51,075 nucleotides of DNA from Candidatus Gastranaerophilales bacterium (GTDB taxonomy: Bacteria > Cyanobacteriota > Vampirovibrionia > Gastranaerophilales > Gastranaerophilaceae): positions 1 to 51,075 of the forward strand of contig CALUYU010000008.1 in assembly GCA_944325075.1 (NCBI GenBank), given 5' to 3'. Shown here in pieces: positions 1 to 51,075 of the stretch. The notes below the pieces were generated by a model, which saw nothing but the letters and a program-made list of their open reading frames with translations, ran no database searches and was not told the DNA's origin. The number at the start of each line of letters is the position of its first letter. Positions within the stretch are counted from its first letter, which is position 1. Position numbers and translations under genes: made by a program.

Positions 1-97
1 TCACATTATGGTTAAAAAGTGATGAAAAAGAAAGGGCTATTTATTCTCTTTTGGTTATTTTTTTATTTTTTTGAAAGAGAATTTCGCACATCGGTTT

Positions 98-1531
98 ATG
101 AAAATTTTATATTATAACTGGATTCAATTTGATAATGAAAAAAATCAGGGCGGCGGAGTAAATGTATATCAAAAAAATTTGATAGATTATTTAGTGAACA
201 ATACCGAACAAGAGGTTTATTTTTTGAGTTCCGGCTGGGAATATAATCCTCTTAAAACAAGTCCTTATATCAAAGAAACCAGTAATATTTACGGTAATAG
301 ATGTAAATCTTTTGTTGTCATTAATTCATCTATTATGGCACCTGCTTTTGCTGTATTTATGAATCCTCAAAAATTTATTGAAGATAATTTAACTTATGAA
401 ATTTTTGATGAGTTTATTAAAAAACACGGACCTTTTGATGTAATTCATTTTAATAATATTGAAGGAATATCAATAAACGTATTAAAGCTTAAAGAAAAAT
501 ATCCTGATACAAAATTTATTGTATCAATACATAATTATCAGCCGATATGTCCTTTAAACCAGTATTTCCAAAATCATAATAATGTGATTTGTCATAATTT
601 TAATAACGGGGAAGAATGCCTCAAATGCTCAGTGGAAATTCCGGGTAAAAAGGAATATCCAAACCGCTGTAAATATTTTTACTATAATACTTTAAACGGA
701 AATAAAAAATTTCTTAGATTTCCTTTAAAAATGTTCTGTAAAATTTTTAAATACAGAAGCAAATCTTATATCGGCGGCAGGGAGACTATGAAACCTGAGC
801 AATATGCGCGTTACCGGAAACATAATATTGATATGCTGAATAGATATGCGGATGTAATTCTTGCTGTTTCCGAAAGGGTCCGGCAAATAATGATATCCCA
901 TGGAATAGAATCGGATAAAGTTATAACATCTTATATAGGAACAAAATTTGCAGAAAGTGAGCTTGGACATTCAACAGCTCAAACAACATCTCCTTTTACA
1001 ATTGCATATATGGGCTATGAAAGAATTGATAAAGGTTTTTTCTTTTTAATTGACGCATTATCAAAATTAGATAAAGAAATTGCAAAAAATATTAATGTTG
1101 TTTTAGCTGTTGCCAAAATTCATAAGGAAAATTATGAAAATAAACTAAAAAATTTCAATAAGATAATTGTTCATAACGGCTATACTCATAAAGAACTTCC
1201 ACAAATTTTAAAAGATGTAAATTTGGGAATTGTTCCAGTTTTATGGGAAGACAATTTGCCGCAAGTAGCAATCGAAATGGTTGCTTGCGGAGTCCCGGTT
1301 TTATGCAGTGACTTTGGCGGAGCAAGTGAACTTTCGTCAAGTGAATATTTCAAATTTAAGGGTGGAAACGAAAATAATTTTGTAGAAAAATTAGCAGCAA
1401 TAATAAATAATCCTGTGCTGTTAAATGATTACTGGCTGAACCATAGCCCGCTTACAACTATGGAAAAACATGTAAAGAATTTGCTTAAGATATATGGAGG
1501 GAAATATGCTAAAACATCTGTTATATTATGA
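98..1531 (+). CDS. GT4 family glycosyltransferase
   Basis: Probable retaining glycosyltransferase with GT-B fold that adds a sugar to a surface glycan at the cytoplasmic side of the membrane. The N-terminus has the Gly-rich donor-site loop (GGGVNVYQKNL, about residues 18-28). The C-terminal Rossmann half has the GT4 signature around residues 380-410 (EDNLPQVAIEMVACGVPVL), giving the E-x7-E pattern. A cysteine cluster around 145-185 (CP...C...CLKC...C) resembles that of many bacterial GT4 enzymes. The frame is open from a TTG at 71, but ATG at 98 gives the expected MKILYYNW start directly before the first beta strand. It is the first of seven overlapping or adjacent genes on this strand. Acceptor and donor sugar cannot be told from sequence. 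Confidence 0.85.
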   Translation: MKILYYNWIQFDNEKNQGGGVNVYQKNLIDYLVNNTEQEVYFLSSGWEYNPLKTSPYIKETSNIYGNRCKSFVVINSSIMAPAFAVFMNPQKFIEDNLTYEIFDEFIKKHGPFDVIHFNNIEGISINVLKLKEKYPDTKFIVSIHNYQPICPLNQYFQNHNNVICHNFNNGEECLKCSVEIPGKKEYPNRCKYFYYNTLNGNKKFLRFPLKMFCKIFKYRSKSYIGGRETMKPEQYARYRKHNIDMLNRYADVILAVSERVRQIMISHGIESDKVITSYIGTKFAESELGHSTAQTTSPFTIAYMGYERIDKGFFFLIDALSKLDKEIAKNINVVLAVAKIHKENYENKLKNFNKIIVHNGYTHKELPQILKDVNLGIVPVLWEDNLPQVAIEMVACGVPVLCSDFGGASELSSSEYFKFKGGNENNFVEKLAAIINNPVLLNDYWLNHSPLTTMEKHVKNLLKIYGGKYAKTSVIL

Positions 1532-2765
1532 TTGGCATTTGGATATTCGAGCAGGAGGACCTCCGGGGTATTTAGCAAATTTGAGATACGGACTTGATAG
1601 AATTCCAAATCCGAAAGATTTTGAAATTGAATTATGGACATTAAAGAAGCCGGCAGAAAATAAAAAGAAATCAAATTGGAAAAATTTTGTAAATAATCAT
1701 AAGTTTCTGAGATATTTAAGTGCAAATTATTTTTCTAAATCCGAAAGGTGTTGGTATAAAAATTATGTTCGTTTTTTAAATGATATAGATAACCAATTCA
1801 TTGAGGATGAGGTTATCAAAAAAATAAAAGATGAAAATATTAGAATGGTTCATTGCAATTATGTAATTGATGCCATAAAGGTTATAAATACTATTAAAAG
1901 AGATAATATTAAGGATGTAAAAGTTCTTTTGACATCACATATGCCGGAAGCTCCATCTTCAGAAAATTTTAACCTTATACTTGAAATGGGATATTCATGG
2001 AAGAAGGCTGAAAGATTTCAAAAGCTCTGGCAACATATTGAAGAGAGGGCTTTTAGAGAATCTGATATTTTAATATTCCCTTCAAAAGAAGCAATGGATC
2101 CTTATTATGAAACTATACCGGAGTTTTACGAATGGACAAAAGATAAAGATGTAAGATTTTTTCAAACTGGCGCAAAGGCGCTAGAAACTTCAAAAACTAA
2201 AGAAGAATTGAAAAAACAGTTCGGAGTTCCGGATGGTAAAAATATTGTTGTCTACATTGGCCGTCACAATGAAGTTAAAGGTTATGATGTTTTAGTAGAA
2301 GTCGGTAAAAAAATATTGAAAGATCGTGATGATTCTCTATTTTTGATCGGCGGTAAAGCAAATAATTTAATAGAACCGCCTAAAAACAAAAACTGGCGGG
2401 AATTAGGCTGGGTAAATCCAGCAGAATTACTCAAAATTGCAGATGTATTTGTTTTACCAAATAAAAGAACATATTTTGACTTAATTCTGTTGGAGGTTAT
2501 GTCAACAGGAACTCCAGTCATAGCATCTAATACCGGGGGTAATAAATCAGTTCAGCAGGTTACTGGTTCGTTAATAATGTTTGACGGCAGCGTGGATGAT
2601 TTAGATAAAAAATTATTGGAATTTTTAGACAAATCAAAAACTGAAAAATTAGCATTATCTAATAAAATATTGAAGGCATATGAAGATAACTATACCCCTG
2701 AACATTTCGCTCAAAGATATGTAGATTTGATTCAGAAAATATATAAAGACTATGGAGTAGTATAG
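1506..2765 (+). CDS. GT4 family glycosyltransferase
   Basis: Second GT-B glycosyltransferase of the cluster, about 419 residues. The N-terminus (LLYYDWHLDIRAGGPPGYL) is a divergent version of the neighbour's, suggesting the two are related. The C-terminal half carries IGRHNEVKGYDVL near residue 255 and the donor-binding segment DLILLEVMSTGTPVIASNTGG near 325-345. An ATG exists at 1494, but GGAGG at 1496-1500 is correctly spaced only for ATG 1506, so 1506 is the chosen start. It overlaps the preceding gene by 26 bases, implying translational coupling. Sugar specificity is unknown. Confidence 0.85.
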   Translation: MLKHLLYYDWHLDIRAGGPPGYLANLRYGLDRIPNPKDFEIELWTLKKPAENKKKSNWKNFVNNHKFLRYLSANYFSKSERCWYKNYVRFLNDIDNQFIEDEVIKKIKDENIRMVHCNYVIDAIKVINTIKRDNIKDVKVLLTSHMPEAPSSENFNLILEMGYSWKKAERFQKLWQHIEERAFRESDILIFPSKEAMDPYYETIPEFYEWTKDKDVRFFQTGAKALETSKTKEELKKQFGVPDGKNIVVYIGRHNEVKGYDVLVEVGKKILKDRDDSLFLIGGKANNLIEPPKNKNWRELGWVNPAELLKIADVFVLPNKRTYFDLILLEVMSTGTPVIASNTGGNKSVQQVTGSLIMFDGSVDDLDKKLLEFLDKSKTEKLALSNKILKAYEDNYTPEHFAQRYVDLIQKIYKDYGVV

Positions 2766-3472
2766 TGAGTTTTATAAAAGATATATTAACTTTTAAGACA
2801 AAAAAGAAATACAATAATAAAATTGTTTTGGTTAGAAAAGATGGTTCATTGCGTTTATTCCCAAAAATTTCCGGGGTAGAATTTATAATTAATGGAAAAA
2901 ATAATACCGTGGAATTTGAAGAGCCGGTTCCAGAATTTACTAATTGTAAAGTTATTATTAATGGTGACAACTCAAATTTTATTATAAAGAAAAGTAATTA
3001 TGGACTTTGGAATACATGTTTTAAACTTTATACAAATAGTACAATAAAAATCGGCAAAGATTTTAGTTGTGCCGGTGCTTTGTTTGAATGTTCTTCCGGA
3101 AGAAATATTGTAATAGGGAATGATTGTATGTTTTCTGATCATATTTATTTAAGGACAGATGACGGGCATACAATTGTCGATTGCGAAACAGGAAAGCCTT
3201 TAAATGAACCCAAAGATATAAATATTGGAAATCATGTTTGGGCTTGTTATTCTGCGACTTTTTTAAAAGGAGCCAAAGTTCTGAATGACTGTGTAATTGC
3301 CGCTTATGCCATAATAAATAAAGAGTTAAATGTCTCAAGCTCAATAATAACGGGCATCTCGGGGAGGGGGAGGGGTAACATCTCTTGGAATAGAGATGAG
3401 TACATAGTGTATAACTATAAGTTTAATCAAAAAAGGATGAAAAATGATTTCAATAATTTTACCGATATATAA
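2765..3472 (+). CDS. Left-handed beta-helix (hexapeptide) acyltransferase
   Basis: Probable O- or N-acetyltransferase decorating the glycan. Residues about 90-200 show hexapeptide-repeat character (IKIGKDFSC, IVIGNDCMFSD, INIGNHVWAC, VLNDCVIAAYAII) with an inserted loop containing DDGHTIVD; the His there is the usual catalytic base in this family. The N-terminal 90 residues look like a beta-rich extension. GTG at 2765 overlaps the upstream TAG by one base, so translation is probably coupled. The last roughly 30 residues are basic and overlap the next gene by 29 bases. Family assignment is good; the substrate is unknown. Confidence 0.75.
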   Translation: MSFIKDILTFKTKKKYNNKIVLVRKDGSLRLFPKISGVEFIINGKNNTVEFEEPVPEFTNCKVIINGDNSNFIIKKSNYGLWNTCFKLYTNSTIKIGKDFSCAGALFECSSGRNIVIGNDCMFSDHIYLRTDDGHTIVDCETGKPLNEPKDINIGNHVWACYSATFLKGAKVLNDCVIAAYAIINKELNVSSSIITGISGRGRGNISWNRDEYIVYNYKFNQKRMKNDFNNFTDI

Positions 3473-5696
3473 TATGCAGGATTACGTTGCAGAATGTTTG
3501 GAAAGCGTTATTAATCAAACTTATAAAGATATAGAAATTATATGCGTAAATGATTTTTCTATGGACAATTCAATGACCATTGTAAAAACTTATGCAGAAC
3601 GTGATAATCGTATAAAAATAGTTAATAATGATCGCAACCGGGGTTTAGGTGGTGCAAGAAATGCCGGTCTTGATATTGCACAGGGTGAGTATATAATGTT
3701 TTGTGATACAGATGATAAGGTTGAACCTGATTTTGTTGAAGAATTATATATTAATATTAATAAATATAATTCGGATATGGCCTTTTGTGATGTTAAATTA
3801 CTTAATAGTGATGGTTCAATAACTTGGTGTAAACCATTTCATGACATGAATATTTGTAATTATGAAACATTTTCTCCAAAAGAAAATTTTGAACATTTTA
3901 CAAATATATGGCCTAGTGCGTGGAATAAAATTTATAAAAAGTCTATTATTGATAAAAATAATTTAAGATATCATGAAAATATTTTGTATGAAGATCATAC
4001 TTTCTATTATGAATATTTATTGAATTGTGAGAAAGTCAGTCATTTAAATAAACCATTATATATTTATCGTCATCACAGAAATGATTCTATAATGAAGGAT
4101 GTCTCTCCAAGAATTTTTGAAATTTTTACTATATTAGGTTATATAGAAAATATTTTTCGCAGCAATGCCAATAAGTTAAATTTAAATGATGAAATTTTGT
4201 ATAGAATACTGGTAAAATTATCGGTTCGCCTATTGTGGGAAAGAACTATAAATTTTCATAAGAAAAAGGATAAAACTCAAAAGAAATTTATAGAACAATC
4301 AAAAAAATTTTTAAGAAAGTATTCTAAACGGGATATTCTTAGCTACAAAGACCCTTTTATAAATAGTTTTGACTTATTTGAGGGTGGAAAGATTATAGAA
4401 GTCAGAAAGACAGATACAAAGAAAATTTATAAAATTTGCGGTTTGAAGTTTAATATTAGCAAAAAACGTAAAAATTTTGAAGAAATTAAACCTATTCAGG
4501 AGAATATAGATGTAAAGGAAATGAGAGCAGAGCTCAATAATATTAAAGATTTATGTTTTAATTTAATTAAGGATAGTTTATCCGGCGAAAAATATCAACT
4601 TAAGAAAAACACAGATTTGAATAAAACAGACAAAATAAATTCTGAGCTGGCAAAATTAAAACCTAATTTCTATTTTATTCCTAATCCCGGAAATTTAGGA
4701 GATGTAATTATTGCTCAATCCGAGTATGAGTTACTACAAAATTATGATTACAAAATAATAGATAATGAAACGTCATTTTTGCCGTTGGAAAATAAATTTA
4801 ACCTGGTATATGGCGGAGGCGGTTTATTCGTCAAATATTGGGCTTATCAAAACTTTTTAAATATTTTTAAAAAACAAAACCTTCAAAAATGTATAATACT
4901 TCCTTCAAGTTTTTATTGTTGTGATGATTTAATAAATGTTTTTGATGAAAGATTTGTTGTTTTTTGTAGAGAAGAAATTAGTTACAAATATTGTAAATCA
5001 TTAAATAATAAAGCAAAATTTATATTAGCAGATGATATGGCTTTTTCTATTAATAAGGATATAAATTCAATTGCTATAGACAGGTTCAATGAAAACTTGG
5101 AGAAGCTAGACCAGTCTTCTATTTTAAAAATTCATAATGAAATATTTGATAAATATAAATCTGTTGAAAATAATATAAAGCAGGCCTTAGCATCAAGAAC
5201 TGTTATTAATAAAAATAATATAAGGATAGGTTTTATATTTCGAAATGATAAAGAAAAAGCAACTACTGACTGTCCGGTTAAGAATATTGATTTATCTCTT
5301 TATTCGACCTCTTCCTGTACCAGCAGCGGAAGTACTAAATTATTATCGGAATTATTTATAAGTGCGATAGATTCATTTGATGTTGTTTTTACAGACAGGT
5401 TACATGTTGGAATAATTGCCGCACTTTTAGGCAAACATGTCTATCTTGTGGATAATTCATATAAGAAAATATCCGGGGTTTATTATAAATCAATGAGTGA
5501 TTGGAAAAATGTTAAGCTAATAAATTCGATTTCAGATATAGATATAGAAAAAGAAGACTTCAAAAAAAGTGCAAATTTGGATATTTTTAACAGAGATTTA
5601 ACCAGATCAGATTTTACAAGCCGATATTTAATAAATGAAAAATATGACAATCGTATTAATAACACAATCTCATTATGGGGAGGTATAAGTGAGTGA
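3444..5696 (+). CDS. GT2 glycosyltransferase fused to polysaccharide pyruvyltransferase
   Basis: A 750-residue two-domain enzyme. Residues 1-230 are a GT-A family 2 glycosyltransferase: MISIILPIYN at the start, then CVNDFSMDNS, GGARNAGLD, and the metal-binding DTDD at about 87-90. Residues about 230-400 are a charged linker. Residues about 405-740 match the polysaccharide pyruvyltransferase family (CsaB/ExoV-like): PNPGNLGDVI near 415, YGGGGLF near 456, and TDRLHVGIIAALLGK near 649. The predicted activities are sugar addition followed by ketal-pyruvate capping on the same glycan. ATG 3444 follows AAAAGGATGAAAA. The 3' end overlaps the next gene by 8 bases. Which sugar is modified cannot be told. 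Confidence 0.82.
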   Translation: MISIILPIYNMQDYVAECLESVINQTYKDIEIICVNDFSMDNSMTIVKTYAERDNRIKIVNNDRNRGLGGARNAGLDIAQGEYIMFCDTDDKVEPDFVEELYININKYNSDMAFCDVKLLNSDGSITWCKPFHDMNICNYETFSPKENFEHFTNIWPSAWNKIYKKSIIDKNNLRYHENILYEDHTFYYEYLLNCEKVSHLNKPLYIYRHHRNDSIMKDVSPRIFEIFTILGYIENIFRSNANKLNLNDEILYRILVKLSVRLLWERTINFHKKKDKTQKKFIEQSKKFLRKYSKRDILSYKDPFINSFDLFEGGKIIEVRKTDTKKIYKICGLKFNISKKRKNFEEIKPIQENIDVKEMRAELNNIKDLCFNLIKDSLSGEKYQLKKNTDLNKTDKINSELAKLKPNFYFIPNPGNLGDVIIAQSEYELLQNYDYKIIDNETSFLPLENKFNLVYGGGGLFVKYWAYQNFLNIFKKQNLQKCIILPSSFYCCDDLINVFDERFVVFCREEISYKYCKSLNNKAKFILADDMAFSINKDINSIAIDRFNENLEKLDQSSILKIHNEIFDKYKSVENNIKQALASRTVINKNNIRIGFIFRNDKEKATTDCPVKNIDLSLYSTSSCTSSGSTKLLSELFISAIDSFDVVFTDRLHVGIIAALLGKHVYLVDNSYKKISGVYYKSMSDWKNVKLINSISDIDIEKEDFKKSANLDIFNRDLTRSDFTSRYLINEKYDNRINNTISLWGGISE

Positions 5697-7578
5697 GAAA
5701 ATAAAAAGGTTTATAGACTGTGTCCTTCCGGTTTATACTTGTAATTTAAAGTGCCACTATTGTTGTATAACAATTAATAAGCAGTCTACAGCCAAATTAC
5801 CAAATTTAATTGAACAAGCAAAGTTAATAGGGGAGGCATTATCTATTAAAAGACTTGGCGGCCCGTGTATTGTTAATATTTGCGGATTTGGCGAAACTCT
5901 TCTTGTTCCTGAAGTTACTTTATTTATTGAAAATTTATTAAAAGCAGGCCATTATGTGATGGTTGTTACAAATGGTACAGTAAAAAAAAGATTTGAGGAA
6001 ATTATAAAGTTAAATCCTGATTTGTTACAAAGATTATTCTTTAAATTTTCTTTTCATTATTTGGAGTTAATAAGAACTAAACAATTGGATGTATTTTTTG
6101 ATAATATTCAAAAGATAAAAGATGCCGGCTGTTCTTTTTCTCTTGAAATGACTCCGAATGATGAAATTATCCCGCAGATAGATGAAATAAAAAAAATCTG
6201 TTTGGAACGTGTTGGTGCAATTTGTCATCTTACTGTTGCCAGAGATGGGCATAAGCCTGATTTACCATTGTTAACCAAATTGTCTCAAAAAGAATATAAA
6301 CAAATATGGTCAGAGTTTGATTCTAAAATGTTTGAGTATAAATTATCGGCATTTGGAAAGAAAAATAAACATTTTTGTTATGCGGGAGATTGGACTTTAT
6401 TTGTAAACCTGGGTTCCGGAGAACTAAAACAATGTTACCAAGGAAAGACACTTTGTTCAAATATCTATGAAAATATGGAGTGTCCTCTAAATTTTGAAGC
6501 GATAGGATTTGGATGTATGGAGCCGCATTGTTATAATGCTCATGCATTTTTGACATTTGGTACAGTTCCAAATTTAAACACTCCAACATATTTAGATATG
6601 AGAGATAGGGTTTGCATTAATGGAGAACATTGGGTAAATGATATTATGAAAGGTTGTTTCAGCCAAAAACTCAAAGACAATAATGATGAGTATTCGTTAT
6701 ATAAGAAAGCGGAGGTTAATATACGTAATATGTGTAAAAATAAGTTTGTACAAAATATTTTTTCAGTTACAAATAGTGATGATAACCATAAAATAATTCG
6801 TATTTTAGGTATAAAAATTAAAATTAAATATGACAAAAATAAATATAGTAATAAGTACAAAAAAGAACTTAGAGCGGCATATCATTTGCTTAAAGATAGA
6901 GAAAGCAAAAGAGTTTTTAATGCCAGGGTCAAATATTTAGATACTTATGACATAAAACGAAACAAAATTCCGGCTTCAAAATATGAAGAATATCATCATC
7001 CTAAAGTTCCGGTAAAAAATGGTGATATTATAATTGATGCAGGAGTTTCAGAATGGCTGGAGCCTACAATATTATTCTCAAAAAAAGTTGGTGATAGTGG
7101 TTTAGTTATAGGATTTGAACCTGAGCCGAATGGTTTTGAAGAAGCGAAAAAACAAATTAACAAATTGAATATAAAAAATATTAAACTGGAAAATGTCGGT
7201 TTATGGGATAAAGATGACACACTAAAGATAACTCAATTAGGTCGAGGCTCATCATTTTTTTGGGGGGCTGAGAACGCGCAAACCATTGATTGTATGTTGA
7301 CAAGTCTTGATAAATATGTGGCGGAAAATAATATTCAAAAAATTAATTTTATAAAAATGGACATAGAAGGTGCTGAAATTAACGCTTTAAAAGGCAGCGA
7401 AAGAACAATAATTTGTAATAGACCTAACTTGGCAATATGTGTGTATCATAAACCAGAACATTTGTTTGAGATAATTTTTTATTTAAACTCTTTGAATTTG
7501 GGATATAAATTTTATCTGGGACATCATAGAGATAATGAATTTTCAACTGTATTATATGCGACTTATTCAATGAGGTAA
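5689..7578 (+). CDS. Radical SAM protein fused to FkbM-type methyltransferase
   Basis: A 629-residue protein. The N-terminal part has the radical SAM cluster motif C-x3-C-x2-C (CNLKCHYC, residues 18-25), a GFGETLL segment like the GGE motif, and an additional Cys-rich region around 225-290 that may hold another Fe-S cluster. Residues about 430-620 resemble the FkbM SAM-dependent O-methyltransferase family: DIIIDAGVSEW near 447, VIGFEPEPNGFEEA near 476, and the diagnostic IKMDIEGAEINALKG near 553. It starts at GTG 5689, overlapping the upstream stop. Within a glycan cluster the methyltransferase half probably O-methylates a sugar; the radical SAM half has no obvious assigned reaction. The fusion is continuous with no sign of frameshift. 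Confidence 0.78.
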   Translation: MSEKIKRFIDCVLPVYTCNLKCHYCCITINKQSTAKLPNLIEQAKLIGEALSIKRLGGPCIVNICGFGETLLVPEVTLFIENLLKAGHYVMVVTNGTVKKRFEEIIKLNPDLLQRLFFKFSFHYLELIRTKQLDVFFDNIQKIKDAGCSFSLEMTPNDEIIPQIDEIKKICLERVGAICHLTVARDGHKPDLPLLTKLSQKEYKQIWSEFDSKMFEYKLSAFGKKNKHFCYAGDWTLFVNLGSGELKQCYQGKTLCSNIYENMECPLNFEAIGFGCMEPHCYNAHAFLTFGTVPNLNTPTYLDMRDRVCINGEHWVNDIMKGCFSQKLKDNNDEYSLYKKAEVNIRNMCKNKFVQNIFSVTNSDDNHKIIRILGIKIKIKYDKNKYSNKYKKELRAAYHLLKDRESKRVFNARVKYLDTYDIKRNKIPASKYEEYHHPKVPVKNGDIIIDAGVSEWLEPTILFSKKVGDSGLVIGFEPEPNGFEEAKKQINKLNIKNIKLENVGLWDKDDTLKITQLGRGSSFFWGAENAQTIDCMLTSLDKYVAENNIQKINFIKMDIEGAEINALKGSERTIICNRPNLAICVYHKPEHLFEIIFYLNSLNLGYKFYLGHHRDNEFSTVLYATYSMR

Positions 7579-7580
7579 TA

Positions 7581-8171
7581 ATGATTTTAACATATCATAA
7601 TGTAGATTTATTACCACTTGATGAACTTACAGTTGGAATATTCGCTTTTATAAAACAAATGTTAAAACTCCGTAATTATAAAGTCGTATATCTTGAAGAT
7701 TACAATATATATGATGATACTAATGTTGTTATTACATTTGATGATGGATATAGTGGTTTTTTGAAATATGCCCTTCCTGTTCTTAAATTTTTTAATTATC
7801 CGTTTGAAGTTTTTATATGTAAAAATTTTTTGGATACAAAGAATTTTATAAAAACAAAAGATTTATATAAAATTATTGAGTCAAACGGCAGATTAGAATA
7901 TCATTCAAAAAGTCATTATAATTTAACAGAAATAAAAGAAATCAATATATTGGAAGAAGAAATTTCCCCACCTGAAGAATTAAAGTTATATGATGAGAAT
8001 GGTTTTAAATATTTTTCATATCCATATTGGAAATATTCATTATCAGTAATTAATATTATAAAAAAATATTATAATGGTGCCAGGAGCGGGAATGGATTTG
8101 CGGATAATACTATTTGGGCACTTGACAGCATAAAAATGAATAACAAGACCAAAATTGAGGGGAAAAAATGA
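7581..8171 (+). CDS. Short NodB-type polysaccharide deacetylase
   Basis: Carbohydrate esterase family 4-like protein. It opens with MILTYHNV, typical of the family, and has motif 1 TFDDGY (residues 52-57, with the catalytic Asp and metal Asp), motif 2 HSKSH at about 107-111 (metal His pair) and a FSYPYW motif like motif 3. At 196 residues it is shorter than most family members, and the end is poor in the usual LxIH motif 5. No signal peptide is visible, so action on a lipid-linked intermediate in the cytoplasm is more likely than on exported polymer. It ends 4 bases past the start of the downstream fused exporter. Confidence 0.75.
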   Translation: MILTYHNVDLLPLDELTVGIFAFIKQMLKLRNYKVVYLEDYNIYDDTNVVITFDDGYSGFLKYALPVLKFFNYPFEVFICKNFLDTKNFIKTKDLYKIIESNGRLEYHSKSHYNLTEIKEINILEEEISPPEELKLYDENGFKYFSYPYWKYSLSVINIIKKYYNGARSGNGFADNTIWALDSIKMNNKTKIEGKK

Positions 8172-10819
8172 ATAAGAATATAAAAGTTGCATATTTGCTT
8201 AATTCCCAAAACTGGGAAAATTGTTTTGTATCAATGATCAGTCTAATTAAGAATACAAAAAATTTTCTTGAGATATATTTATTTGAGCATTTTATCGATC
8301 ATAATATTGTTGAAAAATTTTTAGATTATGGACGGCAGCATAAATCAGAATGTTTAATAAAAACAATAAAGTTTACTGAAGCCCAGGCAAAATTACTTCC
8401 ACTGCTCGGGTATCATCATAATACAAGTTTTTGTCGAATTTTAGTACCCATTCTTTGTCCGGAAATTGATAGAATAATTATACTTCCCGGCTGTGCAAAT
8501 ATTATTACAGGTGATTTGTCCAAACTATACAATTTAAATATTCCGGATAATTATATAATGGGTGTTACAGATGATGTTGTAAAATATGACACCCAAACAA
8601 TTGTGAATAATTTACAGACTCAAACTTATAGTAATTTTAATGTAATGCTCTTGGATTGCAAAAAATTCAGGGAACAAAATATTTTTGAAAAATTTAACAG
8701 ATTTATAAAAACGAATTCTAATGCAGATAATTATACAGATATATTCAACATGGTTTTTGATGGATTAAAATTCAAAATAGATCTGGTATATAATTATCAG
8801 GAGCTTGATAATAAAATAAGAATTAGTAAAAAGATTACAAAATCAGAAGAATTTCAAAGAGCCCAAAACAGTCCTTTGATTATTGATTATGTTCATATGA
8901 GTCCGCAAAATGTTAATTTTAAAAGCGCAAATAAAAATATTTGGTGGAAGTATGCTCAAATGGCGCCGTTTGAAGTTAAAGAAATCCATTCATACAAACT
9001 TTCCTCAACTACTGCGCAAAATTCTTTTAAGTACAGCTGGCTTTTATCCAGAATTTGGCCATATATTAAGCCATATTGGTTCAGGATTTTACTTGGTTTT
9101 GCAATTGCTATTCCACTGGGATTGTTGGACGGTGTTACGGCGTTTGCGCTTAAACCTTATATGGATTATGTAATCGGCGGGAAAGCGTTTAATTACAGCT
9201 GGCATAATTTTAGTATCTCTATATCAAGTCTGCAAATGGCATTTTTAATTCCGGCCGGTGTTGTTTTATTTGCTGCATTACAGGGTGTTTTGAGGTATCT
9301 GAACGGATATTTTTCGTATTGGGTTAGTGCACGAATTACCAATGATGTTAAATTTGATTTGTTTGACAGACTTATTCACATGCATCCGCAGTTTTTTGAC
9401 GATAATCCATCCGGTATTGTAATTTCCCGTTATATGGGAGATCCGGGAACCGCGTCTGCCGGGATTGTTGATAATATTAAAACAATTACCACAAGCCTAT
9501 GCGGAGCATTGGGACTTATTGCTGTTATGATTTACAGTTCTTGGCAGCTCGCTTTTATCGGGGTTTTAATTCTTTGTGTTGCTTTTGTCCCGGTAATTTT
9601 AATAAGAAACAGAATTAAAGAAGCTTCCAATAAAGGAATGGTTATTGGAGGGAATATTACGACTAATATTAATGAAACTTACAGCGGAAATAAGGTTATG
9701 GCTGCTTACGGACTGCAGGATAGACAAAACCGGTATTTCCGTGATCAGGTTTGGAAGGCTTATGATATCGGGATGTCTTTATATAAAAGATCCGGCTGGA
9801 TGTCACCTTTGATGTACCTGATTGCTTCTATTGGTATAGCTATAGTTCTGGGTTATGGTACTTATTTAATTAATTCGGGACAGATGACTGCCGGTAGCTT
9901 TGCATCTTTCGTTACTTCTTTGTTGTTGTTATACAAGCCGGTTAAAACTTTGGGAAATACCTTAACCGGAATCCAAAATATTTTTGTCGCAATGGGACGT
10001 GTCTTTGAGTTATTTGATTTAACTCCGGCAATAGAAGATTGCAAGAATCCAAAGGTGTTAAAAGGTTTAAATAACAGTATTGATTTTGAGAATGTTTATT
10101 TTGAATATGTACCGAATAATCCGGTTTTAAAAAATTTCAATTTACACGTTAATAAAAATGAAACTTTGGCAATTGTAGGAAACTCTGGTGGGGGAAAATC
10201 TACATTAGTTAGCCTTTTACCTCGTTTTTATGACATAAAATCAGGTTCAATTAAATTCGATGGTGTTGATATAAGGGAATATTCCCTAAAAAGTTTGAGA
10301 GAAAATATTTCAATGGTATTTCAGGATAATTTTTTGTTCTCAGGAACAATCAAAGAAAACATTATGATGGGGAATCCGGATGCAACAGTTGAGGAACTTA
10401 TGCTGGCAATCAAATCGGCTCATTTACAGGATATGATATCGGAACTCCCTGACGGGTTAGATACTATGCTTGGGGAGCGAGGCTTAACACTCTCCGGAGG
10501 ACAGAGACAAAGGGTTGCAATCGCAAGGGCAATGCTTAGGAATGCGCCTATTGTAATATTGGATGAAGCAACATCTGCTCTGGATAATGAATCTGAAGCT
10601 ATTGTTCAAAAAGCTATGGATAATTTAATGGAAAACAGAACAGTATTCATTATTGCCCATAGGCTTTCGACGATTAAAAATGCCGACAGAATTGCAGTTA
10701 TAAATGAGGGTGAACTTGTTGAACTTGGCAGGCATGATGAGTTAATGCAAATTCAAAACGGACACTATAGAACTCTTTATGAAATGCAGTTTAAAAAACA
10801 GCCAATTGCTGTCAGCTAA
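8168..10819 (+). CDS. GT8-like domain fused to MsbA-type ABC exporter
   Basis: An 883-residue fusion. Residues 1-270 follow the GT8 fold pattern (SFCRILVPILCPEIDRIIIL, TGDLSKLY, MGVTDD, WWKYAQMAPF), but the DxD site is replaced by LPGCAN near residue 105 and the C-terminal metal His of the usual IIH motif is Asp (IIDYVHMS, near 237). The GT8 domain is therefore probably not catalytic. Residues about 290-883 form a full MsbA-class half-transporter: six membrane segments from about 303, Walker A GNSGGGKST near 670, signature LSGGQRQR near 774, Walker B VILDEAT near 797, H-loop IAHRLS near 827. The exporter half would act as a homodimer to flip lipid A core or another lipid-linked glycan. GT8 codons are much more AT-rich than the exporter part. 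No internal start precedes the exporter. Confidence 0.85.
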   Translation: MNKNIKVAYLLNSQNWENCFVSMISLIKNTKNFLEIYLFEHFIDHNIVEKFLDYGRQHKSECLIKTIKFTEAQAKLLPLLGYHHNTSFCRILVPILCPEIDRIIILPGCANIITGDLSKLYNLNIPDNYIMGVTDDVVKYDTQTIVNNLQTQTYSNFNVMLLDCKKFREQNIFEKFNRFIKTNSNADNYTDIFNMVFDGLKFKIDLVYNYQELDNKIRISKKITKSEEFQRAQNSPLIIDYVHMSPQNVNFKSANKNIWWKYAQMAPFEVKEIHSYKLSSTTAQNSFKYSWLLSRIWPYIKPYWFRILLGFAIAIPLGLLDGVTAFALKPYMDYVIGGKAFNYSWHNFSISISSLQMAFLIPAGVVLFAALQGVLRYLNGYFSYWVSARITNDVKFDLFDRLIHMHPQFFDDNPSGIVISRYMGDPGTASAGIVDNIKTITTSLCGALGLIAVMIYSSWQLAFIGVLILCVAFVPVILIRNRIKEASNKGMVIGGNITTNINETYSGNKVMAAYGLQDRQNRYFRDQVWKAYDIGMSLYKRSGWMSPLMYLIASIGIAIVLGYGTYLINSGQMTAGSFASFVTSLLLLYKPVKTLGNTLTGIQNIFVAMGRVFELFDLTPAIEDCKNPKVLKGLNNSIDFENVYFEYVPNNPVLKNFNLHVNKNETLAIVGNSGGGKSTLVSLLPRFYDIKSGSIKFDGVDIREYSLKSLRENISMVFQDNFLFSGTIKENIMMGNPDATVEELMLAIKSAHLQDMISELPDGLDTMLGERGLTLSGGQRQRVAIARAMLRNAPIVILDEATSALDNESEAIVQKAMDNLMENRTVFIIAHRLSTIKNADRIAVINEGELVELGRHDELMQIQNGHYRTLYEMQFKKQPIAVS

Positions 10820-10845
10820 ACGGTTATTTATTAAATTAATTAAAT

Positions 10846-10878
10846 AAAAAAGAGAGGCATTTTAATCCTCTCTTTTTT
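10846..10878. terminator. Bidirectional intrinsic terminator
   Basis: AAAAAAGAGAGG and CCTCTCTTTTTT form a 12-base inverted repeat around a 9-base loop. It has an A-run on one side and a T-run on the other, so it can end both the exporter transcript (+) and the DUF362 transcript (-). Confidence 0.9.
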
Positions 10879-10897
10879 AATTTGGAGCATACTAATC

Positions 10898-11758
10898 TTA
10901 AAGTTTTATAATTTCATATTCACGATTTCCAAGCCCTAGTGCAGCAGCTTCTTCCACTGTATGAATTCCATTTCTGGATTCCATTCGTTTAATTAAATAG
11001 GACTTCCCGGGATCCGGAGAGTTATACACTGCATCTACACAAGCCTGGTCAATTGCAACCGGATCTGTTGAGGCAAATATCCCGATATCGGCCATTCGCG
11101 GCTCATCCGGATTATTATCACAGTCACAATCAACTGAAAGTCTGTTTGCTACATTAATATAAACTATATTTTCTTTTCCCATATAGTCCATTACGGCCTT
11201 ACAAGCCTCTGCCATGCTTTCAAGAAAAGCATTCTGGTTGGAAGACCAGCCTTGCTTTCCTGCTCCATGGATGTTTAATTTCCCGCGGGAAGAGGCAACA
11301 CCTATGGACATATTTTTCAGTGCTCCTCCAAATCCGCCCATTGCGTGCCCCTTGAAGTGAGAGAGCATTAATATTGAATTATAGTTTTTTAAGTTTTTCC
11401 CTACATAATTTTCTTTAAGGTGCTTGCCGCCAATGACCGGTAATGCAAGTTCACCGTTTTCATCCATAATATCGCAAGGCGCAATTGCCATAAAACCGTG
11501 TTCTTTCATTACTTTCCAATGATCTTTTGAATTGCAGCGCTTTCCGCCGTATGCGGTATTACATTCGACTATTGTTCCGTTGACTTTTTGGACTAATCCT
11601 TTGATCATTGCAGGCTGTAGAAAGTTATGTCCTCCGGGTTCTCCGGTTGAAAGCTTTACGGCAACCTTTGGCTTAAGATTAATATTAAGCTTTTCATAGA
11701 TTTCTTCTAAAGCTTCTGAAGATATATTCTCCGTGAAATATACTTTTGATTTTTCCAT
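10898..11758 (-). CDS. DUF362 family protein
   Basis: A 286-residue DUF362 protein of unknown biochemical role; family members are often found with ferredoxins and Fe-S proteins. It has the conserved blocks VAVKLSTGEPGGHNFLQP near 33-50, LSHFKGHAMGGFGGALKN near 134-151, IGVASSRGK, DCDCDNNP near 215 and ASTDPVAIDQACVD near 233. There is no C-terminal ferredoxin module and no signal peptide. AGAGG precedes ATG 11758. The gene lies 15 bases after the decarboxylase-cupin gene, so the two form an operon driven by the MerR-type promoter near 12864-12894. A paralog at the far end of the island (20323-21109) is about equally long but frameshifted. Confidence 0.8.
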   Translation of the reverse strand: MEKSKVYFTENISSEALEEIYEKLNINLKPKVAVKLSTGEPGGHNFLQPAMIKGLVQKVNGTIVECNTAYGGKRCNSKDHWKVMKEHGFMAIAPCDIMDENGELALPVIGGKHLKENYVGKNLKNYNSILMLSHFKGHAMGGFGGALKNMSIGVASSRGKLNIHGAGKQGWSSNQNAFLESMAEACKAVMDYMGKENIVYINVANRLSVDCDCDNNPDEPRMADIGIFASTDPVAIDQACVDAVYNSPDPGKSYLIKRMESRNGIHTVEEAAALGLGNREYEIIKL

Positions 11759-11773
11759 ATTTCCTCTTTTTAT

Positions 11774-12817
11774 TTATTTTAATTTACTGTATTCAGCCTC
11801 ACTAACCTCTTCCAGCCATTCATTAGAACTTCCTTCAGCCGGAATTTCTATTGCAAGATGTGTAAACCAGCTGTCATGCGCTGCGCCGTGCCAGTGTTTA
11901 ACTTCGGCTGGAATATACACTACATCACCAGGATGTAATTCCTGTGCAGGTTTTCCCCATTCTTGATAATATCCGCGGCCGTTTGTTACAAGTAGAATTT
12001 GTCCGCCTTTATGGTGAATATGCCAATTATTGCGGCAGCCGGGTTCAAAAGTTACATTTCCTATAGGAACACCTTTAGTTGTCAACATATTAAGGTAGCT
12101 CTGTCCTATAAAATATTTTGCATAGGCTGTATTCTTTTCGCCTCTTGCGAAAATTTCATGATAACTGCTTTGTTTTGTTTGGTCTAAAATTTCATCAATT
12201 TGATCTTGAGTTAAGCCGGTGTTTTTACCCATTTGAATATGAGAGTTTAACTGAGGCTCAACTCCCGGGATTGTTGATAACGCTGCTATAGTAGCAATTT
12301 CTCTTTCCTGGTTTGTCAAAACTCCTCTTGCAAAAATATCCGCGAATAAATGTTCTTTTAAATAAGCATCAATTGCCGGTGCAAATTCTGCAAAAGCTCC
12401 TTTAACCGGTGCGCCTACAAGTTCTGTTTGGACTTTTGTTCCGTATTCGTTTTTGTCTGTGTCTTTGGTTAGAACTTTCCCTTCTTCTCCTAATTTGTCG
12501 GCAATCCCGTTAGCTTTTCTTGTTTCAGTCACTTGTATAAATGTGTTTATACCGTTTAAACTTCTTGGGAACCCGCAATATGCATACATTTGAACTAGAA
12601 TTTCCTTTATTTCATTAACGGTTAAACCTTCATCTAATCCTCTATTAAGTGCTTTTTCGAGATTCTGTAAGTCTCCTGATGCTGTATAAGATGCAATTGA
12701 GACAATATTTTTTTGTTTTTGAGTCAAAATTTCTTTTGCCATTGTTTTACCTCCAATTAACAATCCAAATGTTATAATCAATGTAAAAAATACTGATAAA
12801 ATCCTTTTTAAATCCAT
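11774..12817 (-). CDS. Carboxymuconolactone decarboxylase-like protein with C-terminal cupin
   Basis: A 347-residue protein with two CMD-like helical modules (about 28-115, containing YAYCGFP, and 140-232) and a cupin_2 barrel (about 250-335) with metal ligands in NNWHIHHKGG and HWHGAAH. CMD-cupin proteins of this type are common beside aldo/keto reductases and flavodoxins; their substrate is not known. From ATG 12817 (good AAGGAGAG site) the first 25 residues form a signal-peptide-like hydrophobic stretch. A second in-frame ATG at 12742, starting MAKEILTQ, has an ideal GGAGG seven bases upstream, so a cytosolic form may also be made. It is transcribed from a MerR-type promoter at 12864-12894 and followed by the DUF362 gene. 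Confidence 0.82.
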   Translation of the reverse strand: MDLKRILSVFFTLIITFGLLIGGKTMAKEILTQKQKNIVSIASYTASGDLQNLEKALNRGLDEGLTVNEIKEILVQMYAYCGFPRSLNGINTFIQVTETRKANGIADKLGEEGKVLTKDTDKNEYGTKVQTELVGAPVKGAFAEFAPAIDAYLKEHLFADIFARGVLTNQEREIATIAALSTIPGVEPQLNSHIQMGKNTGLTQDQIDEILDQTKQSSYHEIFARGEKNTAYAKYFIGQSYLNMLTTKGVPIGNVTFEPGCRNNWHIHHKGGQILLVTNGRGYYQEWGKPAQELHPGDVVYIPAEVKHWHGAAHDSWFTHLAIEIPAEGSSNEWLEEVSEAEYSKLK

Positions 12818-12863
12818 ATTCTCTCCTTAATTTTTATATTTCAGAACTATATATTATTTTTTT

Positions 12864-12894
12864 AGCATACTACATTAGAGTTACTCTCAGTCAA
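12864..12894 (-). promoter_or_regulatory. MerR-type promoter/operator of the CMD-cupin gene
   Basis: On the minus strand TTGACT (12894-12889) and TATGCT (12869-12864) are separated by exactly 19 bp, and the spacer contains the dyad AGAGTAACTCT. A long spacer filled by a dyad is the hallmark of promoters activated by MerR-family proteins. The same arrangement recurs at 16065-16095 and 21715-21745. Confidence 0.75.
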
Positions 12895-12902
12895 GCATTA
12901 AA

Positions 12903-13694
12903 TTAATTTTTGTCCATACTTCCGCTTCTGAATCCCTCCAGATCAAGTGTTATATGTTTTATTCCTATATTTTTTAATGATGTTATTATGTTTTCTTTTT
13001 GGCTTAGGAGTTTGTCAAATTCATTTTTCGGAATTTCTATGCGTGCAATATTATCATGAAGGCGTAAACGGTTTGTTTTAAATCCTTTATTTGTAAGGAT
13101 TTTCTCTCCCTTTTCTATAATATCAAGTTTTTCAGGTGTAATCCTTGTATTATACGGAAGTCTTGTTGCAAGGCAAGGCGTTGATGGTTTATCAAACAAT
13201 TTAATCCCTTGTTCTTTTGCAAATTCCCTGATTTCTTGTTTCGTAATCCCAAACTTGGCAAACGGAGAGATTATTCCTGTTTCCTCAAGTGCTTTTATAC
13301 CCGGTCTGTATTCGCTTAAGTCATCAAAATTTGTTCCGTCAATTATGTATACCAATTGGTTTGATTGTGCGATTTTACTTATTTGGCTAAACAGTATTTT
13401 TTTGCAATGATAACACCGATCTTTGGGATTATTTATTATTATCTGATTTTTTAAAATATCACACTCTGCAATGGTTTGATTTACGTTGTAGATTTTGCAT
13501 AATTCTTTGGTTAAATTTATTTCTTCATCTGTTTGGAATATTGATTTAAAAGTAACAGCAAGAAATTTTTCATTAAGTTTACTGCACAAATACAGGAGCA
13601 ATGTACTATCTATACCTCCTGAAAAAGCAAGACATAAGCCTTGCTTTCCCAGTTCTTGTAAGTAATTTGTTAAGTTTGCAAATTTATTCTGCAT
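12903..13694 (-). CDS. larE: LarE, sulfur insertase for the nickel-pincer cofactor
   Basis: PP-loop ATP pyrophosphatase that thiolates the pyridinium dicarboxylate intermediate in synthesis of the nickel-pincer nucleotide. The PP-loop SGGIDS is at residues 25-30, and KPSTPCLATRLPY at 169-181 holds the Cys (C174) that corresponds to the sulfur-donating Cys of Lactiplantibacillus LarE. Two further cysteines (C94 and C97 in DRCYHC) suggest the type that binds a [4Fe-4S] cluster and can act catalytically, rather than the sacrificial single-Cys type; this is inference. At 263 residues it has the usual length. It overlaps the end of the LarMN gene by 11 bases, so it is co-translated with the lar genes. 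Confidence 0.88.
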   Translation of the reverse strand: MQNKFANLTNYLQELGKQGLCLAFSGGIDSTLLLYLCSKLNEKFLAVTFKSIFQTDEEINLTKELCKIYNVNQTIAECDILKNQIIINNPKDRCYHCKKILFSQISKIAQSNQLVYIIDGTNFDDLSEYRPGIKALEETGIISPFAKFGITKQEIREFAKEQGIKLFDKPSTPCLATRLPYNTRITPEKLDIIEKGEKILTNKGFKTNRLRLHDNIARIEIPKNEFDKLLSQKENIITSLKNIGIKHITLDLEGFRSGSMDKN

Positions 13695-14598
13695 TGACGT
13701 TTACCGTAACTTCTTTTTTGTTAAGGAATTTGCAAGCTATAAACATTATAGCTCCGGCAAAAAGTAACCCGGCAAGATTTCCGTAAACGGAAGGTATTGA
13801 TGAAAGAATTGCAGTTTTTGCCTGAACGGCTTCTGAGATGTTGTATAAAGCATATTGGGACTGCATAACAACAGAGTCTGAAATATTTAGTAATGACCAT
13901 TCCAACCCGTCAGGTTTTGATGAGGCGTATTGGGATATAATTCCTGCAAGAATAAGTGATACTCCGCCAAATGTATATGCAAGATTTTTTTGACTTACAA
14001 ATTTACCCAATAAAATTACTCCGCCGGTTACAACACCTTCTACAATTCCGATTGGAAGATGTATTAGCTGCATTAATCCGGTAAAGTTAAGCAGATTGCC
14101 TGAGATGGAGCCTGAAAGAGCGGCTTCTGCAACAACGGCAATTGATCCAAGCTGGAGGGCTATAACTGATGCAAGAATTGCGCCGGTTACAACTCTTCTT
14201 CTTTCAGCAAGAGGTTTATATACTAAAGGATATGCCACAAAACAAGCTAAAAATCCCATATTGAAAATGTTGCATCCAAGTGCAAGAAGTCCTCCGTCAG
14301 CAAAAAATACTGATTGGACAAGCAGAATTACACACATTGCAAGAAATGCTGCGTAAGGCCCTATTAATGCGGCTAATAATACCGCTCCGACAATATGCCC
14401 GCTTGAACCCGTTGACGGGATTGCAAAGTTAATCATCTGTAACGCAAAAACAAGCATTGTTAAGGTAACTGCCGGAAAGATTTTATCTTTCCCAAAGTTT
14501 TGTCTTGCCTTTTTGTAAGCATAAAATGCTGTTCCTAAAGCAACAGCTATCATAGGTATTCCTGTTACCGGACAAATTATTCCGTTTCCTAAATGCAT
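13684..14598 (-). CDS. LarMN/CbiMN-like nickel permease subunit
   Basis: Membrane substrate-binding component of an energy-coupling factor type nickel (or cobalt) importer, here with LarM/CbiM and a PDGLE (LarN/CbiN-like) segment in one protein of 304 residues. It begins Met-His (MHLGNGIICPVTGIP), the N-terminal metal-binding pair of the CbiM family. It has several membrane helices, a STGSSGHIVGA motif near 62-72, and KPDGLEWSL near 222-230 before the last helix. The RBS AAGGAG lies inside the end of larC, two bases away. No ATPase or T-component gene is in this window. The lar context argues for nickel. Confidence 0.85.
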   Translation of the reverse strand: MHLGNGIICPVTGIPMIAVALGTAFYAYKKARQNFGKDKIFPAVTLTMLVFALQMINFAIPSTGSSGHIVGAVLLAALIGPYAAFLAMCVILLVQSVFFADGGLLALGCNIFNMGFLACFVAYPLVYKPLAERRRVVTGAILASVIALQLGSIAVVAEAALSGSISGNLLNFTGLMQLIHLPIGIVEGVVTGGVILLGKFVSQKNLAYTFGGVSLILAGIISQYASSKPDGLEWSLLNISDSVVMQSQYALYNISEAVQAKTAILSSIPSVYGNLAGLLFAGAIMFIACKFLNKKEVTVNVNAE

Positions 14599-14600
14599 AA

Positions 14601-15374
14601 CTAATCTCCTTTTTCTTGTATTAACATAACTCTTAAAATAGGATTTTCATAAGGCCTTTTTCCGGCGCCGCAGCCTGTTTTTTCTATAACAAATTCCTCA
14701 GGAAGCCTTTCTCCTGTATAAAGGGCTGCTGCGATAGCCGCGCCGGTCGGAGTAATCATTTCTCCGTCATTTTGTGTAATTTTAACCGGAATTTTGTATT
14801 TTGTAAGAATTTTACAAACCGCCGGAACCGGTACCGGTAAAGTTCCGTGCTGGCATTTTACAAATCCCTGCCCTTCCGTTAATGTTGAAAAATATACTTT
14901 ATGAACCCCTATATTGTCAAACAATACTGAAAAACTTACTATATCAGCAATTGAATCAATTGCTCCGACTTCATGAAAATGTACATCTTTTATATCTTTA
15001 CCGTGAACTTCCGCTTCTGCTTCCGCCACAATCTTAAATATTTTTTTTGCTAAGTTTTTAGCATTTTCCGTAATTTCGGCTTTATCAATAATCTGATTGA
15101 CATCATCAAGATTTCTGTGGAAATGGTGAGCTTCTTCATCATGGTGATGGTGCGAATGACCGGTGTGATGTTCTGGTAATATTACGTCAAAATCTGTTGC
15201 TTTTATAGAATTTATCATAACGTTAGATATTTTATATGTAAATTCGTTTTCAAGATTCATTGAGGCTAATGCTTTTTCAAGCTTGCTTTTATCAGCCCCG
15301 AGATCTAAAAGAGCTGCAACTGACATATCTCCTGATATTCCTGATTTACATTCAAAATATAAACTTTTAACCAT
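14601..15374 (-). CDS. larC: LarC, nickel insertion protein, first domain only
   Basis: Related to the nickel-inserting cyclometallase LarC. The N-terminal block YFECKSGISGDM, the central VHFHEVGAIDSIADIV and the ITPTGAAIAAALYTG block fit the LarC1 part. A His-rich stretch (HHTGHSHHHHDEEAHH) near 64-80 can bind Ni. The protein stops at 257 residues after GAGKRPYENPILRVML, where known full-length LarC continues into the CTP-binding LarC2 domain. In Lactiplantibacillus larC that junction is a frameshift site, but here the next gene begins two bases after the stop, leaving no room for LarC2. Either a stand-alone LarC2 is encoded elsewhere or this lineage does without it. Confidence 0.82.
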   Translation of the reverse strand: MVKSLYFECKSGISGDMSVAALLDLGADKSKLEKALASMNLENEFTYKISNVMINSIKATDFDVILPEHHTGHSHHHHDEEAHHFHRNLDDVNQIIDKAEITENAKNLAKKIFKIVAEAEAEVHGKDIKDVHFHEVGAIDSIADIVSFSVLFDNIGVHKVYFSTLTEGQGFVKCQHGTLPVPVPAVCKILTKYKIPVKITQNDGEMITPTGAAIAAALYTGERLPEEFVIEKTGCGAGKRPYENPILRVMLIQEKGD

Positions 15375-15377
15375 GTT

Positions 15378-16058
15378 TTATTCTCCGACAATTTTTCTAT
15401 TTATCTGACTTGCACTGTAACCGGCATTAAATCCGTTATCAATATTTACTACTGTCATACCCTCCGCGCATGAATTTAGCATTGTAAGCAGTGATGACAG
15501 CCCTTTAAAAGAACTTCCGTAACCAACAGATGTTGGAACTGCAATTACCGGAGAATCAACCATTCCGGTTATAATCCCGGCCAATGCCCCTTCCATTCCG
15601 GCAACGGCTATTATTACGTTTGCCTTTCTAATTTCTTCAATTTTAGAAAATAGTCTGTGTATGCCCGCAACGCCTATATCATAATACCTTTTTACATTGC
15701 TTCCGTAAAATTCTGCTGTTTCACAAGCCTCTTCTGCTACCGGAATATCTCCGGTTCCGCCCGTGCAAACGGCAATTTCACCGACAAGTGGAATTTGTTT
15801 TTTTACAAGAGTTACAACTCCGGCGCTTTCATTGTATTTCAATTCTTTAAATTCTTTTGTTAAAATTTTGGCCTGATGGGAGGATACTCTTGTTCCAATA
15901 ACATTTTGTCCGTGTTTTTTAAATTCAGAAAAAATTTTTATCAGCTGCTCATCAGTTTTGCATTCACAAAAAACCGCCTCAGAGGCGCCTCTGCGTTTAA
16001 CTCTTTCTATATCTAATTTTGCAAAATCTATGTCTATGTATTTTTCATTTTTTGGCAT
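15378..16058 (-). CDS. larB: LarB, pyridinium carboxylase/hydrolase
   Basis: PurE-like enzyme that carboxylates and hydrolyses nicotinic acid adenine dinucleotide in the first step of nickel-pincer cofactor synthesis. The C-terminal PurE-like half has CTGGTGDIPVAEEA near 98-112, VAGMEGALAGIITG near 154-167 and the PVIAVPTSVGYGSSFKG block near 171-187. At 226 residues it is slightly shorter than the best-known LarB. The MerR-type -10 box (TAAAAT, 16070-16065) ends only 6 bases before ATG 16058, predicting a leaderless transcript from that promoter. An AAGGAG at 16077-16072 lies 13 bases upstream of the start and can serve read-through mRNA from tatC. Confidence 0.88.
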   Translation of the reverse strand: MPKNEKYIDIDFAKLDIERVKRRGASEAVFCECKTDEQLIKIFSEFKKHGQNVIGTRVSSHQAKILTKEFKELKYNESAGVVTLVKKQIPLVGEIAVCTGGTGDIPVAEEACETAEFYGSNVKRYYDIGVAGIHRLFSKIEEIRKANVIIAVAGMEGALAGIITGMVDSPVIAVPTSVGYGSSFKGLSSLLTMLNSCAEGMTVVNIDNGFNAGYSASQINRKIVGE

Positions 16059-16064
16059 ATGTTT

Positions 16065-16095
16065 ATTTTACTCCTTGATAGCAACTATCAGTCAA
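16065..16095 (-). promoter_or_regulatory. MerR-type promoter/operator of larB
   Basis: On the minus strand TTGACT (16095-16090), a 19-bp spacer with the dyad GATAG-TTG-CTATC, then TAAAAT (16070-16065). The site overlaps the tatC stop codon (the TGA inside TTGACT). Transcription would begin at about the larB ATG. Confidence 0.72.
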
Positions 16096-16805
16096 GAATT
16101 TTTGTTCTTTTTTGAACATAAAAGTCCAAGTTCAAATAAAAGATATGTTGGCAGCCCGAGCGTAATTTGGCTTATTACATCCGGAGGCGTTAGTATTCCC
16201 GCAATTATCAATATAATTACTATTACGTAAGGTCTTTTGTCGCTTATTGTTTCATATGAGACAAGCCCTGATTTTATTAAAGCATGGGTTACAAGCGGCA
16301 TTTGAAACATTACCCCAAAAGATAATGACATTATTAATGCAAGATTTACTATATTGGATATATTAAACATTGCATTTATATTTTCTCCTGAAAAACTTAG
16401 TCCGAATTTTATTACGAACGGCAGCATTATAAAAAGGCAAAATAACACTCCGCTTATAAAAAGCAGGCTTGATATTGTTACTAAGGATTTTATAAATTTT
16501 TTTTCATTATCGTATAATGCCGGAAGTATAAAATCCCATATTTTTTTTGCAATATAAGGAAAGCACACAACCAGATCAAGAATGAAAGCCGTTTTTATTT
16601 GAACAATAAATACTTCCATTGGTGAAAAATAGTTTAGCTTAATTCCGGTACCGTTTAGAATTATGTCTATAACCCAATTTAAAACAGCAGGGGCCGCAAA
16701 AAATACAAACGGAAACACAACACATAATGAAATGATGCATTTCAACAGAGTTTGTCTTAAAGCTTCAAGATGTGAAATTAAACTCTCGTTATTTTCTTCA
16801 CACAT
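16092..16805 (-). CDS. tatC: TatC, twin-arginine translocase receptor subunit
   Basis: Six-helix inner-membrane receptor for folded proteins with twin-arginine signals. It begins with the typical cytoplasmic SLISHLEALRQTLLKCI block, then has FSPMEVFIVQIKTAF in the first periplasmic loop and helix 2, FPYIAKKIWDFILPALY, and a Gly/Pro-rich final helix region (LIIAGILTPPDVISQ). At 237 residues it is of normal length. It starts 2 bases after tatA. The Tat-signal aldo/keto reductase lies two genes upstream in the same direction, an obvious client. Confidence 0.92.
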   Translation of the reverse strand: MCEENNESLISHLEALRQTLLKCIISLCVVFPFVFFAAPAVLNWVIDIILNGTGIKLNYFSPMEVFIVQIKTAFILDLVVCFPYIAKKIWDFILPALYDNEKKFIKSLVTISSLLFISGVLFCLFIMLPFVIKFGLSFSGENINAMFNISNIVNLALIMSLSFGVMFQMPLVTHALIKSGLVSYETISDKRPYVIVIILIIAGILTPPDVISQITLGLPTYLLFELGLLCSKKNKNS

Positions 16806-16807
16806 AA

Positions 16808-17041
16808 TTAATTTTCCGGACGCTCCTTATCCTTTGACGGATCATATTCTTCAGGTTTATCCATAGAATCTTCAAGAGCTTCTTTTAAACCTTTTGCCTC
16901 ATCTTTTAGAATATTTTTTGCTTTTTTATATTCATAAGATGCTCTTCCGAGTGCTCTTGCAATTTCCGGAATTCTTTTCCCGCCGAAAAGCAGCAGAATT
17001 ACCACTAATATCAGTAATATTTCAGTAAAACCAAGTGACAT
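16808..17041 (-). CDS. tatA: TatA/TatE family translocase subunit
   Basis: A 77-residue protein with one N-terminal membrane helix ([30 protein letters not shown]), the conserved FGGKRIPE hinge, an amphipathic helix, and a charged acidic/basic tail (KDKERPEN). It forms the translocation pore with TatC. There is no separate TatB, so this is a minimal TatAC system. Confidence 0.93.
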
Positions 17042-17062
17042 TTTTTATGTTCTCCTTTTATT

Positions 17063-18349
17063 TTATAATGTTCTTTGCTCGTTTACTCCGAAAACCTCAA
17101 TGGCTCCAAAGTGGCAGGCATTTTTGCAAGCGCCGCAGCCTATGCACTTTGAGGCATTAAGTATCGGTGTTTTATCATCAGATTTAATTATAGCATGTAC
17201 AGGGCAGACTTCTGAGCATACTCCGCAATGAGTACATTTGTCCTCATTTATCATTGCCATTGCAATTCTTGTTTTTTGTTTTTCTTCAAGAGAAAGTTTT
17301 TTTATCGCACCGCTTGGGCAGACTTCCGAACATTTATTGCAGTCATATTTACATGCTCCTTTTGAGTAGTCAATATGTACAACACCGTAATTCTCATCTG
17401 CTTTTGCAATAATTTTATTAGGACAGTTTTCTACACATAAATTGCAATTTAAGCATTTATTGAGAAACCGTTCTTTATTTCCGGCGCCCGCAGGTAATAT
17501 TACATCTTTTATCTTTTCGCTAATTTTGTCTTTTAATTCCAATCCTGCTTTAACCATTATTCCCAGCAATGCTGCTGCTGTTGAGGCAATAATTATTTGG
17601 CGTCTTTCCGGGTTGAATTTTACGCTTCCCTTTGGCTTTATTCCGTATTTTAAGGCATTCTTAGGACAAAGAGTTATACATTTTAAACATTTTATACAAG
17701 TTTCATTATCAACGTTTTTTTCTTTGGAATTAATGCATCCGGCAGGGCAGTTTCTCTCACACAGCCCGCAAGATACACATTCATCAGACATATAAATCTT
17801 ATTTAATGATATTTTTGAGATTAATCCAAGTACAGTCCCGACTGGGCAAAAGTTTGTACAGAAGATTCTATCTTTAAAGATTACCGCTGCTATAACCGCC
17901 GCAAGCACAATAAGTCCGGCTACAGAAATGGAAAAAGCCGAACCAAATATTGTATAAGGATCTATGTATCGTATTGCAACTGCTGTTCCGGCGAAGAAAA
18001 TTCCCCAGACAATTGCTGATATAAAATATTTTAAAGGAAAATTTACCTGACGGCGGCATTTATTTTTAACAAACAGTCCCTTTATAAATCCTAACAGCTC
18101 CTGGAGTATTCCAAATGGACAAATCAAAGAGCAGTATACTCTTCCGCATATAAAAGTCAGGAGGGCAATGAATAAAAATAAGATTAATGCTGTTACGGAA
18201 AAATCCGTTATAACTCTTTGAAACAGTGGTAAAAACTGTATGTCTAAAATTCGTACAGGATAAAATATCCCGGTAATTCTCAAAACTGCTAAAATAAATA
18301 TTATTATGGCTGCTGATAATCTTATCCTATACAATAATTTATTTTTCAT
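17063..18349 (-). CDS. NapH/NosR-like membrane polyferredoxin
   Basis: A 428-residue membrane-bound Fe-S protein. About five hydrophobic segments lie in residues 10-175 with two NapH-type motifs, CGRVYCSLICPFG near 68-80 and CTNFCPVG near 163-170. Several [4Fe-4S] ferredoxin motifs follow: CVSCGLCERNCP, CIKCLKCITLCP, CLNCNLCVENCP, CKYDCNKCSEVCP, CTHCGVCSEVCP and CIGCGACKNAC. A further hydrophobic segment around 250-270 follows an RR, so the second ferredoxin block may lie on another side of the membrane or be anchored. The likely role is moving electrons between quinone or cytoplasmic donors and envelope redox enzymes. It lies 8 bases after the Tat-exported reductase, its probable partner. 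Confidence 0.82.
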   Translation of the reverse strand: MKNKLLYRIRLSAAIIIFILAVLRITGIFYPVRILDIQFLPLFQRVITDFSVTALILFLFIALLTFICGRVYCSLICPFGILQELLGFIKGLFVKNKCRRQVNFPLKYFISAIVWGIFFAGTAVAIRYIDPYTIFGSAFSISVAGLIVLAAVIAAVIFKDRIFCTNFCPVGTVLGLISKISLNKIYMSDECVSCGLCERNCPAGCINSKEKNVDNETCIKCLKCITLCPKNALKYGIKPKGSVKFNPERRQIIIASTAAALLGIMVKAGLELKDKISEKIKDVILPAGAGNKERFLNKCLNCNLCVENCPNKIIAKADENYGVVHIDYSKGACKYDCNKCSEVCPSGAIKKLSLEEKQKTRIAMAMINEDKCTHCGVCSEVCPVHAIIKSDDKTPILNASKCIGCGACKNACHFGAIEVFGVNEQRTL

Positions 18350-18357
18350 TATTTAAC

Positions 18358-19587
18358 CTATCTTTTGTCTCCTACTTCCTTAACTGTTTCGTCAACTTTT
18401 TTAAGCAGTGCAGGAATATCGAGTCCCTGCGGGCAATTTTTTGAACACAAATGACAGTTAATACATTTGTCAGCCCGTTCATTTTCTTTCAGGGCTTTAT
18501 AGTTTACACCGAACATAAAACCGTTGCCGTTAGATTTGTAAACGTTATACAGTCCGAATATTGCCGGAATGTTAATTCCTCGCGGGCAAACTTCCATACA
18601 ATATCTGCATGCTGTACAGTTTATTGCGCCTTGAGACTGAATAATCTGGGCAACTTCTTTAGCTGTTTTTTCTTCAGCCTCTGTAAATTCTCTGAAATTT
18701 GTGAATGTGTCAATATTTTCTTTTAGCTGCTGAAGGTTGCTCATTCCGCTCAAGATAGTGAAAACTCTTTTTTTACTTGTAACCCATCGCAGGCCGAATG
18801 AGGCTTGTGTATCATCAGGGCAATCTTCTTTAAGTTTTGCCGCTGCTTTTTCCGGAAGGTTGCATAGTCCGCCTCCTCTCAGAGGTTCCATTACAATTAC
18901 TGGAACTTTAGCCTCATCAGCGATTTCGTATAATTCTTTTCCGTTAATTACTTCCCAGTCAAGGTAGTTAATCTGGAGCTGGCAGAAATCCCACTTATGC
19001 TCGTTAATTACTTCTCTTAACATGTCCGGATCACCATGGAATGAAAATCCAAGGTGTTTAATTTTCCCTTCTTTTTTTAGTTTCAGAAGCTCACCGTACA
19101 TATCGTTGTCGCGGTAATTTTTTATAGTATTTACATTTATATTATGAACCATGTAGTTATCGAAATAGTCGACTTGGCACTTTTTCAGCTGTTCGTTAAA
19201 AATTTTATGGACATCTTCCGGTGAATTTACAAGATATGCAGGGTTTTTATCCGTTAGGAAAAAGCTTTCGCGCGGATATTTTTTCAAAATTTCTCCAATG
19301 GCATTTTCAGATTTGCCTTCAACATACATGTAAGCAGTATCAAAATAGTTCGCACCGTGTTCCATTGCGTACTCAACCATTTTGTCAAGTTCAACCATAT
19401 CAATTTCACCGTTGCGCATAGGTAATCTCATGCATCCAAGCGCAATCAGCGGGATTTCAAGATTGTCAAATTTTCTTTTGATTACTTGTTTTTCAACTTT
19501 CTTAACTTCTTTTTTCCCGCAGCCGGTAAGCAATGCAGCTCCGCCTAAGGCCAGTGCTGAGTTTATTATAAATTCTCGTCGTTTCAT
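18358..19587 (-). CDS. Tat-exported lipoprotein aldo/keto reductase with ferredoxin tail
   Basis: A 409-residue aldo/keto reductase. The N-terminus MKRREFIINSALALGGAALL is a twin-arginine signal followed by the lipobox LTGC (C23), so the protein is probably exported folded and lipid-anchored. The AKR barrel has the catalytic tetrad Asp83, Tyr88 (NYFDTAYMY), Lys114 (LTDKNP) and His148 (YMVHNI). Two C-terminal [4Fe-4S] motifs follow at C324-C334 and C375-C385. Outside the cytoplasm NAD(P)H is not available, so electrons may come through the ferredoxin tail from the polyferredoxin neighbour; this is inference. A dyad like those of the three MerR-type promoters lies just upstream, but with GAGGGA (the RBS) where the -10 would be. 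Confidence 0.87.
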   Translation of the reverse strand: MKRREFIINSALALGGAALLTGCGKKEVKKVEKQVIKRKFDNLEIPLIALGCMRLPMRNGEIDMVELDKMVEYAMEHGANYFDTAYMYVEGKSENAIGEILKKYPRESFFLTDKNPAYLVNSPEDVHKIFNEQLKKCQVDYFDNYMVHNINVNTIKNYRDNDMYGELLKLKKEGKIKHLGFSFHGDPDMLREVINEHKWDFCQLQINYLDWEVINGKELYEIADEAKVPVIVMEPLRGGGLCNLPEKAAAKLKEDCPDDTQASFGLRWVTSKKRVFTILSGMSNLQQLKENIDTFTNFREFTEAEEKTAKEVAQIIQSQGAINCTACRYCMEVCPRGINIPAIFGLYNVYKSNGNGFMFGVNYKALKENERADKCINCHLCSKNCPQGLDIPALLKKVDETVKEVGDKR

Positions 19588-19592
19588 TTAAA

Positions 19593-19623
19593 TCCCTCAT
19601 TTTTAATAGTAACTCTATGTCAA
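19593..19623 (-). promoter_or_regulatory. Operator-like dyad before the aldo/keto reductase
   Basis: On the minus strand TTGACA (19623-19618) is followed by TAGAGTTACTAT, matching the dyad of the three MerR-type promoters of this island. At the 19-bp position there is GAGGGA, which is the ribosome-binding site, rather than a -10 box. It may be a binding site without promoter function, or a decayed promoter. Confidence 0.5.
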
Positions 19624-19633
19624 TCCGTGTGGA

Positions 19634-20212
19634 TTACAATTTCAATTTGTTTATCCAGGCTCTTATTTCACTTTCTTTTGCAGAATCTTCATAAGTTGTA
19701 TAACCTTCAGTTACAGTTGCGCCTTTTGCAAGATTTTGCATATCAGTGTAAGTTGCAGAGGCACCGCCGCCGCCGTGTGTGCAGAAAGGAACTATTATTT
19801 TCCCGCTGAAATCATTTTTGCTCAAGAATGTTTTAACCGGACCGGCCATTGTGTACCACCAAACAGGTGTACCCACAAAAATTATATCATAATCTTTTAC
19901 ATTCCCGTTATCAACAAGTTCCGGTCTTATATCTTTTTGTTTTTCTTCCTCGGCAAGTGATACAACTTCATTGTAATCTTTTGAATATTCTTTTTTAGGC
20001 TTTATTTCAAATAAGTCACCGTTTGTAAGATTTTGAATCTTTTCTGCTACTGCTCTCGTATTGCCGTTATATGAATAGTATGCAATTAAAATTTTCTTAT
20101 CACCCATATCTATCTCCTTTCCGCCTTGAATATTAGAATAGATCACGTAACATAACAGTCCTAAAATTGCTAAAATTACTATAATTAAAGCATAAATTAA
20201 TGTTTTTTTCAT
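19634..20212 (-). CDS. Membrane-anchored flavodoxin-like protein
   Basis: A 192-residue protein with an uncleaved-looking N-terminal membrane helix (TLIYALIIVILAILGLLCYVIY, about 4-25) and then a flavodoxin fold: ILIAYYSYNGNTRAVAEKI near 41-59 (phosphate loop for FMN), GTPVWWYTMAGPVKTFL near 114-130, and PFCTHGGGGASATYTDMQ. It probably carries electrons with FMN; the anchor suggests it works at the membrane. It lies 46 bases upstream of the aldo/keto reductase in the same direction. Confidence 0.85.
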   Translation of the reverse strand: MKKTLIYALIIVILAILGLLCYVIYSNIQGGKEIDMGDKKILIAYYSYNGNTRAVAEKIQNLTNGDLFEIKPKKEYSKDYNEVVSLAEEEKQKDIRPELVDNGNVKDYDIIFVGTPVWWYTMAGPVKTFLSKNDFSGKIIVPFCTHGGGGASATYTDMQNLAKGATVTEGYTTYEDSAKESEIRAWINKLKL

Positions 20213-20322
20213 AGATTATCTTCCTCAATTTTAAATTTGTTCTACTTTATATTATTCAAGATTTTTGAAATTTTTAAAAGTCAAATTCTGCTAAATTATT
20301 ATCTTATTCTCTCATATAAGAA

Positions 20323-21109
20323 TTATTTTATTTTAATAAGCTTATATTTCCGAACTCCGACACCTAAATCAGCAGCAGCTTCAACAGTGTGTATTCCGTG
20401 TTTTTCTTCAATTCGTTTTATTAAAGAGGCTTTCCCTTTATCATCTGCCTGGTATACAAGATCAACGCATGCCTGATCAAGTGCAACCGGATCATCGGAG
20501 GCAAGTATTCCGATATCAGCGATTTCCGGTTTTGTAGGATTGTTGTTGCAGTCACAGTCGATTGACATGTTATTCATAACGTTAATAAATGTAATTTTCC
20601 CATCAAAATAGTCCATAACCGACTTATCCGCGTCAGCCATTGCTTCTAAAAATTTATCCTGTTCACATGTCCATATTTTTTCGGGTTCGCCTGCTCCGTG
20701 GATGTATGCTTTCCCGTATGAAGAGGCAACACCTATGGATAAATTCTTAAGTGCTCCTCCAAAACCGCCCATCTGATGCCCTTTAAAGTGGGAAAGCACA
20801 AGCATAGAGTCATAATTTTTAAGATGTGACCCTACATAATTGACTTTGATTTGTTTCCCTGAAGGTACCGGAAGTTCCATCTGGCCCTCGGAATCCATTA
20901 TATCTACATTTGCAATTTTATCAAATCCGTGTTCTTTTATTGCTTTTTTGTGCTCTTCAGTGGTATTTCTTCTTCCTTCATAAGCTGTGTTGCATTCAAC
21001 GATTGTTCCGTCAACGTATTTTACCAGGTCTTTTATAAATTCCGGCTGGAGAAAATTATGTCCGCCAGGTTCGCCTGAATGGAGTTTTACGGCTGTTACC
21101 TGGTAATTC
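20323..21109 (-). pseudogene. DUF362 part of a frameshifted DUF1893-DUF362 gene
   Basis: This frame encodes nearly all of a DUF362 protein closely resembling that at 10898-11758 (VKLHSGEPGGHNFLQPEF, LSHFKGHQMGGFGGALKN, DCDCNNNP, ASDDPVALDQACVD). It has no start codon of its own before the conserved N-terminus. The missing first part (SIVYFTPEITSSGLVEIYKTL) is in the upstream DUF1893 frame. Deleting one base from the AAA on the minus strand at 21112-21110 would restore one continuous reading frame (LNKNYQVTAVKLHSG). The first internal Met in this frame is at 20898, deep in the domain. It is either a real frameshift mutation or a sequencing error. Confidence 0.75.
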
Positions 21110-21673
21110 TTTGTTTAAAGTCTTATATATTTCAACAAGACCGGAAGATGTTATTTCCGGAGTGAAATATACAATTGAAGTATCAGGATGCATTTTTTTA
21201 TAAATCAGACCGTATGCTTCAGTCGCATTTACTGCATTTTTTGTTAACTCTTCAAACGGGCATAGGCCTGAGTTTGTTTTATTCTGAATTTCTTTTACAA
21301 TGTTTTTGGCTTCATACTTGATATGATTTTTTTTTAAAATTTCAATAGCCGGTTTTGAGATTGTGTTTGCATACACATAGTCTGCACCTCCGTATACATA
21401 AAGATATGCGGCCGCACGTCCTACAACTTTATCAAAAATATATGTTCCTTCAAAATTATTGTCTTCCAGGTATATTAATAAAGGGTCTAAATTATGTTCA
21501 TTGTAGGTTTTAATTCCTTTGTCTTTATAGATCACTAATGTAGCTGTTTCAAGCTGTTTTATAAGCATTTCCTTAATGTTATCCGGAAGATCTGTTTGTT
21601 TGGCAAAAGCCGGTGAAAATATGCAAAAAATAAAGCTGCATAATAATATTAGTGTTTTAAGTATCTTTTTCAT
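21056..21673 (-). CDS. Exported DUF1893 protein running into frameshifted DUF362
   Basis: From ATG 21673, with AAAAGGGG upstream, the protein starts with a clear signal peptide (MKKILKTLILLCSFIFCIF, cleavage probably after AFA). It continues as a DUF1893 domain (LVIYKDKGIKTYNEHNLDPL, DKVVGRAAAYLYVYGGADYVYA, SGLCPFEELTKNA). It then enters the start of DUF362 (TSIVYFTPEITSSGLVEIYKTLNKEL) before going out of frame and stopping at 21056. The intact form would be a roughly 450-residue DUF1893-DUF362 fusion. DUF1893 has no known reaction. The open frame begins further upstream at 21724, but that part overlaps the promoter and lacks an RBS. Promoter: MerR-type site at 21715-21745. Confidence 0.72.
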   Translation of the reverse strand: MKKILKTLILLCSFIFCIFSPAFAKQTDLPDNIKEMLIKQLETATLVIYKDKGIKTYNEHNLDPLLIYLEDNNFEGTYIFDKVVGRAAAYLYVYGGADYVYANTISKPAIEILKKNHIKYEAKNIVKEIQNKTNSGLCPFEELTKNAVNATEAYGLIYKKMHPDTSIVYFTPEITSSGLVEIYKTLNKELPGNSRKTPFRRTWRT

Positions 21674-21714
21674 ATAATTATTCCCCTTTTCATTAATAAA
21701 ATTAATATAATAAA

Positions 21715-21745
21715 ATTTTAACACTTAAGAGTTACTCTAAGTCAA
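21715..21745 (-). promoter_or_regulatory. MerR-type promoter/operator of the DUF1893-DUF362 gene
   Basis: On the minus strand TTGACT (21745-21740), an exactly 19-bp spacer containing the dyad AGAGTAACTCT, then TAAAAT (21720-21715). It is the upstream-most of the four related sites and could drive the whole island. Confidence 0.77.
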
Positions 21746-21763
21746 GAAGATATTTTTTCTAAT

Positions 21764-22663
21764 TTACAATTTTTTGTCAAATTTATCGTAAAGTTTTTCT
21801 AAGAATAATTTTGCAGCAGGTGAAAATATCTGTGACTTTTTCCAGACAATATCAAGTCCGGACTCAAGTTTTGGTGAGAGCGGGCGGAAACAAAGATTAG
21901 TGCCGCCGGATTCTTTAATAAGTTTATCGAGGCTTACCGCATAACCAATGCCTGATTCTACCATAATAGCCGCGTTATATACAAGATTATAAGTCGCTTT
22001 TATATTCAATTTATCAAACTCTTCCCCAAACCAATCCAAAAATCCGCTGTCTGCCGAATATTTCTTTGACATTTGCCTTGAGGCTATCAGCGGAACTTTA
22101 ACTAAATCCTCAAGTTTTATTACTTCTTTTTTCGCGAGCGGACTGTCTTTACGCATAATAACTCCCCAAACATCTTTTTGCGGCATTGTTATATGGTCGT
22201 ATTTAGACAAGTCTATTGGTTGGATTAAAATTCCGAAATCCAAAAGTCCTTTATCAAGTTTTTCGGTTACATCTTCAGCGTTTCCGCTGTATATGTGGAA
22301 CTTTATATCGGGGTAGTCATTTTGAATGTTTTTCATAACTTCTGCCACATATTTCATAGAATCTGTTTCCCCGCAGCCTATGTAAATATCTCCGGCTATT
22401 ATCTCACTTATGGAGTTGAATTCTTCCTCTGTTTTTTCTACAAGTTCAACTATTTCTTCTGCCCGTTTCCTTAAAATCATACCTTCCGGAGTTAGTTTTA
22501 TTTTATATTTTCCCCGAATAAGGAGTTTTTGCTTTAGTTCTTTTTCAAGATCCTGAAGCTGTCGTGAAAGTGTTGGCTGCGTTAGATGGAGAGCATTTGC
22601 CGCTGCTGTTATGCTGCCTTCCCTTGCAACCGTTAGAAAATATCTTAATACCCTAAGTTCCAT
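21764..22663 (-). CDS. LysR-type transcriptional regulator
   Basis: A 299-residue regulator. The N-terminal winged helix-turn-helix has the family pattern (ELRVLRYFLTVAREGSITAAANALHLTQPTLSRQLQDLEKEL, residues 2-43). The effector domain begins near 90 (GDIYIGCGETDSM). It resembles LysR proteins found next to aldo/keto reductase and carboxymuconolactone decarboxylase genes. It lies at the head of the redox island, transcribed in the same direction, 90 bases before the DUF1893 start, and divergent from the alpha/beta hydrolase at 22831. The effector is unknown. Confidence 0.9.
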   Translation of the reverse strand: MELRVLRYFLTVAREGSITAAANALHLTQPTLSRQLQDLEKELKQKLLIRGKYKIKLTPEGMILRKRAEEIVELVEKTEEEFNSISEIIAGDIYIGCGETDSMKYVAEVMKNIQNDYPDIKFHIYSGNAEDVTEKLDKGLLDFGILIQPIDLSKYDHITMPQKDVWGVIMRKDSPLAKKEVIKLEDLVKVPLIASRQMSKKYSADSGFLDWFGEEFDKLNIKATYNLVYNAAIMVESGIGYAVSLDKLIKESGGTNLCFRPLSPKLESGLDIVWKKSQIFSPAAKLFLEKLYDKFDKKL

Positions 22664-22683
22664 TTTTACTCCCTTTTAGAATA

Positions 22684-22712
22684 ATTTTAAATTTTTAAAT
22701 TATGCCTGTCAA
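22684..22712 (-). promoter_or_regulatory. Sigma-70 type promoter of the LysR gene
   Basis: On the minus strand TTGACA (22712-22707), 17-bp spacer, TAAAAT (22689-22684). It is a near-consensus housekeeping promoter with normal spacing, unlike the 19-bp MerR-type promoters nearby. Confidence 0.75.
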
Positions 22713-22830
22713 GTATTTTTAATTATGTAATATAAGTATTTGCTATTTTAGGTAAATGATAAATAATAATATATATAAACAATTTTGATTTATGAAAGAT
22801 AATTTATGATAATTAATAAAGGAGAACCCT

Positions 22831-23706
22831 ATGGAGATAATAAGAGTTAATACCCCCCGCGGTCTTGAGCTGAAAGGCGCAATGTGGGGAGATAACACTA
22901 TGGATACTGTTGTTATAATGATGAGCGGAATTTGTAGTAATGTATTCCAAAATGACTTGCTGCCTGCTGCCGGAGAATTGCTAAGTGCAAATAATATTGC
23001 ATTTATAGCAGGACATGCAATGGATGCTTTCTCAATGATCGCTTATTCGGATTTTTCAACCGGAAAACAACGGTATACCGGAGTTGTATACGATGATTTT
23101 AGTCTTGTTTATGAAGATGTTGAATCTTATGTTAAGTATGCAAAAGATTTTGGGTTCAAAAATATTGTTCTTGCCGGACATTCATTGGGTTCAAACAAAA
23201 TTATTAATTATTTGGGCAATACTGCTGATAACTTTGTTGATTATTTTATAGTAACAGCGCCTATTGATTTGGGTTATTGGTGGAAGGTTATGCCAAATGT
23301 TAATTTATGCCTTGAGACTGCAAAGAAATTTGTAGAAGAAGGCAGAGGAAAAGATATTCTGCCGTTTTTGTTCGGTGGTTTTTCTCCAATGTGCGCGGAA
23401 ACTGTTTTGGGATTTTATAATGCATATAATCTGAAGAATTGTCCTGTTATAAGCAATGATGGTGAAACGTCTTCTTTACATTCAATAAAAATTAACGGTT
23501 CCTTTGTTATTGGCGGGAGAGACAGCATGGCCGGAGGGGATCCAAGAGGTTTTATGGAAAAAATAAATTCTTATTGCAAACATCCGGAAGATAATCAGGT
23601 TATTGTAGTACCAAATTCATCGCATATTTTCTATGGGAAACATGAAGAATATGCAGCTGTTATTCTTGAATGTATTCAGAACCATTGGTGTCCGGTAGAG
23701 GCTTAA
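22831..23706 (+). CDS. Alpha/beta hydrolase
   Basis: A 291-residue cytoplasmic alpha/beta hydrolase. The nucleophile elbow GHSLGS is at about 116-121 (Ser118), a candidate acid is in the GGRDSMAGGD region near 230-240, and His is in PNSSHIFYG near 265. The N-terminal MSGICSNVFQND would be the oxyanion region. Substrate unknown. A good AAAGGAG site precedes ATG 22831. It is divergent from the LysR gene with a 167-base shared region, a common layout for a LysR target, but no direct evidence links them. Confidence 0.82.
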   Translation: MEIIRVNTPRGLELKGAMWGDNTMDTVVIMMSGICSNVFQNDLLPAAGELLSANNIAFIAGHAMDAFSMIAYSDFSTGKQRYTGVVYDDFSLVYEDVESYVKYAKDFGFKNIVLAGHSLGSNKIINYLGNTADNFVDYFIVTAPIDLGYWWKVMPNVNLCLETAKKFVEEGRGKDILPFLFGGFSPMCAETVLGFYNAYNLKNCPVISNDGETSSLHSIKINGSFVIGGRDSMAGGDPRGFMEKINSYCKHPEDNQVIVVPNSSHIFYGKHEEYAAVILECIQNHWCPVEA

Positions 23707-23847
23707 TATATATATAAAATTTCCCGTTTGGGTTTTTAATTTTGTTTTAAGGATTGTGCCGGCGTGTAAGGCAAGGTATTAATCTTTACAGAAATTTGTC
23801 TTTTGTATTATTATTTTATTGGTTAAATCAGTGATAATTTAATTATA

Positions 23848-24097
23848 ATGAATAAGACAAAGAGTTTTATTATAAAAACCGGATACTGAGGACGTCCTTA
23901 TTCAGCGCCCTGAAGATAATATTGAGTGAAAAAAAAAAATTATGAACCCCTTTCCGGTAACAGTTGCCCCTGAAACGAACCTTTAAATTCTCTATTACAG
24001 ACTCCATTTAAACAATACAGAATGGGCAATTGTGAAAGATAAAGCAGACAAAATTATTGGTATAGTTACAAGAAGGGATATTCTCAAGATAGTATAA
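23848..24097 (+). pseudogene. Eroded CBS-domain protein gene
   Basis: This gene-poor stretch between the hydrolase and the tRNA holds recognisable pieces of a two-CBS-domain protein in broken frames. They are an ATG at 23848 after TTATAA; TEDVLIQRPEDNIE ending in TGA near 23928; MNPFPVTVAPETNL from 23942 ending in TAA; and a C-terminal piece EWAIVKDKADKIIGIVTRRD... ending at 24097. Much of both domains between the pieces is missing, so it is a decayed gene rather than a sequencing artefact. The 23707-23840 stretch shows nothing else I can name. Confidence 0.6.
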
Positions 24098-24105
24098 AAA
24101 TAAAT

Positions 24106-24186
24106 GTCCGGGAAGGGGGTCGAACCCTCAAGGATCACTCCACACGAACCTGAATCGTGCGCGTCTACCAATTCCGCCACCCAGAC
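24106..24186 (-). tRNA. tRNA-Leu (anticodon CAG)
   Basis: The minus strand folds as a class II tRNA: 7-bp acceptor stem (GTCTGGG with CCCGGAC), D-arm with AATTGGTAGACGC, anticodon stem CACGA/TCGTG around loop TTCAGGT giving anticodon CAG, a variable arm, and a T-arm with GGTTCGACC. The 3' CCA is not encoded. It reads the CUG leucine codon. Confidence 0.93.
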
Positions 24187-24231
24187 ATTTACTTTATAAG
24201 TATATCATCTATATATTAAATTGTAAATATT

Positions 24232-24831
24232 TTATTTAATATTTTTGAAAAATTCTTCTGCGAGTAACTGAGAGTATTTAGAATTCTCATTTGCAGAGAT
24301 AAGCAGCCTGTCTTCTCCATCTTTATTTTTTGCAACTGCAATGACGCCTCCGACTTCTCCAACAGGAAATCTTGATATTTTAGCCTTAAATCTTACATAT
24401 GGAACCGAATTCCCAAAAGAATACATTTCACCATGCTTTATAACAGCAAATTCTTCCAGCCCTATTGCCTGATATTTAATTTTTCCCAATGTAGATTTAA
24501 GTTTAGGTTCAATATTCCCGGAAGTTATATCCTCTCTTGTTAAAAGAGGTTTATTGTTTGCATCAACCACAACCATCTTTTGTCCGGTTGCTTTATGCTC
24601 AGCCATTACCCCGTTGTATCCAAGCATGCCTGTAGCTTTTTCCAGCTGGTATTCCTCGTTGATCTGAGAAAAATCTCCGACTTTTTGCGCCTTCTGCATA
24701 ATATTTTCGTTGCTTATGTGAAGATATTTATCAATTAAATTTGTAACCCATTCTTTCCCGCCAATAGAGAGAAAGCCCACTATTGCGAGAGCTAAAATTA
24801 TAGCTTTAAATAAATTTTTTAAACAACCCAT
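24232..24831 (-). CDS. Conserved-looking membrane-anchored protein of unknown function
   Basis: I do not recognise this protein. From ATG 24831 it starts MGCLKNLFKAIILALAIVGFL, an N-terminal membrane anchor or signal sequence, followed by about 175 mostly soluble residues with no Cys and balanced charge. The segments MVVVDANNKPLLTREDI and VGGVIAVAKNKDGEDRLLI look like beta hairpins. The frame is open from 24891, but that start would lie inside mutS. The gene is divergent from mutS, with overlapping promoter regions. Confidence 0.6.
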   Translation of the reverse strand: MGCLKNLFKAIILALAIVGFLSIGGKEWVTNLIDKYLHISNENIMQKAQKVGDFSQINEEYQLEKATGMLGYNGVMAEHKATGQKMVVVDANNKPLLTREDITSGNIEPKLKSTLGKIKYQAIGLEEFAVIKHGEMYSFGNSVPYVRFKAKISRFPVGEVGGVIAVAKNKDGEDRLLISANENSKYSQLLAEEFFKNIK

Positions 24832-24853
24832 ATTGCAAAACCTCAGTTCATGA

Positions 24854-24859
24854 TATAAT
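24854..24859 (+). promoter_or_regulatory. Extended -10 of mutS
   Basis: TGATATAAT (extended TG-n-TATAAT) lies 12 bases before the mutS ATG, with TTGCAA 15 bp upstream. The predicted leader is only about five bases with no ribosome-binding site, so translation is close to leaderless. Confidence 0.6.
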
Positions 24860-24871
24860 CTTATTATAGCT

Positions 24872-27454
24872 ATGACAAAGAACGAAATCAATAATATTCA
24901 TACTCAAGATCTGGAAATGGAAAAGTTAACGCCTGTAATGCAGCAGTATTTACAGATTAAGCGTCAAAATCCTGATGCTGTTTTGCTGTATCGCCTTGGT
25001 GATTTTTACGAAACTTTTTTTGAAGATGCCGTAATATTATCAAAAGAACTGGAGCTTACTTTAACTGGCCGTGATGCGGGCGCTACATACGGGAGAGTAC
25101 CGCTTGCCGGAATTCCGGTTAAGGCTGTTAACTCTTATCTTGAAAAACTTGTTGAAAAAAATATCCGTGTCGCAATATGCGATCAGCTTGAAGATCCTAA
25201 ATTTGCTAAGGGACTGGTTAAAAGGGGCGTTACAAGGGTAGTAACAGCTGGTACCTTAACGGAGAGTGACTTCCTTAAACAAACTTCTAATAACTATATT
25301 TGCGCAATGTTTAAGGATGAACGTAGTGATAATTACGGTTTTGCTTACGCTGATATATCGACCGGGGAATTTAAAGTTACTCAGGCGCCTTTGAACCTTC
25401 TTATGGGAGAACTAGCAAGAATTCTCCCGGTTGAAATTGTCGCCCCGGCTGTTAATCAGAAAATTATGCCTTTCCAAATTGTCCCGGAACAGAAAATTGA
25501 TTTACCGGAAAATATCCAAAAACTTTATAATTGCTCAAAAATTCCTTCTAATGTTTTTGATCAGGGGTTTGCAGAAAATAATTTAAAAGCGGTTTTTGAA
25601 ACTTCAAGTCTTGAAGCTTTCGGGTTTTCTAAATATAAACTTGGATTTCGTGCCGGAGGGGCTCTGCTTGCTTATGTCTGGGAAACATTAAAAGATAATG
25701 TCCCTAAGTTTGAGAGAATTGAGACTTATGAACTTTCAGAGTTTATGATTCTGGACGGAAGTACAAGGAAAAACTTGGAACTTACTGAAACTTTACGTGA
25801 AAAAAACAAGTACGGTTCTCTTTTATGGGCAGTTGATAAAACAAAAACTAACATGGGGGCAAGGTTGCTAAAAAACTGGATTTGTCAGCCTTTAAAGGAT
25901 GTCAAATCTATCATCATGAGACAAAATGCAATAAGCGAACTTGTTGAAAATGTTTCTGTTAGAAAAAATCTTGTTGACGCCCTTGAAAAAATTTATGATA
26001 TACAAAGACTGGCAACAAGAATGAGTAACGGTTCGGCCTCTCCAAGAGATTATTTAAGCCTTAAAGATTCTCTGCAAGTTTTGCCGGATTTGCTTGAAAT
26101 TTCAAGAGGGCTGGAATATAATCCGTTCGCGGGAATTGAAGTATACAAGGATGAAATTGTTGATTACGCAAACTTAATTGACAGGACACTTAACGAAAAT
26201 CCACCGATTGTTATTAAAGAAGGCGGTATTATTAAAGATGGCGTTAGCGGTGAACTTGATTATTTCAGGGATTTGCTCACCGGAGGTGAAATCTGGATTA
26301 GGAATTTTGAAACTGAAGAGAGAGAGAAAACCGGTATCAAAAATTTAAAGGTGTCTTATAATAAAGTATTTGGTTATTTTATTGAAGTTACTAATTCAAA
26401 TTTAGGACTTGTTCCTGCTAATTATGTCAGAAAACAGACTATTTCCAACGGAGAAAGATATATTACCGACGAGTTGAAGAAACATGAAGATGATGTTTTG
26501 TCTGCTAAATTTAAATCGACTGAGCTTGAATACAGACTGTTTACTGATTTTAGAGAATATTCCAAAGAGTTTGTTTCAAAAATTCGTGAAATTGCGGAAT
26601 GTGTTTCTAAGGCCGATGTTTATTCGTCTCTTGCAGAAGTCGCGGTTGAAAATAATTATTGCCGTCCGGAAGTTGATGAATCAGATGACTTTATTGTAAG
26701 AAACGGCCGCCATCCGGTGTTGGAAAAAATTCTTCCGCTTGGAGAGTATGTTTCTAATGATTTGGAACTTAAGAGCAAATCCGTTGATTCTACACAGTTT
26801 ATGATTCTGACCGGGCCTAATATGGCCGGTAAGTCGACTTATATGAGACAAAATGCATTAATTGTATTACTTGCGCAAATTGGCTCATGGGTTCCGGCGG
26901 ATTATGTGAAGCTTGGTGTGGTTGATAAAGTGTTCACCCGTGTCGGGGCGTCGGATGATTTAACTCTTGGGCAGTCAACATTTATGGTTGAGATGGTTGA
27001 AACATCATATATCCTTAATTCTGCTACAGAGAGAAGTTTTATCCTTTTGGATGAGATAGGAAGAGGCACAAGTACATATGACGGAGTTGCTATTGCGTGG
27101 GCTGTTGCTGAGTATATTGCAACCAAGATTAAGGCACGATGCATATTTGCAACACATTATCATGAACTTAATGTGATGACAAAAACTTATCCGCAAATTA
27201 AAAACTACAGAATTACCGTTGCAGAAGAAAACGGTGAAATTCAATTTTTAAGAAAAATAGTACAAGGCGGGGCAAGTAAAAGTTATGGTATTCAGGTCGC
27301 GAAAATGGCCGGACTTCCGTCCTCTGTTGTAAAACGCTCCCAGGATTTGATGAGCCGTATGCAGAAAGATTTTTCTAACAATTTATCAACACGTAAGAAA
27401 AATACCGATGTGCCGGAGATTGATGTACCACAGTTAAATTTATTCGGCTCATAG
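24872..27454 (+). CDS. mutS: DNA mismatch repair protein MutS
   Basis: Mismatch-recognition ATPase of methyl-independent or directed mismatch repair, 860 residues, normal length for MutS1. The mismatch-reading GDFYETF motif (Phe-x-Glu) is near residues 42-48, the connector and lever domains follow, Walker A GPNMAGKSTYMRQ is near 648-660, DDLTLGQSTFMVEM near 691-704, and Walker B FILLDEIGRGTSTYDG near 722-737. The C-terminus ends in DVPQLNLFGS, like the beta-clamp or tetramer tails of other MutS proteins. No mutL is in this window. Confidence 0.97.
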   Translation: MTKNEINNIHTQDLEMEKLTPVMQQYLQIKRQNPDAVLLYRLGDFYETFFEDAVILSKELELTLTGRDAGATYGRVPLAGIPVKAVNSYLEKLVEKNIRVAICDQLEDPKFAKGLVKRGVTRVVTAGTLTESDFLKQTSNNYICAMFKDERSDNYGFAYADISTGEFKVTQAPLNLLMGELARILPVEIVAPAVNQKIMPFQIVPEQKIDLPENIQKLYNCSKIPSNVFDQGFAENNLKAVFETSSLEAFGFSKYKLGFRAGGALLAYVWETLKDNVPKFERIETYELSEFMILDGSTRKNLELTETLREKNKYGSLLWAVDKTKTNMGARLLKNWICQPLKDVKSIIMRQNAISELVENVSVRKNLVDALEKIYDIQRLATRMSNGSASPRDYLSLKDSLQVLPDLLEISRGLEYNPFAGIEVYKDEIVDYANLIDRTLNENPPIVIKEGGIIKDGVSGELDYFRDLLTGGEIWIRNFETEEREKTGIKNLKVSYNKVFGYFIEVTNSNLGLVPANYVRKQTISNGERYITDELKKHEDDVLSAKFKSTELEYRLFTDFREYSKEFVSKIREIAECVSKADVYSSLAEVAVENNYCRPEVDESDDFIVRNGRHPVLEKILPLGEYVSNDLELKSKSVDSTQFMILTGPNMAGKSTYMRQNALIVLLAQIGSWVPADYVKLGVVDKVFTRVGASDDLTLGQSTFMVEMVETSYILNSATERSFILLDEIGRGTSTYDGVAIAWAVAEYIATKIKARCIFATHYHELNVMTKTYPQIKNYRITVAEENGEIQFLRKIVQGGASKSYGIQVAKMAGLPSSVVKRSQDLMSRMQKDFSNNLSTRKKNTDVPEIDVPQLNLFGS

Positions 27455-27471
27455 TTTTTCTGTAAAATTTC

Positions 27472-27500
27472 TTGCTCAATCGCCTAAACTATGCTAAAAT
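27472..27500 (+). promoter_or_regulatory. Promoter of the PurD-like gene (leaderless)
   Basis: TTGCTC (27472-27477), 17-bp spacer, TAAAAT (27495-27500) with a TG one base upstream. The start codon at 27507 follows after six bases, exactly where transcription should begin, so the mRNA is probably leaderless. Confidence 0.6.
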
Positions 27501-27506
27501 CAGTTT

Positions 27507-28754
27507 ATGGATTGTAAGAAGAAGAAAGTTTTAATAGTCGGTTCATCGGCAAAAGAATATGCTGTTGCAAAATACTTATCAAAAAATCCTGATATTGAAA
27601 CAATTTTTACAGCTCCCGGGAATTTTGCGGTAGAAGAATTTTCAAAACGCGTTGATATTCGTGAAAACGCTGTTCAGGAATTGTTGGAATTTGCTATAAA
27701 AAATGATATTGATCTTACGATTGCAAGTTCTACTGAGGCAATTAAGGCTGATATTGCAGGATTTTTCAGTGCAAATTCACAATTAATTTTTGCTCCTGGT
27801 GCAGATAGTGCAAATTTTGCAATCTATAGAGAGGCTGCAAAAAAATTCCTTTATAAACTGAGAATTCCGACTCCTAAGTTCGGGATTTTTGAAAAGCAGC
27901 AGATGGCAATCGATTATGTAAAGGCTTCTCCTATGCCAATTCTTATTACAACAGACGAGGACAATGAAAATTCTATCAGATCTGTTTGTTCAGGGGTAGA
28001 GCATTCTAAAATTTGTATTTCGGATATATTTTTGCGGGATCGGGAAAAAGCAGTTATTGAAGAGTATGTTTACGGCCATCCATTCACTTTTTATGTAATT
28101 ACGGACGGTTATCAGGCTTTGCCGCTGGCTGTTGTGGGTGATTACAAATTTCAGGAAGATGGTGAGGCCGGATTATTTACCAGGGGCTCTGGAGCATTTG
28201 TGCCGGATTACAAGGTGTCATTTGATATTGTTGGACATCTTATGGAAAATGTTGTCGAAAATATTCTTGTCTCCTTACAAAAGCGTGAGAAACCTTATCT
28301 TGGAATTTTGGGGGTTGAATGCGTTTTAAAAAGTTTTGATAATTATGTTGTAACCGGGTTTGTGCCGTTTTTGAAAGAACATGATGCCCAGGCTGTCATT
28401 AGTTCCGTTGGGGCGGACTTGTATTCTGTTATAGAGGCTTGCGCAAACGGGTCTTTTGCTGATGATTATGACGAAATCCCTATTAAAAATATTTGTACTT
28501 TATCGTGCGTACTTTTTGCAAGGAAAAGTAATTCTGTTATAACGGGGCTTGAGCTTGTGGATGACACTACAGATGTCGGGCATTTCAATACAACACGGAA
28601 TAACTATCTGGAATATTTGACGAATAAGGGTAGAACTCTTGTTGTAACCCAAACCGGCTCAACTTTCACAAGAGCCAAAGAACTATTGTATGACAATATT
28701 GATGAAATATATTTTGAAGGTATGAAATACCGGCATGATATATGCTCGGAATAA
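27507..28754 (+). CDS. PurD-like ATP-grasp protein, probably not a standard GAR synthetase
   Basis: A 415-residue protein with the architecture of phosphoribosylamine-glycine ligase. The N-terminal KVLIVGSSAKEYAVAKYLSK and TAPGNFAVEEF match the PurD opening (VGSGGREHAL, APGN). The ATP-grasp region has AVIEEYVYGHPFTFYVITDG and GDYKFQEDGEAGLFTRGSGAFVP (PurD: DHKR...GNTGGMGAYSP). The metal-binding E-x-N-x-R-F-G-D-P-E segment of PurD is replaced by VTGFVPFLKEHDAQ, lacking the Glu and Asn metal ligands. It may be a diverged paralog with another substrate or a pseudoenzyme. No other purine genes are nearby. Confidence 0.72.
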   Translation: MDCKKKKVLIVGSSAKEYAVAKYLSKNPDIETIFTAPGNFAVEEFSKRVDIRENAVQELLEFAIKNDIDLTIASSTEAIKADIAGFFSANSQLIFAPGADSANFAIYREAAKKFLYKLRIPTPKFGIFEKQQMAIDYVKASPMPILITTDEDNENSIRSVCSGVEHSKICISDIFLRDREKAVIEEYVYGHPFTFYVITDGYQALPLAVVGDYKFQEDGEAGLFTRGSGAFVPDYKVSFDIVGHLMENVVENILVSLQKREKPYLGILGVECVLKSFDNYVVTGFVPFLKEHDAQAVISSVGADLYSVIEACANGSFADDYDEIPIKNICTLSCVLFARKSNSVITGLELVDDTTDVGHFNTTRNNYLEYLTNKGRTLVVTQTGSTFTRAKELLYDNIDEIYFEGMKYRHDICSE

Positions 28755-28893
28755 CTGTTAGTGAATGGACAGTAGAGCGAAATTTCCGCGATAAATAATG
28801 CTGCAGCGGCATTTACTCAGAAAATTCTACTGTGTAAAAGTATTTTGACGGTGGCTGGCACTTGTATGATATCGGAGTAAAAGCGCTGTTTGA

Positions 28894-31800
28894 TTAAACG
28901 GTTTCCAAACAGCAAAATTCCTTATATTGGCAATATTTGCATGCATTTTTATCATAGGATGGTTTGAATTTGTAGGATTTTATGTCTGCAATCGCTTGTT
29001 TAAACCGGTTTTCAATTGCTTCACAGTCTTCTGTGGTTAAATCAAGTGTTAAATTTTTGGTAAAATCTTCCGGGAATATAAATGTTGTTTCCTTAACCTT
29101 GTTCCCGGTTGCTTTTTCATAGTAATATTTGTATAACCCTATTTGATTATAATAATCCTCGTGTTCTCCGTCAGGACAAATAATTTTATCGGATTTGGCT
29201 TTTCCGGTTTTATAATCATAAATTGTATAAGATCCGTCCGGATTTTGGTCTATTCTGTCAATATATCCTTTAAATTTTACGCCGTCTATTTCAAGAGTAA
29301 CTTTTTCTTCAGCAGAATATAGCATTGAAACCGGGGTTGAGGAGAGTTGAACATAATATTCACTTAACGCTTTTTCTCCTCTTTGTTCCAGAATTTCTCT
29401 TTGTTCATAGCTTGAAAGCGGCAGGTTTGAAAGTTCTGTTTTAAACCTGTTAATAAATTCCTGCTTATCCGGATATTTCTGGTTTTCTTTTGCAAAGTTT
29501 ACTGCAAATTCACAGGCGTTATGAACTGCTGTACCATAATTTGCATTATCAGAATTCCCGCTTTTTGAACTTAAATTCAGTATGTAATTATATAAATACT
29601 GGCGCGGGCATTTTAAATATGTGTTTACTGATGTCGGGGAGAATGATTTAGTTTTGAGTATGTTGTCAACAAGTGCACAAAACTCTTTTTCATAGTCATA
29701 ATCACGTTTTATTATTGATCTGTTTATCTCTTCCCAGAAGGAATTTTCGTCATATGTAAACGGTTGTTTTTCCCTTTCCAGCATTGTCTGTATGTTTACA
29801 ATAAACTCGCTTGGCTTTTTCAATTTACCGTTTACTTTTTCGGGATAAGAAAGTCTTAAAGTATGCTTGGCACGCGTCATCCCAACGTACATTACCTTAA
29901 TCCGGTCGGATCTTTTCATCTCTTTTAATTCGGATTCGTCTTTATAATCTGCCGGAGACAGCGGAATTTTTGGCCTTAAACTTTTGGTGTCACTTTCCCA
30001 TTTTTCGCTTAGAAGTCCCGGCATATAAACATATTCAAACTCCCGGCCTTTGGCTGAATAATAAGTTGAAAGCTGAACAGCATTTAACGGAACCGGTGCT
30101 TTATCGGTTTTTATTTCAATATCATCGGCAAGTGCTATATCCAGATAGTCTACAAAGTCCTCAAGCCCTTTGGTCTTATTAACTTCTGAAAAAGCAGCAG
30201 CCTCATCAATGATTTTTTTCAGTCCTGCAATATTTTCTGTTTTATTTATTCCGGAATTGAGGTAATAGTGAAAAATTCCTGTTTTTGCCCCGATTTCAAG
30301 TACTGTGTTTTTTAAGCTTTCATTTGCTTTGTATTCCGATAAATAATTAAAAGTATTTATAAATTCATTGATTTTATCAGGTTCAATAAAATCATTTTTA
30401 TTTATTTCATTCAAAGTTTGAATAAAAGACTTATGTCTTGAAGATTCGTTGTAGAGCTTTTCGTAATCTTTAGGATTAATGCTGAAAGGCTTTGCAAGCA
30501 GCAGTTTAAATATTTTATCTGAATGAAGCTCCGGATTAACCAGCATTTGCATGTAAAAATATAGAACAATTGACGATTTAATTGTAAAAATATTTTTACC
30601 TTCTTTTAATTCAAACGGAATATTTCTGTCCTTAAGCATTTGGGCAAAAGTTTCCAATTCGGCATTAGTACGGGATAATATTGCAATTTCTGATAATTTT
30701 TTTTCACCATTCTCATCGCAAGGACAATCTGATGATTGAATAAGCTCATCAATTTCGTTAACTATTTCGGTATATTCCTGAAGGCTGTCTGCGTATTTAT
30801 AACATCTGACCGGTTTATCTTTTGACAAAAGACGCTCATTTTTAGAAATTAACTGTTTATTAATATTATATTTTTTAAATTTCTCGTTAGATTCCAGTCT
30901 TCTGTAATCCTGTTTACAGATTTCTCTTGAAGTGTCAAGAATTGTTTGGGTTGAGCGCATGTTCTCGGTAAGACATATAACTTTCGTATCAGGAAATTCT
31001 GTCAAAAATTTTTCAATCGTGTCAAGTTTTGCCCCCTGAAAAGTATAGATGATCTGATCGTCATCACCTACAACAAAAACATTTTCACTCCGTATTGCTT
31101 TTGCAAGATTAAATACTATATCATTTTGGGACTTGTTTGTGTCCTGGTATTCGTCCACAAGAATATAATCATATTTGTTGGCAATTTTTTCCAGAAACGC
31201 AGCATTATTTTCAAATTTTCCCAGAACAAGCGATATCATATCGTTGAAGTCTATATATTTGTTTTTCTGCATCTTATCTGCATATAATTCGTAAAAATCC
31301 CAAAGTTCAATGGCTTTTGCAATTTCTTTTTCCAGAGATAAAATATTTCCCTCAAGAGTTTTTACTTTGGTTTTGCCTTGTTTCAGTTTTTCTTCAAGGT
31401 CTGTTTTCATTGCTGAAAGTTTCGGTTTCCAGTCGGGATTATGATCAAGGTTATAGAAATAATCTTCTTTGCTGAGTCTGTATTTTTTTATTTCTTCAAT
31501 TTGTCTTTTAATTATATCAATATAGTAATACGGATCATTTTTTTCAGTACGGAAAGCTTTAGGTTTAATCTCATCAATGCACTCTTTGATAAAAGCGCGT
31601 GAGACTGCGTCGGAGATAATTTTCATATTATCAGGCAGTTCGAAATCCTCAGTATTATTTTCGATAATTTCATAGCAAAATCCATGATAAGTATAGATGT
31701 TAACACCGGTTGAAATTTTATCAAGTTCTTTTTCCAGACGAGCCAGCATCTCATTTGCGGCGGCTTCAGTAAATGTCAGGCATAGAATTTTTTCAGGTTC

Positions 31801-31950
31801 AATTCCATGTTCAATCATATTTTTTATACGCTGCACAACCGTAAAGGTTTTTCCGGTTCCTGGGCCTGCCAGAACCAGATATTTCCCTGCAATATTATCT
31901 ATGCATTCCTGTTGTTTTACGTTTGGTTTTACTGCTGTTGTTATTGGCAT
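28894..31950 (-). CDS. UvrD/AddA-like helicase with C-terminal RecB-type nuclease
   Basis: A 1018-residue superfamily 1 helicase: Q-motif and Walker A (GPGTGKT near 34-40), LTFTEAAANEM, Walker B DEYQDT near 264-270, GDDDQIIYTFQGA, and the motif V/VI region (STYYSAKGREFEYVY, VGMTRAKHTLRLSYP). The C-terminal quarter is a PD-(D/E)xK nuclease of the RecB/AddB type: SPTSVNTYLKCPRQYLYNY near 770-790, YIDRIDQ...IYDYKTGK near 900-912, and terminal cysteines CKYCQYKEFCC that, with the Cys of YLKCP, can hold a [4Fe-4S] staple. The likely role is double-strand end processing or recombination repair, in one polypeptide. GGAG precedes the ATG. It is 18 bases downstream of the MerR gene. Confidence 0.88.
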   Translation of the reverse strand: MPITTAVKPNVKQQECIDNIAGKYLVLAGPGTGKTFTVVQRIKNMIEHGIEPEKILCLTFTEAAANEMLARLEKELDKISTGVNIYTYHGFCYEIIENNTEDFELPDNMKIISDAVSRAFIKECIDEIKPKAFRTEKNDPYYYIDIIKRQIEEIKKYRLSKEDYFYNLDHNPDWKPKLSAMKTDLEEKLKQGKTKVKTLEGNILSLEKEIAKAIELWDFYELYADKMQKNKYIDFNDMISLVLGKFENNAAFLEKIANKYDYILVDEYQDTNKSQNDIVFNLAKAIRSENVFVVGDDDQIIYTFQGAKLDTIEKFLTEFPDTKVICLTENMRSTQTILDTSREICKQDYRRLESNEKFKKYNINKQLISKNERLLSKDKPVRCYKYADSLQEYTEIVNEIDELIQSSDCPCDENGEKKLSEIAILSRTNAELETFAQMLKDRNIPFELKEGKNIFTIKSSIVLYFYMQMLVNPELHSDKIFKLLLAKPFSINPKDYEKLYNESSRHKSFIQTLNEINKNDFIEPDKINEFINTFNYLSEYKANESLKNTVLEIGAKTGIFHYYLNSGINKTENIAGLKKIIDEAAAFSEVNKTKGLEDFVDYLDIALADDIEIKTDKAPVPLNAVQLSTYYSAKGREFEYVYMPGLLSEKWESDTKSLRPKIPLSPADYKDESELKEMKRSDRIKVMYVGMTRAKHTLRLSYPEKVNGKLKKPSEFIVNIQTMLEREKQPFTYDENSFWEEINRSIIKRDYDYEKEFCALVDNILKTKSFSPTSVNTYLKCPRQYLYNYILNLSSKSGNSDNANYGTAVHNACEFAVNFAKENQKYPDKQEFINRFKTELSNLPLSSYEQREILEQRGEKALSEYYVQLSSTPVSMLYSAEEKVTLEIDGVKFKGYIDRIDQNPDGSYTIYDYKTGKAKSDKIICPDGEHEDYYNQIGLYKYYYEKATGNKVKETTFIFPEDFTKNLTLDLTTEDCEAIENRFKQAIADIKSYKFKPSYDKNACKYCQYKEFCCLETV

Positions 31951-31968
31951 TTGTCTCCGGATGATGAT

Positions 31969-32385
31969 TTAAACCGCTGTTTCTTCTTCCTGAATTTTAT
32001 TCATAGGATTCCAGGTATCCTTTAAGTTGTTTTTTATAAGGTTTTTGTAGAATGTTTCTTTGAATTCCAGCATATCAAGCTGCTTTTGTATTTCTTTCAT
32101 CTGCTGTTGGGCTTTTAATTTTGTTGCATGAATTATTCCGTATCTTTCAGAGATTGTCGAATCTCCGACTATGCATAAGTCAATATATCTTTTAATTTTT
32201 TTATTTTCAGTTCCAACTGATCTTAGGCATTTAACGATTTTCACCCATTCTAAATCATTTTCCGAAAATTTTCTGATATTATTTGAATCTCTTTTTACAA
32301 ACGGAAATAGTCCGCTTTTTGCCCAAAACCTAAGAGTGTGTTCGGAAATATCCATTTTATCCGCAACTTCTTTTATAGTATACAT
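31969..32385 (-). CDS. MerR-family transcriptional regulator
   Basis: A 138-residue regulator. The N-terminal winged helix has the MerR pattern (MYTIKEVADKMDISEHTLRFWAKSGLFPFVKRD) and the second wing-helix FSENDLEWVKIVKCLRSVG. The C-terminal coiled coil (about 90-120) gives the antiparallel dimer. The middle (IKRYIDLCIVGDSTISERYGII) matches MerR proteins commonly found with aldo/keto reductase, flavodoxin and CMD-cupin genes. It has two Cys (in VKCLR and DLCIV), possible redox sensors. It is the only MerR in the window and so the best local candidate to bind the 19-bp-spacer sites of the redox island, although it lies over 10 kb away. AAGGAG precedes the ATG. Confidence 0.88.
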   Translation of the reverse strand: MYTIKEVADKMDISEHTLRFWAKSGLFPFVKRDSNNIRKFSENDLEWVKIVKCLRSVGTENKKIKRYIDLCIVGDSTISERYGIIHATKLKAQQQMKEIQKQLDMLEFKETFYKNLIKNNLKDTWNPMNKIQEEETAV

Positions 32386-32476
32386 ATATACTCTCCTTAC
32401 ACAAATATTTTAACACAAAAAATAAACAAAAATCCTTTATGTACCGGGAAAAATTTTCTATATTAAACCGACCGAT

Positions 32477-33793
32477 TTAAAAGATGTAAGCGGCAACCAG
32501 TGCAAAAATAATTAAAGGGATATTAAAATGTAAAAAGGTTGGAATACAAGTGTCTGTAATATGGTTATGTTGACCATCAGCATTCAGTCCGGCCGTCGGC
32601 CCGAGAGTGGTATCAGAGGCAGGGGATCCTGCATCTCCAAGCGCGGCTGCTGAGGCAAGTATTACAATTGCGGCAGATGTGGAAAGTCCGATTTTAGAGC
32701 ATACCGGTACAAATAAAACTGCAAGAATAGGAATTGTTCCAAAAGAAGTTCCTATGCCCATTGTTATAAACAATCCTATTAATAACATTAAACTTACTGT
32801 TAAAAATTTGCTGTTTTGCATAAGAGGCATAATTGCATTAACAAGTTCTTCAATACCTCCGGTTTGCTGTAAAACCATTGCAAATCCGGCGGCAACAAGC
32901 ATGACAAACGCAACATAACCCATTATTCCAATGCCTTCATTGATAAGAGTGTCCATTTTTTTATGGCTTACGGCTCCGCCGCCAAAGACTATTCCCAAGC
33001 CCACAAGTGCTCCAAGCGGAAGTGATTTTGTAATCAGCTGAACAATCAGTGTTGCGACTGCTCCAAGAAGGGTTATGTAATGATTTTTATTTAGTTTTAA
33101 TGCCTCTTTATCTGATTTTTCAAGAGGGTTTTCCTGAATATTTTTCTCAAGATATTTCCGTGGTTTTCTGTAAGAAATTAAAACGGCAATTAGAAGTCCT
33201 ATGAACATTCCGGCCCCAAGAATCCAGGTTGATTTCCATACATCGTTTTTCATAACTTCTATTCCGTTAAGTGTCATATTTTCAGCAATAAGCCCCTGGA
33301 ATATAAGCCCGAATCCCGCAGGGATTGTAATATATGGGGCTTTAAGCCCAAACGCCAGCGAGCAGGCTATTATTCTCCGGTCTATTTCCAGTTTGTTCAT
33401 AACATGCAGCAGCGGTGGAATTAAAATTGGAATAAAAGCAATATGAACCGGTATAAGGTTTTGTGAAAGAATTGCGATTATTGTTATTATGCTAATTAAA
33501 ATATATTTTTGCCCCTTAATCACTGCTGCAATTTTTTTTGCAAGTATTGTTGCTAATCCGGTATGTGTCATGGCTGCTGCAAAAGTTCCAAGCAGAATAT
33601 AACTCAGTGCTGTTTCAGAGTTCCCGCCCATTCCTGAAATAAATGTATTCATAACTTTTTCAATAGGCATTCCGCCCGAAAGACCGGCTGCAATTGCTGA
33701 TATTATTATCGCAAGCAGTACATTTACTCTGCATATACACAATATGCAAAGTAAAATTACTGATATGATTATTGGATTAAGTAAGATACTCAT
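32477..33793 (-). CDS. YuiF/NhaC-type secondary transporter
   Basis: A 438-residue integral membrane protein with about eleven or twelve hydrophobic segments, of the ion-transporter superfamily (Na+/H+ antiporter NhaC-like, YuiF group). Family features are ISAIAAGLSGGMPIEKVM near 31-48, SQNLIPVHIAFIPILIPPLL near 109-128, and the C-terminal AAALGDAGSPASDTTLGPTAGLN. YuiF-type members have been proposed to carry amino acids such as histidine; sodium/proton exchange is also possible. It is divergent from the hydrolase at 33864. Confidence 0.8.
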   Translation of the reverse strand: MSILLNPIIISVILLCILCICRVNVLLAIIISAIAAGLSGGMPIEKVMNTFISGMGGNSETALSYILLGTFAAAMTHTGLATILAKKIAAVIKGQKYILISIITIIAILSQNLIPVHIAFIPILIPPLLHVMNKLEIDRRIIACSLAFGLKAPYITIPAGFGLIFQGLIAENMTLNGIEVMKNDVWKSTWILGAGMFIGLLIAVLISYRKPRKYLEKNIQENPLEKSDKEALKLNKNHYITLLGAVATLIVQLITKSLPLGALVGLGIVFGGGAVSHKKMDTLINEGIGIMGYVAFVMLVAAGFAMVLQQTGGIEELVNAIMPLMQNSKFLTVSLMLLIGLFITMGIGTSFGTIPILAVLFVPVCSKIGLSTSAAIVILASAAALGDAGSPASDTTLGPTAGLNADGQHNHITDTCIPTFLHFNIPLIIFALVAAYIF

Positions 33794-33863
33794 AACGTAA
33801 AAATTTTATCATAAAAATATATGTTATAATTATTTTGCCTTAAAGAACAAGAAAAATTATTAT

Positions 33864-34586
33864 ATGCATACAGAAAAATTTTTAAAAACAGATGATAAAG
33901 TCACAATTGCCGTAAATCATTTTGATGGTCAGACCGAAGCTGTTGTAATAATATGTCCGGGGTGGTTCATGACAAAGGATAGTAAGAGTTTTTATTCTAT
34001 GTCAAAAGAGTTTTCCAAGCATTATGATGTAATTGCAATGGATTTTCGCGGGCATGGAAAAAGCAGCGGTTTTTATACATTTACAAGCAACGAACCTATG
34101 GATTTAAAATGCGTTGTGGAATTTGCAAAGAGTAAATATAGAAAAATATATCTGCTTGGTTTTTCCCTTGGGGCTGCGGTTACACTAATACATGCAGCAA
34201 ATGCTAATGACATAGACAAAGTAATTGCTGTATCTGCACCTTCTGATTTTTGCAGAATTGAAAATCAAATGTGGCGACAAGAGGCCTGGAAGCCTACTAT
34301 ATTTAAAAAATTTGAGCCTAAAAGATGGATTTCCGTAAGACCTGGTTTAATTACAAAAAAGAAAGTTAAGCCAATTGACATTGTCAAAGAGATAGATTGT
34401 CCGATATTATTTATTGCCGGAGAAAAGGATCCGACTGTTTTTCCCTGGCATACTAAAAAACTCTATGACCTGGCCGGCGGAGTTAAACGATTTGAGCTGT
34501 TTGAAAATTGTTCCCATGCAGAAGATTTGTTTCTTGAGGCTAAAGAAAAATTTATGTCATTATGTTTTGATTTTTTAGATAATTAA
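33864..34586 (+). CDS. Alpha/beta hydrolase
   Basis: A 240-residue cytoplasmic hydrolase of the serine aminopeptidase/BAAT type. It has an early HG-like oxyanion motif (ICPGWFMTKDS), DFRGHGKSSG near 70, the nucleophile elbow GFSLGAAV at about 99-106 (Ser101), the acid in GEKDPTVFP near 194, and the catalytic His in ENCSHAEDLF near 217. It is not closely similar to the hydrolase at 22831. The substrate is unknown. An extended -10 (TGTTATAAT, ending 33830) lies upstream. Confidence 0.8.
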   Translation: MHTEKFLKTDDKVTIAVNHFDGQTEAVVIICPGWFMTKDSKSFYSMSKEFSKHYDVIAMDFRGHGKSSGFYTFTSNEPMDLKCVVEFAKSKYRKIYLLGFSLGAAVTLIHAANANDIDKVIAVSAPSDFCRIENQMWRQEAWKPTIFKKFEPKRWISVRPGLITKKKVKPIDIVKEIDCPILFIAGEKDPTVFPWHTKKLYDLAGGVKRFELFENCSHAEDLFLEAKEKFMSLCFDFLDN

Positions 34587-34668
34587 AGATTTTAATATCC
34601 GGGACTGTTGGGATTATTTATTTCCGTAACTTAGCCATATAGCTAATGTAACAGTTTCAACAAGGTAC

Positions 34669-34697
34669 TTGCTATATTTTCAATTCACTGATAATAT
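34669..34697 (+). promoter_or_regulatory. Promoter of the first SulP gene (leaderless)
   Basis: TTGCTA (34669-34674), 17-bp spacer, TAATAT (34692-34697) preceded by TGA. The chosen ATG at 34704 is six bases downstream, so the transcript should begin at the start codon. Confidence 0.55.
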
Positions 34698-34703
34698 TTG
34701 AAT

Positions 34704-36236
34704 ATGATGAATAATATATTAAATTTTACCTCAATGAAGAAAGACTTATTAGCGTCTGTTATAGTATTTTTAATTGCAATGCCGCTTGCAATAGGAATTT
34801 CTATTGCCTGCGGACTTCCGGTTTATAGCGGCTTAATTTCTGCAATTATAGGCGGTATTGTGGTCGGAGCGTTTTCCGGAAATTCCTTGCAGGTTTCGGG
34901 GCCGGCTGCGGGGCTTATCTTAATTATCACAGATATTATTGCAACACAAGGTGTTGAAAAACTTTTTATGATTATTTTTATTGTCGGGTTAATGCAGATA
35001 ACATTTGGTCTGTTTTCACTTGGCAAATGGTTCCGAGCTATTTCTCCCGCAATAATTCAGGGTATGCTTGCAGGAATCGGGATTTCAATTTTCCTTTCTC
35101 AGTTCCATATTATGCTTGATAGCAAGCCTAAGAATACTTTTATAGAAAATATTTCGGATTTATTAAGAGTTTTATATAATTCTGTTTTGCCTTTTGATGG
35201 TTCACAGCACCATATCGCTTGTTTCATCGGAATTCTGACAATTGGTACTGTTATTCTTTGGAATAATATTCCGAATAAAAAATTTAAGGTTATTCCGGCA
35301 GCTCTTGTTGCGGTAATTCTTGCAGCGATTGTTGCCGCTATATTTCATTTGGATGTAATTAATTATATAGAAGTTGGTTCAAATTTTTGGAAAAATGTAA
35401 ACTTAATAAATTTGGAGACTTTTAAATTTGCTTTTGCTCCGAAAATTTTACTGAGCGCATTGATTATTACGTTTATTGCCAGTGCCGAAACTCTTTTGAC
35501 ATCTAATGCAATAGATAAGATGTGCGAGCGTTCAAAAACTGATTATAATAAAGAAATTATTGCCCAGGGAATTGGGAATTCTTTATCAGGTCTTGTCGGA
35601 GGTCTTCCTATCACAGGTGTTATTGTTAGAAGTGCTGCTAATATTAATGCCGATGCGCAGTCAAGATTTTCTACTATTATGCATGGGTTTTGGATTGTGC
35701 TTTTTGTTACATTCTTCCCGCAGGTACTTAATTATATTCCTCAGGCAGCACTTGCTGCTATTCTTGTTTATACCGGATATAAGCTTGTTGATGTGCAGGA
35801 AGCAAAAAAACTTTATCGCTTGAGTAAGGGTGAATTTGCAATTTATATGATTACGCTTGTTTCAATTCTGTTTACAAATCTTTTTGAAGGGATTTTAATC
35901 GGTTTCGGGGCTGCTCTTGCCAAAAGCGTGTTTAAGTTGTTAAGGGTACATATTTATATTGAAGATGAAAATGAAAATAAGAAAATTGTTAAATTGTCAG
36001 GAAATATTATATTCTTACAACTTCCTCAACTTATAGATATTTTTGATAATCTTCCTGAGGATAAAGATATTTATGTTTGTGCGGACAGATTGCACTTCAT
36101 TGATCATGCGTGTGCTGATTTTATCCGAGATTGGGAAGCAGGCCGAAAGAATAATAAATTCACAACAGAAGTTGATTGGAAAAGTATAAGAAGAACTTAT
36201 CCTAACTTTAAATGGAAAAACTTTCATAAGGAATAG
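34704..36236 (+). CDS. SulP (SLC26) family anion permease
   Basis: An inner-membrane anion transporter of about 510 residues; SulP members carry sulfate, bicarbonate or dicarboxylates. It has the SulP opening (DLLASVIVFLIAMPLAIGISIACGLP), the GAFSGNSLQVSGPAAGL core, SAETLLTSNAIDKM, and GNSLSGLVGGLPITGVIVRS. A short STAS-like cytoplasmic tail starts near 425 (IVKLSGNIIFLQLPQLIDIF). The frame opens at TTG 34698, but ATG 34704 fits the promoter spacing. A second SulP with a longer STAS domain follows at 37985. The substrate cannot be fixed from sequence. Confidence 0.88.
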   Translation: MMNNILNFTSMKKDLLASVIVFLIAMPLAIGISIACGLPVYSGLISAIIGGIVVGAFSGNSLQVSGPAAGLILIITDIIATQGVEKLFMIIFIVGLMQITFGLFSLGKWFRAISPAIIQGMLAGIGISIFLSQFHIMLDSKPKNTFIENISDLLRVLYNSVLPFDGSQHHIACFIGILTIGTVILWNNIPNKKFKVIPAALVAVILAAIVAAIFHLDVINYIEVGSNFWKNVNLINLETFKFAFAPKILLSALIITFIASAETLLTSNAIDKMCERSKTDYNKEIIAQGIGNSLSGLVGGLPITGVIVRSAANINADAQSRFSTIMHGFWIVLFVTFFPQVLNYIPQAALAAILVYTGYKLVDVQEAKKLYRLSKGEFAIYMITLVSILFTNLFEGILIGFGAALAKSVFKLLRVHIYIEDENENKKIVKLSGNIIFLQLPQLIDIFDNLPEDKDIYVCADRLHFIDHACADFIRDWEAGRKNNKFTTEVDWKSIRRTYPNFKWKNFHKE

Positions 36237-36244
36237 TATTTTCT

Positions 36245-37876
36245 TTACTTCTTTTTTAAATTCTTAATCGCATATTTCCCGAAATCAGGAATGTCGTCTG
36301 CTGATGTAAAAATTTCAAGATAACACATTCTTTCAGTCTGTTCAATTTTTACAATCTTCAGGAGATCATCTAATTCTTTTTCGGTAGTAGCTTTCCCGGT
36401 AAAAACTCTGTCTCCAAAGATGTTTGGAATATCAAGATATTTCCAGGAAGTTATGTTATTGTATTTGGCGTTAAAATCTTTTGAAAGCGTTCTCTCGATA
36501 GTATAACCGTAATTATTAAGTACGATGATAATTGGGTTTAAATTCTTTGAAATTATATTTGAAAGTTCCTGAATAGTTAATTGATGGGCCCCTTCTCCGG
36601 TAATTAATATTGCCCGTCTGCTTTTATCAGCAAGGCATATCCCAAGTAAAGCAGGAGTTGCCCATCCTATAGAAGCCCAATAGTATTGGTTCTCAAACCT
36701 TAATTCGTCGGGAAATGTCATTGCTGCTATCCCAAACATTGAGATTCCAACGTCATTTATTAATATGTCATTAGATTCGAGAAATTCTTCTAATCTTGCA
36801 TATAAATATGAAGATGTTAGTTCAACGTCTCGTGGAGATTCTGTTTTAGGGTATATTTTATGCATTTTAAAAGAAATTTTATTATGTTCTAAAATATTTT
36901 TGTTCAGTGTGTCTAAGAGTTCTGTCATAGAAATGTTTTCATAGCTGCAATTTTTAACAACGGAATAGTTTTCGTATATGCATATATCAGATTTAAGGTC
37001 ATAACCGAATAAATTAAAATCACTGAATATTGTTCCAATCGAAATTATACAGTCAGAATTTTTAATAAACTTATAAAGTTTATCATCGACGTATTCTCCA
37101 AGAAATGTCCCCAGATAATTATCAGAGCTTTCATTTATAATGCCTTTACCCATTAGAAAACTGCAAAAAGGGATGCTTGATTTTGCAAGAAAGGATTTTA
37201 ATTTATTAACGGCGCTTAAAGATCTTATCCGACTACCTGTTATTGCAATTGGATTTTGGGAACTATTTAGGGCTTTTATAATTTCGTCTGCGGCTTTAAT
37301 TAGATTTTTTTCATTAGAAAAAATATTAATATCAGATGGATTATCGTCTATCTCGACATCACATATATCCTGGGGGATCGCAATATATACCGGAGATTTC
37401 CGTCTCTTTAGCTCTTCAATACATTCGTCAATTTCTTTGTTTATGTCTAAACTTTTTGTCAGCATAACTGCTTTTGCAGTAATCTTTGAAAATATATCGG
37501 TAAATATACAGTAATCGGGTGGAAATAAATTATGATGAATAATTTCATTTTTTAAGATTTTTTCTGTAGAAGGCATTCCGACTAACATCAATATCGGAAT
37601 ATTTTCTGCTGCACTTCCAGCCAAAGAATTTATACAGGAAAGCTCTCCTACTCCGTAAGTTGTTATAAGTACACCGGCCCCTTTTATTCTTGCATAACCG
37701 TCTGCTGAGTATCCGGCGTTAAGTTCATTTGTTGACCCGATCCAGTTTAGGGTCTTACTGCTTTCTACTGCTTCTATAAGCTTGAAACTGTAGTCTCCGG
37801 GAACGCCGAAAACTTCTGTTACTCCAAGTTTTTCGATTGTTTTAGCAAGATATTTACTCACTTTTATTTTTTTCAT
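36245..37876 (-). CDS. Thiamine diphosphate-dependent 2-oxoacid decarboxylase
   Basis: A 543-residue enzyme of the pyruvate/indolepyruvate decarboxylase family (2-oxoacid to aldehyde plus CO2). The activating Glu51 lies in STNELNAGYSADGYAR, the catalytic HH pair in IIHHNL near 111, and the ThDP/Mg motif is GEGAHQLTIQELS...NNYGYTIER near 425-455. The usual GDG is GEG here, a conservative change at a metal ligand. The overall pattern (ThDP site, WKYLDIPNIFGD) is closer to indolepyruvate/branched-chain oxoacid decarboxylases than to acetolactate synthase. It may serve fermentative aldehyde or fusel alcohol formation. Start ATG 37876 is preferred to an upstream TTG at 37918. It converges on the first SulP gene, 8 bases apart. 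Confidence 0.87.
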   Translation of the reverse strand: MKKIKVSKYLAKTIEKLGVTEVFGVPGDYSFKLIEAVESSKTLNWIGSTNELNAGYSADGYARIKGAGVLITTYGVGELSCINSLAGSAAENIPILMLVGMPSTEKILKNEIIHHNLFPPDYCIFTDIFSKITAKAVMLTKSLDINKEIDECIEELKRRKSPVYIAIPQDICDVEIDDNPSDINIFSNEKNLIKAADEIIKALNSSQNPIAITGSRIRSLSAVNKLKSFLAKSSIPFCSFLMGKGIINESSDNYLGTFLGEYVDDKLYKFIKNSDCIISIGTIFSDFNLFGYDLKSDICIYENYSVVKNCSYENISMTELLDTLNKNILEHNKISFKMHKIYPKTESPRDVELTSSYLYARLEEFLESNDILINDVGISMFGIAAMTFPDELRFENQYYWASIGWATPALLGICLADKSRRAILITGEGAHQLTIQELSNIISKNLNPIIIVLNNYGYTIERTLSKDFNAKYNNITSWKYLDIPNIFGDRVFTGKATTEKELDDLLKIVKIEQTERMCYLEIFTSADDIPDFGKYAIKNLKKK

Positions 37877-37950
37877 ATTTATAAGTTTATTTATTAATAT
37901 AATTTTTTTATTCGCCAATTCGGTAAATATTATTTATATGTTTTTAAAAT

Positions 37951-37978
37951 TTGAGGGAGTATTCTTTTATGTTATATT
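37951..37978 (+). promoter_or_regulatory. Promoter of the second SulP gene (leaderless)
   Basis: TTGAGG (37951-37956), 16-bp spacer, TATATT (37973-37978) with an upstream TG. ATG 37985 is six bases downstream. Confidence 0.5.
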
Positions 37979-37984
37979 AAGTTT

Positions 37985-39631
37985 ATGAGTAAATCAGTTG
38001 TTATTAAAAGGTGGTTTAGTATATTTACCGGAGACTTGTTTGGCGGGGTGAACGCGGCAATTATTGCATTGCCTCAGGCGCTGGCCTTTGGTGTTGCAAC
38101 AGGTTTCGGGGCAGGCGCAGGTGTTTGGGGCGCAATAATTCTTACATTTATAGCGGGGATTATTGGGTCAAAGGTTCCCATGATTTCCGGGATTACTGGG
38201 CCGGTTGCAATCGTTATTGCCTCTATTATGCATGCTTTAAACCAGGATATTAGTTCTGTTATTTTTATAATTTTTATTGCGGGAATATTGCAGATTATAC
38301 TTGCAATGACAAAACTTTCAGATATAGTAAAATATGTTCCGTATCCGGTAATTTCGGGCTTTATGAATGGGGTTGGAGCTATAATTATTATCATGCAGCT
38401 GAACCCTCTTTTCGGGCTTGAACCTTTTTCTAATACAATAGAAAGCATAAAAAATTTACTTTTAACTTTGCAATTTGTAAACATTCAAGCCTTAGGCTTG
38501 GGATTATTGACACTGGCAATTGTTTTCTTTACCCCAAAATTTATAAATAAAATTCTTCCATCACAAATAATTGCACTTATTTTATGTACGTTGATTTCTG
38601 TAAAATTTGGTATGCATGTATCAAGAATTTCTGAGATTTCCGCGGCATTTCCGGAGATTGTTGTGCCAAAAACCAATCTTCACGACTTTATAACATATTT
38701 TCACTATGCGGTAACGCTTGCGATTATCTTGTCATCTGAAACCCTTTTAACCGGGTTGGTATGTAATTCTATTACCAAGACAAATATTCCGGCTCGTCAG
38801 TTGTTAATTCCTCAGGGGATAGGAAATATTTTATGTTCATTTACCGGAACTTTGCCCGGAGCCGCGGCAACTATGCGTACTGTTGCTGCAATTAAAACCG
38901 GGGCAACAACAAAAGGTGCCTCAATTATTAGTGCAATAGTATTGATTTTATGTTTGTCTGTTTTTTCAAATTTTGTTGCTCAAATTCCTCTTCCTGTTCT
39001 TGCGGGAATTTTGATAAAAATTGGTTATGATATTCTTGATCTTAAACTTATTAAAGTAATTAAATATGCGCCCCGTGATGATTTGTATGTGCTGCTTGTT
39101 GTTTTTGTTTTAACTGTATTTTATAACCTGATAGCAGCTGTCGGAGCCGGGATTGTTTTGGCGGCTCTATTATATGCAAAAAGGCTTGCGGATCAAACAA
39201 CTCTTGTACAAAAAGAAGTTATTGACCCTGATATTCAAGATTTTGAAAAAGGAATTGAGGAAAGTTATAGTCATAAAATTCGCGTTGTTCACATAAACGG
39301 GCAATTTTTCTTTGGTTCTGCAACCCAGCTTGTATCACATTTTGATGAGATTTTGGGAACAAAGTATTTAATTTTGGTATATGATTCGGAAGCTGCACTT
39401 GATATTTCTGCAATTTTTGCGCTGGAAGATATTATTACCAGGCTTAGATCCCAGCATATCAGACTACTTTTAGTAATTAAAAATGCCCAAATCCATGAAC
39501 AATTAGAAAAACATTCAGTAACTGCGCAAATAGGTGAATGCCATATTTTTTATGAAGAACTTGAGGCTGTAAATTTTGCAAAACAGGCATTACAAAGATG
39601 TCTGCATATTGAAGAAGAGGAAAATAAATAA
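37985..39631 (+). CDS. SulP family anion permease with STAS domain
   Basis: A 548-residue SulP transporter: FTGDLFGGVNAAIIALPQALAFGVATGFGAGAG at the start, MISGITGPVAIVIAS core, SSETLLTGLVCNSITK, LPGAAATMRTVAAIKTG, and a C-terminal STAS domain (about 430-535: KIRVVHINGQFFFGSATQLV, LILVYDSEAALDISAIFALEDII). It differs clearly from the SulP at 34704, so the two probably carry different anions. It is divergent from the oxoacid decarboxylase. Confidence 0.88.
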   Translation: MSKSVVIKRWFSIFTGDLFGGVNAAIIALPQALAFGVATGFGAGAGVWGAIILTFIAGIIGSKVPMISGITGPVAIVIASIMHALNQDISSVIFIIFIAGILQIILAMTKLSDIVKYVPYPVISGFMNGVGAIIIIMQLNPLFGLEPFSNTIESIKNLLLTLQFVNIQALGLGLLTLAIVFFTPKFINKILPSQIIALILCTLISVKFGMHVSRISEISAAFPEIVVPKTNLHDFITYFHYAVTLAIILSSETLLTGLVCNSITKTNIPARQLLIPQGIGNILCSFTGTLPGAAATMRTVAAIKTGATTKGASIISAIVLILCLSVFSNFVAQIPLPVLAGILIKIGYDILDLKLIKVIKYAPRDDLYVLLVVFVLTVFYNLIAAVGAGIVLAALLYAKRLADQTTLVQKEVIDPDIQDFEKGIEESYSHKIRVVHINGQFFFGSATQLVSHFDEILGTKYLILVYDSEAALDISAIFALEDIITRLRSQHIRLLLVIKNAQIHEQLEKHSVTAQIGECHIFYEELEAVNFAKQALQRCLHIEEEENK

Positions 39632-39822
39632 ATTTGATAACACTAACTGTCCTTCAGAACTCGTTTAAGGATCTATCCACCAACAACATGAACATTTCCC
39701 TTGCGTCCCTGACAGCGCAGCGTCATAATGTAGTGCCTCAGGCACAAAAAGAAAGCACTATGAGTCGTGAGATTTAATTTATCCTTTAAGGACTTAAAAC
39801 GAATTTTTTTTAGTTAATGTAG

Positions 39823-39841
39823 GTTGGGCTTTCAGCCCAAC
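39823..39841. repeat. GTTGGG-type hairpin repeat
   Basis: GTTGGGCT-TTC-AGCCCAAC, with the flanking TTAAT/ATTAA also able to pair. The left arm (GTAGGTTGGG) recurs in a stronger hairpin at 50967-51000, pointing to a dispersed repeat family. The stretch 39632-39810 before it has the small dyad GTGCC-TCA-GGCAC and no gene that I can support. Confidence 0.6.
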
Positions 39842-39869
39842 ATTAAAATTTAATTTTTTATCCTCCCCC

Positions 39870-39897
39870 TTGCAAAACTTGAAAAATAATGTATAAT
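39870..39897 (+). promoter_or_regulatory. Promoter of the G-tract mini-gene
   Basis: TTGCAA (39870-39875), 16-bp spacer, TATAAT (39892-39897), followed by a strong AAAAAGGAGG ribosome-binding site at 39903-39912. Confidence 0.65.
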
Positions 39898-39920
39898 AAA
39901 AGAAAAAGGAGGATAAACAC

Positions 39921-39965
39921 ATGGGAAAGCCAATAATAGCAAGGCATACGGGGGGGGGGGGGTAA
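39921..39965 (+). CDS. Mini-gene with a 13-G tract after codon 10
   Basis: A strong Shine-Dalgarno (AAAGGAGG) sits eight bases before an ATG encoding MGKPIIARHT and then a run of 13 G (39950-39962) followed at once by TAA, giving a 14-residue peptide. With one G more (or two fewer) the frame reads on to a 27-residue peptide ending at 40003; with one fewer it runs through the terminator to 40083. The unit has its own promoter and intrinsic terminator. A long G run right after a start codon is typical of slipped-strand phase variation but is also a common assembly or sequencing weak point. I do not recognise the peptide; the transcript could instead act as an RNA. Confidence 0.35.
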   Translation: MGKPIIARHTGGGG

Positions 39966-40047
39966 AGAACCTCAAGGGGGACAAGGGTTTCCCAATATTT
40001 TGATTAAAATAAATAAATTCTCTTTTAAAAATAAATTATTAAGAAGA

Positions 40048-40073
40048 ACGTATGAGAATCCTCATGCGTTTTT
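40048..40073 (+). terminator. Intrinsic terminator of the mini-gene
   Basis: ACGTATGAG-AATC-CTCATGCGT forms a 9-bp stem (one G-T pair) followed by TTTTTG. It lies 83 bases after the 13-G stop codon. Confidence 0.75.
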
Positions 40074-40151
40074 GTGTTGCTGAGAGTATATTGACAAATA
40101 TTAAAATAAGGCATTAAATATAGTATAATAAAAATAAGATATGGAGGATTT

Positions 40152-41000
40152 ATGCATAAGCTGTCAAACATGTTTAATTTAGTGAATGTATTCAAAAATA
40201 GATTGGAGTTTAATTTTGTAAAATTCGTTTCGGTGAACTCTAGATCCTCTATTCAATTGGGATTTACTCTTGCTGAAGTTCTCATAACTCTTGGTGTTAT
40301 AGGTGTTGTTGCGGCGCTTACGCTGCCTACTTTGATAAATAATTACGAGAAACAGCTCACAGTAACAAGGTTAAAATATTCATATAATATTTTTAGTAAT
40401 TTGATTCGCCGATCAGAAGCCGACCACGGCAATATTACGGAATGGGGGTTGGACGCTGAAGGTAATAAAGAGTATAATCTCGACAGTCAAAAGGTTATTC
40501 GTACCCAATTTATATTAAAATATATTTTACCGTATTTGCAAGGTGCTCGATTTTCTGATAGTAAAATGAAAACTTATGCAGACTATGGATATAAAACTCC
40601 GATAGTAACTCGTGACGGTGACGTCTGGGGCCCTTTAGACGGAGCTCCGCCTATTATTCAGCTTGCAAACGGATCGCTTTTAATAGTTTCTTTTGCTACT
40701 ATGACCGGATCTGACGGTAAAACGCTGTTATCTGGCTTGTATTTTGTTGTCGATATTAATGGTCCGAGCGGTAAAAACCAGATAGGAAAAGATGTTTTCT
40801 TCTTTTGTATTCCTTTTGTTGTAAACACGAAAGTTTTGTTTTATCAATCCTATACTGTTAGTGATGATAATCATATCAGGCTTAACCCAAGTAGAGCTAA
40901 CAGAACTTACGTCTTGAATCAATGCAAAGCAACAGGATTTCATTGCGGGTATCTTATCCAAATGGATGGCTGGCAGATCAGAGATGATTATCCTTGGTAA
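40152..41000 (+). CDS. Type IV pilin-like (prepilin N-terminal methylation) protein
   Basis: A 282-residue pseudopilin-like protein. The class III/prepilin peptidase site is G37|F38 with Glu42 (QLGFTLAEVLITLGVIGVVAALTLP), preceded by an unusually long 37-residue leader. Residues 38-60 form the hydrophobic polymerisation helix, then a basic loop (NNYEKQLTVTRLKYSYNIF) and a globular domain with a late Cys pair region (CKATGFHC). Many copies of such proteins, with this exact helix style, occur in gut Melainabacteria-like genomes, where their function is not well known. Start ATG 40152 follows GGAGG. A TATAAT lies at 40124-40129. Confidence 0.87.
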   Translation: MHKLSNMFNLVNVFKNRLEFNFVKFVSVNSRSSIQLGFTLAEVLITLGVIGVVAALTLPTLINNYEKQLTVTRLKYSYNIFSNLIRRSEADHGNITEWGLDAEGNKEYNLDSQKVIRTQFILKYILPYLQGARFSDSKMKTYADYGYKTPIVTRDGDVWGPLDGAPPIIQLANGSLLIVSFATMTGSDGKTLLSGLYFVVDINGPSGKNQIGKDVFFFCIPFVVNTKVLFYQSYTVSDDNHIRLNPSRANRTYVLNQCKATGFHCGYLIQMDGWQIRDDYPW

Positions 41001-41024
41001 TATGTATGGAACAATATCCGCTCA

Positions 41025-41062
41025 AACAAAAACTCTCCACTTTACTGGAGAGTTTTTGTTTC
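41025..41062. terminator. Bidirectional intrinsic terminator
   Basis: A perfect 16-bp inverted repeat (AAACAAAAACTCTCCA with TGGAGAGTTTTTGTTT) around loop CTTTAC. It sits between the converging pilin-like and phosphohexomutase genes and can serve both. Confidence 0.92.
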
Positions 41063-41073
41063 GAATTTTAAAT

Positions 41074-43341
41074 TTAGAATTTGTATTCAGGTATTACAAA
41101 CGGTTCATTATTTGCGTCCTTTTCGACAAATTTTAGGTAGTAATTCATTGCTTTTTCTTTTGATTCATTGTAAAACTTGTCTGAAATATATTTTTTGTGA
41201 AGTTCTGTCCGGTCGCCGGAATAATTCCCCATTGCTCCGGCATATGTTTCAAGAACATTTTTATCTAAACCGCCTCCGTATGCTTTTGTTTTTGCATCTG
41301 TTCCAGATGGTCTGATTTCTATATATTTGTCGGTAAATTCTAGATAAGTACCGTCACCGACAAATTTTATAGATTTTAGATTGTCAAATATAAGGCTTTT
41401 AAAAGAGTCGTTAAGCACTTCTTTAACATTTTCCAAAGTCATTAGCCCTTCTCTTACTGCAATAGCCATGGATAAGTAGAACAGATCATTCTTTGTTCTT
41501 TTGGCTTCTCCGGCTGTTTTTGCTTCCTTAAGCTTATTAATGTCAGGTTCTGATTCGTTGTAATAAGCAATATCTACCCTTGTATCATAACGTCCGACAA
41601 TTTCATCCTTATCGAAAATTTCTTTTAAATAATCAGATAGCGGAATATTTTTAAGCTTGGAAATTAATGCAGAGGCAACAATAATAGCTTCAGTAGCACT
41701 TTTTTCTCTCATTGCAACAGCAGATCGTCCGGCAAGTGATTTAATTAAATCTTCTGTTCCCATAATCATACCGCCGGATTCTTCTCCGCCAAAGAGGAGA
41801 CGTGGATTTTTCCCAAGGTTTATTGAATTGCCAAAAACGTCGTCAACAACAACATTTTTTCCCGGATGTAATTTTAACTGCAATTCAACCTTTTTCATAA
41901 TGTTGGCAATTTCTTTGAAACCTACAGGTACATTTACCACTTTAACACCGTGTTTTTTCGCCCATTCATCCCAGGAAAGCGCTGACGCCGTTGTTTTAAT
42001 CATAAAGCGAGGATGATTATCCCAAAGATTTTCGTCTTTAAGCTGTTTAGCCCAAAAATCCATTAGCATTAGGAATGCTTGATTTGCTGTAAATACAGAG
42101 AGAAGAGTCTTTTCATCCAGCTGAACATAATCAATCCCATTTTCTTCAAGATAAGATTTTCTCTCAATGCTTTCTGTTTGTGTAATTGTAAGCCGGTCAT
42201 GATCCGGATCTGTAATTAAAACAGCTGTTCCTAATGGCATATTTTTTAACTTTTCTTCATAGTGGAGAGTTTCAATTACCGGGAAAAATTTTTCCCCGTT
42301 TTTACGTTTTGCAAGAACTGTCGCGTCTACCGAATAATCATAGAACGCTTTTTCTCCCTTTGGTGTTTCGTCATATTTTCCTATAGAATGGAAAAAAGGA
42401 TCCTCTTCTATGTTAAACCATACAAATTTATCCGATATTTTAAGTTTATCAAGAACTCTCGAAAGTGTTCTGTATGCAGATCCGCCAACATTTTCGATGA
42501 CTATTTTTTGCTTAAAGTTTTTAATCATATTAAGATTAATTTCTTTTGCAACACCTGATTTAAGATATTCAACATACAAGTCAACCCCGTCATCAAGTTT
42601 TGTCATAATCTTTTCATCAATAAGCGGATTGTCTTTTGCTGCAATTTTGATTTCATAAGAGCCATTCTTTTCTGTTTCGTCAAAGATTTCCTGAATTTTA
42701 TCGACAAACTCAAGAGATTCTTCAGGCAAATACTGTGAACCTTGCGAATTTAAATCTTTTGTTGCATTTTTTACAGAAATTCCATGGCTTGAAGTAATAT
42801 ATTCCCCGCCAACAAGGTCAAGTTTGAAAGCCAAAAAAGAGGCAAGCCAGATTGGAATAGTTTTTCTTTCCTGAGGGACAATTGTTTTAATCCCTTGCGC
42901 AGCCTGAACCCTTGCTATTGCATCCAGAAACAGTGCTGAATTATATCTGACTTCTCTTCCTGCAACTTTTAAAATCTCTTTCCCTGAATATTTTTCTTTT
43001 GCAACAAGAGCTTTTGCAAGTGTTGCAAGCACTATACCAACAAGGTTAATAGGAAATCTTGTATCCTGAGGATATAAAATATTTTGCGGCCCTCTTATTC
43101 CGGCTGTTGAAACTTTAGCCTCCTTGGAGTAGTTCGCAAACCAATCATATAAATTTAACCCTTCAGGATTTTTTGTTTTATCATATGGCTTCAAATGTTC
43201 TTTTTTTAGGGTGAATGTGAATTCCCCGTCATTGGAAAAATCCATTAAATTTAATTCTTTTATATAATCAGGTGTTTTATCATAAACACGTTTAAATAAT
43301 TCATTTTCAAGTTGATTGGTCGATTTTTTACACTCTTTCAT
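41074..43341 (-). CDS. Phosphohexomutase (phosphoglucomutase/phosphomannomutase family)
   Basis: A large (755-residue) alpha-D-phosphohexomutase interconverting hexose 1- and 6-phosphates. The catalytic phosphoserine loop is YITSSHGIS near 180-188 (instead of the usual TASHNP), the metal-binding loop is DPDHDR near 377-382, the sugar loop FGGEESGGM near 513-521, and the phosphate loop RPSGTDAKTK near 674-683. It is 150-200 residues longer than standard PMM/PGM. The longer form and SSHG loop suggest a separate subfamily, so the exact hexose is uncertain. It could feed sugar nucleotides to the glycan cluster. Confidence 0.87.
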   Translation of the reverse strand: MKECKKSTNQLENELFKRVYDKTPDYIKELNLMDFSNDGEFTFTLKKEHLKPYDKTKNPEGLNLYDWFANYSKEAKVSTAGIRGPQNILYPQDTRFPINLVGIVLATLAKALVAKEKYSGKEILKVAGREVRYNSALFLDAIARVQAAQGIKTIVPQERKTIPIWLASFLAFKLDLVGGEYITSSHGISVKNATKDLNSQGSQYLPEESLEFVDKIQEIFDETEKNGSYEIKIAAKDNPLIDEKIMTKLDDGVDLYVEYLKSGVAKEINLNMIKNFKQKIVIENVGGSAYRTLSRVLDKLKISDKFVWFNIEEDPFFHSIGKYDETPKGEKAFYDYSVDATVLAKRKNGEKFFPVIETLHYEEKLKNMPLGTAVLITDPDHDRLTITQTESIERKSYLEENGIDYVQLDEKTLLSVFTANQAFLMLMDFWAKQLKDENLWDNHPRFMIKTTASALSWDEWAKKHGVKVVNVPVGFKEIANIMKKVELQLKLHPGKNVVVDDVFGNSINLGKNPRLLFGGEESGGMIMGTEDLIKSLAGRSAVAMREKSATEAIIVASALISKLKNIPLSDYLKEIFDKDEIVGRYDTRVDIAYYNESEPDINKLKEAKTAGEAKRTKNDLFYLSMAIAVREGLMTLENVKEVLNDSFKSLIFDNLKSIKFVGDGTYLEFTDKYIEIRPSGTDAKTKAYGGGLDKNVLETYAGAMGNYSGDRTELHKKYISDKFYNESKEKAMNYYLKFVEKDANNEPFVIPEYKF

Positions 43342-43494
43342 ACTATTCTCCCTTCTGTTAGTGTTTATTATACACGAAATAAATAAATAAGTGAATAGGA
43401 TAATAGAAAAAATCCCTTTATTGGCATATCTTTATATTGAAACTCTCAAGTTTTTGTGTTAGTATTTTAAGTACGTATAGGGAGTATGTTAGTT

Positions 43495-44184
43495 ATGTCA
43501 AAAGAGAAAGAAAAAAAATCTTATACAAAACGAACTAATGAACAATTCAATAATTGGCGCAGATTATTCCAAATTCTTGTATGTAAAGTATTCTATATGA
43601 TACGTTTCAAACTGGTATACCGATTGGAAGTTCATGGTATGGAAAATGTTCCGGAAGATAATGCATACATCGTCTGCCCAAATCATCTCTCTACATTGGA
43701 TCCTCCGTTAATGGTAGGAATTTTTAAAAGAAGTGTTTCTTTTATGGCAAAAAAAGAATTATTTGATATAAAATTTTTGCGTTGGTGGATTGACTGGCTG
43801 GGAGCTTTTGCTGTAAATCGTGAAAGTCTTGGTCCTTCAACAATAAAAACAGTCATGGAAATTAAAAAAAGCGATTGGGTTTTTGGTATATTTCCTCAAG
43901 GAACCCGAGGGGTTCCCGGGGAAATCCGCGGGGTAACCAGAGGTTTTGCCGGGTTAGCAAAAATTACTAAATGCGCTATTCTACCGGTTGGAATTACCGG
44001 TACTGATCAGGTTAAACGTATTCCGTTTACCGGTAAAATTGTTGTTAATATTGGCAAACCTATCCCTTATAGTGATGATGTTGATGGTATGGTTGATGCC
44101 TGGATAAAATCTATTCAGGATTTGACCGGATTTAAATATATTCCTGACGCTGAGGTGGAAAAGATTGGAGTTGAGAATGAGTAA
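43495..44184 (+). CDS. PlsC-type 1-acylglycerol-3-phosphate acyltransferase
   Basis: Membrane-associated acyltransferase for phosphatidic acid synthesis, about 229 residues. The H-x4-D catalytic motif is NHLSTLDPP (His64, Asp69) and the glycerophosphate-binding motif FPQGTRG lies near 132-138, with Gln in place of the usual Glu. PVGITGTDQ is motif IV-like. ATG 43495 is chosen over ATG 43486 because GGGAG at 43480-43484 is correctly spaced only for the former. It overlaps the second acyltransferase by 8 bases. Confidence 0.9.
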   Translation: MSKEKEKKSYTKRTNEQFNNWRRLFQILVCKVFYMIRFKLVYRLEVHGMENVPEDNAYIVCPNHLSTLDPPLMVGIFKRSVSFMAKKELFDIKFLRWWIDWLGAFAVNRESLGPSTIKTVMEIKKSDWVFGIFPQGTRGVPGEIRGVTRGFAGLAKITKCAILPVGITGTDQVKRIPFTGKIVVNIGKPIPYSDDVDGMVDAWIKSIQDLTGFKYIPDAEVEKIGVENE

Positions 44185-44887
44185 AAAAGAAAGAAATTAT
44201 AACAGACGTTATGCCTCTGAATATAATATTTTCAGATCTATGTGGTATATGACCTTTTTATATACAGTTGTAATTCCGTTTTTCTCTATATTTTACGATT
44301 ACGAAATAACAGGCCGCGAAAACCTGCCAAAGTGGAATAAAAAAGATAAGTATATTTTTACGGCTAATCACGTCTCAATTTTTGATCCGTTCCTGGTTCC
44401 GCTGGCTGTTAGAAAGCTTATTGCTTTTATGGCTAAGAAAGAACTTTTTGACAATAAAGAAAAATTCAGCGGACTTATTAAAACTCTGGGTGCCTTCTCT
44501 GTAGACCGCACAAAACCTGAAATTGCTACATTTAAAACAGTTCGTGATATTTTTACAACAAGCTGGTCTTTAGGCGTATTCCCTCAAGGTGGCACAAAAC
44601 CATACGGAAAACTTGAGGAAATTAAAAAGGGTTTTGTTGTTATTGCCAAAAACGCAAAGGCTGATATTATTCCGGTTGCAATTGGGGGATTTACCGGATA
44701 TCCTCAGTTAAAACCGTTTAAAAAACAAAAGGTAAGACTGCATATATGTAAACCGATTTCTTATAAACTTCCTATAGATGAAGTTATTTATCAGTGGTGT
44801 GAAGAAATCTCCAAAAATGCAGAGTATGAAAATTTATGTCCTAAACCTGTTCACGCTGATGAGCAGCAGGATTTAGTTAATGCATAA
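44177..44887 (+). CDS. PlsC-type acyltransferase, second copy
   Basis: A paralogous acyltransferase of about 236 residues with NHVSIFDPF (His65, Asp70), FMAKKELFDNKEKF, and FPQGGTKPYG at the place of FPEGTRS. The motif III change (GGTK for GTR) is unusual. ATG 44177 with GGAG just upstream inside the preceding gene is the better start; a TTG at 44165 is also in frame. Tandem PlsC paralogs suggest different acyl donors or acceptors. Confidence 0.87.
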   Translation: MSKKERNYNRRYASEYNIFRSMWYMTFLYTVVIPFFSIFYDYEITGRENLPKWNKKDKYIFTANHVSIFDPFLVPLAVRKLIAFMAKKELFDNKEKFSGLIKTLGAFSVDRTKPEIATFKTVRDIFTTSWSLGVFPQGGTKPYGKLEEIKKGFVVIAKNAKADIIPVAIGGFTGYPQLKPFKKQKVRLHICKPISYKLPIDEVIYQWCEEISKNAEYENLCPKPVHADEQQDLVNA

Positions 44888-45040
44888 AATATTTTTAAAT
44901 ATAAATTCTTTGTCAGCTTCTGTCTGCAGTTGATTTTATCTTAATGGTTTGTTGTTTTTAATTAATTTATTACGTGACAAAAAGAGTTTTTGTTAAAAGG
45001 CTATGAATCCGTGATGTTTGGAACTTTAGATCATTATACC

Positions 45041-45069
45041 AAAAAACTCCCGGAAATTCGGGAGCTTTT
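45041..45069. terminator. Bidirectional intrinsic terminator
   Basis: AAAAAACTCCCG-GAAATT-CGGGAGCTTTTT lies between the plsC pair (+) and the HEAT-repeat gene (-). Nothing else supportable is in 44888-45129. Confidence 0.88.
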
Positions 45070-45129
45070 TGTCGCTGTCTTATTTAAAGAAAGGAATTTT
45101 TATGTTTTTTTTTAGCGTTTTCTTATTTG

Positions 45130-46308
45130 TTATGCGGCTTGTTGTTCCGGTACTGTAGTTTCCGGAGCAGCAGCTTGGGCCGGCATATCTTCAAGCTGGT
45201 TTAGTTTTGCTAATGCTGCGGTTGCTGCTTCCTGAACTCCTTTATCCTGATCTTTTTGTGCAATTGTAAAGATTGTGTTCAGGTCTTTTTTGTAGCTTGG
45301 GTTTTGGATATAACTTAAAGCTTCAATTGCAGATGTTCTAACCATTGCATTTGGGTTGTTCTTCAGCTGTTCAACTATAGTTACGGCTCCAGGAAGTTCT
45401 GTTAAAGGAACTGTTGAGTTAGTCAATTTTTGAACTTCATCTCCGTAAAGTTTCTGCATTATTGCAGTTGTGAACATTGCAAAACTTTTATTTCTTTCAG
45501 CTTGTTCGTATGGAGAAATTGTCATTGCCAATTTCTTTTCATCTTCAGTCATTTGCTGGTTAGCAAACAATTTTTGTCTTGCGGCTTTTTGAGCTTCTGT
45601 CGGGCCTGCAAGTGTGCTTGTATCAGCTGTTATAATATTATTTAAAGCGTCGATAACTTTAGTGTCTAATAATTCTGTAGCTTTTTGAGGTTCATCTTTA
45701 ACCATATTAGCTATTTCTTCCATAGCTGCGGCCTGAACTTCATAATCAGGGTTTGTTAATTTTGCTATAAAAGCGTTAAGGTCAACCTGTGGAGTAACAG
45801 GAGCCGGAGCTACCACTTCAACCGGTTTTTCTTCTTTAGGAGCTTCTGTTTTTACTTCAGAACTAACCGGAGTTGGTTCTTTCTTTTCTTCTACTTTAGG
45901 AGCTTCTGTAACTACCGGAGCCGGTGGAACAATTTGTGGAGCCGGTGCTGCCGGAATTTCCTGAACAACCGGAGTTTGAACTGTTTCAGCTTGAGGAGCT
46001 TGTGCTACTGTAGGCGGAACCATTACCGGGATTTGTGGCGCCGGCATTTCCGGAGTTGTTATGCTTGGTGGCATGTAATATGGTTGAACCGGAGCTTGCG
46101 GATAGCTGTATAGCTGGCCTTGCGGATAATTGTAGTATGGCATTGTCGGTGTAGCATACTGTGGAACTTGTGTTGATACCGGTACCTGATATTGAGATGT
46201 TTGGGCCGGTACATTGACCATTGGATTGTGAACATCAATTTTTACTGCATTATAGTTCGGTTGTTGCGGAACTTGCAGATAATTGGGTAAATTTGGAATT
46301 TGCATCAT
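45130..46308 (-). CDS. Proline/glutamine-rich HEAT-repeat protein
   Basis: A 392-residue protein of two halves. Residues 1-170 are low-complexity, rich in Pro, Gln, Tyr, Val and later Glu/Lys (NYLQVPQQPNY, YPQGQLYSYPQAP, then EEKKEPTPV). Residues about 180-375 are alpha-helical repeats of HEAT type (NPDYEVQAAAMEEIANMV, NPNAMVRTSAIEALSYI, KDQDKGVQEAATAALAKL). There is no signal peptide or enzyme motif. It is probably a protein-binding scaffold; I cannot name the partner. ATG 46308 with AAAGGA upstream is preferred to TTG 46326. Confidence 0.75.
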   Translation of the reverse strand: MMQIPNLPNYLQVPQQPNYNAVKIDVHNPMVNVPAQTSQYQVPVSTQVPQYATPTMPYYNYPQGQLYSYPQAPVQPYYMPPSITTPEMPAPQIPVMVPPTVAQAPQAETVQTPVVQEIPAAPAPQIVPPAPVVTEAPKVEEKKEPTPVSSEVKTEAPKEEKPVEVVAPAPVTPQVDLNAFIAKLTNPDYEVQAAAMEEIANMVKDEPQKATELLDTKVIDALNNIITADTSTLAGPTEAQKAARQKLFANQQMTEDEKKLAMTISPYEQAERNKSFAMFTTAIMQKLYGDEVQKLTNSTVPLTELPGAVTIVEQLKNNPNAMVRTSAIEALSYIQNPSYKKDLNTIFTIAQKDQDKGVQEAATAALAKLNQLEDMPAQAAAPETTVPEQQAA

Positions 46309-46464
46309 TTTATTTTTTCCTTTCAATAAATAATTTTGTCTATTCCTATTCTACCCTTTAAATACTCCTCAAGAAAATAAATTGCTATATTTCGGAAATA
46401 TTTTAATAATTCTTAACAATTGTTTAAGTTAATACCAAACAAAAATGCGGCTATTGTTGTATTT

Positions 46465-46493
46465 TTGAGATTTAAAAATATTTGTGATATAAT
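46465..46493 (+). promoter_or_regulatory. Promoter of the transketolase-ftsEX unit
   Basis: TTGAGA (46465-46470), 17-bp spacer, TATAAT (46488-46493) with the extended TGA. A 54-base stretch separates it from the ATG and contains AGAGGGAAA. Confidence 0.72.
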
Positions 46494-46547
46494 TTGGTTA
46501 GGGTATAAGATATCCTGAAAAATTAATTAGAGGGAAATGTATAAAAC

Positions 46548-47510
46548 ATGTTGTTAAATGTAAATGAACGCCGGTCTATCAGAAGTGCTTTCGGAAAGGC
46601 TCTTGCAGAGGCCGGGAGGAAAAATTCTAATATTGTAGTTTTGGATGCAGATCTGGCATGCTCAACTCAAACTGCAACATTTGCTAAAGAATTTCCTGAT
46701 CGTTTTTTTGATATGGGAATTGCAGAACAGGATATGATGGCTACCGCCGCAGGTCTTGCCTCAACCGGTAAAATTCCTTTTGCCGCAACTTTTGCAATGT
46801 TTGCAACTGCAAGACCTTATGATCAGATCAGAAATTCAATATGTTATCCCGAATTTAATGTAAAGATCGTCGGCACACATGGCGGTGTTACTGTTGGAGA
46901 AGACGGTGCAAGCCATCAGGCTCTGGAAGATATTTCTCTTATGCGCGGCTTGCCGAATATGTCTGTAATTGTTCCGGCTGATTGTCGTGAATGTGAAGAG
47001 GTTATTAAATTTGCAGCGGAAAATTACGGGCCTATGTATATCAGGATACCTAGAACTAATGTATGTGATATATTTGACGAAAATTACGAATTTGATTTCT
47101 GTAAAGCTCGTGTTATAGAAGAAGGTTCTGATGTAACGGTTATTACTAACGGAGAAACTCTGGCTGAAGTTATTCAGGCTGGAGAAATGCTTAAAAAAGA
47201 CGGTTATTCGGTTCAGATACTTCATGTTCCTGTTGTAAAGCCTCTTGATGATGCCACTATTATTGAAAAAGCTAAGCAGACAAAATTTGTAATTACTGTT
47301 GAAAACCATTCTATTATAGGTGGTTTGGGAAGCGCTGTATGCGAACTGCTTTCTTATTACTACCCGATGCCGGTTATAAGGTTCGGGGTTAATGATACTT
47401 TCGGACAAAGTGGAAAATGGGATGAACTCTTAGACTATTACGGATTAAGTGCCGAAAAACTTGCTAAAAATATCAAAAAACAAATTGATAGATATCGTTT
47501 AGTAAAATAA
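46548..47510 (+). CDS. Transketolase C-terminal subunit
   Basis: A 320-residue split transketolase beta half: pyrimidine-binding domain (IVVLDADLACSTQT, MGIAEQDMMATAAGLASTGKIPF, with Glu in GIAEQ for ThDP activation; GTHGGVTVGEDGASHQALEDI) and the C-terminal transketolase domain (VTVITNGETLAEVIQAGEML). In most genomes with split transketolase the N-terminal half is directly upstream. Here the upstream gene is the HEAT-repeat protein on the other strand, so the partner must be elsewhere. Acts in the pentose phosphate pathway or a related ketol transfer. Confidence 0.88.
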   Translation: MLLNVNERRSIRSAFGKALAEAGRKNSNIVVLDADLACSTQTATFAKEFPDRFFDMGIAEQDMMATAAGLASTGKIPFAATFAMFATARPYDQIRNSICYPEFNVKIVGTHGGVTVGEDGASHQALEDISLMRGLPNMSVIVPADCRECEEVIKFAAENYGPMYIRIPRTNVCDIFDENYEFDFCKARVIEEGSDVTVITNGETLAEVIQAGEMLKKDGYSVQILHVPVVKPLDDATIIEKAKQTKFVITVENHSIIGGLGSAVCELLSYYYPMPVIRFGVNDTFGQSGKWDELLDYYGLSAEKLAKNIKKQIDRYRLVK

Positions 47511-47532
47511 TTATTAAAAGGATTTTATAAAC

Positions 47533-48210
47533 ATGATACAATTCAGATCAGTTACCAAAAAATACAAAAACGGCAATTATGCCCTAAAAAATGTTAACCT
47601 TGATATATTATCAGGAGAATTTGTTTTTGTCGTTGGCGCCTCGGGGGCTGGAAAATCTACTTTAATGAAACTTCTTTACCATGAGGAGTGCCCTACAAGC
47701 GGAACAGTTACTATTGGCGGAATTAATATTGCAAATTTATCCAATGATAAGGTGCCCAGCCTTAGAAGATGTATGGGAATTGTTTTCCAGGATTACAAAC
47801 TTTTGCAGAACATGAGTGTATATGACAATGTTGCATATGTAATCAGAACACTTGGGATAAGTTCAAGAGAAATTCATGCCAGAGTAACCGGAGCATTAAA
47901 AATAGTCGGACTTGAGCATAAAATTCATGCTACTCCGGCTGAATTGTCCGGCGGCGAGCAGCAGAGAGTCGGGATTGCCCGTGCAATTGTGAACGGCCCT
48001 CCTTTGCTTATTGCAGACGAGCCTACCGGGAATCTGGATCCGAAAAATTCTTTGGAGATTATGCAGATTTTGGATCAGATTAATCAACGCGGAATTACGG
48101 TTATTGTTTCTACTCACGATAACGCGATGGTTGATTACTTTAGAAAAAGAGTTATTACTCTTGATAAGGGTGAAATTGTAAGAGATATTCAAGCAGGTAC
48201 ATATGAATAA
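47533..48210 (+). CDS. ftsE: FtsE, cell-division ABC ATPase
   Basis: A 225-residue ABC ATPase that with FtsX controls septal peptidoglycan hydrolases. It opens MIQFRSVTKKYKNGNYALKNVNLDI, typical of FtsE, with Walker A GASGAGKST near 37-45, Q-loop QDYKLLQNMSVYDNV, signature LSGGEQQRV near 138, Walker B LLIADEPTGNLD near 158, and H-loop STHD. It is 22 bases downstream of the transketolase gene and overlaps ftsX by 8 bases. Confidence 0.95.
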   Translation: MIQFRSVTKKYKNGNYALKNVNLDILSGEFVFVVGASGAGKSTLMKLLYHEECPTSGTVTIGGINIANLSNDKVPSLRRCMGIVFQDYKLLQNMSVYDNVAYVIRTLGISSREIHARVTGALKIVGLEHKIHATPAELSGGEQQRVGIARAIVNGPPLLIADEPTGNLDPKNSLEIMQILDQINQRGITVIVSTHDNAMVDYFRKRVITLDKGEIVRDIQAGTYE

Positions 48211-49111
48211 ACAGAAATCTAAAATAAAAAAGGAAGTAAAAAAACACATCCCTAAAGACTGGTTGTGTGAATTAAGAATACTATACAGATTGTCTATGGA
48301 AACGTTTAACGATATAAAACGGACCGGGATTGTAAATATTGTTATTATAACAACAATGGCTGCAATTTTAACGATATTCGGTGCTTGTTTCAGGTCGGCA
48401 ATGTCAATTTCTTCTTTTGCACATGAATTAGGAAATGTTTTGGAAATTTCTGTTTACCTTAAAGCAGATGCTGATCCTAATATGGTTAAAACAAGGGTTA
48501 GTGAATTTAAGCATGTTGAAAGTGTAAAAATTATTCCTAAGGCGGAATCTTGGGCGGATTTAAAAAGAGAGATGAAACTTCCGGATATATCAAACCCGCT
48601 TCCGGATACTTTGCATGTAAAGGTTGACAAACCAGAGAATATAGATTCTGTTTTTAATAATATTAAACAGTTGAAATCGGTTGAAGATATGAGCTATGCA
48701 CAGCAGCTGGCTAAAAAAATTCAAATGTTAAATCATGTAGTTAATACAATAACCGTTTTAGTAGTAATTATTTTAGGCATGCTGACTATTACAATTATTA
48801 ATAATACTATTCAGCTTGTAATTCAGTCAAGAAAAGATGAAATTGAAATAATGAGGCTTATGGGTGTAAGCAACTGGTATATAAGATTTCCGTTTATAAT
48901 GCAGGGTGCTTTTTACGGATTTACCGGATCTGTTCTTGCATTTATTCCTCTCCATTTTGTTGAGAACGGCCTTATGCATATGCATAAGTTCTTCATGGTT
49001 CCGACACCTATGTATGCCCAGACTGTTGTCGCTCTTACAATGTTTGGCATGGGAATTCTCTTTGGAGCGGGCGGAAGCTTTTTGTGTATTAAGAAACATT
49101 TACAAGTGTAG
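48203..49111 (+). CDS. ftsX: FtsX, cell-division permease-like protein
   Basis: A 302-residue membrane partner of FtsE with four membrane helices (about 45-70, 180-205, 230-255, 270-295). The periplasmic loop between the first two has the usual EISVYLKADADPNMVKTRVSEF and KHVESVKIIPKAESWADLKREM. The cytoplasmic NNTIQLVIQSRKDEIEIMRLMGVSNWYIRFPF block is highly typical of FtsX. It overlaps ftsE. Confidence 0.95.
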   Translation: MNKQKSKIKKEVKKHIPKDWLCELRILYRLSMETFNDIKRTGIVNIVIITTMAAILTIFGACFRSAMSISSFAHELGNVLEISVYLKADADPNMVKTRVSEFKHVESVKIIPKAESWADLKREMKLPDISNPLPDTLHVKVDKPENIDSVFNNIKQLKSVEDMSYAQQLAKKIQMLNHVVNTITVLVVIILGMLTITIINNTIQLVIQSRKDEIEIMRLMGVSNWYIRFPFIMQGAFYGFTGSVLAFIPLHFVENGLMHMHKFFMVPTPMYAQTVVALTMFGMGILFGAGGSFLCIKKHLQV

Positions 49112-49116
49112 AGTTT

Positions 49117-50352
49117 ATGAATACTGTAATATTAGTAACTGACAGCATTGATATTAAAAAAAAATTGCAGGAAAATCTGGTTTTACTCAGAGAGACCGAT
49201 AAAATTCTTGCGGTTAATTATGAAAATGCTCAGGATGTTTTATATGATATACGGCCTGAAATAGTTATTGTTCATGAAAATGAAAACAGAGACAAAACTT
49301 TTAAGTTGATAAAGTATATTAAATCCAAGAAGATTTTTGATTTGTCAAGTATAATTCTTTATGCAAACAAGTTTGACCGGGATTTTGTGTTGGAAGCATA
49401 CGATGAGGGAATAGAAGATTACATTACAGATGGGGACGATCCGACCGGGATGCTTATTCGTACTATTAACTGCATAAAAAAATCCGGTTTGATAAATAAA
49501 ATTAAAAATTTAAAAAACTATTTGGGTTGTTATGGCATTGTCGATAATAAAACCGGTTTTTATAGTCCAAAGTTTGCTCGTGAAATTTTTGAAATGGAAC
49601 TTCTCAATGGCAATTTTAACAATGGTTGCTACATGATAATAGCTCCGGATGAAGAAGGGAAAAAGGAGTTTACAGAAGAAAAGATTGTGGCGGCTATTGA
49701 AGAAACAATAAGAATTGATGATACTGTTGCAAAGATTTCATCGTTTAGGTATGGAATTCTTTTAAAAACCGGGGTTGATGGAGCAATAAATGTTTTAAAT
49801 AAAATTAAAGCACTTCTTTCATATAAATGTACTATAAAAGCGGGTATTACAATGATAGATAGTAAAAAGTTTCAAGAAATTGAAAAGAAGGCTGTTTGTT
49901 CACTTAATAATGCTTTGTTAACGAATAGGGATTATAGTATTTATTCCGGGGATGATATGGAAAATGATGACTGGCTTTCAATACCTGATAAGGGGGAGAA
50001 AAATTATAAATTTTTTAAAAAAGCTTTTGATCAAAAATTGGAAAAAGTTATTGCCCCTGTTTTTTACAGATTGCAGAAAAGTTATGAAGAGAAGCTTTCC
50101 GGAGTCAGAATTGAACAGTTTACGGATGAGCAGCAGAGCATTTTCAGGCTTATAAAAGGCAAAAATGAAAGTCGTTTAACAATTGTTTCACCTGGATTTT
50201 CAAAGGTAATAGTTTATATAGTTCATTCTGGTTTAGATTCGCCTGAAAACAGAGAAATATCTTTGCCTTTAAATGTTGTTACCCCGCAAAAAATTTCAGA
50301 ACTTGTAGAAGGCTTTATTAATGAGTTTATGTGTGTATATACCGGTAATTAA
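49117..50352 (+). CDS. Degenerate receiver-GGDEF regulatory protein
   Basis: A 411-residue cytoplasmic protein 5 bases after ftsX. Residues 1-125 look like a response-regulator receiver fold (PEIVIVHENENRDKTFKLIKYIKS, AYDEGIEDYITDGDDPTGML), but the phospho-acceptor Asp position reads HEN. Residues about 145-275 look like a GGDEF fold (NKTGFYSPKFAREIFEMEL, TVAKISSFRYGILLKTGV) in which GG(D/E)EF is SSFRY, so no cyclase activity is expected. The last 110 residues are unassigned (helical then beta-rich). It may be a protein-interaction regulator linked to FtsEX; this is inference from position. Confidence 0.62.
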   Translation: MNTVILVTDSIDIKKKLQENLVLLRETDKILAVNYENAQDVLYDIRPEIVIVHENENRDKTFKLIKYIKSKKIFDLSSIILYANKFDRDFVLEAYDEGIEDYITDGDDPTGMLIRTINCIKKSGLINKIKNLKNYLGCYGIVDNKTGFYSPKFAREIFEMELLNGNFNNGCYMIIAPDEEGKKEFTEEKIVAAIEETIRIDDTVAKISSFRYGILLKTGVDGAINVLNKIKALLSYKCTIKAGITMIDSKKFQEIEKKAVCSLNNALLTNRDYSIYSGDDMENDDWLSIPDKGEKNYKFFKKAFDQKLEKVIAPVFYRLQKSYEEKLSGVRIEQFTDEQQSIFRLIKGKNESRLTIVSPGFSKVIVYIVHSGLDSPENREISLPLNVVTPQKISELVEGFINEFMCVYTGN

Positions 50353-50363
50353 AGGAGAAATTT

Positions 50364-50909
50364 ATGAAACTTTTAGACAGCAATAATAGTTTGCTTTTGG
50401 TAATCGATATTCAGGAAAGACTGGTTGCGTCTCTGGATAAAAATATAATAATTTCAAGGGTTGGGAAACTTGTAGATGCAGCAAATATTTTGGGAATCCC
50501 GGTTATTGCCAGTGAACAGTATCCAAAAGGTTTGGGAAATACTGTACCGGTTATTTCACAAAAATTCTCTCAAGGGACTGAAGTTGTTGAAAAAACTTCT
50601 TTTTCGCTTTTACGTGAAGAGGGTTTTTTAGATAAAATAAAATCTTATGGTAAAAAGCAAATAATTATCTGTGGGATAGAAACTCATATTTGTGTACACC
50701 AGACAGCAGCCGAACTTCTAGAGGCCGGATTTGAGGTGGTTGTTGCTAAAGACGCTTGCGCAAGCCGTAATAAATATGAATTTAAACAAGGCATAGAGGC
50801 CATGCATGATAACGGAGCTAAGATTTCTTGTATTGAAATAATTTTATTTGAGTGGCTTAGAACGGCTAAACATCCAAACTTTAAAGAGGTTCAGGCATTA
50901 ATAAAATAA
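50364..50909 (+). CDS. Isochorismatase-fold cysteine hydrolase
   Basis: A 181-residue hydrolase with the family triad Asp15 (LLVIDIQERL), Lys77 (VEKTSFS) and Cys110 (CGIETHICVHQTAAEL), followed by DACASRNKYE. It lacks motifs specific to nicotinamidase and looks like the YcaC/hydrolase subgroup acting on an unknown amide. AAAGGAG precedes ATG 50364. It ends the transketolase-ftsEX gene string. Confidence 0.88.
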   Translation: MKLLDSNNSLLLVIDIQERLVASLDKNIIISRVGKLVDAANILGIPVIASEQYPKGLGNTVPVISQKFSQGTEVVEKTSFSLLREEGFLDKIKSYGKKQIIICGIETHICVHQTAAELLEAGFEVVVAKDACASRNKYEFKQGIEAMHDNGAKISCIEIILFEWLRTAKHPNFKEVQALIK

Positions 50910-50966
50910 TATTCCGGTGTGTCAGAGTACTTCATAATAGCGCAGCATTTTCTGAGACGTGTAGAT

Positions 50967-51006
50967 AAAGTAGGTTGGGGTAGAAACCCCAACCTACTTT
51001 TTTCTT
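50967..51006. terminator. Strong hairpin terminator of the GTAGGTTGGG repeat family
   Basis: AAAGTAGGTTGGGGT, loop AGAA, ACCCCAACCTACTTT: a perfect 15-bp stem followed by more T (to 51003). It can end the isochorismatase transcript. The AGGTTGGG arm is shared with the repeat at 39823-39841. Confidence 0.85.
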
Positions 51007-51075
51007 TAGCTAAAAGCGGATTTTCGGTAGGGTGAACAAAGTGAACCCGTAAGGTGTCAGGAAACGTCCAGTTTT

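Follow-up and report, generated by a model that had tools for sequence, protein, structure and literature searches.

The nickel-pincer cofactor NPN is made by LarB, LarC and LarE, as in Lactiplantibacillus plantarum and Synechocystis PCC 6803, and LarC also exists in a split form of the L. plantarum type. The glucose-fructose oxidoreductase of Zymomonas is a Tat-exported oxidoreductase that is loaded with its cofactor before export. Canonical LarC requires CTP (PMC11796402). Of the prokaryotic genomes covered by a published survey, about 15% encode LarB, LarC and LarE but not LarA; these larA-less genomes have already been presented as an open problem, with a cofactor user that is said to be unknown and expected to differ in fold (PMC11796402). 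Here we analysed a window of 51,075 nucleotides from a Candidatus Gastranaerophilales bacterium together with its own genome (G000, 2.26 Mb, 99.99% complete). Our best reading is a LarA-independent, LarC2-less pathway of the nickel-pincer type, whose operon also encodes a candidate enzyme with a predicted LarA fold.

The lar operon and its short larC

Flavodoxin, aldo/keto reductase (AKR), Fe-S protein, tatA, tatC, larB, larC, permease, larE, CMD-cupin and DUF362 genes form one closely spaced block on the minus strand. The features are:

10898-11758 (-): DUF362a, predicted LarA-fold protein, 286 aa (PF04015, E 9.8e-49)
11774-12817 (-): exported carboxymuconolactone-decarboxylase/cupin protein, CMD-cupin (PF02627, PF07883, N-terminal signal)
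12903-13694 (-): larE, with a CXXC...C arrangement (RCYHC, TPC) (TIGR00268, E 4.9e-86)
13684-14598 (-): fused CbiM and PDGLE nickel/cobalt permease (PF01891, E 4.6e-47; PF13190, E 1.7e-10)
14601-15374 (-): larC, LarC1 domain only, 257 aa, His-rich loop retained (PF01969, TIGR00299)
15378-16058 (-): larB (NF033503 LarB, E 6.3e-85)
16092-16805 (-): tatC (PF00902, E 1.9e-57; single match in the genome)
16808-17041 (-): tatA, 77 aa (identified by sequence, flanked by tatC and the Fe-S gene; same position in relatives)
17063-18349 (-): polytopic membrane protein with multiple 4Fe-4S sites (Fer4, Fer4_5; conserved in the operon)
18358-19587 (-): AKR with C-terminal ferredoxin-type Fer4 domains (PF00248, E 1e-42; Fer4)
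19634-20212 (-): membrane-anchored flavodoxin (PF12682, E 9.6e-32)
20323-21724 (-): second DUF362 gene; product DUF1893-DUF362 with signal peptide, reading frame interrupted by a frameshift (PF08973)
21764-22663 (-): LysR-type regulator upstream of the cluster (PF03466/PF00126; in the same place in G011)

LarB scores 284 bits to NF033503 (cut-off 175) and LarE 288 bits to TIGR00268 (cut-off 150). The cysteines of LarE have the same CXXC...C arrangement as the motif of the [4Fe-4S]-type LarE of Thermotoga (PMC9283937). Neither CbiQ nor CbiO lies beside the CbiM-PDGLE permease, and the AKR starts with a twin-arginine lipoprotein signal (MKRREFIINSALALGGAALLTGC). The second DUF362 gene lies in two ORFs in different frames (21056-21724 and 20323-20898, frameshift near 21060-21100) and is a single ORF of about 450 aa in G011 and other relatives (for example L037); its split is either an assembly error or a recent inactivation. 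More than 20 genomes from three families share the order AKR-FeS-tatA-tatC-larB-larC1-permease-larE, usually with the flavodoxin gene, and CMD-cupin homologues are found in the lar loci L185, L136 and L145.

The larC product covers positions 1-235 of the 375 of PF01969 (1-246 in a read-through whole-genome search) and aligns with all 165 positions of the LarC1 model TIGR00299. Two bases after its stop the permease gene begins. The genome contains a single PF01969 match. A LarC2 profile derived from nine relatives has no hit there even at E<=1, whereas the unlinked LarC2 encoded by the relative G132 is picked up by this search as a control. Based on the PF01969 and LarC2 profile searches, a full-length larC or a stand-alone LarC2 elsewhere in G000 is excluded. 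Downstream of larC, LarC2 was found in none of the frames, and the locus does not have the frameshift-split arrangement of the L. plantarum type. That an assembly error or a programmed frameshift conceals LarC2 has a precedent in that split form, and some Lachnospirales do carry a second, separate PF01969 match. With the next gene only two bases away, LarC2 in no frame nor elsewhere, and the same end in independent assemblies, this explanation is nevertheless exceedingly improbable.

No match to PF09861 above the cut-off was obtained in G000 or its relatives (144 genomes in total), and a distant LarA in the bacterium's own genome was rejected on this basis. The initial annotation had described a larC that stops at 257 residues after its first domain and two bases before the next gene, a LarC2 encoded in no frame, adjacent larB, larC, permease and larE genes, and a window with neither a transporter ATPase nor LarA. 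This description stands, for the ATPase within the window and for LarA across the whole genome. Of what it had proposed to look for, neither a stand-alone LarC2 or LarA nor the full-length larC or assembly frameshift that would have overturned it was found.

The short larC is under purifying selection. Compared with G011, the larC of the window has a dN/dS of about 0.08 (0.068/0.86), and values for larB, larC, larE and the permease (G000 versus G011) range from about 0.08 to 0.14. All aligned intact short LarCs terminate after a GxGKRxYxNPxLRVM segment, at the same alignment position. Given the common end point, the dN/dS values and the sharing across the family, the short LarC is a stable protein variant and not an error. 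A few relatives (G027, G029, G048 and G057) show a visibly eroding operon, as would be expected if the lar genes were a decaying remnant with a LarC truncated because it is no longer needed. The selection on all four genes, and the identical end point with intact neighbours in more than 20 genomes, make this reading very unlikely. As a stand-alone domain LarC1 is modelled by AF2 with a pLDDT of 90.8. A fold search with this model gave no significant match, and the full-length LarC structures 12bi-12bl, which were turned up by sequence search, were absent among its listed hits.

Distribution and phylogeny of the short LarC

The short form is present in every PF01969-positive member of the family beyond a remnant and in two further families of the order, and full-form LarC occurs in other families of the order and class. 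A contig scan with local re-analysis added loci that have a short LarC and no LarC2 from Pseudobutyrivibrio, other Lachnospiraceae, Clostridia and Bacilli. When the whole genomes behind these loci were searched, ten had neither a LarC2 nor a second PF01969 match, two had an unlinked LarC2, and one had a second LarC in the full form. Within the Lachnospirales, 182 of 344 genomes have a PF01969 match, which in ten of them is one short match and nothing more. LarA is found in 0/10 of the Lachnospirales with short LarC versus 49/172 of those with other LarC, a difference that is suggestive only (p=0.06). Unlinked LarC halves lie on different contigs in G132 (L083 and L084), G146 and G153. On viral contigs there are three LarC relatives, with LarC2 as the next gene in all three, and a LarA scan of viral contigs gave no match.

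In a tree of the LarC1 domain the window LarC and all these loci form one clade with 100% support. The Gastranaerophilales sequences are a subclade with 100% support, sister to one short Bacilli LarC and nested among Bacillota, a position that suggests horizontal transfer of their larC. Within the clade LarC2 has been lost several times: at least four changes are forced by starred branches, and the parsimony count of 11 takes in some split genes and contig ends. This repeated loss beside intact larB and larE suggests that LarC2 is dispensable in the LarC clade of the window. The earlier statement that LarC2 is needed for nickel insertion is established for canonical LarC only, and the question whether relatives share the short LarC is answered by a LarC2 missing family-wide and repeatedly in Bacillota.

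Alternatively, an unrecognised protein could supply the LarC2 function in trans, which would leave canonical CTP-dependent nickel insertion and ordinary NPN intact. The unlinked LarC2 genes of the relatives G132, G146 and G153 would be in line with such an arrangement, as would the stand-alone LarC2-like protein MK0293 in the PDB. Against this, the profile that recovers the LarC2 of G132 has no match in G000 at E<=1; among the short-LarC Gastranaerophilales in the 144 genomes searched it has one marginal match, in G028 (E 0.03); and the ten further short-LarC genomes are without a second PF01969 match. We therefore regard complementation in trans as rather improbable.

DUF362 and the exported AKR as candidate cofactor users

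Downstream of larE the operon encodes DUF362a, whose AF2 model, built with 13 homologues, has a pLDDT of 94.3. In a Foldseek search with this model all 16 matches at E<=0.001 are LarA enzymes. Comparison with LarA structures gives Z scores of 13.8-15.6 over 196-220 residues, the next fold reaching 4.3, and DUF362a is thus predicted to have the LarA fold. His138, Lys148 and His164 are invariant in the family alignment (13 proteins). Profile alignment with three LarA proteins (hhalign, E 1.7e-4) places them on LarA His174, Lys184 and His200 (His175, Lys185 and His201 in the alignment), with spacings of 10 and 16 identical to those of LarA. In LarA these are the catalytic His, the cofactor-tethering Lys and the nickel-ligand His, respectively, and the Lys-to-His spacing is the same in Mar2 and GntE2 (PMC7583248). 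The alignment spans the H-K-H region only; outside it lie LarA Arg75 and His108, the residues for cofactor phosphate/substrate binding and the second catalytic His.

PF09861 (Lar_N) does not match DUF362a at E<=0.001. Other HKH-type DUF362 proteins give sub-threshold PF09861 hits over the H-K-H region (for example L199, E 6e-4). Solved structures gave no hit when searched by sequence with DUF362; the likeness to LarA is revealed only by fold comparison and profile-profile alignment. DUF362 and LarA belong to the same Pfam clan, CL0471, where DUF362 has served as an outgroup only (PMC11770544), and in the literature searched we found no paper that proposes DUF362 as a user of the nickel-pincer cofactor. 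Based on the modelled fold and the residue register, DUF362a is a candidate user of a nickel-pincer-type cofactor. The initial annotation had left the enzyme using the cofactor as unknown, which holds insofar as no LarA is present, but the DUF362 gene now provides a candidate; the redox genes of the same regulon, which it had also named as candidates, are conserved operon partners of the lar genes.

Gene neighbourhoods and co-occurrence were then compared. The larC and DUF362 genes are neighbours in several phyla: DUF362 directly adjoins larC in G227, G343 and L198 and larB in L199, and it lies in the same cluster as the lar genes in L185, L136, G493 and the window. For the Lachnospirales (344 genomes), HKH-type DUF362 was taken from the matches listed, to about E 5e-50, so that the counts are lower bounds, and match length served to call the class, in agreement with the motif at 30/30 loci checked. 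Among these listed matches LarC accompanies HKH-type DUF362 in 53/67 genomes and is missing from 14/67, similar figures being obtained for LarA (49/59 with and 10/59 without LarC). LarC is also present in 129 of the 277 genomes without a listed HKH-type DUF362.

The DUF362-LarC link is clade-specific. Among the matches listed, HKH-type DUF362 is found in 22/26 genomes with a LarC of the window's clade versus 19/120 with other LarC (p=3e-11, a statistic that ignores deeper phylogenetic dependence), whereas LarA shows no clade preference (6/26 versus 29/120). The 26 genomes fall into 15 clusters at 70% LarC identity, of which 12 hold a listed HKH-type DUF362, and near-duplicate genomes thus do not explain the co-occurrence. 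Three Gastranaerophilales genomes (G024, G063 and G081) have HKH-type DUF362 without LarC. A DUF362 of Parabacteroides distasonis from a plasmid search (L408:11848-12873), 63% identical, has a Tat-type signal and keeps the HKH residues; no lar gene is annotated in the 12 kb around it. Selenomonas ruminantium has a DUF362 with such a signal beside flavodoxin, CMD and AKR genes (L410:9809-10942).

As DUF362 is present in only seven of the 23 Gastranaerophilales genomes with short LarC, it cannot be the sole user of the cofactor. In operon relatives without DUF362 the user must be the exported AKR or an unseen protein. An AKR orthologue is found in 23 genomes, 21 of which have the short larC; in the two exceptions the operon runs off the contig end (G013) or the assembly is fragmented (G034). 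The Fisher test of this association assumed a universe of 94 genomes (G000-G085 and eight others) and is approximate. TatC is missing from over half of the Gastranaerophilaceae and, where found, lies in or beside the redox operon. It is single-copy in the family, and its position in or beside the operon makes the Tat system appear nearly dedicated to it. The AKR or its paralogue is present in 27/31 TatC-positive genomes, and no family member has an intact AKR without TatC. We found no literature on Tat-exported Fe-S AKRs.

These associations allow a different reading, in which the product, for want of LarC2, is no longer NPN but P2TMN or a compound with another metal, and serves the Tat-exported Fe-S AKR as a tightly bound hydride carrier replacing diffusible NAD(P)H. 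The AKR is the most constant partner of the short larC, AKR and lar genes decay jointly in G048, G057, G027 and G029, and in a Bacilli MAG a different membrane-anchored AKR directly follows a short larC (L139:6413-7363). The latter is a second case in which an exported AKR adjoins LarC1. However, in seven genomes a paralogue 48-50% identical to the AKR occupies the same FeS-Tat cassette where lar genes are absent, so that the AKR as a class is independent of the lar genes. These lar-free cassettes of Tat-AKR, Fe-S and TatAC genes (L104-L110, from G081, G074, G044, G065, G073, G040 and G024) are a natural control for residues. Comparison of 19 lar-linked with 6 lar-free AKRs revealed no obvious group-specific anchor Lys or His, and the catalytic Asp-Tyr-Lys-His is retained in both groups alike; as a cofactor binder by sequence the AKR was rejected for this reason, and its link to the lar genes is one of operon conservation only.

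A similar Tat AKR is moreover accompanied by a full-length LarC in L185, from a rumen proteobacterium, where FeS, tatC, Tat-signal AKR, larB, full-length larC and larE genes follow one another with CMD-cupin and DUF362 alongside. As L185 has much the same gene set together with a full-length LarC, the pathway product is suggested to be the same with and without LarC2, and this gene set is the strongest argument for an identical product. We consider a non-NPN product for the AKR unlikely.

Proposed pathway and comparison with known systems

The reading that we prefer, with a probability of roughly 45%, is a LarA-independent NPN branch in which LarC1 is enough to insert the metal and the cofactor is used by DUF362, the exported AKR or both. 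LarB would carboxylate and cleave the nicotinate dinucleotide, the iron-sulfur type LarE would thiolate the LarB product, Ni (or Co) would be imported via the CbiM-like permease and the metal would be inserted by LarC1 alone, for which we know of no mechanism. An ancestral Gastranaerophilales larC would have lost LarC2, and with it the CTP-binding site, and further losses would have occurred in several lineages of Bacillota whose LarC belongs to this clade. We infer that DUF362 binds the finished cofactor and carries out a reaction with it; the cofactor would be tethered by a protein that is predicted to have the LarA fold and that has equivalents of the tethering Lys and Ni-ligand His as well as one catalytic His out of two. 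The hydride chemistry of DUF362 may be coupled with the exported redox chain of Tat-signal Fe-S AKR, Fe-S membrane protein and flavodoxin. In operon relatives without DUF362 the exported AKR would be the remaining candidate user.

More specifically, HKH-type DUF362 may be a second family of enzymes using the nickel-pincer cofactor, or a relative of it made by LarC1, with LarC1 completing the cofactor without CTP or LarC2; we put this forward tentatively, as somewhat short of an even chance. If true, it would solve where the cofactor goes in larA-less genomes. The predicted fold, the residue register, the operon adjacency in several phyla and the clade co-occurrence make the role of DUF362 directly testable. 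A short LarC that evolved repeatedly and is under selection would mean that the CTP-dependent cyclometallase half is dispensable or replaced by another activity.

Compared with the LarBCE systems of L. plantarum and Synechocystis PCC 6803, the window has the same LarB, LarC1 and LarE families, their adjacency and a Ni/Co permease, but its LarC is without LarC2, LarA is absent, and the operon is built around Tat-exported redox proteins and DUF362. With the racemases and epimerases of the LarA superfamily (PF09861, DUF2088) DUF362a shares the predicted fold, the register and spacing of the His/Lys/His residues and the clan CL0471; in contrast, it is not recognised by Lar_N and has 286 aa compared to the 390-480 aa of LarA chains. 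Single-histidine LarA homologues of Blautia wexlerae and Streptococcus plurextorum bind NPN via Lys and His and have a substitution at one catalytic His (PMC12611868). They provide a precedent for the scaffold, although their His174 is replaced while DUF362 retains that position. As with the glucose-fructose oxidoreductase of Zymomonas, a folded, cofactor-bearing redox enzyme would pass through Tat, but the enzyme of the window combines an AKR fold with ferredoxin domains and is encoded with its own TatA and TatC and the lar genes.
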